IMG/VR virus record: IMGVR_UViG_3300008050_000082
Coordinates: 1-46,214 of that record
Reading direction: 5' to 3' (one strand)
DNA length: 46,214 bases
Origin: a virus
Shown: positions 1-46,214 of the stretch, piece by piece
Layout: each line of letters starts with the position of its first letter
Position numbering within the stretch: the stretch's first letter is position 1
Notes under the pieces: generated by a model
Told to the model about the DNA's origin: nothing
What the model saw: the letters and a program-made list of their open reading frames with translations, nothing else
The model's database searches: none
Program-made: the position numbers and the translations under genes

Positions 1-2
1 AA

Positions 3-380
3 AAGGGCTGGCCCAGGGATTCAATTCTATGGGCAGGCTCTGAGGGGCAGGACGAGTATTCAGGTGATACTTACACTCTTCTGTATCACTGGGATCCAGG
101 CTGGCACAGCGTATTCATCGCGATGAACGCAAAGACCGGTGAAGTTGAAGGTTCATTCACAACAGGGCTGATTGATTCAACAGCATGGTTCACCGGCGGC
201 CCAGGAACAATGAAGAAGCTGCTCGGTTGGGCCAAGGAGTTCAAGAAGGAAGGCTACAAGGAAAAGGGCGGTCACTACGGTGGCGAAGACACTTCAAGCC
301 GCCACGGCCGCGGCCCTTCTGGCATGGCCTCTTTCCTACAGTGGGCAACTCTTGAAAAGAACTACCTACAACAGGGCTAA
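3..380 (+). CDS. Unknown protein, C-terminal part (truncated by window start)
   Basis: The frame is open from the first bases of the window to the TAA at 378-380, so this is the 3' end of a gene that begins upstream; the ATG at 123 is probably internal. The visible part has about 125 residues, rich in Gly, Lys and aromatic residues, with no motif I recognise. It lies 30 bases before the tail tube gene, where T4-like genomes carry sheath or other tail genes, so a structural role is possible but is only an inference from position. Confidence 0.6.
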   Translation, partial: KGWPRDSILWAGSEGQDEYSGDTYTLLYHWDPGWHSVFIAMNAKTGEVEGSFTTGLIDSTAWFTGGPGTMKKLLGWAKEFKKEGYKEKGGHYGGEDTSSRHGRGPSGMASFLQWATLEKNYLQQG

Positions 381-410
381 AGTCCTACTTACAACAGGAG
401 TGAATAACAA

Positions 411-896
411 ATGGCTGAGCTAAGTGTAAATGAGATGCTCGCAAATCAGTTTGAGCCGAAGCGCAAAAACCGATGGATCCTTGAGGTCGACGGTATCGAT
501 GCGTTTACGCTTAAGGCTTTTGCGAGACCAAATGTAAATAACAATGAGATTGAAATTCACTATCTCAATGAGCGAAGGTATCTCGCAGGGAAGTATGAGC
601 CACAGAGTGTTACACTCCGACTCTACGATCCTCTAGAGCCCTCTGCTGCGCAGAAAGTGTATGACAAGCTTAAGCTCCTTTACGATCCCCAGACAGGCCG
701 TGCAGGCTTTGCTGCAACGTATAAGGAAGACATGGTTGTAAAGATGCTTGATCCTGAAGGTGGTATCGCTGAAGAGTGGACACTTGTTGGAGGCTGGTTC
801 AAATCTTCAAACTGGGGTGACCTGGATATGGAGAATGCTGATCCTGCAGACATTGAGATTGAAGTTCGATACGACAAAGCAATTCTAAACTTCTAA
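411..896 (+). CDS. Tail tube protein, T4 gp19-like
   Basis: 161 residues, the size of T4 gp19 (163). The family polymerises as hexameric rings into the inner tube of a contractile tail, through which DNA passes. Supporting features are the N-terminal LANQFEPKRKNRWILEVDGI, the typical start of tube proteins, the charged beta-strand middle, and the closing EIEVRYDKAIL, characteristic of the gp19 family. The ATG follows an AGGAG ribosome site at 396-400. The block downstream holds further tail and baseplate genes, which agrees. Assignment rests on recognised motifs, not on a search. Confidence 0.88.
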   Translation: MAELSVNEMLANQFEPKRKNRWILEVDGIDAFTLKAFARPNVNNNEIEIHYLNERRYLAGKYEPQSVTLRLYDPLEPSAAQKVYDKLKLLYDPQTGRAGFAATYKEDMVVKMLDPEGGIAEEWTLVGGWFKSSNWGDLDMENADPADIEIEVRYDKAILNF

Positions 897-977
897 GGAG
901 AAAGGTACGTCTGTGGTTGTGCTGCGCCACGCGTCACGCCTCTATACAGAAGCAAACGTCAACCTGACATAACCTCG

Positions 978-1096
978 TTTCTGCCATTGAGAAAGGAATG
1001 GCGGAAAATGGGTTTGGTCATCAAATTGTTTAATAATTTTGTGATAGGAGTGACCAACCGGTCCTCCCATTTCACGTTCTGGATGTGATATCCAGA
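978..1096 (+). promoter_or_regulatory. Structured leader with three stem-loops upstream of the 1127 gene
   Basis: Three inverted repeats follow each other in the 230-base gap after the tube gene. 978-988 pairs with 997-1007 (11 pairs, one G-U, 8-base loop). 1047-1055 pairs with 1060-1067 (8 pairs with one bulged T, loop AACC). 1078-1084 pairs perfectly with 1090-1096 (7 pairs, 5-base loop). None is followed by a T run, so they are not obvious terminators. They may be RNA structures controlling the next gene or mRNA processing sites. No promoter could be picked out with confidence here. Confidence 0.4.
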
Positions 1097-1126
1097 TACA
1101 CTTCTGGAAGCTTAAAAGGCACGAAA

Positions 1127-2038
1127 ATGACAGCATTTCCAACCATGTTCCAGCTCCTCAACGAGATTTCGTATAGTCAGGTTGAGCAGCGGTTTAAAAG
1201 TAAAAAGTTCAAGAATGCTGTGATGCGCTTGAAGCAAATGCCGGGTGAACATAGTTCGTATGAAAACCTCTATCAGGATTTTCTACAAGAGATTGAGGAT
1301 GCAGTCCCACACGATATTGAAGACAAGTATAGAGGTGAAGCGCTGAACTGGTTAATTGGTAGTTTTGTTCACGCAACCAAGGATGTAAAAGCTGCCAGAA
1401 ATTGGGAAAGGAGTCTTCCTCATGCTCTGGGGCACCTTGAAATCTTCTATCAAATGAAAGCGCAAGGCGTTGATGTAATCCTAGAGAAAAACAACATTTA
1501 CGATATTCCCAGTATTGGAGAGCTTATTAGAATTGTCAATGATGCTGAAGAAGAATATCATGAGCACATGGCTGCTCGCCCAATCGCAGGTGATGCAAGT
1601 GCTGGGATGAATCTTATTGGTGAAGATGACGAATGGAAGATCTTCATTCCTGAGACACACGCAGCAGCCTGCTATCTTGGCAAGGGTACGAGGTGGTGCA
1701 CGGCAGCGCCGGGCCTGAAGAAGTATTATAATCAATACCACAAGAAAAACGACCCACTTATCATCTTTAAGCATAAGCAGGATTCGAGGAAGGATGTTCA
1801 GATACACTTTGATGTGACAAATTGGCTCAAATTTAAAGGCCAAGTTGAATATGATGAGGATCGCTGGCCTGATTATGAAGATTATCTTGAGTATGTTGGA
1901 TATCCAGGGCCCCAACCCTCATTCATGGATGTCAAAGATGAACCGCTTGATGATCCTGAGCAATTTGTTAGGATTCTTAAGAAATTTGCCACCAAGTTGC
2001 CGAGTGATCTCCAGCGCCACCTCCGTAAAGAGTGGTAA
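1127..2038 (+). CDS. Conserved phage protein with GTRWCTA motif
   Basis: About 303 residues from ATG 1127, chosen because AAAAGG lies 7 bases upstream; an in-frame GTG at 1085 sits in the loop of a stem-loop and has no ribosome site. The N-terminal half is helical. Near residues 185-225 comes a GKGTRWCTAA segment followed by a tyrosine-rich stretch and a hydrophobic strand (PLIIFKHK). I have seen this Trp-Cys-Thr pattern in uncharacterised phage proteins, but no function is established to my knowledge. The gene stands alone between the tube gene and the amidase group, with its own structured leader. Confidence 0.7.
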   Translation: MTAFPTMFQLLNEISYSQVEQRFKSKKFKNAVMRLKQMPGEHSSYENLYQDFLQEIEDAVPHDIEDKYRGEALNWLIGSFVHATKDVKAARNWERSLPHALGHLEIFYQMKAQGVDVILEKNNIYDIPSIGELIRIVNDAEEEYHEHMAARPIAGDASAGMNLIGEDDEWKIFIPETHAAACYLGKGTRWCTAAPGLKKYYNQYHKKNDPLIIFKHKQDSRKDVQIHFDVTNWLKFKGQVEYDEDRWPDYEDYLEYVGYPGPQPSFMDVKDEPLDDPEQFVRILKKFATKLPSDLQRHLRKEW

Positions 2039-2047
2039 CTGATTTCG

Positions 2048-2077
2048 TTTCCAATTCCTGCTGCCCAGTAATACAAT
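2048..2077 (+). promoter_or_regulatory. Candidate phage promoter (TTTCCA, 18 bases, TACAAT)
   Basis: In the 100-base gap before the gene at 2140, TTTCCA at 2048-2053 is followed after 18 bases by TACAAT at 2072-2077. It resembles the TTCCG/17/TANAAT signature found in other gaps of this window but with a spacer one base longer. A second A/T-rich hexamer, TATAAT at 2089-2094, has no matching upstream element. It would drive the amidase and tail assembly genes. Confidence 0.4.
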
Positions 2078-2139
2078 TAAAGTACTACTATAATTCTTGT
2101 AGCATTGTCTACTTATAAAGAATTGAGGAAAAGAAACAA

Positions 2140-2370
2140 ATGACTCCAAGAGATTTTACATATTGGCTGAAAGGCTTCTTTGAGATTACTGGCCAGCGCA
2201 CGTTGAGTGAGCATGAGGTAACAGTTCTAAAGGACCATCTTGATCTTGTGATGGAAAAGCATACACCCCATCGCGATTGTAGAACAGATTCTACACTTCC
2301 ATTTCCTGAACCTGAACTTCCACGGTTAACGCCGTCAAGGCATTCATTTAGTCAGAAATTGATTTGTTAA
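2140..2370 (+). CDS. Small conserved phage protein (MTPRDFTYWL type)
   Basis: 76 residues. The start MTPRDFTYWLKGFFEI followed by a helical LSEHEVTVLKDHLDLV segment matches a small protein common in tailed phages of several groups whose function I do not know. GAGGAAAAG lies just upstream of the ATG as a ribosome site. Its TAA directly abuts the ATG of the amidase gene, so the two are probably translated together. The C-terminal third is Pro/Arg-rich and probably disordered. Confidence 0.7.
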   Translation: MTPRDFTYWLKGFFEITGQRTLSEHEVTVLKDHLDLVMEKHTPHRDCRTDSTLPFPEPELPRLTPSRHSFSQKLIC

Positions 2371-3018
2371 ATGAGTAAGTATCTTTGGATTCTTGATGCT
2401 GGCCACGGCGGCATCATTGATGGCCTTTATCAAACTGCTGGCAAGCGGTCTCCTGTATGGGAAGATGGCAGCCAGCTTTTCGAAGGTGAATTCAACCGCA
2501 AGGTTCTCGACAGGTTGATTGAGCTTCTTGACGAAGCTGGTTATCAATGGGCCTCTGCTACACTTGGCCAGCAAGATGTTCCGCTTCGCGAACGAACTGA
2601 TTTTGCAAACGACGTATATCGTAGAGAGCGCCAGAAGAGGTCAGGTCGCCTCAAACCAGTCTTCATCTCAATTCATGCTGACGCATTTTCAAAGCCATCC
2701 GCTGGCGGCTGGTCAGTTTATACATCTCCAGGCGAAACACGCTCTGACAAGATTGCTGAAGTTTTTTATGAATCAGCAGAAGAGTCACTACCTGAATTTA
2801 GAATGCGAAGAGATACCAGAGATGGTGATAATGACAAAGAAGCCAATTTCTGGGTGCTTAAGAAAACAGTTATGCCAGCAATCCTAACAGAGAATCTGTT
2901 CATGACAAATCCAGCTGAGTGCAAATTCCTCATGTCAGAGGAAGGTGTGGAGCGAATTGTAGGTCTCCACTTCAACGCAATTCAGCAAATTGAAGAAAGT
3001 AACAAGAGGTACGCATGA
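2371..3018 (+). CDS. N-acetylmuramoyl-L-alanine amidase (Amidase_3), endolysin or tail lysin
   Basis: 215 residues forming a complete zinc amidase domain of the Amidase_3 family, which cuts the amide bond between N-acetylmuramic acid and the peptide stem of peptidoglycan. Visible signatures are LDAGHGG (His12), the Glu near residue 38 in FEGEFNRK, FISIHADA (His102) and ILTENLFMTN (catalytic-type Glu174). There is no signal peptide and no added wall-binding domain. It sits inside the tail block rather than beside a holin, so it could act at lysis or as a tail-borne lysin during entry; the sequence does not settle which. It overlaps the next gene by ATGA. Confidence 0.9.
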   Translation: MSKYLWILDAGHGGIIDGLYQTAGKRSPVWEDGSQLFEGEFNRKVLDRLIELLDEAGYQWASATLGQQDVPLRERTDFANDVYRRERQKRSGRLKPVFISIHADAFSKPSAGGWSVYTSPGETRSDKIAEVFYESAEESLPEFRMRRDTRDGDNDKEANFWVLKKTVMPAILTENLFMTNPAECKFLMSEEGVERIVGLHFNAIQQIEESNKRYA

Positions 3019-3857
3019 GTAACCAAATGGGGATCGACACCCCTGAGCTTAAGGAAACACCATCACAATTCAATGGTGTTCTTGATATTGCAATTCCATT
3101 CGAAACAATCCCACTGCCCTCGCGTGGTTTAGTTTACCCAGAAGACCATCCTTTTTATCAATTGCGTGAGGTAGACATCAAGTGTATGACTACTGCTGAG
3201 GAGGACATTCTTTACTCTGCAGCGCTTGTTAAGGCTGGGCGCGCGCTTGACGAATTAATCAAAGCGTGCCTAATGATCCATGTTGACACCGACACGCTGT
3301 TAGCGGCTGACAGGAACGCGATTGCTGTGGCCATCCGCATCTCGGGCTACGGGTCAGAGTACGAAGCGACTGTAACATGTCCAAGTTGTGATGAAGAATT
3401 CGATGAGCTGTTCAGTATGAACAACTTACCAATTAAAGAGCTTGACAAGGGTGATGTTATTAGGTTGGGTGAGAATGCTTTTAGTTGCAAATTACCCAAG
3501 ACTGGCTTCGATGTCACGTTTAAGCTTGCAACTGGTGCAGATGAAAATGCATTAATCAAGGCGGCTAAAACCAAAAAGCGTATGGGAATGACACGTGGGG
3601 ACACAATGACACGTCGTCTCATGCAGGCGATCATATCTGTCGCCACCCCTAAGGGCCAGACCGAAAATCGAGCGGAAATCAAGAGATTTCTAAATGCGAT
3701 GCCTGCTGCAGATGGTGCTGCGCTTCGGGCAGCAATTAAAGATGTTGAGCCAAAGCTTGAGCTTGTGCAGCCTGTAGTCTGCAAGTTCTGCGATCATGAG
3801 GCAGAATTGGAGATCCCGCTGTCAGCGAAGTTTTTTTGGCCATCCTTCGAAAGCTGA
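3015..3857 (+). CDS. Baseplate hub assembly protein, T4 gp26-like, with zinc ribbon
   Basis: 280 residues. The opening IPLPSRGLVYPEDHPF and the nearby MTTAEEDILYSAALVKAG are signatures of the T4 baseplate protein family that includes gp26, thought to assist hub and tail assembly rather than remain a major structural part. Two Cys pairs, CPSC near residues 122-125 and CKFC near 256-259, could form one zinc ribbon bracketing the middle domain. The gene ends just after a run of seven T's, and the next open frame begins in the +1 frame at that point and lacks its own ribosome site, suggesting frameshift extension as in tail assembly chaperone pairs. Confidence 0.75.
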   Translation: MSNQMGIDTPELKETPSQFNGVLDIAIPFETIPLPSRGLVYPEDHPFYQLREVDIKCMTTAEEDILYSAALVKAGRALDELIKACLMIHVDTDTLLAADRNAIAVAIRISGYGSEYEATVTCPSCDEEFDELFSMNNLPIKELDKGDVIRLGENAFSCKLPKTGFDVTFKLATGADENALIKAAKTKKRMGMTRGDTMTRRLMQAIISVATPKGQTENRAEIKRFLNAMPAADGAALRAAIKDVEPKLELVQPVVCKFCDHEAELEIPLSAKFFWPSFES

Positions 3858-3993
3858 TCAACTAGAACTAATTTATAGACTCGTAAAGCACGGCGGATTC
3901 GCGCGATCTGATATTTATTTGATGAAGCTGCCTGAAAGGCGTTGGTTCCACGAACGCTTAATTCAGGAAATTGAGGAGTCGAATAAGAAGTGA
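3796..3993 (+). CDS. Frameshift extension or overlapping ORF of the tail assembly protein
   Basis: The +1 frame is open from ATG 3796, but that ATG lies deep in the preceding gene and has no ribosome site. The plausible protein part starts around 3838 (GHPSKADQLELIYRLV) and runs about 51 residues to TGA 3991-3993, ending in KLPERRWFHERLIQEIEE. It is therefore more likely a C-terminal extension reached by +1 slippage at the T run 3831-3837 than a free protein. Its stop overlaps the GTG start of the tape measure gene. The order short chaperone, frameshift, extension, tape measure is that of lambda G/GT and similar pairs. Confidence 0.6.
   Translation: MRQNWRSRCQRSFFGHPSKADQLELIYRLVKHGGFARSDIYLMKLPERRWFHERLIQEIEESNKK
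3831..3837 (+). other. Probable +1 programmed frameshift site (seven T's)
   Basis: In the gp26-like frame the codons are TTT TTT TGG. A phenylalanine tRNA on the second TTT (3834-3836) can re-pair with TTT at 3835-3837, moving the ribosome +1 so the next codon is GGC (3838), in frame with the extension ORF. The zero frame stops 18 bases later at TGA 3855-3857. A sequencing error in the T run would produce the same picture. Confidence 0.5.
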
Positions 3994-6311
3994 GTGCATC
4001 CGAGAAAAATGTCATAGACTTCGCAAAGGCGATGTCTGATGCTGCTGCGAATTCTGAAAAGTTCCTCAAGGCGCTAAAGGCACTTGATCCTGAAGTTGGC
4101 GATGTCAACGAGGTCATTGCTGCAATGGCCGCGCAATATGAAGATTTGTCAGCTAGTCTTGACAACAATCGTGATAAATTCGTTGAAATGTATAAGGACG
4201 TGCTTCCAAAGCTCATTGAGGCTTATGAAGCTGGATTAATCTCTGCCAGCAAATTTACTGAAGAAATGCTTGATGGCATCGGAAAATCTAAATCAGCTGG
4301 TGCTGCTGCTGCTGGTTTTGCAGCACAAGCTATTGGCGATTTAAATCGAAAAGGCGAAGAGCTTGAAAGGACAATCAAGCAGAACAAGTTCTCATTCATT
4401 GAACTTGTCAATGAGATCGTCAATTATAATGAGGCAACAACTACAGCAATCCAGAAGGCCGCAGCACTAAAGAAGCAAATGACAGAGGGAGGCTCTGTCT
4501 TCGTTAATAGTCTTGAGGCATTGAACAATTGGGCAAATAAGCTTGTCACACTTGATTTCTATCCTGTTCGCTCTGAATTCTTGCAGACAGTCGGCGTCTT
4601 TGGCGAAGGCCAGGCACATCTTGATATGCTTGGCCGCTCAACAACTAAGTTTGCAACAAAGTTCGGTGCTGACACGCTCGATGTGCAAAAGGCTTTGATT
4701 GGTTTGCGCGGCGAGTTCGGCCTCCTCCGTGGGCAATTCGACGAAAACTCAACAGAGCTTGAGCTTATCCTCACCCTGCAGCAACGATTCGGCGCAGAGG
4801 CGGGTGCATCTGCTGGTTACTTCCGTATTCTAACACAAGGCTATGGAATGACGACTAAGGGTGCAAAGAACTTCTACCTCGAGTTGATCAACGTCGCCGA
4901 CGCGTCTGGTCTTGTGTCGGCGCAGTTGATCAACGATATGCATGAAAATGCAGCCATGATCTCGCGTTTCGGCATCAAAACTACATTCGCACTTACCAAG
5001 ATTGCAATGGCCGCGAAGGAAACAGGCTTGAGCATGGGAACTGTCTTTGATGTTGCTGATAAATTCACGTCAATTCAGGGGGCAATTGAAACAACTGCAA
5101 AACTGAACGCAGCATTCGGAACAAGCCTCGACGCGTTTGGTATGTTTGCTGAGCAAGAGCCTGCAACAATCTTTGCTACACTCCAGGAAGAGCTCGCAGG
5201 AGCAACAGGCGATTTCAACAATCTGAATAAGCAGCAGAAGGCGTTCCTTGCCAACGCGCTTAATTTGGATGATGCCCAGGTACAACTCTTTATCTCTTCA
5301 GATAATTTACATACAGCATTCTCTCAAGTTACGTCTGACATGGAAAATCAAGCTTCTATGGCTGATTTAAGCCGCGAGGCAATGACAACAATGATGCCGC
5401 TGATTAAGAATATGACAAACATATTCATGTCGATGCAGCCATTCATTCGCGGCGTCGCCCTTGGCTTAAACACATTTGGGTTTATACTTGCGTTCGTCAT
5501 TAAGCAAGTTGCTGGTCTTATGGGATCTGATGTTGATGGATTCTTACAAGGCCTCGGTGTTGTAGTTGGTTTCATTGCAGGCCCGGTTGCATTCTTGGTT
5601 GCAAAATCAATCCTGCTTGGTAAAGCATTTACTGGTGTTGCTGCTGCTGCTTCTTCTGTAGGGGCTGCCATTGGCGGTGCTACAACAGCTGCAATGGCAA
5701 CGTTTAGTCAACTCATGGCTTCACTGAAGGTTGGTGGTTTCCAGCTTGCAGCAGTTACTGCAGCAGTTGGCGTACTTGCAGTTGGCATGGGATTCTTGAC
5801 TGAACAAGTTGCCGCCTCGCCGAGCGCATTCTTTGCGGCTGCAGTAGGTATGACCGCATTTACGTATGCAGCCCTTGCAATTGGCGCATCAATTGCAAGT
5901 CCACCAGGAGCTACTGCCGGAATGACACTTGTAGCATTCTTAGGCGCACTTGCAGGTGTGGCGCTTGCAGTGGGTCTAGCCTTTAAGCTTGCCGGCTCAG
6001 GAATTGAGCATGCTGCAGCAGGAATTGGAAAAATCACAGCAATTTCTGGCCCAAGATTTGCGGATACAATTGAGAGCATATCAGAGCTTAAGGCAGAAAT
6101 GCAAGCCCTGGCACGTGTTGATTTACGTAGAGTTGAGGGATCACTTAATAGAATAACGCAACGGGCGCACCAGCCAACATCGAGTAGAAATTACGCATCT
6201 GGCCCAACTGGTAAACGAACAGATCCAGTTTTCGTCAACGTTGTTAATACAAAAGACCTTAAACCTGCAGGCCGACGCGGCCTAGGTGAGGGTCTTGCAA
6301 CTAGGATGTAA
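3990..6311 (+). CDS. Tail tape measure protein
   Basis: 773 residues from GTG 3990, overlapping the previous stop by GTGA. The N-terminal 450 residues are Ala/Glu/Lys-rich and largely helical, as in coiled coils. From about residue 480 to 690 there are several hydrophobic Ala/Gly/Val stretches (for example LGVVVGFIAGPVAFLVA), typical of tape measure proteins that fill the tail tube and enter the host membrane. The C-terminus is basic and polar. Position directly after the assembly chaperone pair and before baseplate genes agrees with this role. At roughly 0.15 nm per residue it predicts a tail near 115 nm. Confidence 0.82.
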   Translation: MSASEKNVIDFAKAMSDAAANSEKFLKALKALDPEVGDVNEVIAAMAAQYEDLSASLDNNRDKFVEMYKDVLPKLIEAYEAGLISASKFTEEMLDGIGKSKSAGAAAAGFAAQAIGDLNRKGEELERTIKQNKFSFIELVNEIVNYNEATTTAIQKAAALKKQMTEGGSVFVNSLEALNNWANKLVTLDFYPVRSEFLQTVGVFGEGQAHLDMLGRSTTKFATKFGADTLDVQKALIGLRGEFGLLRGQFDENSTELELILTLQQRFGAEAGASAGYFRILTQGYGMTTKGAKNFYLELINVADASGLVSAQLINDMHENAAMISRFGIKTTFALTKIAMAAKETGLSMGTVFDVADKFTSIQGAIETTAKLNAAFGTSLDAFGMFAEQEPATIFATLQEELAGATGDFNNLNKQQKAFLANALNLDDAQVQLFISSDNLHTAFSQVTSDMENQASMADLSREAMTTMMPLIKNMTNIFMSMQPFIRGVALGLNTFGFILAFVIKQVAGLMGSDVDGFLQGLGVVVGFIAGPVAFLVAKSILLGKAFTGVAAAASSVGAAIGGATTAAMATFSQLMASLKVGGFQLAAVTAAVGVLAVGMGFLTEQVAASPSAFFAAAVGMTAFTYAALAIGASIASPPGATAGMTLVAFLGALAGVALAVGLAFKLAGSGIEHAAAGIGKITAISGPRFADTIESISELKAEMQALARVDLRRVEGSLNRITQRAHQPTSSRNYASGPTGKRTDPVFVNVVNTKDLKPAGRRGLGEGLATRM

Positions 6312-6313
6312 GC

Positions 6314-7966
6314 ATGGCACAAGATCCACTAAATCCACACGATCCTTTTTTCCCACCAGGGCCCCGTGCACCACGAAGTTTGCCGCTGACGCCAAATCCT
6401 AGAAGGCCGTCAGGTACTGCACGTCCAAGTTCAACTCCTGCTCCGCCTCACGCACCAAAGCATGATAATTCGCCAACAAAAGCTGCCAATGATCGGCCGC
6501 GCCCAGTTAGCAAGCGTATTAAAAATCTTTCTGGGTTGAGCCCATTTAAGGGCGAGCCATATGCAGCGCTCGTTAATCGAATGAAAAATCCAGGCGCAAC
6601 ACCGAGTCGCTTTGCTGACGTCGGCCAGGGTATTGAAGATAGAAATACACAACCTGCAAACAGCGAGTCAGAGCTGTTTGAGGATCCTGTCGACATTAGT
6701 AGGGAAGTACCTGCACAATTTGCACACCGCAGCAGCTATGTAGGTGGTGTTGATCCCAGTGCAAACAACAGCAAAGCAGCAGTTGGTGAAAATCCATATA
6801 TAGGATTGGTTGTAACACCAGTTGGAACTGACGGAAATCCAATAGACACTGCTGACGGTGCAAACGGAGATTATGATATGTTTCCGTTTTACTTTTCAGA
6901 CTTTCGTAGGACCAATAGAATCATTAGGTTTCCAGCTACTCTAACAGATCTTGCTGAAAATTACGATGTAGAGTGGAACTCCGAGACATATTACGGTAGG
7001 GTGCAGCAGGTCCCAATCTATCGTGGAACAAATCGTTCAATCACAGTCGGTTTTAAGCTTATCGCAGTTGATGATGGAACAATGTCGGGAATTGATCAAG
7101 TTAATGTCCTCTATCAGAAACTTGAAGCATTTATCTGGTTGCTTTATCCCTCATTTAGAAAAGAGAAAGTTAAATCTGCAACAGATTTTGAGCAGCAGCT
7201 AAATGATGATAGAAACTTTAAGTTCGCTCGTGAAAAAAGAATTGGTGCAGAGGGTTCGTTGGGTCAGCTAAGTGCTGCCGAAGAGATTACAATTACCCGC
7301 GATGGCAAAAATATACCAGGCTTACTACTGCGAACTGAAGCTGATCCTGTATTTGCAGCAGACGGAAAATATTTTGGCATCCCAGGCGCTGAAATTGTTA
7401 ACCCTCGCACAACAGTTGAAGGGCAACGCTTAATTACTGAGCTTGAAGAAATAGTTGAAGTTGCTTCTGAGTTTGAAACTGAAGCGCGCTCGCGAATTGC
7501 GTCTGGCCTTGAGACACTAAGTACTTCTTTGATTATTCATAAGGCTCCCCTTATTCGTATGCGAATTGGTAATATGATTAAGCGTGCAGGAAACACAGGT
7601 GATGCAAAAGGTAAAAGCGCAGCTGGCGCCGCAGCACGCCGCAATCTTGGGGTTGATAGTCTTGGTGTTAGTCTTCATGATTCAAATTTAAATCGTGATG
7701 CTGGTTTAGGCGGATATATTACCAATGCCAGTATTGACTATCACATTGGAACAAACGAACAAAAACTACAAGTCTTATATGATCCAGCAGAGCGCGAGAA
7801 GAAAGCAAACTTCGTCAGTTATCATATTGACATTAGTTTTAATTTTGAAGTTGTGCATGATGAGACTCCATATGGTTGGAATCCAAACCACGGCGAAGGT
7901 GATACATCCGGGATGCTATTCTACACACGCTGGCAAGACTATAAGAAGCTGGACAAGGTAAAATAA
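6314..7966 (+). CDS. Baseplate or tail tube initiator structural protein
   Basis: 550 residues. Residues 1-50 are very rich in Pro, Arg and Ser and probably disordered. Around residues 185-280 is a pattern I associate with baseplate proteins of myoviruses: FPFYFSDFRRTNRIIRFPA, then YYGRVQQVPIYRGTNRSITV, then a LYQKLEAFIWLLYPSF helix. The C-terminal YHIDISFNFEVVHDETP resembles tube-like strands. By position and pattern it may act like T4 gp48/gp54 at the tube-baseplate junction, but that exact equivalence is inference. Its TAA overlaps the next ATG (TAATG). Confidence 0.6.
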   Translation: MAQDPLNPHDPFFPPGPRAPRSLPLTPNPRRPSGTARPSSTPAPPHAPKHDNSPTKAANDRPRPVSKRIKNLSGLSPFKGEPYAALVNRMKNPGATPSRFADVGQGIEDRNTQPANSESELFEDPVDISREVPAQFAHRSSYVGGVDPSANNSKAAVGENPYIGLVVTPVGTDGNPIDTADGANGDYDMFPFYFSDFRRTNRIIRFPATLTDLAENYDVEWNSETYYGRVQQVPIYRGTNRSITVGFKLIAVDDGTMSGIDQVNVLYQKLEAFIWLLYPSFRKEKVKSATDFEQQLNDDRNFKFAREKRIGAEGSLGQLSAAEEITITRDGKNIPGLLLRTEADPVFAADGKYFGIPGAEIVNPRTTVEGQRLITELEEIVEVASEFETEARSRIASGLETLSTSLIIHKAPLIRMRIGNMIKRAGNTGDAKGKSAAGAAARRNLGVDSLGVSLHDSNLNRDAGLGGYITNASIDYHIGTNEQKLQVLYDPAEREKKANFVSYHIDISFNFEVVHDETPYGWNPNHGEGDTSGMLFYTRWQDYKKLDKVK

Positions 7967-8214
7967 TGGGACGATACGATGATCTTGGAACTGTGCAGGG
8001 CACATTCATTGAAACACAAGATGTAATTGATCATGGCGTGCGTGCCACAACTACATTTACAGTTGAAGTAACAGAAGAGACTCGCCTAACAGATCTTGCT
8101 GCCGAGTATCTTGGAGACGCTCGACTATGGTGGGTAATTGCTGACTTAAATGGGATCGGATATTTCTTTGATGCCTGGGAAAATGGAACACTTATAATTC
8201 CAGTAGAGGTGTAG
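7966..8214 (+). CDS. LysM-like baseplate protein (gp53-type)
   Basis: 82 residues. After a short beta-rich lead comes LTDLAAEYLGDARLWWVIAD, followed by LNGI and a closing NGTLIIPV, the layout of LysM-like domains in phage baseplate proteins such as the C-terminal part of T4 gp53 and the P2 gpX family. These proteins help join wedge or hub parts rather than bind peptidoglycan freely. The gene is wedged between two large baseplate genes with a 4-base overlap upstream and a single base between its TAG and the next GTG. Confidence 0.75.
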   Translation: MGRYDDLGTVQGTFIETQDVIDHGVRATTTFTVEVTEETRLTDLAAEYLGDARLWWVIADLNGIGYFFDAWENGTLIIPVEV

Positions 8215-8215
8215 T

Positions 8216-10351
8216 GTGGCAGTAAATGAGCTGAACAAATATTTCCAACGTCTTAGAACAAGAGAATATCCAGATAATCTTGTGACAAGTGATGAAACAC
8301 TTCCACCAATTATTGTTATGTCTCCACCGACAGCAGATGCAAAAGCAGCTGCAGATGTCCATGACATTCTTGAAGGTTCAATAAAGAAACTGAAAGTATC
8401 AAGAAAGCTTGATAGAGTATCTCACTCACCATTTGTTTTTGATCCTGAGACAATTGATTCTGTTTTTACTATGTTTGGTCTGAACCCGTTTCCAGACGGA
8501 GAAAAATGCATACAGACAATTGATTATGCACAAGCACAGCCCTATATTGCGATTCATTTCTTAGACGGATTTAAGGAAGAGCCAAGGGTTGTTGTTGAAC
8601 TTGACTTAAATGCAAAGTTTCATGAAACAACAATCGATCATGCAAAGAACCCACGCCCGAACCGCGCCTTTGCTGATAGGCCTGAGGTTGCAATTGAAGA
8701 CGTCACGATTCAATATGATGAAGGTCACCTCACTGGACCCTTCAATGATCTCGGAATCGCACACATTGAATATACACTAAAGTTCTTTGACGTTAGTGCA
8801 ATACAACTACAGCCATACCGCCACCTTTTTGCACTCGGCGTTCCAATGCTTTTGCGCTTTGGATGGCGAAACCTTGGTGGCAAAGACTATATTGAGGAGT
8901 TGAAGTTTCAGAACCATGACTACACAATTAGAATCGATGAAGTTGGTGTTGCAACAATAAAGTTTCGTGCGTTGCAGCAGGGTGTCGGTGTCTATGTTTA
9001 TGCTCAACTTGGTGCGTATACAAATAGGGATGCAGCAGGGAAAAGGTTCACGCGAGTCTTTAACATTTACCAAGCACGCCTTGAAAGGCAGCAGCTTGCA
9101 GATGCAAAGATTGATGAGAGAGGCCTTGCAAGCTTTAGAGAGTCAGCTGAATCAGCTGATATACTTGACAGTAAAACATTTGCGTCAGTCTTCACTAAGG
9201 ATGAAGAAGACGAACCTGACGATCTATCAACTGCTTACAGGCATAATATTGATTTGTGTATTAAGCGTATTGATGAAATCTCAACAAACAATGCTCTAAA
9301 TCAATATACATTCGCTTCTCCTCTGATGTCACGCATCCAGAGTAAAGTTGGCGTAAAGACACCAATCAGGGCAGTTACACTCGGCGCGCTGATCAATGAG
9401 TTTGTTGTAAGGGATCTGATTCAGAATGATGTGCCGGTGCTTGACACAGTTATTGTCAGTAATTTCAATGAGAGGGCAGGCGCATATGCTGGTCATAGCA
9501 TGCTCAACTTTCCAATTTTCACTGACGACATAAAAGCGTGGCTGTTGGATGTTAAGAACACAAAAACAGGTGTAACAACATCTGGTTTCTTTTCATGGAT
9601 TATGGCAAATCATGTTGCAAACTACGATCATTATGTGACCAACACACCAACTGCGTTTGTTCGCCCACAGCCGCATGTCTTTACAAGGACAATCACAGTT
9701 GGGAAACGAAAGCTATCTGCGATGTTCTTTATCGATAGAGCTGCCAATATTCCGCTTGCAGAATATTACGGCGGTTTGACACCCACACAGAAGCTTGAAC
9801 TGCAGAAGACACAAGTTCCATCACTTGCATACGGCCGTGCATGTTCACCAATAAGAACAATGAACATGGCGCTTATCAATGATCCTGGACTGCAGGATAT
9901 TATTGTTGCTGAAACAATGGCAGGTAAAAGCTCATCACAGTTGCAATCTGCCATCGGCGTTCCCGCAGGGAGCGTAGCATATAGAGCGCATGAGCCCGAT
10001 CTTGCCAGGCTACAATTTGAAGGTGAAATCGATCTTCTTGGAGTTCCCCACATTCCAATTTATCAGGTGATTGCAATGGATCTAAATTCAGGATTCTGGG
10101 ATGGTCTCTATCAAACAATTGCAATTGAACATCGACTCGGCGCCGGTGAATTTACAACAAATATCCATATTCGCTATTTACACTTGACAGCGCAGCCATC
10201 CAAGGTTGTTGGTCTACGAAATGATACTATTGATGCTGAGGCTGAGAAGATTCTTGAGCAACGTAGTAAAAAGCAAGATGAACAACGGCGCGCGCGCATA
10301 GAAAGCCTTCGTCAGGAAGGCCCACCGCCCTCGGTCATCCGCCGTCGCTAA
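8216..10351 (+). CDS. Large baseplate hub protein
   Basis: 711 residues from GTG 8216. The region around residues 190-260 (LPY-like RHLFALGVPMLLRFGW and a following beta-rich segment) and the C-terminal LGVPHIPIYQVIAMD with HRLGAGEFTTNIHIRY resemble hub proteins of the gp27/late control D type, in which a trimer links the tail tube to the cell-puncturing spike. Overall similarity is too loose to assign a T4 gene number. The C-terminal 40 residues are highly charged (KQDEQRRARIESLRQEG). It is the last gene of the tail block before a new promoter and the polymerase gene. Confidence 0.6.
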   Translation: MAVNELNKYFQRLRTREYPDNLVTSDETLPPIIVMSPPTADAKAAADVHDILEGSIKKLKVSRKLDRVSHSPFVFDPETIDSVFTMFGLNPFPDGEKCIQTIDYAQAQPYIAIHFLDGFKEEPRVVVELDLNAKFHETTIDHAKNPRPNRAFADRPEVAIEDVTIQYDEGHLTGPFNDLGIAHIEYTLKFFDVSAIQLQPYRHLFALGVPMLLRFGWRNLGGKDYIEELKFQNHDYTIRIDEVGVATIKFRALQQGVGVYVYAQLGAYTNRDAAGKRFTRVFNIYQARLERQQLADAKIDERGLASFRESAESADILDSKTFASVFTKDEEDEPDDLSTAYRHNIDLCIKRIDEISTNNALNQYTFASPLMSRIQSKVGVKTPIRAVTLGALINEFVVRDLIQNDVPVLDTVIVSNFNERAGAYAGHSMLNFPIFTDDIKAWLLDVKNTKTGVTTSGFFSWIMANHVANYDHYVTNTPTAFVRPQPHVFTRTITVGKRKLSAMFFIDRAANIPLAEYYGGLTPTQKLELQKTQVPSLAYGRACSPIRTMNMALINDPGLQDIIVAETMAGKSSSQLQSAIGVPAGSVAYRAHEPDLARLQFEGEIDLLGVPHIPIYQVIAMDLNSGFWDGLYQTIAIEHRLGAGEFTTNIHIRYLHLTAQPSKVVGLRNDTIDAEAEKILEQRSKKQDEQRRARIESLRQEGPPPSVIRRR

Positions 10352-10361
10352 TCACTTTAGC

Positions 10362-10390
10362 TTGTTTAAAACTAAGTAAATTCATAAAAT
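10362..10390 (+). promoter_or_regulatory. Candidate sigma70-type promoter before the polymerase gene
   Basis: TTGTTT at 10362-10367 and TAAAAT at 10385-10390 are separated by 17 bases, in the 65-base gap between the last baseplate gene and the family A polymerase. Unlike the TTCCG-type sites elsewhere in this window, the -35 part is closer to the bacterial TTGACA. It marks a likely switch from late tail genes to replication genes. Confidence 0.45.
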
Positions 10391-10416
10391 CCGGCCAAGA
10401 GATATAATGAACTTAC

Positions 10417-11652
10417 ATGGAATATTGTGTTTATACGGTTCTCGGAAGCTCTGCTTTCTGTGAGGGTTATGGTTTTCTTAGCACAATAGATCTACGCGAA
10501 GTGATGCATGCGTCTGACAGCATATTCGTTACACACAATCGCGAGACGCTAGGCACTCAAAAAAGTGTGAATATTCACTATCTCATTAAGCTTTTAGGTG
10601 TTGGTGTGGATATTGGTAGTGTCAAGTTGACAAGCAGAAACAGCATGCTGGTCCAACTTTTCGAGTCTGGAATACGTGCCCACGTTCATGCTGGCATACC
10701 AATCCAGAATTACAAGGTTGATGAGCTATTTCCGCAGCACACTGTAGAAAGTTACCTGCAAGCTCGTACTGCTTTGACAAGAGACATTCTTGATAAGGCA
10801 ATTCTTCTTTCTTTCTTTGATGAGCATTTAGCTTTCTATAATGAGATGATCATTCCGCTTGACAGTGTATTAATTGAGATGGCAAAGCAGCCAGTTTCAA
10901 CAACCACAGGAGCTGAAAAGATTGAAATGTCACCTGCATCAACACGCCTTGGGCGCCTGTCTGTAGTTAGAGGAACAAACATCCTGAATATTAGAAAGCC
11001 TGAACGTAGCAAGTTTGTTAGTAGATTTGATGAGGGTGAATTAGTTCACTACGATTTCAAAGCAATTGATTTTCGCATCGCACTTTTTGATGCAGGCTAT
11101 TCAAAGGTTGCGATGGTAGAAGACCTGTACACACAAATTAAAGAAATGACAGGACTGCCGATGCGCCGCGACAATATCAAAGTGCTTGCGCTTGGCAGGT
11201 TGTATGGAATGGCAATGTCGACTGCAAGTAAGAAGTTTGGGGTGCCACAATCCAGGGTCGAAGAGTACATTACCATGTTTAGCGCCGCATTTCCAGGTAT
11301 TGCAACACGTCGACGAGAGCTCGAAAACGAGTTTGTTGACAATGAGGGTGTAGTTTTCAACTGGTTTGGGCGACCAGTCCACGTTGACAAGCAACGAAAT
11401 GCTTATCAGAATTACATAGCATCAAACACAGCTGATATTTGTAGTCTAGCATATCGCGCTGTATATGAAAATCTAATACAGGATACTGAGCGGAAGGTTG
11501 TTATGTTTCTTCACGACGCGATTATTGTTGATCAAGCGCCAAATACAGAGCGGGGTGACATTGCCCAAATCATGCGGAATATTTTACCAGATTTGGGTAA
11601 GTTCCATGTGAGTATTACAAGCGGTAAAAATCTTATGGAAGCAACTAGTTAA
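10417..11652 (+). CDS. Family A DNA polymerase, polymerase domain only
   Basis: 411 residues, much shorter than E. coli Pol I (928) or T7 gp5 (704). Motif A is seen as YDFKAIDFRIALFD (Asp213), motif B as RRDNIKVLALGRLYG (about 250-264) and motif C as MFLHDAIIVD (His366-Asp367), so both metal-binding aspartates are present; the usual HDE reads HDA. I see no 3'-5' exonuclease motifs in the N-terminal 200 residues, which are unlike other Pol I parts. A separate 5' nuclease gene lies at 18794. It may fill gaps, while the DnaE at 28966 could be the main replicase; this division is inference. Confidence 0.82.
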   Translation: MEYCVYTVLGSSAFCEGYGFLSTIDLREVMHASDSIFVTHNRETLGTQKSVNIHYLIKLLGVGVDIGSVKLTSRNSMLVQLFESGIRAHVHAGIPIQNYKVDELFPQHTVESYLQARTALTRDILDKAILLSFFDEHLAFYNEMIIPLDSVLIEMAKQPVSTTTGAEKIEMSPASTRLGRLSVVRGTNILNIRKPERSKFVSRFDEGELVHYDFKAIDFRIALFDAGYSKVAMVEDLYTQIKEMTGLPMRRDNIKVLALGRLYGMAMSTASKKFGVPQSRVEEYITMFSAAFPGIATRRRELENEFVDNEGVVFNWFGRPVHVDKQRNAYQNYIASNTADICSLAYRAVYENLIQDTERKVVMFLHDAIIVDQAPNTERGDIAQIMRNILPDLGKFHVSITSGKNLMEATS

Positions 11653-11655
11653 GGC

Positions 11656-11808
11656 ATGAAGTTTCCAACAATCACTGGTCTCTTAACAGAAGCTGAAGGT
11701 GCCTCACATCTTGTTAAAGCTTTGCTGAAATACAAAGATGACCGGGCTGTGATGGCCATGCCAGGACTATACACACCTGGGAGCCCACACTGGAAGAAGG
11801 ACACATAA
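11656..11808 (+). CDS. Small unknown protein (50 aa)
   Basis: A 50-codon frame from ATG 11656 to TAA 11806-11808 fills the gap between the polymerase and the metallopeptidase-like gene. It starts MKFPTITGLLTEAEG and ends LYTPGSPHWKKDT. The near-exact fit between neighbours and the AAGG just upstream support it as a gene. Function is unknown. Confidence 0.5.
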   Translation: MKFPTITGLLTEAEGASHLVKALLKYKDDRAVMAMPGLYTPGSPHWKKDT

Positions 11809-11811
11809 CGC

Positions 11812-13779
11812 ATGAAGATTAACGAAGATAACAGGCGAGTAGACACACTTCGCAACCGTGAGTTATGGGGAGCTGTCAAGAAGTTCATTCACAGTAAGGG
11901 TAAGCCTGACGTAAAGTTTCAGACACGCCATGATAGAGAAACTGTTGGGCGGGCAGATGATGGTGACAAAATCCACTTGGCTCCTGCGTCAGATGTCAAC
12001 GTCCTTAGAGTTATTGATGGTGATAAAGTTGTAGTCAAGAAAGGCAGTAAAGAATATACATTCGCGCCGTCTTCATTACTCATTATGAACCTCGACGATC
12101 TTCCACTCAATCGTAAGCCTGAGGGTGTTGCCAAAGAAGAGCGCTTTCTTAAGGATGCACAAGCAGGGGAGCTTGAGATTGAGGGCCTTGATTACATTCC
12201 TGGGTCTGTAAAGTACGTCGGGAAGAGCCGTAAGAAATCAGACTTTACAATCCAGGAAAAAGATGGCACTGTTTATAACGTCTCATTCAAGTATCTTGGC
12301 GCTGGGCAGCCATCAATAATGTCAAATCTTCCAAGGCCATCAAGGGATGAGCCATGGTTGCAGACGATGATTAAGCATGAGGGTCTCAATTCTGATCATG
12401 TTGAAGAGCTAATGAAGCTTGGCATGATGAAGAAGGGTTTCCCATATTGGCATGATGATTTGGGAATGGATGACGCTGTGTTCAAGGCGCTTACCCGGGC
12501 ATTCACAATGTATCTTGATCGCCACGGTGTTGTTGATCCTGTAAACGCGGTTATGACTGCCAAGGATCCCGACCTGAAGGATATTCTTTTCTTCAGATCA
12601 TTCGATGATTTCTGGGATGTCCATGGTGGGAAGGTCCACTTTGTTGCTGACACAAAAACGACATTTAGTATAAAGTTATACACATCAGATAAAGAGCGTG
12701 AGAAGAAGGACGAAGCTGACAAGCTCGCCAAGCAAGAAAAGAAGATGGATGAGGCTTCGCACAACTTGCTTAATCTTCTTGCCGAAGGTCCCATTCCTAT
12801 CAATTCGAGTTTTGTGAAAGAAATTACAAACGAGCTGCTTCGAAAGCTCTATATCAAAATTAAGATTGGTGATGCTGAGAAAACCTTACTTGAACTTGTT
12901 GGCGGTGATGAAGAACGTGCGTTAGTTGCCATTGGTTTTGATGAAAAGATTGAGGGAACGAACCAAAAGATCTATGTCAAGGCTGGTTTATTTGTTGGAG
13001 AAGCAAGCGGTCCAGAGAAACTTTTTGCAAAAACAAATGGTGCAGCTGGTGTTGAGGATGGCGAATATAAAATCGGTATCAATCTCAATAGTTCAATTGT
13101 TGCTGGCGATCTTCTTGTTATTTATGACATTGACCATGCTTCGCTTGTCGAATCCTTTGAAGCGATTGTCGCTCATGAACTGACACACATTCGAGACAAT
13201 GCAGTGACAGCAAAGAAAGATTGGGGCGAAAAGCAGATTAACAAGTATGAGCGGCAGCGTGCGTCTACAATGAAGAAATTCACTGGTTTCAATGATAGTT
13301 GGGCTGGTGAGCTGGCGTATTTGACTGACATGCCTGAAATTAAGGCTCGTGAATCTGAAACAGTGCATCTTATTAGAACGCATCTGCCACAACTTCTTGG
13401 CGATCGTTATACAACAGATAATCATCCGCATATTTGGCCAGCAGCTAGAAAAAATAAGCTGATCAAGAATATTGTCATGAGTAAGAAGTTCATGCAGCGT
13501 GATCTTCATACGTTGATTAATAGTCAAAAATATGAAAAACTGCAAGGCCTAAAAGCATTTCGAAAGTTTCGGCGCAAGATTTTGCAAACAGCAGTTGCAG
13601 CAGCGCGTGATGAACTTAAGAAGCATTATGATAAGCGCAGCGCTGGAATGCGAGAACTTGCTGATGCTGTTGTGATGGATGAAGTAATTAACGACTACTG
13701 GTACGACATGGGTGCCGATAAGCCTGACGACTTTGAAAAGTTTCGGGCAGAAGCAAGAAAGAGATTATGGAGCAAGTAA
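11812..13779 (+). CDS. Large protein with HELTH zinc metallopeptidase motif
   Basis: 655 residues. The N-terminal part (1-160) contains two SH3-like beta segments (INVLRVIDGDKVVVKKGSKE type). The middle is helical. Near residue 454 is VAHELTHIRD, an HExxH zinc motif of the HELTH type, with GELAYLTDMPEIKARESE about 45-60 residues later offering a third acidic ligand. The C-terminus is basic. This pattern fits a zincin-type peptidase, but targets are unknown; it could process phage proteins or act on a host protein. A second HELTH protein is encoded at 41725. The ATG follows AAGAAGGA. Confidence 0.6.
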   Translation: MKINEDNRRVDTLRNRELWGAVKKFIHSKGKPDVKFQTRHDRETVGRADDGDKIHLAPASDVNVLRVIDGDKVVVKKGSKEYTFAPSSLLIMNLDDLPLNRKPEGVAKEERFLKDAQAGELEIEGLDYIPGSVKYVGKSRKKSDFTIQEKDGTVYNVSFKYLGAGQPSIMSNLPRPSRDEPWLQTMIKHEGLNSDHVEELMKLGMMKKGFPYWHDDLGMDDAVFKALTRAFTMYLDRHGVVDPVNAVMTAKDPDLKDILFFRSFDDFWDVHGGKVHFVADTKTTFSIKLYTSDKEREKKDEADKLAKQEKKMDEASHNLLNLLAEGPIPINSSFVKEITNELLRKLYIKIKIGDAEKTLLELVGGDEERALVAIGFDEKIEGTNQKIYVKAGLFVGEASGPEKLFAKTNGAAGVEDGEYKIGINLNSSIVAGDLLVIYDIDHASLVESFEAIVAHELTHIRDNAVTAKKDWGEKQINKYERQRASTMKKFTGFNDSWAGELAYLTDMPEIKARESETVHLIRTHLPQLLGDRYTTDNHPHIWPAARKNKLIKNIVMSKKFMQRDLHTLINSQKYEKLQGLKAFRKFRRKILQTAVAAARDELKKHYDKRSAGMRELADAVVMDEVINDYWYDMGADKPDDFEKFRAEARKRLWSK

Positions 13780-14231
13780 TAAACATCGCGACCCCAGGCT
13801 TCAGCTTGAAGGATCCACCCCAATTCAGTTTTTCACTTGATTTAGAGCGCTTTGATTCTGTATCAGTAGAGCTGCAAGGATTTATTGAAGAGCAAACCGC
13901 AGCTGTACCTGGCTTTGTTGGTGAGATGATGCTCGCCGAAGCGCGCTGGATGGCAAACCAAAAGAATATTGCTGAATTTATTACTGACTCAATTGGAACC
14001 GACGCTGACCGCTTTGTTGTATACATCGCACCTTCTACGATTTATTATGGAGGTATGTTAATCATCAAGGAAATCTTGGATCTCTATTTAACAACAGTCA
14101 GGAAGTATCCAAGCCACGAGGGCAGAGTTGCTTTGAAGCTTGTTGATGACGGTTCTGGGAATGAAGCCTTTGATTTCGTCAGGGCTCACCTCACAGGGCT
14201 TGGTCATAAATTTGAGGTTATAAAACTGTGA
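13767..14231 (+). CDS. Unknown protein
   Basis: 154 residues from ATG 13767, overlapping the end of the preceding gene by 13 bases, which suggests coupled translation. No family recognised. It looks like a mixed alpha/beta globular protein: an acidic N-terminal half and a C-terminal half with strands (RFVVYIAPS, RVALKLVDD) and a helix (AFDFVRAHLTGLG). Its stop overlaps the next start by GTGA. Confidence 0.6.
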   Translation: MEQVINIATPGFSLKDPPQFSFSLDLERFDSVSVELQGFIEEQTAAVPGFVGEMMLAEARWMANQKNIAEFITDSIGTDADRFVVYIAPSTIYYGGMLIIKEILDLYLTTVRKYPSHEGRVALKLVDDGSGNEAFDFVRAHLTGLGHKFEVIKL

Positions 14232-14446
14232 GTGCTCCTCGTTATATGGTTACACTGTCTGTTCCTGGGACGAACCTGAAGAAGACAGTGAAGCTAAAAA
14301 CAATCCTTGGCAACCATAAAGAACTTGCTGCAGAGATTGCTTCAATGAATTGGAGGCAAATTGCTAATAACGCAGCTGTTGAAGCAGGCGGAGTTGGTGT
14401 CACAGCAGATGAATTTGGTGCGTATTACTTGGCACTTATTTCTTAG
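14228..14446 (+). CDS. Unknown small protein
   Basis: 72 residues from GTG 14228, joined to the previous gene by a GTGA overlap. It begins with a beta-strand pair (YMVTLSVPG, KKTVKLKTILG) followed by helices, ending FGAYYLALIS. No family recognised. It is the last gene of the run that began at 10417; a new promoter lies immediately downstream. Confidence 0.6.
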   Translation: MSAPRYMVTLSVPGTNLKKTVKLKTILGNHKELAAEIASMNWRQIANNAAVEAGGVGVTADEFGAYYLALIS

Positions 14447-14463
14447 AATCCTGTGCAATCTTA

Positions 14464-14499
14464 ACAACTTGGAAGGTTCCAAAGTGAAAACCAAGTTGT
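14464..14499 (+). promoter_or_regulatory. Inverted repeat across a promoter (operator- or attenuator-like)
   Basis: ACAACTTGG at 14464-14472 is the perfect reverse complement of CCAAGTTGT at 14491-14499, with 18 bases between. Inside lies a second dyad, TTGGAAGGTTCCAA at 14469-14482. The arms flank the candidate -35 hexamer (14476-14481), and the right arm runs into the -10 hexamer (14499-14504). A repressor site or DNA cruciform is possible; the sequence does not tell which. Confidence 0.45.
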
Positions 14500-14504
14500 A
14501 CAAT
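14476..14504 (+). promoter_or_regulatory. Candidate phage promoter (GTTCCA, 17 bases, TACAAT)
   Basis: GTTCCA at 14476-14481 and TACAAT at 14499-14504 are separated by 17 bases, matching the TTCCG/17/TANAAT signature in other gaps with A in place of G. It stands 34 bases before the gene at 14538 and would also drive the gp32-like gene after it. Confidence 0.55.
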
Positions 14505-14537
14505 AAGGTAGGTTAAAACTACTTATACGAGGTTGAT

Positions 14538-14924
14538 ATGAGGAATCAAGGTGTGCTACTTTGCACATTTGTTGATGCTGAAGTAGAGCTGGATGCAGCA
14601 TTAGATTATGTCAATACAACATATTCTCCACCAAGAGTATTTGTATTGGGTACAACAGATAGGGATGACACGCGATTTGCTTTGACTTTTAATGTTGATG
14701 AACAAACATTAAAGCAAGTAGATTTAGGAAATGAACCTTTAGAGATGATTCGGGTTCATAGAAACAGTGGAACAAATACACTGTTTACATTAAACGCATT
14801 AAATGCCATTAAGGGCAATGGAGATATAGTAAACTGGCAAAAACATAGAAATAGCATTATTACAACCCACAAGGGCCGATTAAGACACTTTCATACACGG
14901 CTCAACTCAATTATAAATAAATAA
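14538..14924 (+). CDS. Unknown conserved-type phage protein
   Basis: 128 residues. The C-terminal half (NTLFTLNALNAIKGNG, then VNWQKHRNSIIT) resembles small proteins I have seen in other large phages, of unknown function. The N-terminal half is a mixed alpha/beta segment. GAGG lies just before the ATG. It is the first gene after the promoter at 14476 and precedes the single-strand binding protein gene by 47 bases. Confidence 0.6.
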   Translation: MRNQGVLLCTFVDAEVELDAALDYVNTTYSPPRVFVLGTTDRDDTRFALTFNVDEQTLKQVDLGNEPLEMIRVHRNSGTNTLFTLNALNAIKGNGDIVNWQKHRNSIITTHKGRLRHFHTRLNSIINK

Positions 14925-14971
14925 CAAACAATAATTTACACAAACACCCATAACATAAAGGAAACATACCC

Positions 14972-15727
14972 ATGGGCATGAATGAAGCACTACGTGCACG
15001 ACTCCAAGGCGCAATTGATCGCGCCAACAATAAGCGACAGAACGACCTATACAAGCCGACAGAGAATAAGACAGAGCGTGTCAGAATTCTTCCATACGGC
15101 GAAGATGGTTACCCATTTGAGGAAGTTTTCTTCCATTATGGTGTAGGAAAGGGCGCCGTTCGCTGTCCAAAGCGCAATAACAATGAGCCTTGTGCTATTT
15201 GTGAATTCGTCTCTGAGCTCTACGATTCTGGAAATGATGCATCTGTGCAAGTTGCCAAGGATATTCGAGCCAAGGTCAGCTATTTTACTCCCGTTCTTAT
15301 TCGCGAAGGTGAAGAGGCTGGTGAGGCCAAGTGGTTCCGTCTCAATAAGACCAACTTTACTTACGTCGTAGGTAAGATGATGGATGAGGACTATGGAATG
15401 GTCCAAGATCCTGTTGACGGAATCGATCTTAAGGTCACTCTGACGCCGAAGGATCCAGCAGCTGGCCAGAATTGGCCAAAGACTGAACTTGATTTTGCAC
15501 GCAAGAATTCACCATTAATCGATGGCGATGATGATCGTGATCTTGACGAAATCATGGAAAGCTTGAAGCCGCTGGTGCAAATCTACGGTCTTTCAACACC
15601 TGAGGAAGTTAAGGAGCGCCTTTCTGATTACCTCGACGGTGACGCAAAGGCTACTGACACATCAATAGGGACTGTTCGAGGTTCCGGATCAGATGATGCT
15701 GTTGAGGCTGCAGTAGCAAACCTATAA
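14972..15727 (+). CDS. Single-stranded DNA-binding protein, T4 gp32-like
   Basis: 251 residues. The segment RVRILPYGEDGYPFEEVFFH followed by Cys65, Cys74 and Cys77 gives a His55-Cys-Cys-Cys zinc site with the spacing style of T4 gp32 (His-Cys-x9-Cys-x2-Cys). The family coats single-stranded DNA at the fork and organises helicase, polymerase and recombinase. The basic N-terminal 25 residues match the cooperative binding arm. The C-terminus is acidic (DLDEIMESL, DDAVEAAV), as expected for the protein-partner tail. AAAGGA sits 9 bases before ATG 14972. A strong 19-bp inverted repeat follows the stop. Confidence 0.88.
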   Translation: MGMNEALRARLQGAIDRANNKRQNDLYKPTENKTERVRILPYGEDGYPFEEVFFHYGVGKGAVRCPKRNNNEPCAICEFVSELYDSGNDASVQVAKDIRAKVSYFTPVLIREGEEAGEAKWFRLNKTNFTYVVGKMMDEDYGMVQDPVDGIDLKVTLTPKDPAAGQNWPKTELDFARKNSPLIDGDDDRDLDEIMESLKPLVQIYGLSTPEEVKERLSDYLDGDAKATDTSIGTVRGSGSDDAVEAAVANL

Positions 15728-15733
15728 TAGAAA

Positions 15734-15788
15734 CTGTTGGGTCCCCGACCGACATAGGCTTCGACGAGCTCGGTCGGGGACCCAACAG
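15734..15788 (+). terminator. Perfect 19-bp inverted repeat after the gp32-like gene
   Basis: 15734-15752 is the exact reverse complement of 15770-15788, with a 17-base loop that has a small inner GCT/AGC pairing. The stem is G/C-rich. It lies 7 bases after the stop of the gp32-like gene. There is no T run on its 3' side, so it is not a textbook intrinsic terminator. It may still stop or slow transcription, or protect the 3' end of the abundant gp32-type mRNA from exonucleases. Confidence 0.6.
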
Positions 15789-15816
15789 CCTTCGGGTATA
15801 CACAGATTGGACTGCA

Positions 15817-16098
15817 GTGGAATACGTTTATAAAATGCCGTTGAGTGGCAACATTATCTTGCGAACCTCTGAAGAAATTACAGAGATGGAAGCAAGTCGC
15901 CGCGGCCTTGAATTGATAAACGCTCTGTCAGCAGAGGACGACTTAAATTGGACGCTTACGCAAGCAGGTAATGTTCATGTCCATGATATTAGAGCATATC
16001 TTCACGCTGAAGATGAATATGAGATTGCCTTGAATGGTCTAACAATTGGCCGTGCCGAGTTAGCTGGCAGAATTCTTGAAAAGGCAAACGGAGAATAG
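15817..16098 (+). CDS. Unknown small acidic protein
   Basis: 93 residues from GTG 15817; no ATG is available until residue 7, and the ribosome site is weak. No family recognised. It is acidic with a predicted beta/alpha mix, and includes NVHVHDIRAYLHAEDEYEI. It lies between the large inverted repeat and the recombinase gene, 5 bases before the latter, so it is probably co-transcribed with it. Confidence 0.55.
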   Translation: MEYVYKMPLSGNIILRTSEEITEMEASRRGLELINALSAEDDLNWTLTQAGNVHVHDIRAYLHAEDEYEIALNGLTIGRAELAGRILEKANGE

Positions 16099-16103
16099 AA
16101 AAC

Positions 16104-17291
16104 ATGGTAGATGATGTAATGAGTGCTGCAGAAGCCTTTGAGAAGGGTTTTGCTCCGCTAGAAGCGCAGGCACGCTTTCAACTGGATGATTTAATTTCCT
16201 CATTGAACAAGGGAAGAAAGGGTGGCCCTCTTGCAATCGATCTAAGAAAAGACGATCCATTTGAGGGGCAGAGGTTTATATCAACAGGATCAACACTTCT
16301 AGATTATGCTATTAGTAATCGCGCAGATGGCGGCATCCCTGAAGGTAAAGTAATTGACATTGCGGGCTTCAACAGCGCAGGCAAGTCGCTTATGGGCGCC
16401 GTTATCTTGGCCAACACTCAAAAAGCTGGTGGACTGGCTATCTTAATTGATACAGAGTTTGCAGCCAATTTTGAGTTTATGGATATGCTCGGTGTTGACA
16501 GGGAAAATAACTTCCTATATCTTCAGCCAAACAATCTAGAAGAATGTTTTGTTTCAATTGAGAAGATCATCAATTTGGTTATTGCAAAGCGAGCAGCAGG
16601 AAATGACAGACCTGTAACTATTGTATGGGACAGTGTGTCTGCAACAAAACCTGCTGCCCAGCACGACGCAGATTATGATTTCAACATGAATAAGAATCTC
16701 ATGTTTGCAAAGCAAATTTCTGGTGGCATGTCTAAGGCACTGCAACACTTTGATAAGGCAAACGTTACGCTGGTTGTGACAAATCACTTGAAGAATAAAA
16801 TTGGCGCAGCAATGGGTGAGGATGAATTCTATAGCCCAGGCGGTGAAACAATTCCTTATTACGCTTCTGTTAGAATACGATTGCATCACAGCAAGCGCAT
16901 TAAACCAAAAGACGGTGAGAATGCCTTAAAGAGAAAAGGGATGGTCTGCCGGTCAGAAGTAATCAAAACAAGATTCGGTCCTCCCTTCAGGCAGATGAAG
17001 TTTCCAATTTATTTCGCTGAAGGAATTGGTGATATTGAGTCTTGGTATCCGGTATTACGTGAGCAAGGATATATTAGTGGAACAAATCCAAAACGTTTGC
17101 ACAAAAAGGGTGCAAGCAAAGGCGAAGGAATTCCATTTCAATACAGTGACAGCGATCATTCTGGCTGGATGGAACTAATTAAAACAGATCCAGAAGCTCA
17201 TGCATTGGCACTTAGTTTTCTTAATGAGCACCTAGTTATGAAGTACATTAAGCGCGGCGGGCATACAACGGAGGTTCCGGATGTCAACTAG
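16104..17291 (+). CDS. RecA/UvsX-like recombinase
   Basis: 395 residues, the size of T4 UvsX (391). The Walker A motif reads AGFNSAGKS (about 88-95), followed by GGLAILIDTEFA, the typical RecA second strand with its acidic residue, and later VTIVWDSVSA as Walker B. The region LVVTNHLKNKIG and the GGETIPYYASVRIRL segment match the RecA core and its membrane-distal loop. It would coat single-stranded DNA and pair it with duplex for recombination-dependent replication, with the gp32-like protein and helicase nearby. The next gene overlaps its end by 11 bases. Confidence 0.87.
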   Translation: MVDDVMSAAEAFEKGFAPLEAQARFQLDDLISSLNKGRKGGPLAIDLRKDDPFEGQRFISTGSTLLDYAISNRADGGIPEGKVIDIAGFNSAGKSLMGAVILANTQKAGGLAILIDTEFAANFEFMDMLGVDRENNFLYLQPNNLEECFVSIEKIINLVIAKRAAGNDRPVTIVWDSVSATKPAAQHDADYDFNMNKNLMFAKQISGGMSKALQHFDKANVTLVVTNHLKNKIGAAMGEDEFYSPGGETIPYYASVRIRLHHSKRIKPKDGENALKRKGMVCRSEVIKTRFGPPFRQMKFPIYFAEGIGDIESWYPVLREQGYISGTNPKRLHKKGASKGEGIPFQYSDSDHSGWMELIKTDPEAHALALSFLNEHLVMKYIKRGGHTTEVPDVN

Positions 17292-17514
17292 ATATTCGAT
17301 GCTGTTAAAGGCAGAATCAAAAATTCACTTGGCAACTAAGGGTGCTGTTGGTTTTATTTATCCATCGCATGAAACTGCTGTTACATTAGAGCAAGAAACT
17401 GTGACTGTTGTACCTGAACTATGCGACTTTACGGGTGGAAGATTAACAGCAGTCTTTCGAGACACTACACTTTTTTGGGTGCGCAAAGAAGACTTAGTGG
17501 AGTGTGATGGCTAA
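17281..17514 (+). CDS. Unknown small protein
   Basis: 77 residues from ATG 17281, overlapping the recombinase gene end; GGAGG lies 8 bases upstream inside that gene. A beta-rich protein with TATTVV-like strands and a closing LFWVRKEDLVE, which gives it the look of a small SH3-like or KOW-like barrel. No family recognised. Confidence 0.55.
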   Translation: MSTRYSMLLKAESKIHLATKGAVGFIYPSHETAVTLEQETVTVVPELCDFTGGRLTAVFRDTTLFWVRKEDLVECDG

Positions 17515-17914
17515 ATTTCAAGCCGGTGATGTAATTGATTTTGAATATAATGGCACGCACAGGCGTGCCATTGTTCTTAATGCTTCTTATCGAGGGCAGG
17601 TACATGTCCTAGAGCTTAATAGACTATCACGGGCTGAAAAACAGCAATTCTATGGAATCATATATCCATATGAAGGAATGTCAAAATCATGGTTTATGAA
17701 GACTGCAAAGAAAAAGCTCAAGCGACGCCCTAACGCACACATCAAATCACCTGTATATTTTTATGCAAATTACATTGGACCACTTGCACGTGACAAACGT
17801 TGTTATAGAATTCTTAAGCCCGGCAAGATGAAACGGATTAGAGTTGTGACTGATAAAATTAGGTTTGATAAATCAAAGCCAGCAGTTGGTTTTTACAGAT
17901 GGATGAAGCTCTAA
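17507..17914 (+). CDS. Conserved phage protein with SH3-like start
   Basis: About 135 residues from ATG 17507 (GGAG 4 bases upstream; a GTG directly before it is also possible). The start FQAGDVIDFEYNGTHRRAIV looks like a small barrel, followed by VLNASYRGQVHVLELNRLS and a basic region ending with RCYRILKPGKMKRIRVV. The same arrangement occurs in uncharacterised proteins of other large phages, often near replication genes. Its strong basic charge would suit nucleic acid binding, which is inference. TAATG overlaps the next gene. Confidence 0.6.
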   Translation: MAKFQAGDVIDFEYNGTHRRAIVLNASYRGQVHVLELNRLSRAEKQQFYGIIYPYEGMSKSWFMKTAKKKLKRRPNAHIKSPVYFYANYIGPLARDKRCYRILKPGKMKRIRVVTDKIRFDKSKPAVGFYRWMKL

Positions 17915-18804
17915 TGGGCATTCCCAATCTTATGTTTGCTGGCATAAATACAGTCTACTATCATGAGGGTTGTAACGATGGTATGGCTGGTGCGTGGGCT
18001 GCTTGGTCTAATGAGCATGCAAGAAGAGATTGCAAATACATTCCATATAGTTTCGGACACAAGCCAAATGCCACTGACTACATTGATCGCAATGTTGTTT
18101 TCATTGATTCATGTCCACCACGTGACGCATTGCTTGAAATGAAGAAGCTTGCCAAGAATGTTTGGGTTCTTGACCACCACAAAACAGGTCGCGAGGAGTG
18201 TCAAGACATCGATGGAACTTACTTCAATTATAACATGTCAGGCGCATCAATTGCTTGGCGCGCCTTTCATGGCAGCAAGAAAAAGCCACTTCTGATTTCG
18301 TATGCTGAGGATATTGATCTGTGGAAGTTTAATCTTCCGATGAGCCGAGCAGTGCAAACAGCACTCTATAATGTACCTTTTACGTTTGATGATTTTGATG
18401 CGCTTGCTGTGAACAGTGTGTTCAAGGAGCTAATAACTTCAGGAATTCAATTAACAGAGTATCGTGACAACATTCTTGATACAATTGCAAGAAACGCCCA
18501 GCGCTCTGTATGCGTTGTTGATAGCCAGACCTATGAATTTGTTGCAGTGAATATCTCTTATTTCCATAGTGCCATGGGTGATAAACTTCGGCATGATGCT
18601 GATTTCGCTGTGATGTGGTACATGAAAGCTGATGGGACAATTAAATTTGGGCTACGGTCAGCGCGCAGCTTTGGGGCTGATGTGTCTGTGATTGCAGCTG
18701 CATTAAATCCGCATGGCGGAGGTCATGCAAATTCTGCTGGCGCAATTGTCACAGTTGAAACAGCAATGAAATTCCTCAACGGAGATTTTGACGATGGTGA
18801 CTGA
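17914..18804 (+). CDS. DHH-family phosphoesterase
   Basis: About 296 residues from ATG 17914 (TAATG overlap with the previous stop; ATG 17899 is also in frame). The DHH signature is complete: VYYHEGCNDGMAGAWAAW, VVFIDSCPPRD with the DxD-like pair, VWVLDHHKT giving the name motif, and the C-terminal DHHA1-type NPHGGGHANSAGA. DHH enzymes are manganese-dependent phosphodiesterases including RecJ exonuclease, NrnA oligoribonuclease and cyclic dinucleotide hydrolases. Which substrate is used here is not shown; the replication setting favours single-strand or oligonucleotide degradation, but cleavage of defence-signal nucleotides cannot be excluded. Confidence 0.85.
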   Translation: MGIPNLMFAGINTVYYHEGCNDGMAGAWAAWSNEHARRDCKYIPYSFGHKPNATDYIDRNVVFIDSCPPRDALLEMKKLAKNVWVLDHHKTGREECQDIDGTYFNYNMSGASIAWRAFHGSKKKPLLISYAEDIDLWKFNLPMSRAVQTALYNVPFTFDDFDALAVNSVFKELITSGIQLTEYRDNILDTIARNAQRSVCVVDSQTYEFVAVNISYFHSAMGDKLRHDADFAVMWYMKADGTIKFGLRSARSFGADVSVIAAALNPHGGGHANSAGAIVTVETAMKFLNGDFDDGD

Positions 18805-19801
18805 TAAACTTGCCCCTCTTGACGATCCAACTGGAAGACGAATTATCCTCGTAGACTTCCTCAACATGTTCATTCGTAATTATGCAGTTATTCCAACACA
18901 CAACCCTAGAACAGGTGAGCCAAATGGAGGAACATTTGGCACGCTGCGTTCGTTGACTGCTGCGATAAGAAAGCTTAAGCCAACAGATGTTGTCGTCGTA
19001 ACAGATGGTGCTGAGGGAAGTGTTCGTAGACGCAGCATCTTTAAAGACTACAAAGGGAATCGAAAGCCATTTCGAACAAATCGTTTCTATAATCACGGGA
19101 CAGAGGAAGATGTACATAGGAATATGCTTGAGCAGGGTGCACGTGTGCGCCACTATTTTGAGAATATGCCGATTGCCTATGTGTCAATTGATAGGTGCGA
19201 AGCAGATGATGTGATTGCCTATCTTGCCACTGATTTTTTCAGCAAAGAAGATGAAAAATTTATTCTTTCGTCAGACAAGGATTTTTACCAGCTGTGTAGT
19301 GACGAAGATAATACATATGTCTACAACCAAGCATCTGATGTGCTGGTGACAGAGGTCGATGTACTTGCAAAATTTGGCGTATCACCAGCAAATACAGCAG
19401 TTGCAAGAGCACTCGATGGTGACGGTTCTGACAATATCCCAGGTATTAAAGGGCTAGGGATGAAGTCAATTACGAAATGCTTTCCAGAGCTTGCTGAGCC
19501 AACGCCAGTTGAGCTTGATCAAATTATAGCTTGGGCTGTTGAGCGTGATGGAACAAAGTTTGATAGGATTGTTGAGCAGCAGGATGTTTTTTATCGCAAC
19601 TACAAGCTGATGCAGCTTGCTGATCCAATGCTTTCGCCTGCGCAATTGACTGAGTTACTAGAAACTGTCACTGAAGAGCTAAAGCGAAGAAAGTTAAATC
19701 AGCTTGCATTTAGACACATGCTTGCTGAGGATAGCATTACGTCAATTGCTGCGGGCCGCGTAACGCGAGATTTGCAGTTCATTACAGAATTTAAGCAGTG
19801 A
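18794..19801 (+). CDS. 5'-3' exonuclease / flap endonuclease (T4 RNase H-like)
   Basis: About 335 residues from ATG 18794, with GGAGAT 7 bases upstream; it overlaps the DHH gene by 11 bases. The PIN/5' nuclease motifs are clear: IILVDFLNMF, VVVTDGAEGSVRR, SIFKDYKGNRK, CEADDVIAYLA, FILSSDKDFYQL and ALDGDGSDNIPGIKGLG, the last being the helix-hairpin-helix DNA-binding part. The family removes RNA primers and flaps during lagging-strand maturation. It supplies the activity missing from the short family A polymerase at 10417. Confidence 0.9.
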   Translation: MVTDKLAPLDDPTGRRIILVDFLNMFIRNYAVIPTHNPRTGEPNGGTFGTLRSLTAAIRKLKPTDVVVVTDGAEGSVRRRSIFKDYKGNRKPFRTNRFYNHGTEEDVHRNMLEQGARVRHYFENMPIAYVSIDRCEADDVIAYLATDFFSKEDEKFILSSDKDFYQLCSDEDNTYVYNQASDVLVTEVDVLAKFGVSPANTAVARALDGDGSDNIPGIKGLGMKSITKCFPELAEPTPVELDQIIAWAVERDGTKFDRIVEQQDVFYRNYKLMQLADPMLSPAQLTELLETVTEELKRRKLNQLAFRHMLAEDSITSIAAGRVTRDLQFITEFKQ

Positions 19802-19844
19802 TTTACAATATATCATATCATAAAAGACCAGAGGTATCAAGAGC

Positions 19845-21218
19845 ATGACAGAGCAGACTTTCGCAGAGATTGGTAGCGAGCATTTTCAAAATCTCGTTAT
19901 GGCAGCTCTCTTAGTTGACAAGGAATACGCAGATCGAATGATCGAAGTAGTTCGCACAGAGAACTTTAGCGTAGATTCAATGCGTGTAACGCACGCAATG
20001 TGGATGACTTACTTCGAAGAATATAAGGCGTATCCAAGCACAACGATGATTAGAAGCATGGTCATTGACGAGCTGAGTAAAGAGCCAATCATGGCAAAGC
20101 AGGTAACTGATTTTCTTGACAACATGTCAGAATTGCTTACAAAGCCGTCTGACGTCCAGTATGCAAAAGAGCGATCACTTGATTTCTGCAAGAAGCAAAG
20201 GTTAAAGGAAGCGCTTGTTGGCGCTGTTGACGATCTCAAGCACGATAAATACGGTGCTGTTGTCATGCGCTTGAAACATGCTGTTGAACTCGGCGTTGAG
20301 AAAAACGTCGGGCATGAATATGATGGCGAAGATGAAATTTTCATGCGTATGCAAGATGATGCTGACCGCTGCCCAGTTCCGACGCCATGGCCAATCATCA
20401 ATAATGAGATGCAGGGTGGCCTTGGAAAGGGCGAGCTTGGTGTTGTTATTGCACCAACAGGTGCTGGTAAGTCACACTTTCTTGTTGCTCTAGGCTCTGC
20501 TGCAATCCAACAGGGCTTCAACGTCCTTCACTACACTCTTGAGCTTCGTGAATCGATTGTTGCTCGACGGTATGATGCAAATCTACTCGGAGCTAAATTT
20601 GAAGATGTTCCAGGCCTTGTGCCGATTCTGAAGGATCGTTTGAAGGAGGTCACGGGAAAGCTCATTATTAAGAAATATCCAACCAAGAAGGCAGGCATTT
20701 CGCAATTATCAGCGCATATTGAGCGATTGAAATCGCGTGAGTTTACTCCCGATCTTATCATCGTTGATTACGCTGATCTTCTCCGTTCATCAAAGCAATA
20801 TGAAGCAAAGAGATATGAGCTTGAACTGCTGTACGAAGAGTTGCGTGCGTTGGGTGATGAATTAGAACTTCCAATCTGGACCGCCTCACAGGCAAATCGT
20901 GGCGCCCATGATGCAGAGCTTGTCACAATTTCAGCAATTGGTGAAGCGTACGCCAAGGCTCAAATTGCAGATGTTATCTTAACTCTTTCAAGAACAAATC
21001 GTGACAAGATGGATGGAGGTGGAAGGTCGTTACTGGCCAAGAACAGATCAGGCCGCGACGGTATTATCTATCCAATCATGATGAATACATCGTCATCAAC
21101 AATTGAGTTCTTGCTTCCTGATGAAAATCAAGAAGTCAGGGATCTCGGACCGCTTGATGAGACATCAAAGTTTGAGATTATGAAGCAGGCGTTTGCTAGG
21201 AAGAAGGCCAATCAATAA
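19845..21218 (+). CDS. DnaB-like replicative helicase (T4 gp41-type)
   Basis: 457 residues. An N-terminal helical domain (1-150) precedes the RecA-type core with Walker A VIAPTGAGKSHFL (about 202-213), the FNVLHYTLELRESIVARRYD segment typical of DnaB, Walker B DLIIVDYADLL (about 301-311) and WTASQANRGA. It would form a hexamer and unwind DNA 5' to 3' ahead of the fork. No primase is visible in this window. Upstream, ATTACA at 19781 and TACAAT at 19804 are 17 bases apart and could be a weak promoter; GAGG precedes the ATG. The stop overlaps the reductase start (TAATG). Confidence 0.9.
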   Translation: MTEQTFAEIGSEHFQNLVMAALLVDKEYADRMIEVVRTENFSVDSMRVTHAMWMTYFEEYKAYPSTTMIRSMVIDELSKEPIMAKQVTDFLDNMSELLTKPSDVQYAKERSLDFCKKQRLKEALVGAVDDLKHDKYGAVVMRLKHAVELGVEKNVGHEYDGEDEIFMRMQDDADRCPVPTPWPIINNEMQGGLGKGELGVVIAPTGAGKSHFLVALGSAAIQQGFNVLHYTLELRESIVARRYDANLLGAKFEDVPGLVPILKDRLKEVTGKLIIKKYPTKKAGISQLSAHIERLKSREFTPDLIIVDYADLLRSSKQYEAKRYELELLYEELRALGDELELPIWTASQANRGAHDAELVTISAIGEAYAKAQIADVILTLSRTNRDKMDGGGRSLLAKNRSGRDGIIYPIMMNTSSSTIEFLLPDENQEVRDLGPLDETSKFEIMKQAFARKKANQ

Positions 21219-23794
21219 TGGTAGGCAGGGAAGTTCTTTACGAAGTTGTTAATAAGTTAGATTTCTCTAGGCCCCTCGAAGCCGATGGCAAACGCACAAT
21301 TGACGAATATTACTTTATCAACCCAAAGCACTACGACGTGTGGAAGGCCAGATATGCGCTGAAGGGTCCTAGCGGCCAGCCAGTTGAGCACCATATTTAC
21401 GATTGCTTTGTTCGTATAACAGATGAAATTGTTGATGATGTAGAGTTGCGTGTACAGATCCTTAAGGCGATGTGTATGAAGCAACTTCTTCCCGCAGGCC
21501 GGCAAATGGCTCAGGCAGGAACGGGTACAAAGAATTATTCAAACTGCTTTGTATTAGGGATTGAAGATGACAGTGATTCAATTAGCGAATTCAAAAGGCA
21601 ACACTTTAAAGTCCAGCGTCAGGGCGGCGGCACAGGACTTGATTGGTCAAACCTTAGACCAAGAATTTCTGTATGTAAAACTGTATCCGCTCGTGCGTCA
21701 GGCCCTATTGGATTCCTCATTGACACCTCCCACGCGAGTAAGAATATCCAGCAGGGTGGAAATCGATCCGGCGCAAATATGGGCACGCTTGACGCTCGAC
21801 ACCCAAGCCTAAAGGAATGGATTCACTTTAAGGCTGATAACAATTGGGAAAATATTCGAAAGTTTGCTGACATAACAGATGAAGCTGCGTTTGCAAGATT
21901 CCAGTGGAAGCATGATTATTCAGGCCAGAGGTTTAACATCACAACAGGGGTACCTGACATTTTTATGGATGATGTACTGGCCGGTGGAAAAGATGAATGG
22001 TCAACATTCTGGGGTGAAGACGAGTGGTTCTTATACGATTATAAGGTTCTTGATAAGCGGTCTGGATCGTACACTAATCGTACAGTGACAGCACCGAATA
22101 TCGAAGATGCAGAGCTTCTTGCGTCTGCAGAGGCACCTTTCTTTAATGCTAATCTTGAACTTATCCGCGGCCCATATCGCCAAACAACTGGTGAGTGGTT
22201 TCATGAAATGGCACAAGCTGCCTGGGAAGACGGCTGCCCTGGCATTGCATTCACAGATATTATTCGCGCTTTCCACAACGGTGAATACTGTCACCCAATG
22301 TCAAGCTGCAACCCATGTGGTGAACAGTGGATGCCTGTTGATGCGTCGTGTATTCTGAGCTCAATTGTTATTGCTTCGTTTGTAAAGCAGGGCACCTTTG
22401 ACATTGATGAGTTTAAGCGTATAGTGCGCATTGGTGTCCAATGGCTTGAATGTGTTGCTGATAAGACGCATGTCGGCATTGAGGGCATTGATACAATGCG
22501 TGAGAAGGAGCGCCGAATTGGTCTGGGAACAACAGGTATGGCTGATGCGCTCATGCTTATGGGTGAAGCGTACAGCTCAATTCAGGGACGAGCAGTTGCA
22601 GAGTCAATTCTTCGAACCTTCAAGGAAGAAGTATATTGGGAGTCTATTGAGCTTGCGAAAGAGAAAGGCCCGTTTCCGGTATTTGACTTTGAGGGATATA
22701 GTCAGAGTGCATTTTTCAAGAGGCTTCCTGCTGATGTGCAAGAAGCAATTGCTAAGCACGGCATCCGTCATATTACGGGTTTGACGCAAGCCCCTGTTGG
22801 GACAGGGGGAACGATCACTGGATTCACAACAGGTTGCGAACCCGGCTACTTCCTTGCCTTTAGGCAGAACAGTCGAGTCGGCAGTTATGTTAATACTGTT
22901 TATGCATTTGGCGAGTGGCTTCGCAGCGAAGGCTTGTGGGAATCGTTTTTGGAGTATCTTGATGAAGATCTTCCGATGGATGAAATCAAACACATTCTTC
23001 AAGTTCCTGACTACTTTGAGGCAGCATCTGAGATTAGTGTGGAAGACCATATTAAGATGCTCGCGGTTTTTCAAAGGCATAATGATAGTGGCGTAAGTAA
23101 GACAATCAATCTTCCAAATAGCGCAACTGTTGAGGATGTTGAGGATGCGTACAAGCTTGCTTATCAGTTAGGTTGTAAATCAGTGACAGTCTATAGAGAT
23201 GGATCAAAGATTCAAGTCCTTGAAGCTGTCGGTGTAAAAGAGGCACCTGCAAAGATCTCACGCCGAAAGGCCCCGAAACGAGGGAGGATTCTCCCTGCAG
23301 AGCTTCACAGGGCTCGTGTGAAAGGTGTTCCATGGCTTGTTGTTGTTGGACTTCTTGATGGTGAACTGTACGAAGTTTTTGCTGGTGCACATCCGCCTGA
23401 TGATTTTGTTATCCGTAGAGATGAAAACTACGTTGTTTCCAAGGATTCATCTGGGATTTACAATGTATTAGATGGTAATGAAATCGTTGTTCTTGAAAAT
23501 ATAGCTGATCTGTTGCAGACTGATGAACAGTCAGCATTTACAAGGTTGCTGTCAACATCATTACGCCATGGAACACCACCTAGGTTTATTGTACAGCAGC
23601 TTGCTAAATGCCAGGGCAGCATGTTTGATTTTTCAACAATTTTGTCAAGAATTCTCAAGAAGTACTTAACACAAGAGCAGCAGGTTGAAGTTGCAAAAGC
23701 AGTTGATCCTGAGTGCCTGAGTTGCGGTAGCAGCTTCTTAATCTACGAAGAGAATTGTGTAAAGTGCGATTGCGGCTGGAGTAAGTGCGGATGA
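21218..23794 (+). CDS. nrdJ: Ribonucleotide reductase, class II (adenosylcobalamin-dependent) type
   Basis: 858 residues. It converts ribonucleotides to deoxyribonucleotides. The substrate-site features are PAGRQMAQAGTG, NYSNCFVL (Cys110), RQGGGTGLDWSNLRPR, CNPCGEQ (about 364-370) with a following Cys378, and APVGTGGTITG. The C-terminal CLSCGSSF with CVKCDCGWSKCG is the zinc-ribbon tail typical of B12-dependent class II enzymes. No small radical subunit gene is nearby, which agrees with class II. The enzyme would need cobalamin from the host. No intein is seen; length is normal. Confidence 0.88.
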   Translation: MVGREVLYEVVNKLDFSRPLEADGKRTIDEYYFINPKHYDVWKARYALKGPSGQPVEHHIYDCFVRITDEIVDDVELRVQILKAMCMKQLLPAGRQMAQAGTGTKNYSNCFVLGIEDDSDSISEFKRQHFKVQRQGGGTGLDWSNLRPRISVCKTVSARASGPIGFLIDTSHASKNIQQGGNRSGANMGTLDARHPSLKEWIHFKADNNWENIRKFADITDEAAFARFQWKHDYSGQRFNITTGVPDIFMDDVLAGGKDEWSTFWGEDEWFLYDYKVLDKRSGSYTNRTVTAPNIEDAELLASAEAPFFNANLELIRGPYRQTTGEWFHEMAQAAWEDGCPGIAFTDIIRAFHNGEYCHPMSSCNPCGEQWMPVDASCILSSIVIASFVKQGTFDIDEFKRIVRIGVQWLECVADKTHVGIEGIDTMREKERRIGLGTTGMADALMLMGEAYSSIQGRAVAESILRTFKEEVYWESIELAKEKGPFPVFDFEGYSQSAFFKRLPADVQEAIAKHGIRHITGLTQAPVGTGGTITGFTTGCEPGYFLAFRQNSRVGSYVNTVYAFGEWLRSEGLWESFLEYLDEDLPMDEIKHILQVPDYFEAASEISVEDHIKMLAVFQRHNDSGVSKTINLPNSATVEDVEDAYKLAYQLGCKSVTVYRDGSKIQVLEAVGVKEAPAKISRRKAPKRGRILPAELHRARVKGVPWLVVVGLLDGELYEVFAGAHPPDDFVIRRDENYVVSKDSSGIYNVLDGNEIVVLENIADLLQTDEQSAFTRLLSTSLRHGTPPRFIVQQLAKCQGSMFDFSTILSRILKKYLTQEQQVEVAKAVDPECLSCGSSFLIYEENCVKCDCGWSKCG

Positions 23795-24009
23795 AAGTCA
23801 AAGAAGTAATTAGTATGCTTGCCAAGCTTGATCGTGAGCTCGATATCGTCATCTATGATGACGATGGAACAGAGCCTGGCTATTACAAAAAGATCGATTT
23901 TGTTAACACAGCGGTTGATTGTTCCGAAGAGACAGGCGAAGGTTTCTTCTTCGGCGCAGAAGACACTGATTATAATCTTCATACTTTCTTTGTAGTGCAA
24001 CATGGCTAG
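23791..24009 (+). CDS. Small acidic phage protein
   Basis: 72 residues from ATG 23791 (ATGA overlap with the reductase; a GTG at 23785 is less likely). It begins MKVKEVISMLAKLDRELDIV then IYDDDG, a start shared by many small viral proteins of unknown role that pair a short helix with an acidic strand. Acidic throughout, with no catalytic motif visible. Confidence 0.6.
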   Translation: MKVKEVISMLAKLDRELDIVIYDDDGTEPGYYKKIDFVNTAVDCSEETGEGFFFGAEDTDYNLHTFFVVQHG

Positions 24010-24346
24010 ACCAACAAACGATGAATTTGACATTGGAATTACAGTAGCAGAGCTAACAAACACACAAAAGGCTGTTATCAAAACGCGCTACAAGAAGAAG
24101 CGAATTTCCATGAAGGTTCTTGCGCAGGCAGTTGCTGATGGCCTCATCAAGCCAAAACCGCCATTTAATCCTTATGAATTCCGCTTTGGTAACAACGTTG
24201 TTTTCAAAACAGATTTGCGTGGTGAGCATACTGGAATGTTTTGCAAATATATTGAAGAACCACATAATAATCGAATAATCATTGATTATTGGTACGAAGG
24301 AGGTCACCACTTTGCTGTAACTGACGATGCTGTCAGGAGAGCATAA
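24002..24346 (+). CDS. Unknown protein
   Basis: 114 residues from ATG 24002, overlapping the previous gene by 8 bases. N-terminal helices with a basic stretch (KTRYKKKRISMKVLAQAVAD) could bind nucleic acid; the C-terminal half looks beta-rich (NRIIIDYWYEGGHHFAVT). No family recognised. TAATG joins it to the next gene. Confidence 0.55.
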   Translation: MARPTNDEFDIGITVAELTNTQKAVIKTRYKKKRISMKVLAQAVADGLIKPKPPFNPYEFRFGNNVVFKTDLRGEHTGMFCKYIEEPHNNRIIIDYWYEGGHHFAVTDDAVRRA

Positions 24347-24639
24347 TGTGGGGCTCAATTAAAAGATGGAGAGAGAAAAAAATGCGAGCAGCAGCACAAG
24401 CAAACCTGAATAAGCAGCGATCTGGCAAGAAGTCATGGACAGCAGCGGTCGACGCTGATATTTCACTTGTAATGGCAAAGATCCAGCAGTTGGCTAATGA
24501 TCCGCGTGAACCAAATGAGCGCGGCCCGAATGTAAGAGAATTAATGAATGCAATGCAAGATCTGCGAACAACAACGTCGCGCCTTGCAGCAGTTGCAGAT
24601 GACAGTGAGCAGCAGCAGCTAGCAGGCCTGTCAGCATGA
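24346..24639 (+). CDS. Unknown small helical protein
   Basis: 97 residues from ATG 24346 with AGGAG upstream; an in-frame ATG at 24382 is a possible alternative. Basic N-terminus (IKRWREKKMRAAAQANLNKQ) and a helical, Gln/Ala-rich C-terminus. No family recognised. It overlaps the next gene by ATGA. Confidence 0.55.
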   Translation: MWGSIKRWREKKMRAAAQANLNKQRSGKKSWTAAVDADISLVMAKIQQLANDPREPNERGPNVRELMNAMQDLRTTTSRLAAVADDSEQQQLAGLSA

Positions 24640-25163
24640 ATAATGGGGCGCATGAGGGCGATGATATGCTGCATGACATGTTCATGTTACAGACCAGCTT
24701 CATGCGCCGCCTGCAGAAAGTGTCAGGGTTTCCTGAGTTTCCGCTGGACATGAATGAGAAGGAATCATTCGCTTTCCTCAGAGATGTTGGAACTCGTGCT
24801 GTTGAAGAAATCTTTGAAGCACTGCAACATCTGAAGGCAGGGAAGCCATGGAGGAGTGACCAAGACTCTTGGGATCGTGCAGCGTTTGTCGAAGAATTTG
24901 TTGATGCGCAACGCTTTCTTCTTGAGGTTTTAATTCTCCTCGAAGTTACGCCTGACGAATTCATGGCAGCCTTTAAAGAGAAAGTTGATGTGACGCATGT
25001 GAGGCTTGACGAAGAGTTGCCCGCGCAGGAACCACCTACAGAGCAAGCACTTGAATTACCAACACCTACTAGCGCAATTGAGTGGCATGATTGTAGTTAC
25101 ACAATGTGTGGTAGCTTTTCGTGCACACACTGTTATCCAGGTGGCTGGCCAGGTAAAAAATAA
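24636..25163 (+). CDS. All-alpha NTP pyrophosphohydrolase (MazG/dUTPase_2-like)
   Basis: 175 residues. Helices carry the acidic clusters expected of this fold: GTRAVEEIFEALQHL and, about 30 residues on, FVEEFVDAQRFLLEVLILL, an ExxE...ExxD-type magnesium site. Members hydrolyse dUTP, dCTP or other NTPs to monophosphates; T4 gp56 dCTPase belongs to the same wide superfamily. Given the probable cytosine-modification cluster at 33-36 kb, a dCTP/dUTPase role is attractive but unproven. The C-terminal tail has four Cys (HDCSYTMCGSFSCTHC), a possible small metal site not usual for the family. Start could also be a later Met (24666). Confidence 0.65.
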   Translation: MNNGAHEGDDMLHDMFMLQTSFMRRLQKVSGFPEFPLDMNEKESFAFLRDVGTRAVEEIFEALQHLKAGKPWRSDQDSWDRAAFVEEFVDAQRFLLEVLILLEVTPDEFMAAFKEKVDVTHVRLDEELPAQEPPTEQALELPTPTSAIEWHDCSYTMCGSFSCTHCYPGGWPGKK

Positions 25164-25191
25164 TTCCGCGTTATATTCAAAGAAGTATAAT
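25163..25191 (+). promoter_or_regulatory. Candidate phage promoter (ATTCCG, 17 bases, TATAAT)
   Basis: ATTCCG at 25163-25168 and TATAAT at 25186-25191, with a 17-base spacer, lie in the 44-base gap after the pyrophosphohydrolase gene and directly before GGTAGGAG, the ribosome site of the next gene. The -10 is a perfect sigma70 consensus, while the -35 is the same ATTCCG as at 28638 and 44086. Confidence 0.65.
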
Positions 25192-25207
25192 AAAGGTAGG
25201 AGTGAAA

Positions 25208-25615
25208 ATGAAAATCTTCGTTGAAGGCGAAGCCAAGGTCTATTACAAAGACGGTGATTGGGCTGACGAAGGTGCAGATCCAGTTTATTCTTTGTCGGCG
25301 CTGCAATCATTAGTTGGCGCAGTTGGTGAGGAAGAAGAGTTGTCGTTATGCTGGACATCGTATGATGAGCTTGATATGTTTGTGGGTGGCAACTGCTCGT
25401 TTTTCATTCAAGAAGGCCTGCTATGGATAAGAACTGTATTTGAGACAGTTGATCCAAAACACATCCCATCGGCAGATGAACTTGGCCGCTTGACTGGTGT
25501 AACGTCAGACCAGTGGTCTGACGGTTGGGGAAAGGTATTTGAGCAAATCATGTACCGCGGATATTACGTATCACCCTGGTTTTATGACCAAGAGACGATG
25601 GTTAGGGTTCAATAG
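25208..25615 (+). CDS. Unknown acidic protein
   Basis: About 135 residues from ATG 25208, placed 5 bases after GGAG; GTG 25202 is in frame but overlaps that site. Strongly acidic and rich in Trp, Tyr and Phe, with predicted strands in the N-terminal half (KIFVEGEAKVYY). No family recognised. Acidic aromatic small proteins of early phage operons sometimes mimic DNA or bind host enzymes, but nothing here shows that. Confidence 0.6.
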   Translation: MKIFVEGEAKVYYKDGDWADEGADPVYSLSALQSLVGAVGEEEELSLCWTSYDELDMFVGGNCSFFIQEGLLWIRTVFETVDPKHIPSADELGRLTGVTSDQWSDGWGKVFEQIMYRGYYVSPWFYDQETMVRVQ

Positions 25616-25905
25616 TGTACAACAAATATGAATATGCAATTCTAACAGCACTCGAGCAATTGAATGGTGTTGCAACTACACGTAAGCTTGCAAAGCGCGC
25701 CGATGCTATTGCAAATGTAGAAAGTAAATGGTCTTCTACACTTTTTGGACGAACAGCCGCAGGCTATCAAGGAATGCTACAACCATTCTATCGTCATCTC
25801 AATAGTCTTCTTGCTGAGGGCGTGATCACACGAATTTCACGAACGCACATTGCGTTTACAGGTGAAATGGAAGATGCTGGATGGCAACAAGTGAGGGCAA
25901 AATAA
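25615..25905 (+). CDS. Possible winged-helix protein
   Basis: 96 residues from GTG 25615, overlapping the previous stop by one base. YAILTALEQLNGVATTRKLAKR followed after a loop by FYRHLNSLLAEGVITRISRT and a strand gives the helix-helix-wing order of a winged-helix domain, so DNA binding and local regulation are possible. No family name can be given. TAATG joins it to the HslV-like gene. Confidence 0.5.
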   Translation: MYNKYEYAILTALEQLNGVATTRKLAKRADAIANVESKWSSTLFGRTAAGYQGMLQPFYRHLNSLLAEGVITRISRTHIAFTGEMEDAGWQQVRAK

Positions 25906-26432
25906 TGACAGTTATTGCAGGTTTCGCAGGAAGTAATGGCGCAGCAATTGCAAGTGATTCACAAGCCACGTTGGGTGACACACCTTTGAACATGGGATCT
26001 AAGGTGATTAATGCAGGATCATTTCTCGTTGGGATTGCAGGTTTCGCTGCGACACTTGAAGTTGTGCGAAAGAAAATTTCTAATTGGTCTGGTCCATTGA
26101 ATACAAAAGATGATGTTGCAAAGTTTGCTGACTGGATTAAGCAACAGAACATTGATCTTGGTATGCCGGCAGACCAGGCTGATGGATTTGGTTTTGTGCT
26201 TGTTACAAAAGATGCAGCATGGTCAGGGGCGGGCACAGTGATTGTGCTTCCCGGAAAGAACGGTATTGCTGTTTGTGGCAGCGGTGGAACGCATGCCATG
26301 ACTGCTATGAAGCTGCTGTACAAGCGTGATGGTGGTGTTCAATATCCTGAGGATTTTGTTCGTGAAGCTGTTGGTGCAGCTATTGAGCAATCAATCACAT
26401 GTGGCGGTGACATTTTCTCTGAGGCACTTTAG
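25905..26432 (+). CDS. HslV/proteasome-like threonine peptidase homologue
   Basis: 175 residues (E. coli HslV 176). ATG 25905 is chosen because GAGGG lies 7 bases upstream, TAATG joins it to the previous gene, and it leaves Thr as residue 1 after Met removal, the nucleophile of this Ntn-hydrolase family. Counting from Thr1, Asp17 lies in ASDSQATLGDT, nearly identical to HslV AGDGQATLGNT, and Lys32 aligns with catalytic Lys33. GIAGFAATLEV matches VIAGFAGGTAD and VCGSGGTHAMTA matches IGSGGPYA. HslV forms a double hexameric ring gated by HslU. No HslU is encoded here, so it would borrow a host ATPase or act alone. Confidence 0.8.
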   Translation: MTVIAGFAGSNGAAIASDSQATLGDTPLNMGSKVINAGSFLVGIAGFAATLEVVRKKISNWSGPLNTKDDVAKFADWIKQQNIDLGMPADQADGFGFVLVTKDAAWSGAGTVIVLPGKNGIAVCGSGGTHAMTAMKLLYKRDGGVQYPEDFVREAVGAAIEQSITCGGDIFSEAL

Positions 26433-26866
26433 TGGGAACAGAAAAGTTAACAACTTTTAAAGTTACATTTCCCTATAAACCAGGTGATGGTAATGAATCC
26501 ATTGCAGAACAAACCGCAATCTTACAGCTTGATATTCGTAATGGTCACATCTTTTTAAGTGAGAAGACGATTAATAGAAGCCGCGCTTGGACATTGTCAA
26601 GGGAAGTTGCAAAAGAAATCGGCGAAGCGTTTCTGGGTGCCGCGCGTGCTGAACATTCGGGAGTTCCCACCCAAGAACGTTTTGTCGATCCATTTGAGCT
26701 GATAAAGGATATCTTTGTTTCGCCACAGGTGGATAAGAGCTTTGATTCATTTAATGAAAGCATGAAGAAATTGCCAGAGCAGCCTTGTTTGCTTGATGGT
26801 TTTGAGCATGACAGACCAATTGGTCTTGTTTGCCCATGTAAGAAATGCTCAATTTATTGTGGCTAA
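26432..26866 (+). CDS. Unknown protein with Cys-rich C-terminus
   Basis: 144 residues from GTG 26432, sharing one base with the stop of the HslV-like gene. Beta-rich N-terminus (FKVTFPYKPGDGN, TAILQLDIRNGHIFL) and helical middle. The last residues CPCKKCSIYC hold four Cys and may bind a metal. No family recognised; position suggests joint expression with the peptidase homologue, so it could be its partner or substrate adaptor (inference only). Confidence 0.55.
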   Translation: MGTEKLTTFKVTFPYKPGDGNESIAEQTAILQLDIRNGHIFLSEKTINRSRAWTLSREVAKEIGEAFLGAARAEHSGVPTQERFVDPFELIKDIFVSPQVDKSFDSFNESMKKLPEQPCLLDGFEHDRPIGLVCPCKKCSIYCG

Positions 26867-27395
26867 GGGTCAATTACAACAAGATAAATTCATACGCTCC
26901 GGACCTACGCGTCGTCAGCGTGTCGACGCAAAACTTTTACACGCAAAAGTTTTTCCTCTACGCATAGCAACAGTGAATTTTCGTATTGATGAGAATCTTG
27001 GATTTGTTATTCGGGCGGCTGCATGCTTCGGCGCAGAGGGTGTTGATGTTATCGGACATTTGCCAAAGCATCACGTGCTAAAAAATAAAAGCGGTTCAAC
27101 TGTTGACTATCTTGACATTAAACAGTACAGTAACCCAGAGAGTTTTCTTATAAGGTCAGTTGGACGCACGCTTGTTGCTGCTGAATTGCATGAGCGGGCT
27201 GTTAGCTTACACAATTTCCAGTGGCCTACTGGCCCTGTGACAATTATTGTTGGGCATGAAGCTGTTGGCGTACCAACAGCCTTATTGTTAAATTCGCAAA
27301 TTGTTGAGGTTCCCATGCCTGGTATGGGTGTTTGTCTCAACACTTCACAAGCAGCCAATGTGTTGTTGTATGATTACACTTTAAAGCGAGGTTAA
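26859..27395 (+). CDS. SPOUT (TrmH/SpoU) 2'-O-ribose RNA methyltransferase
   Basis: About 178 residues from GTG 26859, overlapping the previous gene by 8 bases; the frame stays open to 26793, so the start is uncertain. The three SpoU motifs are present in order: ENLGFVIRAAACFG (motif 1), VTIIVGHEAVGVP (motif 2) and VEVPMPGMGVCLNTSQAANV (motif 3, with the S-adenosylmethionine-binding knot). Family members methylate ribose 2'-OH in tRNA or rRNA. The usual motif 2 GNE is GHE here. The target in infected cells is unknown; tRNA changes or translation control are possible. Confidence 0.8.
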   Translation: MAKGQLQQDKFIRSGPTRRQRVDAKLLHAKVFPLRIATVNFRIDENLGFVIRAAACFGAEGVDVIGHLPKHHVLKNKSGSTVDYLDIKQYSNPESFLIRSVGRTLVAAELHERAVSLHNFQWPTGPVTIIVGHEAVGVPTALLLNSQIVEVPMPGMGVCLNTSQAANVLLYDYTLKRG

Positions 27396-27396
27396 A

Positions 27397-27615
27397 ATGC
27401 CAACGTACGTAGTAATTGGAAATGCCAACGTAGAAGTCCAAGTAACACTTGAGGCTGATAGCGAGGATGAGGCCCTTTTGCTTGCAGAAGAAATATGCCC
27501 AGAGCTAACAGCATACTACGGCAATGGTGGGGTTGACAAGCTGGTTGGTGTAGATCAAAGCAATGTCAGTCTTGAGCCGTACGGCGTCGATTTTACAATA
27601 GTCATGGAAGAATAA
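27397..27615 (+). CDS. Unknown small acidic protein
   Basis: 72 residues. Beta-strand start TYVVIGNANVEVQVTLEADSE with alternating residues, then a helix DEALLLAEEIC, reminiscent of small ferredoxin-like folds. Strongly acidic. GAGG precedes the ATG. TAATG joins it to the GMP reductase-like gene. No family recognised. Confidence 0.6.
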   Translation: MPTYVVIGNANVEVQVTLEADSEDEALLLAEEICPELTAYYGNGGVDKLVGVDQSNVSLEPYGVDFTIVMEE

Positions 27616-28634
27616 TGGCAGTTGTTGTTGCACAAGAGGCATTTACATATGATGATGTAATTCTTTCGCCACGATTTTCTAATGTTCAATCACGTAGGCA
27701 AGTTTCGCTGAAGACATCCATCAATGGTCTAAGTTTAGAGTTGCCGATAATCGCGGCCAACATGGATACAATTTCAGGCATTGAAATGTTTACTGCAATG
27801 ACAGCAAAGGGCATCGGGGGCTTTGCATATCTGCATCGCTTTACAACACTTGAGGAGAGGCTTGCTTGGGCAAAAGCTGGTCTCCCTGTCACAATCGGCG
27901 TTGGTACAAACGAATTACTTTTTATCAAGGATGCCATTGCTGCGGGTGCTCGCCACTTCTTGATTGATATTGCGCATGGCGATTCGCAGCACGTTCTTGC
28001 CATGATTAGATTAGTTAGAGATTCTGTAGAAGATCGCTCTGAACTTACAATCGTAGCTGGAAATGTTGCCACACCAGAAGCTGCCTGGCGCTTGTACGAC
28101 GCTGGAGCAAATGTGATTAAGGTTGGTGTAGGCCCTGGTGCTGTCTGCACAACGCGATCAGTCACAGGTCATGGGTTCCCTCAGTTATCTGCAATCTTAA
28201 ACATTAAAGAATCAATTGAAAATCGCGTGTCAATAATTGCTGACGGAGGAATCAAAACGTCAGGTGATATCGTGAAAGCACTTGCAGCAGGCGCTGATGC
28301 TGTCATGATTGGCGGGCTCCTAGCAGGGACAGACGAGACTCCCGGGGCAGTGATTGATACACCGGACGGTAAGTTCAAAGTATATCGGGGCATGGCTTCA
28401 AAGGAAGCATACAACGATAATCCAAATCGAACAAGCTCGCATATAGCTGCAGAAGGAATCAACACCACAGTGCCCTACGCCGGCCCAGTCGCAAATGTCG
28501 TGCTGGAGCTAGCAGCCGGCGTGAGGTCAGGCCTATCATATTCAGGTGCATCTAATCTACGAATCCTTCGTGATAATGCAGTTTTTCAACGCATTTCAAG
28601 TGGAACAAGACTAGAGAATTCAACTAGACTGTGA
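27615..28634 (+). CDS. GMP reductase / IMP dehydrogenase family enzyme
   Basis: 339 residues, without the CBS domains of most IMP dehydrogenases. The start [18 protein letters not shown] and [12 protein letters not shown] are family signatures; the catalytic loop [15 protein letters not shown] has Cys178. [18 protein letters not shown] and the C-terminal [11 protein letters not shown] resemble GMP reductase (GMP plus NADPH to IMP) more than IMP dehydrogenase (IMP to XMP), and the flap lacks the Arg-Tyr pair of the latter. I favour GMP reductase at moderate confidence. Either enzyme would shift the host purine pool. It ends just before a promoter-like site. Confidence 0.82.
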
Positions 28635-28637
28635 TAG

Positions 28638-28666
28638 ATTCCGCAAAGCATATTGCGTTGTAAAAT
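28638..28666 (+). promoter_or_regulatory. Candidate phage promoter (ATTCCG, 17 bases, TAAAAT)
   Basis: ATTCCG at 28638-28643 and TAAAAT at 28661-28666 are exactly 17 bases apart, three bases after the stop of the GMP reductase-like gene. The site lies upstream of ATG 28704, which argues against the longer reading frame that begins inside the promoter. It would drive the 28704 gene and DnaE. Confidence 0.65.
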
Positions 28667-28703
28667 AAAATATACCAATTTCAAATTTTCAAGAAAGCAA
28701 GTA

Positions 28704-28958
28704 ATGAATCCTGACACAAAGCAATTTGAACAATTATTCGAAGAAATCTCAGATGATAAAGCACTGGCTCCCCTCGTAGATGAACTAGCACAACTTAGTA
28801 ATCTTGTATTTGCTGACGGTTCTCCCGTGCCTGATACCTGGTCAATTTTCACTGAGGGTGAACAGGTAGTTATAAAGGATTGCACATTTGAGGTTGTTCG
28901 TATTGGCAAATCTTATCTTGTACTTGAGCCAGCTAAGCTTGCTCTGGTAGGAAAGTGA
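28704..28958 (+). CDS. Unknown acidic protein before DnaE
   Basis: 84 residues from ATG 28704, selected because the promoter-like site ends at 28666. Acidic helical N-terminus (FEQLFEEISDDKALAPLVDE) and a beta-rich C-terminus (VVIKDCTFEVVRIG, YLVLEPAKLALVG). No family recognised. Its stop is 7 bases before the DnaE start, so the two are expressed together. Confidence 0.6.
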   Translation: MNPDTKQFEQLFEEISDDKALAPLVDELAQLSNLVFADGSPVPDTWSIFTEGEQVVIKDCTFEVVRIGKSYLVLEPAKLALVGK

Positions 28959-28965
28959 ATTGGGA

Positions 28966-31900
28966 ATGACAAATAGAAAAGATCCGAGATTCGTCGGGCT
29001 CCACGGTCACAGTGGATTTTCGATAGGCGATGGATTCGGCAAACCCGAAGAGCACATTGATTTTGCACTGCAAAACGGGATGGACGCACTTGCCCTGACT
29101 GACCACGGTCATATGAACGGCTTCCCACACCAGTATCTTCATGCTAAGAAGTTGGGTTCTGCCTTTAAGCCAGTTTATGGCTTTGAGGGCTACTTTCATC
29201 CAAGTCTTGAGCAGTGGGAGGCAGACCGTGAGGATGCAAAACTCCGAAAGGCCCATATTGTAGACGATGAAAAAGTAGCACTTGAGGATGAGGAGGAGTC
29301 GAAGAAGGCCAAGTGGTTCAATCCGGTCAATCGACGTCATCATCTTGTAACGCTGGCTAAATCTGCCAAGGGATTGAAGAACGTCTTTACCCTGGTCTCC
29401 CGCGGTTACAAGGAGGGAATGTATCGATTCCCACGTTTTGATTTTAATATGCTGAAGGAGCATGGAGAAGACGTCATCGTAACATCTGCTTGCCTTGGCG
29501 GCCCATTCTCATATGAGGTATTGAAGGGTTTCCATGATGACCTATCACCCGAGCAAATTCAACTGGAGCTCGCTAATCTCGCCGACAGATTCGTTGACGC
29601 AGTCGGGCAGGAAAACTTCTACCTTGAAGTACAGTTTAACGACATTCCCATCCAGCATCAGGTCAATGAACAGCTCCTCCGCGCAAGCATCGACTTTGGT
29701 ATCCCTCTCGTGGCAACCGCAGATTCACATTATCCGTCACCGGATAAGTGGCGGGCCAGGGAGGTCTACAAGCGCATCTCATGGATGGGGAAGAAGGAAC
29801 ACACACTAGACGATCTTCCTGACGATATTGATGATATGCAGTACCAGCTCTATCCTAAGAATGGGGAAGAGATGTGGCGTTATTGGGAGAAGTATCGTGA
29901 TGCGCACCCTGAGTACTACGAGCAGTTTGAACATAATGATTTGAACAAGCGCATCTGGGATGCTATTGATATTACACATGATATTGCACATCAGCAGATT
30001 GGCGCTGTCAGTCCCGATACTGCGACGAAGATTTTTACCTACGCAACGCCTACCAAGACAAGCCAGCAGATCCTACGTGAGAAGTGTGAACAGGCATTAA
30101 GGGAGTCGCCACATACTGGCAAGAACAAATATTGGGACCGTCTTGAAGTTGAGCTTGGTGTAATTGGCGATCGTGATTTTGCTGATTACTTCCTTTGCTA
30201 CGAACGTATTGCAATCCGACTAAAGGAGCGCATGTTAATGGGTCCGGGCCGAGGCTCTGGTGCGGGGTCATTAGTTTGTTATCTTCTTGATATTACGGAG
30301 CTCGATCCAATTCAATATGGTCTACTCTTCGAGAGGTTCATTAGCAGATTTCGAAAGGGCTTTCCGGATATTGATTCGGACGTCGCAAGTAAAGAGCTGG
30401 CAGTTGAGATTTTGAGGGATGAGTTTGGTGATGATAATGTCATTACAATCTCAAACTACAACCGACTCCAGCTGAAATCCTTGATTAAAGATGTTTCAAA
30501 GTTCTTTGATATTCCTTATCAGGAAGTTAACGCTGTAACAAAGCGCGTCGAACCTGAGGTCAAGGCAAAGGTTTTGAAGAAGGGCATGGACAAGAACCTT
30601 TTCTATCTTACATATGATTTGGCATTTGAGCACAGTCCCACGTTTCAGAAATACGTTTGTGATTATCCGGAAGCTGCAGCGCACATTCGTGACCTCTTCC
30701 AGCAACTCAAGGCAATTAGCCGCCACGCTGGTGGTGTGCTAATTTACGACCAGCTGGAAGGCACCATGCCAGTGATCAAGATTCGTGGTGAGTGTCAGGC
30801 TCCTTGGACAGAAGGTCTTCACTATAAGCATCTTCCAGAGCTTGGTTTCATTAAGTTTGATGTCCTTGGTCTTGAGACACTGCGTGTGATTGAGCTTGCG
30901 ATCCGCAATGTACTCATTTCACAGGGTAATCCGAATCCAACTTTTGCAGAAGTACGTACATTTTACGATAAGAACTTGCGCGCTGACGTCATTGACGATG
31001 CTGATATGAAGGTTCTAAAGAATGTATACTGGCAAGGAAAGTTCCCTGCAATCTTCCAGTTCACAGAGGATGGCGCCCAAAAACTAATTAAGCGTATTCG
31101 GCCTGAGATGGTCTTGGACATCGCCACTGGTACGTCAATCTATCGACCAGGTCCTCTGGCTGCTGAAATTGGACCCAAAAAGCTCGGTGTTGACAAGGTC
31201 TATATTAATCGTCGAAGAGGTGAAGCATTCACATACGATCATCCTGCAATTGAGAAAGTGTTGTCGCCAACAAACGGCGTAATCATTTTCCAGGAGCAGA
31301 TGATGCAGCTGGCCCACGAGCTGGCAGGCATGGATTTAAATGATTGTGACCGTCTCCGAAAGGCCATCGTTAAGCGATCTATGGATGGGAAAGGTAAGGC
31401 AGAGCAAGAGAGGCGTGCTCTGAATCTACAGTTTGTTGAAGGCTGCGTCAATGCTGGCTTAGATGTGCTTAAGGCCCAAAAGCTTTGGGATGATATGGAA
31501 CTCTTTGCAGGCTACGGTTTTAATAAGAGTCACGCTCTTGCCTATGCTTTCGATAGCTACATCTGCGCATGGCTCTTCACATACTATCCAAACGAATGGA
31601 TGGCTGCATTCCTTGAGACATACTCTGAGAAGGGTGATAAAAAGAAGGCACGGGCATTCTCAACGGCCAAGTCGTTTGGCTACGAAGTTGTGCTGCCTGA
31701 TATCAATCAGGCTGGCTGGGGCTGGACAGCAATTGAGGATGAGGTTGGCGTAAAGCTAATGTCCTCCTTTAGTCCGGTGAAGCGAGTGGGTGATAAGGCC
31801 GTTGAGGAGATTATGGCCAATCGTCCGTTCAGAGCAATTGACGAAGTGTTCTGGCGCGATGATAATACATTCTGGCCAAGTAAGATGAATAAGGGTTGTG

Positions 31901-32541
31901 TTGATGCGTTGATTAAGATTAAGGCATTCGACAGCCTTAGTATTATTGGTGAGGGTAAACTGTTCGATAATTATGCTCACATGCATGCTGTCATCGTTGG
32001 TCACTGGGATGAGATTAAGAAACGCCTGCTGAAGCGCTCACCAGAACGTAATGGCCATGCACGCTTTTATGAGCTTATTGAAGAGTATCGCGGTAAGGTT
32101 GAACCTTGGACACGTGAGGAACAGATTGAGTTTTATGAGACTGTTTATGGCAGCGTTAACATTGATCTAATCTTAAACGACGAACTAGTTGAAAAGCTCA
32201 GTGCGCTTGGTGTCGATGGTATTCATGATTATCATGAGATTCCTGAGGGTTATGAGGGTGAAATTGAAGATCTAGTGTCAGAGAGTAAGGTCGTTTGGTT
32301 TATTATTCGTGAAGTTAACATTCGCACTACAAAGCGTGGTAAGCCATTTGCAAAACTACGTGTGATGGGTAGTGATGGTAATCTGCACTGGATGACATAC
32401 TGGGGATATAATGCAAAGTACGACACAGCTAAGCTTACAAAGAATGCTGTTGTTGCAGCGCGCCTGAAGTACGACGATAACTGGGGATTTTCAACACCTT
32501 GGGGTGGACGACTATCCCGCCTTGACACATTGGTGGATTAA
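28966..32541 (+). CDS. dnaE: DNA polymerase III alpha subunit (family C, DnaE type)
   Basis: About 1191 residues, matching bacterial DnaE (E. coli 1160). The N-terminal PHP domain opens FVGLHGHSGFSIGDG and continues ALALTDHGHMNGF, keeping metal-binding His/Asp residues, so it may be active. The polymerase core shows GPGRGSGAGSLVCYLL and FPDIDSDV (two catalytic Asp near residues 468-473), SRHAGGVLI, and GYGFNKSHALAYA. Near the C-terminus an OB-fold-like stretch follows (VVWFIIREVNIRTTKRG). The start may instead be TTG 28960, which lies closer to AGGAAAG. Such a replicase is uncommon in T4-like phages, which use family B. Confidence 0.93.
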   Translation: MTNRKDPRFVGLHGHSGFSIGDGFGKPEEHIDFALQNGMDALALTDHGHMNGFPHQYLHAKKLGSAFKPVYGFEGYFHPSLEQWEADREDAKLRKAHIVDDEKVALEDEEESKKAKWFNPVNRRHHLVTLAKSAKGLKNVFTLVSRGYKEGMYRFPRFDFNMLKEHGEDVIVTSACLGGPFSYEVLKGFHDDLSPEQIQLELANLADRFVDAVGQENFYLEVQFNDIPIQHQVNEQLLRASIDFGIPLVATADSHYPSPDKWRAREVYKRISWMGKKEHTLDDLPDDIDDMQYQLYPKNGEEMWRYWEKYRDAHPEYYEQFEHNDLNKRIWDAIDITHDIAHQQIGAVSPDTATKIFTYATPTKTSQQILREKCEQALRESPHTGKNKYWDRLEVELGVIGDRDFADYFLCYERIAIRLKERMLMGPGRGSGAGSLVCYLLDITELDPIQYGLLFERFISRFRKGFPDIDSDVASKELAVEILRDEFGDDNVITISNYNRLQLKSLIKDVSKFFDIPYQEVNAVTKRVEPEVKAKVLKKGMDKNLFYLTYDLAFEHSPTFQKYVCDYPEAAAHIRDLFQQLKAISRHAGGVLIYDQLEGTMPVIKIRGECQAPWTEGLHYKHLPELGFIKFDVLGLETLRVIELAIRNVLISQGNPNPTFAEVRTFYDKNLRADVIDDADMKVLKNVYWQGKFPAIFQFTEDGAQKLIKRIRPEMVLDIATGTSIYRPGPLAAEIGPKKLGVDKVYINRRRGEAFTYDHPAIEKVLSPTNGVIIFQEQMMQLAHELAGMDLNDCDRLRKAIVKRSMDGKGKAEQERRALNLQFVEGCVNAGLDVLKAQKLWDDMELFAGYGFNKSHALAYAFDSYICAWLFTYYPNEWMAAFLETYSEKGDKKKARAFSTAKSFGYEVVLPDINQAGWGWTAIEDEVGVKLMSSFSPVKRVGDKAVEEIMANRPFRAIDEVFWRDDNTFWPSKMNKGCVDALIKIKAFDSLSIIGEGKLFDNYAHMHAVIVGHWDEIKKRLLKRSPERNGHARFYELIEEYRGKVEPWTREEQIEFYETVYGSVNIDLILNDELVEKLSALGVDGIHDYHEIPEGYEGEIEDLVSESKVVWFIIREVNIRTTKRGKPFAKLRVMGSDGNLHWMTYWGYNAKYDTAKLTKNAVVAARLKYDDNWGFSTPWGGRLSRLDTLVD

Positions 32542-32561
32542 TTATGAGAAAAGGTAAAAAG

Positions 32562-32789
32562 ATGCGAATGACACAGACTGACACATATGTTGTTATTGCT
32601 GGAAGCGGTACTGTCAGCTTTTGCGATGTTAGTGGGATCCCGTCAGATGCTGACGTGACAGAGGAGGTTATGGCAGCGCTGAAAGACCACTTTGATGATC
32701 AGGCGCTTACGCTACTTGCAAAATCTCGTGAAGCTGAATACATGCATCTCAATGTCAAGTATAAGCTAACCATTGAGGAAGACAAGTGA
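32562..32789 (+). CDS. Unknown small protein
   Basis: About 75 residues from ATG 32562, with AAAAGG 7 bases upstream; the earlier in-frame ATG 32544 would encode that ribosome site. Beta-strand start (TYVVIAGSGTVSFCDVSG) followed by a helix (DVTEEVMAALKDHFDD). Acidic. No family recognised. A GTGA overlap joins it to the next gene. Confidence 0.55.
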   Translation: MRMTQTDTYVVIAGSGTVSFCDVSGIPSDADVTEEVMAALKDHFDDQALTLLAKSREAEYMHLNVKYKLTIEEDK

Positions 32790-33001
32790 GCTTCCTAGAA
32801 GAACATCCGGACGCTTGTTTTGTAGATGAGCACGGCAGGGTGGCGTATCTAGATGGTGTATCAGATGCGCATCATAGTATAGTGATGCTGTCACCGGATA
32901 GCATCGTTCTTCAGGTTCTTGTTGGGGGATTTGTTGAAGGTGAATTCACACTGTTCAAATCAACGCACCATCTCTTTGAAGCGATTACTGCAAATTACTA
33001 G
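32786..33001 (+). CDS. Unknown small protein
   Basis: 71 residues from GTG 32786. Mostly beta-strand-like with His-rich patches (DAHHSIVML, STHHLFEAI). Likely the last gene of the DnaE group, because a promoter-like site begins 5 bases after its stop. No family recognised. Confidence 0.55.
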   Translation: MSFLEEHPDACFVDEHGRVAYLDGVSDAHHSIVMLSPDSIVLQVLVGGFVEGEFTLFKSTHHLFEAITANY

Positions 33002-33005
33002 ATAT

Positions 33006-33034
33006 TTTCCGAGTATGTCACCTAGTGGTACAAT
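33006..33034 (+). promoter_or_regulatory. Candidate phage promoter (TTTCCG, 17 bases, TACAAT)
   Basis: TTTCCG at 33006-33011 and TACAAT at 33029-33034 are 17 bases apart in the 57-base gap before the glycosyltransferase-like gene. A second TACAAT follows at 33039-33044. This site would drive the whole nucleotide-modification cluster to about 36421. Confidence 0.65.
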
Positions 33035-33058
33035 ATACTACAATATAAGGATGCATGA

Positions 33059-34201
33059 ATGAAATCGCTAGGACTGCTTGTTTTTCATGAGTGGGGTGAT
33101 AAAGTCATTGACCGCCCTGACAATAGTGAAGAGTTGATGACAGCATCGATTATGTCATGGTGGCGCTGGAAAGCCGGCGGCACCGTTCATTACTTCGACC
33201 AGCGCTTTGCAGGTCAAAGCAGGATCTTCAATACAGTTCCTGAATTCTATTATCCAGCAATGCGCCAGATGATGTTTAATAAGTTTGTTGCTGATCCAAC
33301 TAACGATTTTCCTGGGCTTGATTATCTTCTTGTACGGTGGCGCTGGCACAACGGCCGCCCCACTGATGACTATATTATGCAGCGCCAGCGTGGCATAGTC
33401 ACGTACTATGCTGAGTCGACTGATACACAAATTGTTATCTGGGATGAAGACTACAAGTTCACTGTTGATACTATGCCAGAATGGCTGCGCAACATCAACA
33501 CAACAAACATAACAGTTCATCGTGTTCGTGATAAAGACACAGGAAAAATGCCAACAGGGTTTCCATGCACTTCAACACGCCATTGTCCTATCTCTGATAG
33601 ATTCTTAAGAGCGCTGCCTAAGTCTGATGTCAAGTTGCCATACACAGGCTTTGGTGACAGTAAAGATCCTCGCGCAGTTATGGTCTATATTGGTAATAAC
33701 TACGACCGCGATGGAGCACTTGATCGCTGGATTAGAGAATTTGGCTGTGATTATCCTGGTCGTATTCATGTGTATGGTAATTGGCTAAAGTATGATCCCG
33801 TCGTTATGCAGGGCGTTATACAACACAGTAAAGCTACCAAGGCTGAGATTGCGCATATTCATCGACGTGCCCTCTTTGTTCCAATGATCGCAAAGGATAT
33901 TTATTTCGAAGAGGGGCACATTACTCCGCGGCTCTTCGAAGTCCTCGCCGGCGGGTCATTACCAATCGGATTCAACGAGTTCTATGGTCATGAATTTTAC
34001 TATGACAATCTTGGATACGAAGACCCACTAGAGTTTGAGAGTGTGTGGGGAAGTCTTTTGTTTGGTATGCACGACACCTTCGATGCTGCTGAAACAAAGA
34101 GGCAATGGGATGAGCACTACGACGCAGTCCTGGGGACAGTTCTAGGGAACAATGTCTTCAATGTAGAGAAATTTCTTTCTAGCGCAGGAATTATGGCATG
34201 A
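33059..34201 (+). CDS. Putative GT-B glycosyltransferase, possibly DNA base-glycosylating
   Basis: 380 residues. The first half opens with a strand-loop SLGLLVFHEWG and contains several aromatic/basic loops. The second half holds a typical GT-B donor domain: AVMVYIGNNYDRDG, RIHVYGNW, and near residues 288-305 ITPRLFEVLAGGSLPIGF, the Glu-containing motif by which GT-B enzymes bind the sugar nucleotide. It heads a tight run with a nucleotide kinase, a dCMP-type thymidylate-synthase-family enzyme and a dCMP deaminase, so it could add a sugar to hydroxymethylcytosine, as T4 AGT and BGT do. Surface polysaccharide modification is an alternative. It overlaps the next gene by ATGA. Confidence 0.6.
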   Translation: MKSLGLLVFHEWGDKVIDRPDNSEELMTASIMSWWRWKAGGTVHYFDQRFAGQSRIFNTVPEFYYPAMRQMMFNKFVADPTNDFPGLDYLLVRWRWHNGRPTDDYIMQRQRGIVTYYAESTDTQIVIWDEDYKFTVDTMPEWLRNINTTNITVHRVRDKDTGKMPTGFPCTSTRHCPISDRFLRALPKSDVKLPYTGFGDSKDPRAVMVYIGNNYDRDGALDRWIREFGCDYPGRIHVYGNWLKYDPVVMQGVIQHSKATKAEIAHIHRRALFVPMIAKDIYFEEGHITPRLFEVLAGGSLPIGFNEFYGHEFYYDNLGYEDPLEFESVWGSLLFGMHDTFDAAETKRQWDEHYDAVLGTVLGNNVFNVEKFLSSAGIMA

Positions 34202-34755
34202 GTGAAAAACAAAGGCTTCTCATCATTGAGGGAGCAGACAAGAACTGGAAGACGACAATCAGTCGAAAGCTGCAGGCCACATTTGGTCTTCCCTATTTCA
34301 AGCATGGGGGCGAGTCACAGGCCCATCTCACGGGCGGCGGTAAGGGTTCGTATTTCAAGAATCTCCTCGATTGGTCGCAACCCTTCTTTGTTGATTTTCT
34401 TGACCAGACAGGTGTGTCTGCACTCTTTGATAGAACATATCCGAGTGAGTTTGTTTACTCACAGGTGTTCAATAGGGAATTTAACTTAGAGGTTTTTAAG
34501 AATATTGATCTACAATGGGCGCGCCTCGGCGCAGTCATCGTTGTTCTGCATCGCTCTGACTTGAGCGGCCTTGATGACAGGGACGAATTTTCTCACATTG
34601 AAGAGAATATGGGAAAAATCAACGCTCTTTACAAAGAATTTGCTGAGGGCAGACACACACAATGCAAGTTACTCTCATACGATGTAAGTGAGTACGAAGA
34701 TTCAGAGGTTCTTACCCTACGAATCATTGCTGATTTGATGAGGATGGGTTTTTGA
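34198..34755 (+). CDS. Deoxynucleoside monophosphate kinase-like P-loop protein
   Basis: 185 residues. LLIIEGADKNWKTTISRKL is the start of a thymidylate kinase-type fold, and FDRTYPSEFVYSQVF is the DR-containing substrate motif, with VIVVLHRSD later as an internal strand. The P-loop is unusual: GADKNWKTT has Trp where GxxxxGK has Gly. Kinases of this family convert dNMP to dNDP; T4 gp1 does so for hydroxymethyl-dCMP, the role its neighbours suggest. The substrate is not shown by the sequence. Confidence 0.65.
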   Translation: MSEKQRLLIIEGADKNWKTTISRKLQATFGLPYFKHGGESQAHLTGGGKGSYFKNLLDWSQPFFVDFLDQTGVSALFDRTYPSEFVYSQVFNREFNLEVFKNIDLQWARLGAVIVVLHRSDLSGLDDRDEFSHIEENMGKINALYKEFAEGRHTQCKLLSYDVSEYEDSEVLTLRIIADLMRMGF

Positions 34756-35744
34756 TGGAAAAGAAAACAGCTGCAGTAACAAGAGCACTGTCAGGCATGA
34801 CAAAAGCATTTCGAAAAGCTGCCAGGGATATTCGCTTTCATGGGAAGGATGCAGCTCCCCGCGGGCTACCAATTAAGGAGCTTATCAATTATAGCTTTGA
34901 ACCAATCTGGGTTGATGAGTCAGAAGTTTTTCTAGCTAGTTGCGCCCGCAAGTTTAGTAGATTGTACATGGCTGGCGAACTTGCGTGGTACCTGTCAGGA
35001 AGTCAAGCAGTAGATGACGTTTCATATTATTCTTCATTCTGGAAGAAGTGCGCAGGTGAAGATGGTCTTCTAAATTCAGCGTACGGTTATCATATCTGGT
35101 ATGACCACGATCTTGTGACAAACAAAGATGGTGATGTGGCCGTGATGTCGCAGTTCCAGAAGGTTGCCGCGCAGCTGCAGGAAGACACTGACACACGGCA
35201 GGCTGTAATCCATATTAAGGATAAGTTTCACACAACAGACTTCAGCAACCCTGATGTTCCATGCACAATGACGCTCCAGTTCTTCATTCGTGATGGTCGG
35301 CTTGACATGATTGTTAACATGCGATCGTCCGATTTGATCAGGGGAATCAGCTATGATATGCCATTCTTCATGATTGCACAAAAACTTCTAGCTGTTAAGC
35401 TTGGAATTAAGCCAGGGTGGTATTATCATAACAGTGGTAGCCTGCATGTGTATGAACTGCACTACGATATGCTTAAGCGGATTGCTGAAGAGACTGACGT
35501 TATTGAGATGTTTGAGTATGACGGGCCATACATCGGCGATATTCCTGAATCTGAAACTGAGAATGAGACAAGCATCAACGAAATGCTGGTCATTGAGAAG
35601 GGCCTTCGTGCCGCTTACGAAAACGGGCAGGACATGCCCGATCTGGCTTCCCTCCGTGAACTTGTTCATCCTTTTTGGTGGGGAATGATTGAGCTCCTTG
35701 TGGCTCAATTTAAGAAGAAAACGTTAAACAAAAAGGATAAGTAG
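34755..35744 (+). CDS. Thymidylate synthase-family enzyme, probably dCMP hydroxymethylase
   Basis: About 329 residues from ATG 34755 (TGATG overlap). The catalytic Cys170 is in VPCTMTLQFFIRDGRL; the phosphate-site Arg is in VNMRSSD; SGSLHVYELHYD gives the His-x-Tyr motif. At the position of the Asn that selects dUMP (E. coli ThyA Asn177) stands Asp201 in IRGISYDMPFF. That Asp marks dCMP-using enzymes such as T4 gp42, and VNMRS and GSLHVY resemble gp42 closely. So the likely product is 5-hydroxymethyl-dCMP made with methylene-tetrahydrofolate; a dUMP-methylating enzyme is less likely but not excluded. Confidence 0.75.
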   Translation: MEKKTAAVTRALSGMTKAFRKAARDIRFHGKDAAPRGLPIKELINYSFEPIWVDESEVFLASCARKFSRLYMAGELAWYLSGSQAVDDVSYYSSFWKKCAGEDGLLNSAYGYHIWYDHDLVTNKDGDVAVMSQFQKVAAQLQEDTDTRQAVIHIKDKFHTTDFSNPDVPCTMTLQFFIRDGRLDMIVNMRSSDLIRGISYDMPFFMIAQKLLAVKLGIKPGWYYHNSGSLHVYELHYDMLKRIAEETDVIEMFEYDGPYIGDIPESETENETSINEMLVIEKGLRAAYENGQDMPDLASLRELVHPFWWGMIELLVAQFKKKTLNKKDK

Positions 35745-35745
35745 A

Positions 35746-36018
35746 GTGAGTTCAATTACAGAAAAACAGCTGGCAGCGATGCTGGGCAATAAACCAAACT
35801 ATCGTAGGTTTCTTTTGGAGCTCAACGCAGTGGCTACTGAACCAGAGCTTATTGTTAACGTTCGAATTGCACTTGACAGTCTGCGGGTTGAAAGAAGGTA
35901 CCAGCGTGAGCTGGCCCGCTTGCCAAGGTCTACTGATGGAATGCTCGATTCCCGTGGGATCAATATTGAAGCGCTAGATCAGAGTCACAGTTCAACCGGT
36001 GCCTCTATTGCCAAGTAG
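35746..36018 (+). CDS. Unknown helical protein
   Basis: 90 residues from GTG 35746, with AAAAGGA 8 bases upstream. Mainly helical and charged (VRIALDSLRVERRYQRELAR), with a Ser-rich tail. It sits between the dCMP-type enzyme and dCMP deaminase and overlaps the latter by 20 bases. No family recognised; its place in the cluster suggests a link to nucleotide metabolism, nothing more. Confidence 0.55.
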   Translation: MSSITEKQLAAMLGNKPNYRRFLLELNAVATEPELIVNVRIALDSLRVERRYQRELARLPRSTDGMLDSRGINIEALDQSHSSTGASIAK

Positions 36019-36421
36019 GAAAGCCTGGGACCAAATCTGGTCTGAGCTCGCACTATCAATTGCTGAGCGCAGCGTTTCACTCCGTTTGCAGGTGGGTGCT
36101 GTAATTGTGTCTGTTGATAACTCTTCAGTGCTTGCTTTGGGATATAACGGGCTTGAAGTCGGTGGGGCAAATGCAGTCGATTCCGAAAGGCCTGGTGGCG
36201 AGGGAACGATCCATGCTGAGATTAATGCGCTGATTAAGCTACCCTACACGCACCAACAATCACGCAAGATGTACGTTACACATTCGCCGTGCATTGTTTG
36301 CGCCCGGGCAATCGTGAATGCAAAGATTGATGAAGTCATCGCAATTAATATGTATCGTGACTCTTCAGGGTTAGATTTGCTGAATCAAAGAGGTGTTAAC
36401 GCCTACTTATTAAGTGAGTAA
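35999..36421 (+). CDS. dCMP/cytidine deaminase-family zinc enzyme
   Basis: 140 residues from GTG 35999. The zinc site is complete: TIHAEINALIK (His72, catalytic Glu74) and HSPCIVCARAIVNA (Cys98, Cys101). The layout matches deoxycytidylate deaminase, which makes dUMP from dCMP and feeds thymidylate synthesis; T4 encodes one (Cd). It shares its substrate with the neighbouring dCMP-type enzyme. The start has no clear ribosome site and is probably translated by coupling to the upstream gene. Confidence 0.82.
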   Translation: MPLLPSRKAWDQIWSELALSIAERSVSLRLQVGAVIVSVDNSSVLALGYNGLEVGGANAVDSERPGGEGTIHAEINALIKLPYTHQQSRKMYVTHSPCIVCARAIVNAKIDEVIAINMYRDSSGLDLLNQRGVNAYLLSE

Positions 36422-36454
36422 GTGTAGTTCAAGAACTAATCGGAGATAGCCAGC

Positions 36455-37807
36455 ATGCCATTTGATTTCGCAAAAGCTTTTCAGCGCAAGAAAGATGCAA
36501 AAGAAAAGTCAGCAGAGAAGAAAAAAGCTGCTGGAAAAAAGACAGCCGTGTTCGCGCCGCTGGTAGTTCCTGCAAATCCTCCAAAGCCTGAGCGCGCCAG
36601 AGGCAAGGGCAGCGGCAAGCATGGCCTAACAAAAGCCCAGCAGATTAAGGATGACGATATTGTCCGCTCTGTAGGCAAGTTCAAGTTACCATCGCTCAAA
36701 GATGTTGTCGATGATAAGCGCAACATGCAGGCTCTCATGGTTATCTTCGGGAAGCCTGAAGTAACAGAGCAGGCATTCGGCAATTACGTTCGCAATGCTC
36801 TAAAGGACTCACAGATTAAGTCGGCAATCATGGAAGATGATTACTGGAATGAGATTGAGGAAGCGATCGGTAAAACCATTACATTTGAAGAGAGGATGTA
36901 CAGAACCATTGATGCAATTCGTGATGTTCTAAATGGCCTAGGCGATCTTGAATGGAAGGGTGATTCTGTTATGGAGGCCATGCTGAATTACGCAGCAGAA
37001 ACAGGCGTCCTTTCATCAGCTGTTGAGCAACTCATTCCAGTCTTTAACGCATTTTTCCGTTCGCAAGGTAGTGATGAAAAGATTCCGAAGACAGACAACG
37101 AGCTCCGCGATTGGATTTTAAAATCGGTTGATCCTGGTGGCGGTGGTACCCGCGCCGGAAAGTATGGGAAGATGCATGCTGAGTATGCTCGCTTGATTTA
37201 CGTCAATATGCTTGAAAACTTCTCCGGTGTTATGGATGATTTCTTCGAAGAAGTTCAAGATTTGATCAAAGATAACTTTGCCAAGCGAATTCCAATGCAA
37301 GAAACAGAGGATGTTGTTCGACGGCTCTGGAGTATCGCGTATGTTATGGGCATCCAGCTAAAAAAGATTAATAAGCTCATTGCAGCTGCCGTAAAACTGA
37401 ATGATCCCTACTCAACACCGAAGTATTCAAAGAAGGCTGATAATTTGCTTGACAGGGTTAATACTCTAATCAAGGCATTTAACAGTCTGCCTTCAAAGAT
37501 TAATGCAACATGGGCGCGCCACGATATGGGTGCTCTTGGCGGTGTTACGTACAATGAAAAGTATAAAGAAGTTGAAGGCTCATTTGATGTTGCAGTTGAA
37601 GGTTTGAGGGAAGTCCACTCAGAGCTTGCAGTTTGGGATGGTACCCGTGCGTCTGGGCAAAAGATGATGAGCCGCGCGTTTGAACTGCAACAACAAATGC
37701 TTAAGCAGATAGGCGATCTTGAAAAGTGGCTCGACAGCAATGATAGTGATGCTGTGGAAATGAGTGACCAAGAGCATGTTGATACAATCAATGATCTACT
37801 GAGTTAA
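36455..37807 (+). CDS. Unknown helical protein
   Basis: 450 residues. Residues 1-60 are very rich in Lys, Ala and Pro (KKDAKEKSAEKKKAAGKK) and disordered; the rest is predicted almost wholly helical with an acidic C-terminal tail. A GGAG lies 10 bases before the ATG. No family recognised. Lys-rich tail plus helical body occurs in virion and DNA-associated proteins, but no assignment is justified. It overlaps the next ATG by one base. Confidence 0.6.
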   Translation: MPFDFAKAFQRKKDAKEKSAEKKKAAGKKTAVFAPLVVPANPPKPERARGKGSGKHGLTKAQQIKDDDIVRSVGKFKLPSLKDVVDDKRNMQALMVIFGKPEVTEQAFGNYVRNALKDSQIKSAIMEDDYWNEIEEAIGKTITFEERMYRTIDAIRDVLNGLGDLEWKGDSVMEAMLNYAAETGVLSSAVEQLIPVFNAFFRSQGSDEKIPKTDNELRDWILKSVDPGGGGTRAGKYGKMHAEYARLIYVNMLENFSGVMDDFFEEVQDLIKDNFAKRIPMQETEDVVRRLWSIAYVMGIQLKKINKLIAAAVKLNDPYSTPKYSKKADNLLDRVNTLIKAFNSLPSKINATWARHDMGALGGVTYNEKYKEVEGSFDVAVEGLREVHSELAVWDGTRASGQKMMSRAFELQQQMLKQIGDLEKWLDSNDSDAVEMSDQEHVDTINDLLS

Positions 37808-38301
37808 TGAGTAATAGTAGACTACTTATTGAGAACAAGCTGGCTATCTCTGCAGGGACGCGAGTTGCGCTTATTGAGAAAGAGCTCCGAATTGGGATGC
37901 GCTTTAATACAATTTCACATATTGCTATAGAGGAATTTTTTAATGGCAGAATGCCAGCAATAAGTTTCTTCTCTAGGATTCGCAAGATGTCTAAAAAGAT
38001 AGCTCGTGAACAAAAAAGGAAGAAGAGAATGGGTGAGGCAAATGATTTACGACAGCAAGTGATTTTTAGGTTATGGCCTGAAGATCATGCAGAGCTGCGG
38101 GCATACCTTACTGAAAAAGGAATTTCCCTCCAGCTTTTTGCAGAAACTATCACAAAAGCTTTTATTGCAGGTGATCCACTTCTCGAGCGCCTAGTCGAAC
38201 GCGAGCAGAATAGGCGAATTAGAGCAAAGAAAAAGGGCCCGCGATACTCTGTTGAAGGTTTGATGGATGATATCTATGAAGAGGGTGAGGGCAATGAGTA
38301 A
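37807..38301 (+). CDS. Unknown basic protein, possible ribbon-helix-helix
   Basis: 164 residues. N-terminal part has a mixed composition; from about residue 60 it is very basic (RKMSKKIAREQKRKKRMGE). Residues 80-115, QQVIFRLWPEDHAELRAYLT and EKGISLQLFAETITKAF, fit a strand followed by two helices as in ribbon-helix-helix DNA-binding proteins. ATG 37987 is an alternative start that would keep only this part. No family recognised. Confidence 0.5.
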   Translation: MSNSRLLIENKLAISAGTRVALIEKELRIGMRFNTISHIAIEEFFNGRMPAISFFSRIRKMSKKIAREQKRKKRMGEANDLRQQVIFRLWPEDHAELRAYLTEKGISLQLFAETITKAFIAGDPLLERLVEREQNRRIRAKKKGPRYSVEGLMDDIYEEGEGNE

Positions 38302-39469
38302 AAAATTGCATGGTCCTGGTCCAGAGATTGCTGATTCTGGTGAAGAGTATATTGCTCCTGTAACCAGAAAGCAGCAGAAGGATCCGTTCATTCGTCATCT
38401 GGATAAAATATCTGGGCATGCAATTGATGAAGCTGGGTGTGATTGTCAGTCAGCAGAGCCTGAAATTCTTACTGGACAACTTACTGATCAAAATGATCAT
38501 GAAGAAGTTGAAGAGCAAATGTATGGTTTGCAGAAGCAACTAATTCCGCACCCAGCGACAGATGCTGAGTTTACGTCAGGAATGAAAGACTGGGGGCCGC
38601 GAAGCAGATCAATTCAGGCTTTTGGTGGCGCACCAACACAAGCACCTGATACAAATGATGATAAGTTTGGAGAGCAAGAAGAATCATTGCAGACTGTTGG
38701 TGGAGGTCGAGGCAATTATCGTGGCTTTGCCGGAGTACCTAGTAAGGGTAATGACGGCGATGAGTTGTGGTTTCCACAGCAATCAGAGCCTGCAGAGATT
38801 GCTCCAACTGGTAATGCTGTAGATACAATTCGCAGGAAAGTAATGCTAAGGGTTATGAGCGAGGCTGGTGAATCTGGTAAAGCACCTGAATTTAAACCAA
38901 AGAAGGTGAAGCCTACAACACATCCATCTGAGAAAGAGAAGCCTGCGAAGCTCGGCGGCAGTCCAAGAAGGTCAGCAAAGAAGGTTCGATCACTGCAGCC
39001 TGCACAGAAGCGCCAGACAGATAGGCCGGATCTTGACCAGCGCTTTAAGGGTGTGTTGAAGTACGCGAATATTATTGATGCAAGACTTGCTACAGAGAAA
39101 ATGAATGAATTCTGGAAAGAATACATGAAGCTTGGTGACCGTGAAGCCCTTCGCCGCCTCAAGTCACTTGCTGTTGTAGCACAGAATAGAGCACAATTCC
39201 GTTATCGTGATGAAGGTCATACTGAGGCACAGGAAATCTATCGCCATTATGACGCATGGCTGACTGACCACCCTATGCCGCATGAAATTGTTAAGCCTGC
39301 TGAAAGAGATAAGTCCGCAGTCATTAAGTGGCGCATCAAATTCCGCGCGGATGGCTGGCACAAGGATGTTGCAGAGATTGAAGCAGTTCAGTTAAAGACT
39401 GCAATTGCGCGCCTAAAGAAAGAGCTCGGCGAAAAGTTTGATGACTTCAAGATTATTGGGGCAGCCTGA
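38294..39469 (+). CDS. Unknown, largely disordered protein
   Basis: About 391 residues from ATG 38294 (GAGGG 4-6 bases upstream; overlap of 8 bases with the previous gene). Residues 1-240 are Gly, Pro, Glu and Gln-rich with little order. The C-terminal 150 residues look folded: a helical stretch (EFWKEYMKLGDREALRRLKS) and a final alpha/beta part (VIKWRIKFRADGWH, ELGEKFDDFKIIG) that could be a small ferredoxin-like domain. No family recognised. Confidence 0.55.
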   Translation: MSKKLHGPGPEIADSGEEYIAPVTRKQQKDPFIRHLDKISGHAIDEAGCDCQSAEPEILTGQLTDQNDHEEVEEQMYGLQKQLIPHPATDAEFTSGMKDWGPRSRSIQAFGGAPTQAPDTNDDKFGEQEESLQTVGGGRGNYRGFAGVPSKGNDGDELWFPQQSEPAEIAPTGNAVDTIRRKVMLRVMSEAGESGKAPEFKPKKVKPTTHPSEKEKPAKLGGSPRRSAKKVRSLQPAQKRQTDRPDLDQRFKGVLKYANIIDARLATEKMNEFWKEYMKLGDREALRRLKSLAVVAQNRAQFRYRDEGHTEAQEIYRHYDAWLTDHPMPHEIVKPAERDKSAVIKWRIKFRADGWHKDVAEIEAVQLKTAIARLKKELGEKFDDFKIIGAA

Positions 39470-39630
39470 TGGACGATTTTAAGAAGCGTATCAAAGGATA
39501 TCGTGGATCAGGCAAAGTGTGTTCATGCTGTCGAGAGGTTGATGGCAAGAAGAAAGCTGCGCGCCTTGCCCGAGCCCGACTGAAACAGAGTGATCAAAAA
39601 GAAAGGTTACTACTTCGTGCCAATCTATGA
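39469..39630 (+). CDS. Small Cys-containing basic protein (53 aa)
   Basis: A 53-codon frame from ATG 39469, joined to the previous stop by TGATG, to TGA 39628-39630. It reads MDDFKKRIKGYRG, then GKVCSCCREVDGKKKAARLA, with 3 Cys and strong basic charge. The overlap start supports it as real. It overlaps the FmdB-like gene by 41 bases in another frame. Function unknown; metal or nucleic acid binding is possible. Confidence 0.5.
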   Translation: MDDFKKRIKGYRGSGKVCSCCREVDGKKKAARLARARLKQSDQKERLLLRANL

Positions 39631-39895
39631 ATATAAACGAGAAGATGGTTCAATCTTTGAGCTAATCAGAACACTTGCAAATCGCGATGAAGTAACACAC
39701 TGCCCAGAAACTGGACAACCCTGTGAGCGCATTGCATTTAGTGCGGGCAGTCATATGCTGAAGGGCGGAGGCTGGGCCAAGGACGGATACGCTTCACAAA
39801 GGAAGCCACCTTCAGGTCGCTCAATTCAATCCCATATTGATGAACACCGCTCAGACCTGGCAAGCCAAAAGGAAGATTACTTAAAGGGCCGCTGA
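39590..39895 (+). CDS. FmdB-like zinc ribbon protein (one Cys pair lost)
   Basis: 101 residues from GTG 39590. FVPIYEYKREDGSIFELIRTLA followed by THCPETGQPCERIAFSAG and a Gly-rich GGGWAKDGYAS follows the FmdB putative regulatory family. The first CxxC of the zinc ribbon is missing (YKREDGS where YxCxxC is expected), so zinc binding may be lost or altered. Common in phages; role unknown. Confidence 0.65.
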   Translation: MIKKKGYYFVPIYEYKREDGSIFELIRTLANRDEVTHCPETGQPCERIAFSAGSHMLKGGGWAKDGYASQRKPPSGRSIQSHIDEHRSDLASQKEDYLKGR

Positions 39896-39919
39896 GTATT
39901 ATAATGAATTTAAGGATGG

Positions 39920-39940
39920 TGGATTCACAAGGTGAATCCA
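39920..39940 (+). promoter_or_regulatory. Perfect stem-loop before the 39962 gene
   Basis: TGGATTCAC at 39920-39928 pairs with GTGAATCCA at 39932-39940 around a 3-base loop (9 perfect pairs). It is followed by TTTG only, so it is not a convincing terminator. It lies 21 bases before the ATG at 39962 and might affect translation. TATAAT at 39900-39905 upstream lacks a good -35. Confidence 0.4.
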
Positions 39941-39961
39941 TTTGTAGTTAAGGAGTAAGAT

Positions 39962-40228
39962 ATGAGCGTTGGAGTAATTCGACATAAGCATACCAAGGTT
40001 GCCAATGGGCAGCAGCATGACATTCGCCACCTCTTTGTAGAGTGTGGAGTTTGTCTTAGTCACTATCGGTGTACACCTACCTTCAACTTCTATGTTGTAA
40101 AGGATAGTGATCGTTATCGCAAAGATGAGTATTGGTGTTGTGATATGTGTATTGAAGATGAACTACGTCTTCTTGGTCAGGAAGCAAACCTAGAGTTTGT
40201 GCAGTCACGAAAAAAGCCTCGTGCGTAG
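39962..40228 (+). CDS. Unknown zinc-finger-like small protein
   Basis: 88 residues with AAGGAG upstream. Two Cys pairs, CGVCL (about 28-31) and CCDMCIED (about 59-62), could form a treble-clef or zinc ribbon. A basic tail ends the protein (QSRKKPRA). No family recognised; nucleic acid binding is plausible by pattern only. A promoter-like site follows its stop by 3 bases. Confidence 0.6.
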   Translation: MSVGVIRHKHTKVANGQQHDIRHLFVECGVCLSHYRCTPTFNFYVVKDSDRYRKDEYWCCDMCIEDELRLLGQEANLEFVQSRKKPRA

Positions 40229-40231
40229 AGC

Positions 40232-40260
40232 TTTCTGCGCAGTTGATAAAGTATTAAAAT
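40232..40260 (+). promoter_or_regulatory. Candidate phage promoter (TTTCTG, 17 bases, TAAAAT)
   Basis: TTTCTG at 40232-40237 and TAAAAT at 40255-40260 are 17 bases apart, differing by one base in the -35 from TTTCCG. It lies in the gap after the 39962 gene and upstream of the RNA ligase pair. TATAAT at 40260-40265 overlaps and could be used instead with a 22-base gap, which is too long for sigma70-type promoters. Confidence 0.5.
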
Positions 40261-40269
40261 ATAATTAAG

Positions 40270-40288
40270 GTGAGATTTATCATCTCAC
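40270..40288 (+). promoter_or_regulatory. Stem-loop at the expected transcript start
   Basis: GTGAGAT at 40270-40276 pairs with ATCTCAC at 40282-40288, 7 perfect pairs with a 5-base loop, placed 10 bases after the -10 hexamer, so it would form the very 5' end of the mRNA. 5' stem-loops protect some phage mRNAs from decay; this role is inference. An in-frame GTG at 40270 lies inside it. Confidence 0.4.
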
Positions 40289-40308
40289 ACTGGAAGAAGG
40301 GTAGTGCT

Positions 40309-40506
40309 ATGCTTGATGCCGATGGAACAACCACAGCTGGCGCGTTTAAAACTGATGGAGGTGTTGTTCATGTGACTGCGCGCCGATGCAAAATTACTGG
40401 TGATGCAATCATCGAATTTGGACGTAGCTACACACTGCGCCTGCCTGACACTGAGCTGATTCGCTTTAATAGCTTGCTGTTGAGTCTTGAAAATAACAAA
40501 CATTAG
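40309..40506 (+). CDS. Unknown small protein
   Basis: 65 residues from ATG 40309 with AAGAAGGG upstream; the longer frame from GTG 40270 would start within the 5' stem-loop and almost at the predicted transcript start. Beta-rich (GGVVHVTARRCKITGDAIIE) with a C-terminal helix. No family recognised. Confidence 0.5.
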   Translation: MLDADGTTTAGAFKTDGGVVHVTARRCKITGDAIIEFGRSYTLRLPDTELIRFNSLLLSLENNKH

Positions 40507-40514
40507 GGAGCGCC

Positions 40515-41759
40515 ATGTCAACCGATTTTGAAAACATCAATGGTCCAATTACAGCCATTGCTGCGATGATCCTTTCACGGATTGCAAACTACGAAGAGAA
40601 GAAAGCCGCTTGGCGATTTGTGAAGAAGGAGTTGGAGCCTGAGTTCCGGCGCCTCCTGGCTATCCCTGATGAGTGGGGAATTAAGTCGTATGAGCTCTTT
40701 GACTTCGACATCGATGAAGAGAACAGTCTCATTCTTTTGAATTACACCAAGCAGGCGCATGCAGTTCTCCACTCAATTGAGGGTGGCTGGACAGAGGTTG
40801 TGCGACTGATCCGCGGATTGGTGTTTAAGTTTGATAGGCATGAGAGAACTGAAAGAGCAGCGTGTGGCGAGACACTTCATCGTGATGATTCAATCGGTGA
40901 TGTTAGGCTCGTTTCTCGTGGCTTTGAAAAGTTCTTTAACTACGACGAAATCTCCGAGGTCAAGTGGGACATGCTCGATGATGAGCTGCATCCTGTTTGG
41001 TCTAAGGAAGATGGTGCTATGGTCGAGTACTTCGTCCACAATGGTGAGCTTCGCTGCACAACTCGCGGCCGCCTCCAGACGCAGTACAGTGACATTGGTC
41101 TTGAACTACTAACAAAGCGACAGTTTGAATCGATGAATGCAAAGCGTCGAATCTTGAATATGCCGCCTGTGATGAATATCATCTGTGAGTTAATTGCACC
41201 TGAATCGAGGGTCCATGTTGACTATGGCAATGAGAAGAAGCTTTTCTTACTTGCAGCATACGACGATAATTGTGAAAAGCTTGATATTGCAAGCTTGGAG
41301 TGGATTGCTAGAGAACTTAAGGTTTCCACACCCCCGATGTTCATGATGAATAAATCTGCTGTTCGTGATCTCATCACAGATCGCCAGTTTAAGAACAAAG
41401 AGGGCTTCGTCATTGATTTTGGCAACCGCCTTGTAAAGTTTAAGTTCATTGATTATCTCAATCTTATGGTGCAGACGAAACTGTCATACAAGTACATCAT
41501 GTCATGCGATATGGGTGGGCGCCTCGAAAGAATGCTGCCTCTCCTTGACGGTGAAATCCAGCCGCTTGCTTGGCAGATGGTTGAAGATTTGCGCCAGTGT
41601 GTTGACAACAGTGAAGATCATTGGTCTCTTTATAGTCTTTGGAAGCCTGACTCTCCAGAGGGGGGTGAATCGTATTTCCGCACGATCGCCAGAAAGTACT
41701 TTAAACACCGAAAGGGAATTATGAGTGAGAAGCTTGCTGCAGCAGCAACGCAGCATTAG
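40515..41759 (+). CDS. RNA ligase, T4 Rnl1 family
   Basis: 414 residues (T4 Rnl1 374). The nucleotidyltransferase motifs are present in order: motif I SKEDGAM with the adenylated Lys164; upstream LIRGLVF and SRGFEKFFNYDE; motif III/IIIa NIICELIAPESRVHV and LFLLAAYD; motif IV KEGFVIDF; motif V VKFKFIDYL. The family uses ATP to join 5'-phosphate and 3'-OH ends of RNA and repairs tRNA cut by host anticodon nucleases. No polynucleotide kinase is visible in this window. AGGGAG precedes the ATG. It overlaps the next gene by 35 bases. Confidence 0.88.
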   Translation: MSTDFENINGPITAIAAMILSRIANYEEKKAAWRFVKKELEPEFRRLLAIPDEWGIKSYELFDFDIDEENSLILLNYTKQAHAVLHSIEGGWTEVVRLIRGLVFKFDRHERTERAACGETLHRDDSIGDVRLVSRGFEKFFNYDEISEVKWDMLDDELHPVWSKEDGAMVEYFVHNGELRCTTRGRLQTQYSDIGLELLTKRQFESMNAKRRILNMPPVMNIICELIAPESRVHVDYGNEKKLFLLAAYDDNCEKLDIASLEWIARELKVSTPPMFMMNKSAVRDLITDRQFKNKEGFVIDFGNRLVKFKFIDYLNLMVQTKLSYKYIMSCDMGGRLERMLPLLDGEIQPLAWQMVEDLRQCVDNSEDHWSLYSLWKPDSPEGGESYFRTIARKYFKHRKGIMSEKLAAAATQH

Positions 41760-42231
41760 AATCTTCTCACGACACATCAAGCTCAGACATGAGCGTAATA
41801 ATTTTCTGCTAGCTCTTACTGCACATATTGTGCAGCGCCTGATTGGAGATGCGCCATTAACAATCAACATTGTTAAGCATTTCGTAAACAGCAGTACAAG
41901 AGGAATGACACGTATAATGCGTGACGGTCAAGTGAATGTTGAGGTGCTCGGGAAGTTCTATACAGCTGCTAGAAAAGGTAAGAGAGATGATGTCCTCATG
42001 TATATTAGAATATTAGTACATGAGCTTACGCATGTAAAACAACATCTTGATGGCAGGCCATTTGGTGTGACGCTAGACGATCCACACTATTTTCAAAATA
42101 TGGCTGAGCATGAAGCAAAGTTGAGTGAAGCACACACATCGGAAGCAATGGGGCGACTTTTGGATAATTTCACACGAATGAAGAAAGATTTAGAGCATGA
42201 GTTTGAATTGCTCGATTGTACACGAAAGTGA
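41725..42231 (+). CDS. Small protein with HELTH metallopeptidase motif
   Basis: 168 residues from GTG 41725, 8 bases after AAAGGGA in the RNA ligase gene. Basic N-terminus. At residues 98-103 lies VHELTHVKQH, an HExxH site, with NMAEHEAKLSEAHTSEAMGR about 25 residues later supplying possible third ligand residues. This matches small zincin-type domains as in the C-terminal region of the larger protein at 11812. Substrate unknown. Confidence 0.6.
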   Translation: MRSLLQQQRSIRIFSRHIKLRHERNNFLLALTAHIVQRLIGDAPLTINIVKHFVNSSTRGMTRIMRDGQVNVEVLGKFYTAARKGKRDDVLMYIRILVHELTHVKQHLDGRPFGVTLDDPHYFQNMAEHEAKLSEAHTSEAMGRLLDNFTRMKKDLEHEFELLDCTRK

Positions 42232-42523
42232 AGATGTACCCTGCAATATACCCGATATCCATGGAAGGCCAAATTGCAAATATCAATTGCGTGTAATTAC
42301 TGGTCATGACATATCAATGGCAGGTGAGAATATAGCTGCTGAGCTTGATGATCACAAAGCATCATTACGCTGCACATTAATTTGTGCCAGGCAAGGTCCA
42401 ATGTCACATGCAGCAATTGGTGTAGTAGAAGATATCACCCGCCAATATTCAACAAAGCTTGAGCGTGATGGGCTTATTAGACTAAGGGGTGAATACGAGA
42501 AAGTCGGGTTTGCAGATGAATAA
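42197..42523 (+). CDS. Unknown protein
   Basis: 108 residues from ATG 42197, overlapping the previous gene by 35 bases. Contains four Cys (NCSIVHES, VPCNIP, PNCKYQ, LRCTLICAR) and a mixed alpha/beta profile. No family recognised. The overlap start has a GAGCATGAG context, a weak ribosome site, so the true start could be later. Confidence 0.45.
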   Translation: MSLNCSIVHESEDVPCNIPDIHGRPNCKYQLRVITGHDISMAGENIAAELDDHKASLRCTLICARQGPMSHAAIGVVEDITRQYSTKLERDGLIRLRGEYEKVGFADE

Positions 42524-42544
42524 ACACAGGCTTGGAGCAAACAG

Positions 42545-42865
42545 ATGTTAATGTGGAATGAATATTTGAGTTTCGTTGCGCTTGTCTGCGCGCTTGTTAT
42601 TGTTGGTGCTTTAGTAGCAATTGGGCCTGGGTTTAATGCTGCAGAAATATTTCCAACAGGAACAGCGGCAACGGAGCAGCGCGCGGGAATCTTTTTGAGT
42701 GAAGAGTTTCCGCATGAAGATGGTTTCACCTATGGTGTGGTTTGCTATAGTCCGCCGACGTGGTGCAATGCAACAGTGCTAAATGGCCATCCGCCATACC
42801 GCACCATTCAGTATCTTTCACTTTATTGCGGTGACAGAGAGTGCCGTATTGATAATGGAGAATGA
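42545..42865 (+). CDS. Small membrane-anchored protein
   Basis: 106 residues. Residues 8-28 form one hydrophobic helix (LSFVALVCALVIVGALVAIG), preceded by few charges, so an N-terminal anchor or uncleaved signal is likely. The rest is polar with four Cys (VVCYSPPTWCNA, LYCGDRECR) that could make disulfides outside the membrane. ATG 42551 is an alternative start. No family recognised; an exclusion or host-envelope role is a guess. Confidence 0.6.
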   Translation: MLMWNEYLSFVALVCALVIVGALVAIGPGFNAAEIFPTGTAATEQRAGIFLSEEFPHEDGFTYGVVCYSPPTWCNATVLNGHPPYRTIQYLSLYCGDRECRIDNGE

Positions 42866-42869
42866 GAAA

Positions 42870-43208
42870 ATGGAAAATGTAAAGCTTGACGAGGGTTTTG
42901 TCCAGGTTGTAATTTGGCCAGCGACGCTTGTTGAACCAAGTAATTCAACAGCATTTGAGAGTTGGGCCGAAACTGAATTTGGCGTCACTGTACAATATCT
43001 TGAAGAGATTAGAACACTTCCAGATGAGACTGGCCCTGGCGGACGCAATGACGTCTTTTTTGCAATTGCAAGTGGTGACATTGCAAAGTTTGCTGTGCCT
43101 CGTCTAGCGTATGGAATGCGCTGGATTGAAGATGCTGTTAGCGAAGTAAATGGTGGAAACGTGCTTTACCCTGAGCGTGTCATGGGTTATTGCAGCTGGG
43201 ATGCATAA
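42870..43208 (+). CDS. Unknown acidic protein
   Basis: About 112 residues from ATG 42870, with GGAG 9 bases upstream; the frame is open further upstream but that part only overlaps the membrane protein. Beta/alpha mix (GFVQVVIWPATLVEP, VFFAIASGDIAKFAVPRL), acidic. No family recognised. Confidence 0.55.
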   Translation: MENVKLDEGFVQVVIWPATLVEPSNSTAFESWAETEFGVTVQYLEEIRTLPDETGPGGRNDVFFAIASGDIAKFAVPRLAYGMRWIEDAVSEVNGGNVLYPERVMGYCSWDA

Positions 43209-43847
43209 ATGCGCTTTAACAGAGAAACAAGAAGGTGGAATAGAAGGCTGGTCAAGCAGATCCTTACGCGTGACGTAATAGTTGCGGCCGTTAGTGAGTA
43301 TGATCGCTTTTTTGCATCCTTCGGGCGGGCATCAAAGAAATATCTCTCAACTCAACTTGAACCGCGTGAATTAGGCGGGATCATGGGAATTGCCTGGGAG
43401 AAAGTTTTGTTCAAGGCAATGTCAACACACATCACACTGAATTCATTAGGTTTGTTGGAAGACGTTGGCGCTGATGCTCTTGGTGCTGGAGGGGATTTCG
43501 TTTTTACAGACAACGATAATAGAAGCATGGTCTTAGAAGTAAAGATTACAGGGCAGCGCACGCCAAATTGGATTACAAATACAGTGGCTCTAATGAGAAA
43601 GGACCATCTAACAAGGCCAGTAAATTACATTCTTACAGCCCGCGGCGACAGCACTGTTTTCTCAGCAACTGCGCTTGCGATTGGACCGAATGATTGGAAT
43701 ATGCCGCGCGGCAAATCAAAATCTGCAAGAGCATCATCATTCGACAAGAGTGTCTTTTTGCAGAAAGGCCGGAGCGTAAAGCTTATTGGCAAAGCATCTA
43801 GGATAGGAACAGCTGGAGGCGTTCGTCTAGAGAAAGGTAAGCTTTGA
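43209..43847 (+). CDS. Possible PD-(D/E)XK nuclease-like protein
   Basis: 212 residues. A helix with Glu64 (GIAWEKVLFKA) is followed by GGDFVFT (Asp96) and SMVLEVKITGQ (Glu110-x-Lys112), the E...D...ExK order of the restriction endonuclease-like fold. The N-terminal 25 residues and C-terminal 45 are basic, as for DNA binding. This is a motif-level assignment. It could be a Holliday junction, repair or anti-defence nuclease, or a fold with no nuclease activity. It overlaps the next frame by four bases. Confidence 0.45.
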   Translation: MRFNRETRRWNRRLVKQILTRDVIVAAVSEYDRFFASFGRASKKYLSTQLEPRELGGIMGIAWEKVLFKAMSTHITLNSLGLLEDVGADALGAGGDFVFTDNDNRSMVLEVKITGQRTPNWITNTVALMRKDHLTRPVNYILTARGDSTVFSATALAIGPNDWNMPRGKSKSARASSFDKSVFLQKGRSVKLIGKASRIGTAGGVRLEKGKL

Positions 43848-44086
43848 AAGCGAAGCCTGAAGCGCGGTTTGTAATTATTGATAGCAAGGGTTACTATAAT
43901 CCTGTACTCTCTGACGTAAAAACTGGTAGGCCTGTTGTCTTTAAAGATAAGGAAACTGCAATGGGCATGCTAAACGTGCTGCAAAAGAATGATGCCAAGG
44001 TAAAGACTGACCCAGATCGTTTTAAGATTAAAGTTCTCACACTAACACCTGAGATCTACAAAATGTTGAGCAACGACATTATTTGA
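43844..44086 (+). CDS. Unknown small basic protein
   Basis: 80 residues from TTG 43844, overlapping the previous stop (TTGA), with AAAGG upstream. Strand-rich start (RFVIIDSKGYYNPVLSD) and basic C-terminal half. No family recognised. It ends where a promoter-like site begins. Confidence 0.5.
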   Translation: MKAKPEARFVIIDSKGYYNPVLSDVKTGRPVVFKDKETAMGMLNVLQKNDAKVKTDPDRFKIKVLTLTPEIYKMLSNDII

Positions 44087-44114
44087 TTCCGTGAAGAAAA
44101 CTTGTTGTTACAAT
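44086..44114 (+). promoter_or_regulatory. Candidate phage promoter (ATTCCG, 17 bases, TACAAT)
   Basis: ATTCCG at 44086-44091 and TACAAT at 44109-44114 are 17 bases apart in the 56-base gap before the gene at 44143. AAAGGT follows the -10 directly, as at 25192. It would drive the AAA+ ATPase group. Confidence 0.65.
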
Positions 44115-44142
44115 AAAGGTAACAGGAATGAAAGGTTTATAA

Positions 44143-44364
44143 ATGCGTAGCGACCATGATAATCCAGCAGCAGCAAATCGAAAAGCTGTTGTTAAGCGTA
44201 GTAAGACTCGTGCAATCGGTATTGCAGGTCAAAAACGAACGACAAAGAAAGGAGATGTTTTTCACTATAGGGTTATTGATGGTGTTGAGACGCTTGTAAA
44301 AGTGTCAGCGCGCGGGCGGGATTATGAACCGCTTGATTATTTCAGGATGAAGCTGGGGCGATAA
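44143..44364 (+). CDS. Small basic protein
   Basis: 73 residues, strongly basic (NRKAVVKRSKTRAIGIAGQK), with a short beta-rich end (VFHYRVIDG). It may bind nucleic acid, but no family is recognised. It stands first after the promoter at 44086 and 4 bases before the AAA+ gene. Confidence 0.55.
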   Translation: MRSDHDNPAAANRKAVVKRSKTRAIGIAGQKRTTKKGDVFHYRVIDGVETLVKVSARGRDYEPLDYFRMKLGR

Positions 44365-44368
44365 CACG

Positions 44369-45988
44369 ATGTTTTGGGAAGAAGAAGATTTTGAGCGTTA
44401 TCTTGGACGCTTGGGAAAAACTAATACTGCGCTTCCGGGTTTCTTTATTCCGCTGAAGCAAGTTGTGCGTTCGCTTGTCCAGCCGAGAAAAGGTCTGCTT
44501 TCAAAGCTCGACGCAGGATTTGATATCGCAGATGCTGTCAAGCAGTACCGCGAGTCGATTGAGAATACTGACGATTACGAAATTGAAGAAGACATTGACC
44601 ATGTTGACTTGTGGCTTGAAGATAACGACTGCTACATGCTGACAGAGGATAGAGCAGGCGCCGAGCTTGTTCGTGAAATCCTCATCCCTTGCGTTAAGGG
44701 CCTGAAGCGTGAGCGAATCAAGATCAAGAATGCAGAAGGACAAATCCTGGCAACGGAGGTCATTGCTTTCACATACGAGTTTGAAGGAACTGTTGATTAC
44801 TTTGCTGTGAAATACGAGGTCGGCAGAAGGAAGAATACCGCCGCCACTCGCTCCGGTGAGGCGCATGAAGATTCTGATGAGGAATTGCTGCGCTGGTCAA
44901 GCGGGCCATACTTTCATATCAAAGATTCTGATGATTCTGACATGGGGATATCGCGAAAACGATTCAACGATTGGTTGACAAAGGCATTTTGGGATTTCTA
45001 TGGCTCGTCTGTTGTAGAGATCGATTTCCAGGCAACCTACCATGGTGATCGACCAATCATCAACGCTGAGAACGACGTCAAGAACTATATTGGACTTGGC
45101 GGAACGCTGGCTGAAGTTGAGCAGGTTGCTGAAGATACGAGTCTCTTCATGGAGGCTGGCTTTTCTAGATCAATCATGCTGCTGGGCCCACCTGGGGTTG
45201 GCAAGACGACTCTCACACGCGTGATCAACAATCACCTGAGCGGCCGCTGCGTAATTTTGAAGCCAAGCTTCTTTAGAAAGACGAACGGAACAGGGCCCGA
45301 AATCCTGGCAATGCTTGCCCCGAATGTGGTTGTGTTCGATGACTTTGATAGATATGATGTGGACAACAGGGCCCTCCTTCAGATGCTTGAGTGGCTCCCA
45401 AAGAGATTGAGCCCTGTAATTACTGTTGCAACTGTCAACGACATTACAAAGTTTGATAGGGCAGGCTTGCGCCCAGGTCGGTTTGACGAGCTTGTCTATG
45501 TTCCTGCGCCTGACGCGAATGGGCGCAAGATCGTTCTTGATTACTATCTCGATCTGTATAGCACTGACACGAGCAAATCAATTGTTGGTAGTGATTACGC
45601 GCAGATTACAGATTACGTTTGCAAGAATGGCGCTGGAATGACGCCTGCAGACATTGCAGAGCTCGTCAAGACACTGACTGTGTTGGGTCCGAAATTGTTC
45701 ATGGTAAAGTTTCGTGCACTGGCTCGACAGCGCGCCATCTACATGCAGATCTTTGATGAAACGCAGAAGCTGTGGTCCATGTCTACAGCTGGTGAAGATG
45801 TTGATATCACTGAGCCTGGGCTGGTTGCTGTTGATACAAAATTCTCACAAGCAGATATGGAATGGCCCGTGCCGGATCCCGAGGACCTGCCCGACGCTGA
45901 ATTTGATTCGGCTGTTGCACATTTCACAGATGACTATGAAACTAATACATGTATGTGTGGTATTAGAGATTGCGTACTTGCAGTATGA
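44369..45988 (+). CDS. BCS1-like AAA+ ATPase
   Basis: 539 residues. The N-terminal 250 residues are unlike known adaptor domains to my eye. The AAA core has Walker A LLGPPGVGKTT (about 271-281), Walker B NVVVFDDFD (319-327), sensor 1 ATVND (Asn357) and LRPGRFDE with Arg finger-type residues (367-374), the arrangement in BCS1/ftsH-type AAA proteins. The C-terminal tail is acidic and ends CMCGIRDCVL. These hexameric machines unfold or move proteins. It has no HslU-type features and no sign of pairing with the HslV-like protein at 25905. Confidence 0.82.
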   Translation: MFWEEEDFERYLGRLGKTNTALPGFFIPLKQVVRSLVQPRKGLLSKLDAGFDIADAVKQYRESIENTDDYEIEEDIDHVDLWLEDNDCYMLTEDRAGAELVREILIPCVKGLKRERIKIKNAEGQILATEVIAFTYEFEGTVDYFAVKYEVGRRKNTAATRSGEAHEDSDEELLRWSSGPYFHIKDSDDSDMGISRKRFNDWLTKAFWDFYGSSVVEIDFQATYHGDRPIINAENDVKNYIGLGGTLAEVEQVAEDTSLFMEAGFSRSIMLLGPPGVGKTTLTRVINNHLSGRCVILKPSFFRKTNGTGPEILAMLAPNVVVFDDFDRYDVDNRALLQMLEWLPKRLSPVITVATVNDITKFDRAGLRPGRFDELVYVPAPDANGRKIVLDYYLDLYSTDTSKSIVGSDYAQITDYVCKNGAGMTPADIAELVKTLTVLGPKLFMVKFRALARQRAIYMQIFDETQKLWSMSTAGEDVDITEPGLVAVDTKFSQADMEWPVPDPEDLPDAEFDSAVAHFTDDYETNTCMCGIRDCVLAV

Positions 45989-46214
45989 AATTACAAAATA
46001 AGTTCAAGCCATCCTCTGATCAAGAGACAGTGATTACAATTCACGATGCGCAAGAGTATGCGTATGTTTCATCTACGCAGTTGCCTGTTATGCGTTTGCT
46101 ACGACAGATTTGTGAGGGCGATACAGGGCGCATGGTTTTTGACGGAAGTGATTTTGTTGAGTGTGCTATTGACAAGCGTCATATCTCACTGAACGAAAAA
46201 GCTTACTCACCGAG
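45985..46214 (+). CDS. Unknown protein, N-terminal part (truncated by window end)
   Basis: From ATG 45985, sharing ATGA with the previous stop, the frame is open to the end of the window (76 codons). It begins MKLQNKFKPSSDQETVITIH and shows an alpha/beta mix. The 3' end is outside the window, so neither length nor family can be given. Confidence 0.5.
   Translation, partial: MKLQNKFKPSSDQETVITIHDAQEYAYVSSTQLPVMRLLRQICEGDTGRMVFDGSDFVECAIDKRHISLNEKAYSP

Follow-up and report, generated by a model that had tools for sequence, protein, structure and literature searches.

A divergent proteasome-like N-terminal-threonine hydrolase encoded by a tailed phage with T4-like parts

Described proteasome-like proteins of bacteria and phages

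Fuchs, Alva and Lupas described 22 new proteasome homologues in 2021 (PMC8665760). PPH was placed in Caudovirales and their hosts, AAH and CPH were also found in phages, and no co-occurring AAA+ partner was reported for the new families (PMC8665760). A Salmonella jumbo phage has been reported with two HslV-like genes and without HslU. In the literature searched, no function was found for any phage proteasome-like protein.

The betaproteobacterial protein BPH (PDB 5ovs, 5ovt and 5ovu) is the best structural match to the phage protein discussed here. BPH forms a heptameric double ring, is devoid of an HslU interface, and no unfoldase has been found for it. Measurements on its mature form demonstrated that the start Met alone is lost. 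The enzyme was inert in vitro on peptides and casein, though epoxomicin modified Thr1.

Relatives of this kind are widespread in phages. A tblastn search with the proteasome-like protein of Vibrio phage S4-7 matched 703 of the 50,697 GenBank phage records, many of them annotated as HslV family peptidase. True HslV in the same collection appears to stem from contaminating bacterial DNA, the records being short and either unannotated or named after bacteria. The first-pass annotation of the present gene had called it unusual for a phage; with hundreds of records matching a relative, and with the families already described in PMC8665760, this kind of gene is not rare.

No shared partner gene was found near the phage relatives. 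In S4-7, Eryne and 424E50-1, a PhoH-family gene precedes the proteasome-like gene by at most about 1.5 kb (loci L002:5863-6660, L005:1221-1973 and L163:304-1698; the S4-7 PhoH gene was identified by eye); most others have no PhoH gene nearby. In Aeromonas phage 4L372XY, two genes that are both annotated as HslV family peptidase lie side by side and differ greatly in sequence (L006:1932-2483 and 2501-3328), and a hetero-oligomer of the two products is possible. The "BPH" of phage RXM, at 140 aa, is PPH-sized and was rejected as a phage BPH.

The gene, its catalytic residues and its predicted fold

The window, that is, the whole stretch of 46,214 nucleotides that was analysed, is a fragment from a tailed phage, and the T4-like parts in it include a T4-type baseplate protein and a gp32-like protein. 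It also encodes RecA- and DnaB-like proteins, a member of the RNA ligase/tail-fibre attachment family, a thymidylate synthase and a dCMP deaminase. The peptidase gene lies within a nucleotide-metabolism and replication cluster, where its neighbours include a nucleotide pyrophosphohydrolase, a ribonucleotide reductase, an IMPDH/GMP reductase and DnaE. Because its start and stop overlap both adjacent frames (Table 1), and because GAGG stands eight bases 5' of its ATG at 25905, it probably belongs to a transcript on which the genes are closely packed. An alternative start, the ATG at 25881, would add eight residues, and in this possible longer form the Thr would sit behind these residues and the Met.

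Table 1. Coordinates of the peptidase gene, its flanking frames and its predicted functional residues in the window
Feature	Position	Strand	Remark
Proteasome-like N-terminal-threonine hydrolase gene	25905..26432	+	175 aa plus stop
96-aa ORF upstream of the peptidase, no known family	25615..25905	+	overlaps peptidase start (TAATG)
144-aa ORF downstream of the peptidase, no known family	26432..26866	+	overlaps peptidase stop (TAGTG)
Thr codon (Thr2, Met = 1; HslV Thr1), predicted nucleophile after Met loss	25908..25910	+	invariant alignment column
Asp18 (HslV Asp17)	25956..25958	+	alignment
Lys33 (HslV Lys33)	26001..26003	+	alignment, one-residue gap against HslV
Predicted pore-loop region, residues 85-94 LGMPADQADG	26157..26186	+	six-residue insertion vs HslV

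Other genes of the fragment deserve mention in their own right. Directly downstream of the peptidase cluster is a SpoU-type RNA 2'-O-methyltransferase (TrmH/RlmB-like, 26793-27395), and the IMP dehydrogenase/GMP reductase homologue (339 aa, 27615-28634) is of a type uncommon in phages. The fragment encodes two DNA polymerases, a family A-like domain (411 aa, 10417-11652) and a full-length DnaE (1193 aa, 28960-32541); among the matches listed, the latter has at most about 31% identity to phage DnaE.

The protein begins Met-Thr, without a propeptide, and removal of Met1 is expected to expose the Thr at the mature N-terminus. When one bacterial HslV is aligned with 27 relatives from IMG/VR, the Thr never varies, and conservation of the Asp and of the Lys is at least 90%. 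The oxyanion-hole glycine (in AGF) and the motif GSG also occupy conserved columns; the Thr, Asp, Lys and oxyanion glycine that define an N-terminal nucleophile enzyme are thus all in conserved positions. The Asp is at position 17 from the Thr, as in HslV, and the Lys is 32 from the Thr, so that its match to HslV Lys33, invariant in one alignment, requires a one-residue gap; a forced alignment to HslV puts the Lys off by one. With this gap for the Lys, the intact catalytic residues first proposed from the DNA letters are borne out, as are the motifs ASDSQATLG, GIAGFAATLEV and CGSGGTHAM and the HslV-like length, all of which were found in the 175-aa translation.

Sequence comparisons place the homology of the peptidase to proteasome and HslV proteins well above chance. 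The PHROG family phrog_1040 ("peptidase HslV family") matches residues 1-173 with an E value of 3.5e-16, Pfam PF00227 (Proteasome) scores 24.4 bits with a cut-off of 22.4, and a search of PDB sequences returned HslV chains from E 1e-3. The protein almost certainly belongs to the proteasome-like class.

These matches are independent of the alignment used for structure prediction, so that this family-guided alignment cannot have created them. The AlphaFold2 monomer model was built from 29 rows (the query, the 27 IMG/VR relatives and the one HslV); the rows are 22-34% identical to the peptidase, and the model is partly family-guided. It is confident (mean pLDDT 88.8, pTM 0.85), and a poor single-sequence model (pLDDT 35.3) was left unused. 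A Foldseek search of the PDB gave BPH 5ovt as the best match (TM 0.79, E 3.5e-10), followed by HslV (6kui at 0.73; HslV range 0.62-0.73) and 20S beta subunits. At E <= 0.001 there were 1024 PDB structure matches, and the best 50 of these 1024 are all BPH, HslV or 20S proteasome. In BFVD, 30 viral proteins matched at the same threshold, many of them from phages; one bears the name HslV peptidase and another proteasome subunit beta. A proteasome-like beta-sheet core flanked by helix pairs is seen in the model, whose helices (47-50, 52-58, 68-84, 128-140 and 148-160) correspond to H1-H4. Thus, the proteasome/HslV-like fold that had been claimed is present in the model.

Affinities within the family and the pore region

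The peptidase resembles HslV (ClpQ) in length, catalytic residues, the QATLG, AGFA and GSGG motifs and fold (TM about 0.7). However, with the NCBIfam HslV models it reaches 25.4 bits (cut-off 137) and 23.4 bits (cut-off 157.75), far below what either requires, and TCGGDI stands where HslV has its C-terminal IYTN region. The basic pore cluster of HslV, Arg86/Arg89/Lys90, is not kept: Arg86 corresponds to Gln81 and Arg89 to Asp84, and Lys90 has no basic counterpart. The insertion listed in Table 1 stands where this cluster would be; the region sits between the model helix 68-84 and the strand 95-100, with a short helix at 89-92, and together with the preceding Asp84 it holds three Asp. Judged from these sequence features, the peptidase is not HslV. 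Of the original label, "HslV/proteasome-like", the broader proteasome-like part holds, and identity with HslV itself does not (25 vs 137 bits, pore cluster replaced).

Like the peptidase, BPH has the Thr1/Asp/Lys site, no propeptide and a pore loop longer than that of HslV, and in it the HslV basic cluster is not kept either. In fold and pore loop the peptidase thus leans towards BPH. The two differ in that identity in the structural alignment is about 15%, and BPH is chromosomal whereas the peptidase is phage-borne. Runs of up to five acidic residues occur in the BPH loop; that of the peptidase is only moderately acidic, with its three Asp nearby. Furthermore, the heptameric double ring is established for BPH, while the phage protein is known here from its sequence and a monomer model.

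The closest true-phage matches in tblastn are of the PPH type, with S4-7 at E 6e-3. PPH proteins, which are PHROG 1040-like, are likewise phage-borne, with the same catalytic residues and a C-terminal GG[D/E]I-type strand common to both, but they are about 140 aa long and without helix H2, whereas the peptidase has 175 aa, a predicted H2 and a longer H3-H4 stretch. In a tree, it falls outside 40 PPH-type rows, at an unresolved fork with HslV and on a long branch. Its size, its modelled H2 and its position outside the PPH clade as sampled set it apart from a typical PPH. AAH and CPH, which are compared here by description only, are also group I, compact and found in phages, and the peptidase may be a member of either. 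It is best placed as a group I proteasome-like homologue outside HslV and typical PPH.

Two tools were rejected as guides to the subfamily. phrog_1040 does not discriminate PPH from HslV, as it also matches most sampled alphaproteobacterial genomes, where the matches inspected were HslV bar one PPH-like sequence. Profiles built for this work gave the peptidase 42 bits on PPH and 31 bits on HslV, a gap that is not decisive, as E. coli HslV itself obtains 48 bits on the PPH profile.

Searches for nearer kin gave little. Scans of IMG/VR and genome contigs with a single sequence or a two-row alignment found no close relatives, a plasmid search returned none, and motif scans gave mostly chance matches, together with a few PPH and one HslV. 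No sibling virus was found by DnaE in IMG/VR or by DNA similarity in GenBank phages, and tblastn with a 773-aa ORF of the fragment, also in search of siblings, gave no match.

Proposed function and its meaning for phages

Because the basic cluster is lost and the predicted pore loop is longer and moderately acidic, resembling that of BPH, joining of a host HslUV is less likely than independent assembly. The phage subunit might still enter host HslUV, either as an HslU-driven replacement of HslV or as a poison in mixed rings, and its HslV-like length, four predicted helices and common QATLG and GSGG motifs would suit such a role. The absence of HslU from the window, as first stated, was confirmed by a Walker-A scan of the long frames of the 46-kb fragment, which returned RecA-like and DnaB-like proteins, one AAA ATPase and one unrelated match; the window yielded no recognisable unfoldase of the phage itself, which also favours a host partner. 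With the score of 25 bits against a cut-off of 137, the lost basic cluster and lengthened pore loop, TCGGDI in place of the IYTN region, and BPH as the closest structure, this option is distinctly unlikely. The insertion into host HslUV offered in the first-pass annotation is weakened accordingly, and its option of a peptidase acting alone is the likelier one.

The explanation that is preferred as a whole, and that seems reasonably probable, is a group I N-terminal-threonine hydrolase that builds its own ring and cuts without HslU; that the peptidase is independent and HslU-free is, taken by itself, about an even call. Host methionine aminopeptidase would remove Met1 and free Thr1, and the subunits would form their own single or double ring, both as in BPH. 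Substrates would then enter without HslU, and during infection the chamber would cleave peptides or a limited range of proteins, either unfolded or specific. Since the gene lies among nucleotide and replication genes, its product more likely acts early or midway in infection, in the turnover of host or phage proteins, than in particle building. Against this explanation, the closest phage relatives, which are without H2, may be unable to build rings of the proteasome type, and an unfoldase may lie outside the 46-kb fragment.

The only candidate unfoldase noticed in the fragment is the AAA ATPase at 44369-45988 (539 aa; Pfam AAA, E 5.9e-13). It weakly resembles proteins of the PAN/CDC48/FtsH type, and no domain was recognised in its long N-terminal part. 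The idea of a chamber fed by a non-HslU AAA+ ATPase of phage or host, for example this protein, draws on its AAA domain and on its best NCBIfam match, the proteasome-activating nucleotidase, although at 46.7 of 500 bits this match is far below the cut-off. The gene is 18 kb off, its AAA similarity is generic, the protein ends without the hydrophobic-Tyr-X tail, and tblastn found no match for it in the GenBank phage collection, all of which makes such a partnership quite unlikely.

The inertness of BPH on standard substrates means that proteolysis does not follow from an intact site, and since its Thr1 was nevertheless modified by epoxomicin, the phage peptidase may well accept few substrates or depend on a further cofactor. 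The same inertness on generic substrates agrees with a monomeric or small-oligomer Ntn hydrolase of restricted function, such as processing of one protein, amide hydrolysis or connectase-like ligation; among proteasome-like homologues, connectase is indeed a monomeric ligase, and some other forms are considered unable to build rings. However, the model has no connectase-type insertion between strands 3 and 4, and H1-H4 are all predicted, as in ring-forming group I members, so that this alternative is unlikely.

Returning to the self-assembling, HslU-free chamber, a bolder extension is that the peptidase founds a phage lineage of full-length (H1-H4) subunits between PPH and BPH/HslV, which would form an unfoldase-independent chamber that remodels the host proteome; this idea is speculative and rather unlikely. 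The peptidase itself is a new divergent example of an already known kind of phage family, functionally uncharacterised. Phage proteasome-like proteins are widespread, with hundreds of genomes encoding them, and the finding corrects the view of such genes as rare or bound to act via host HslUV. As a full-length member with an intact site, encoded in a T4-like replication cassette, this protein is a fair candidate for asking whether phages build their own proteolytic chambers.
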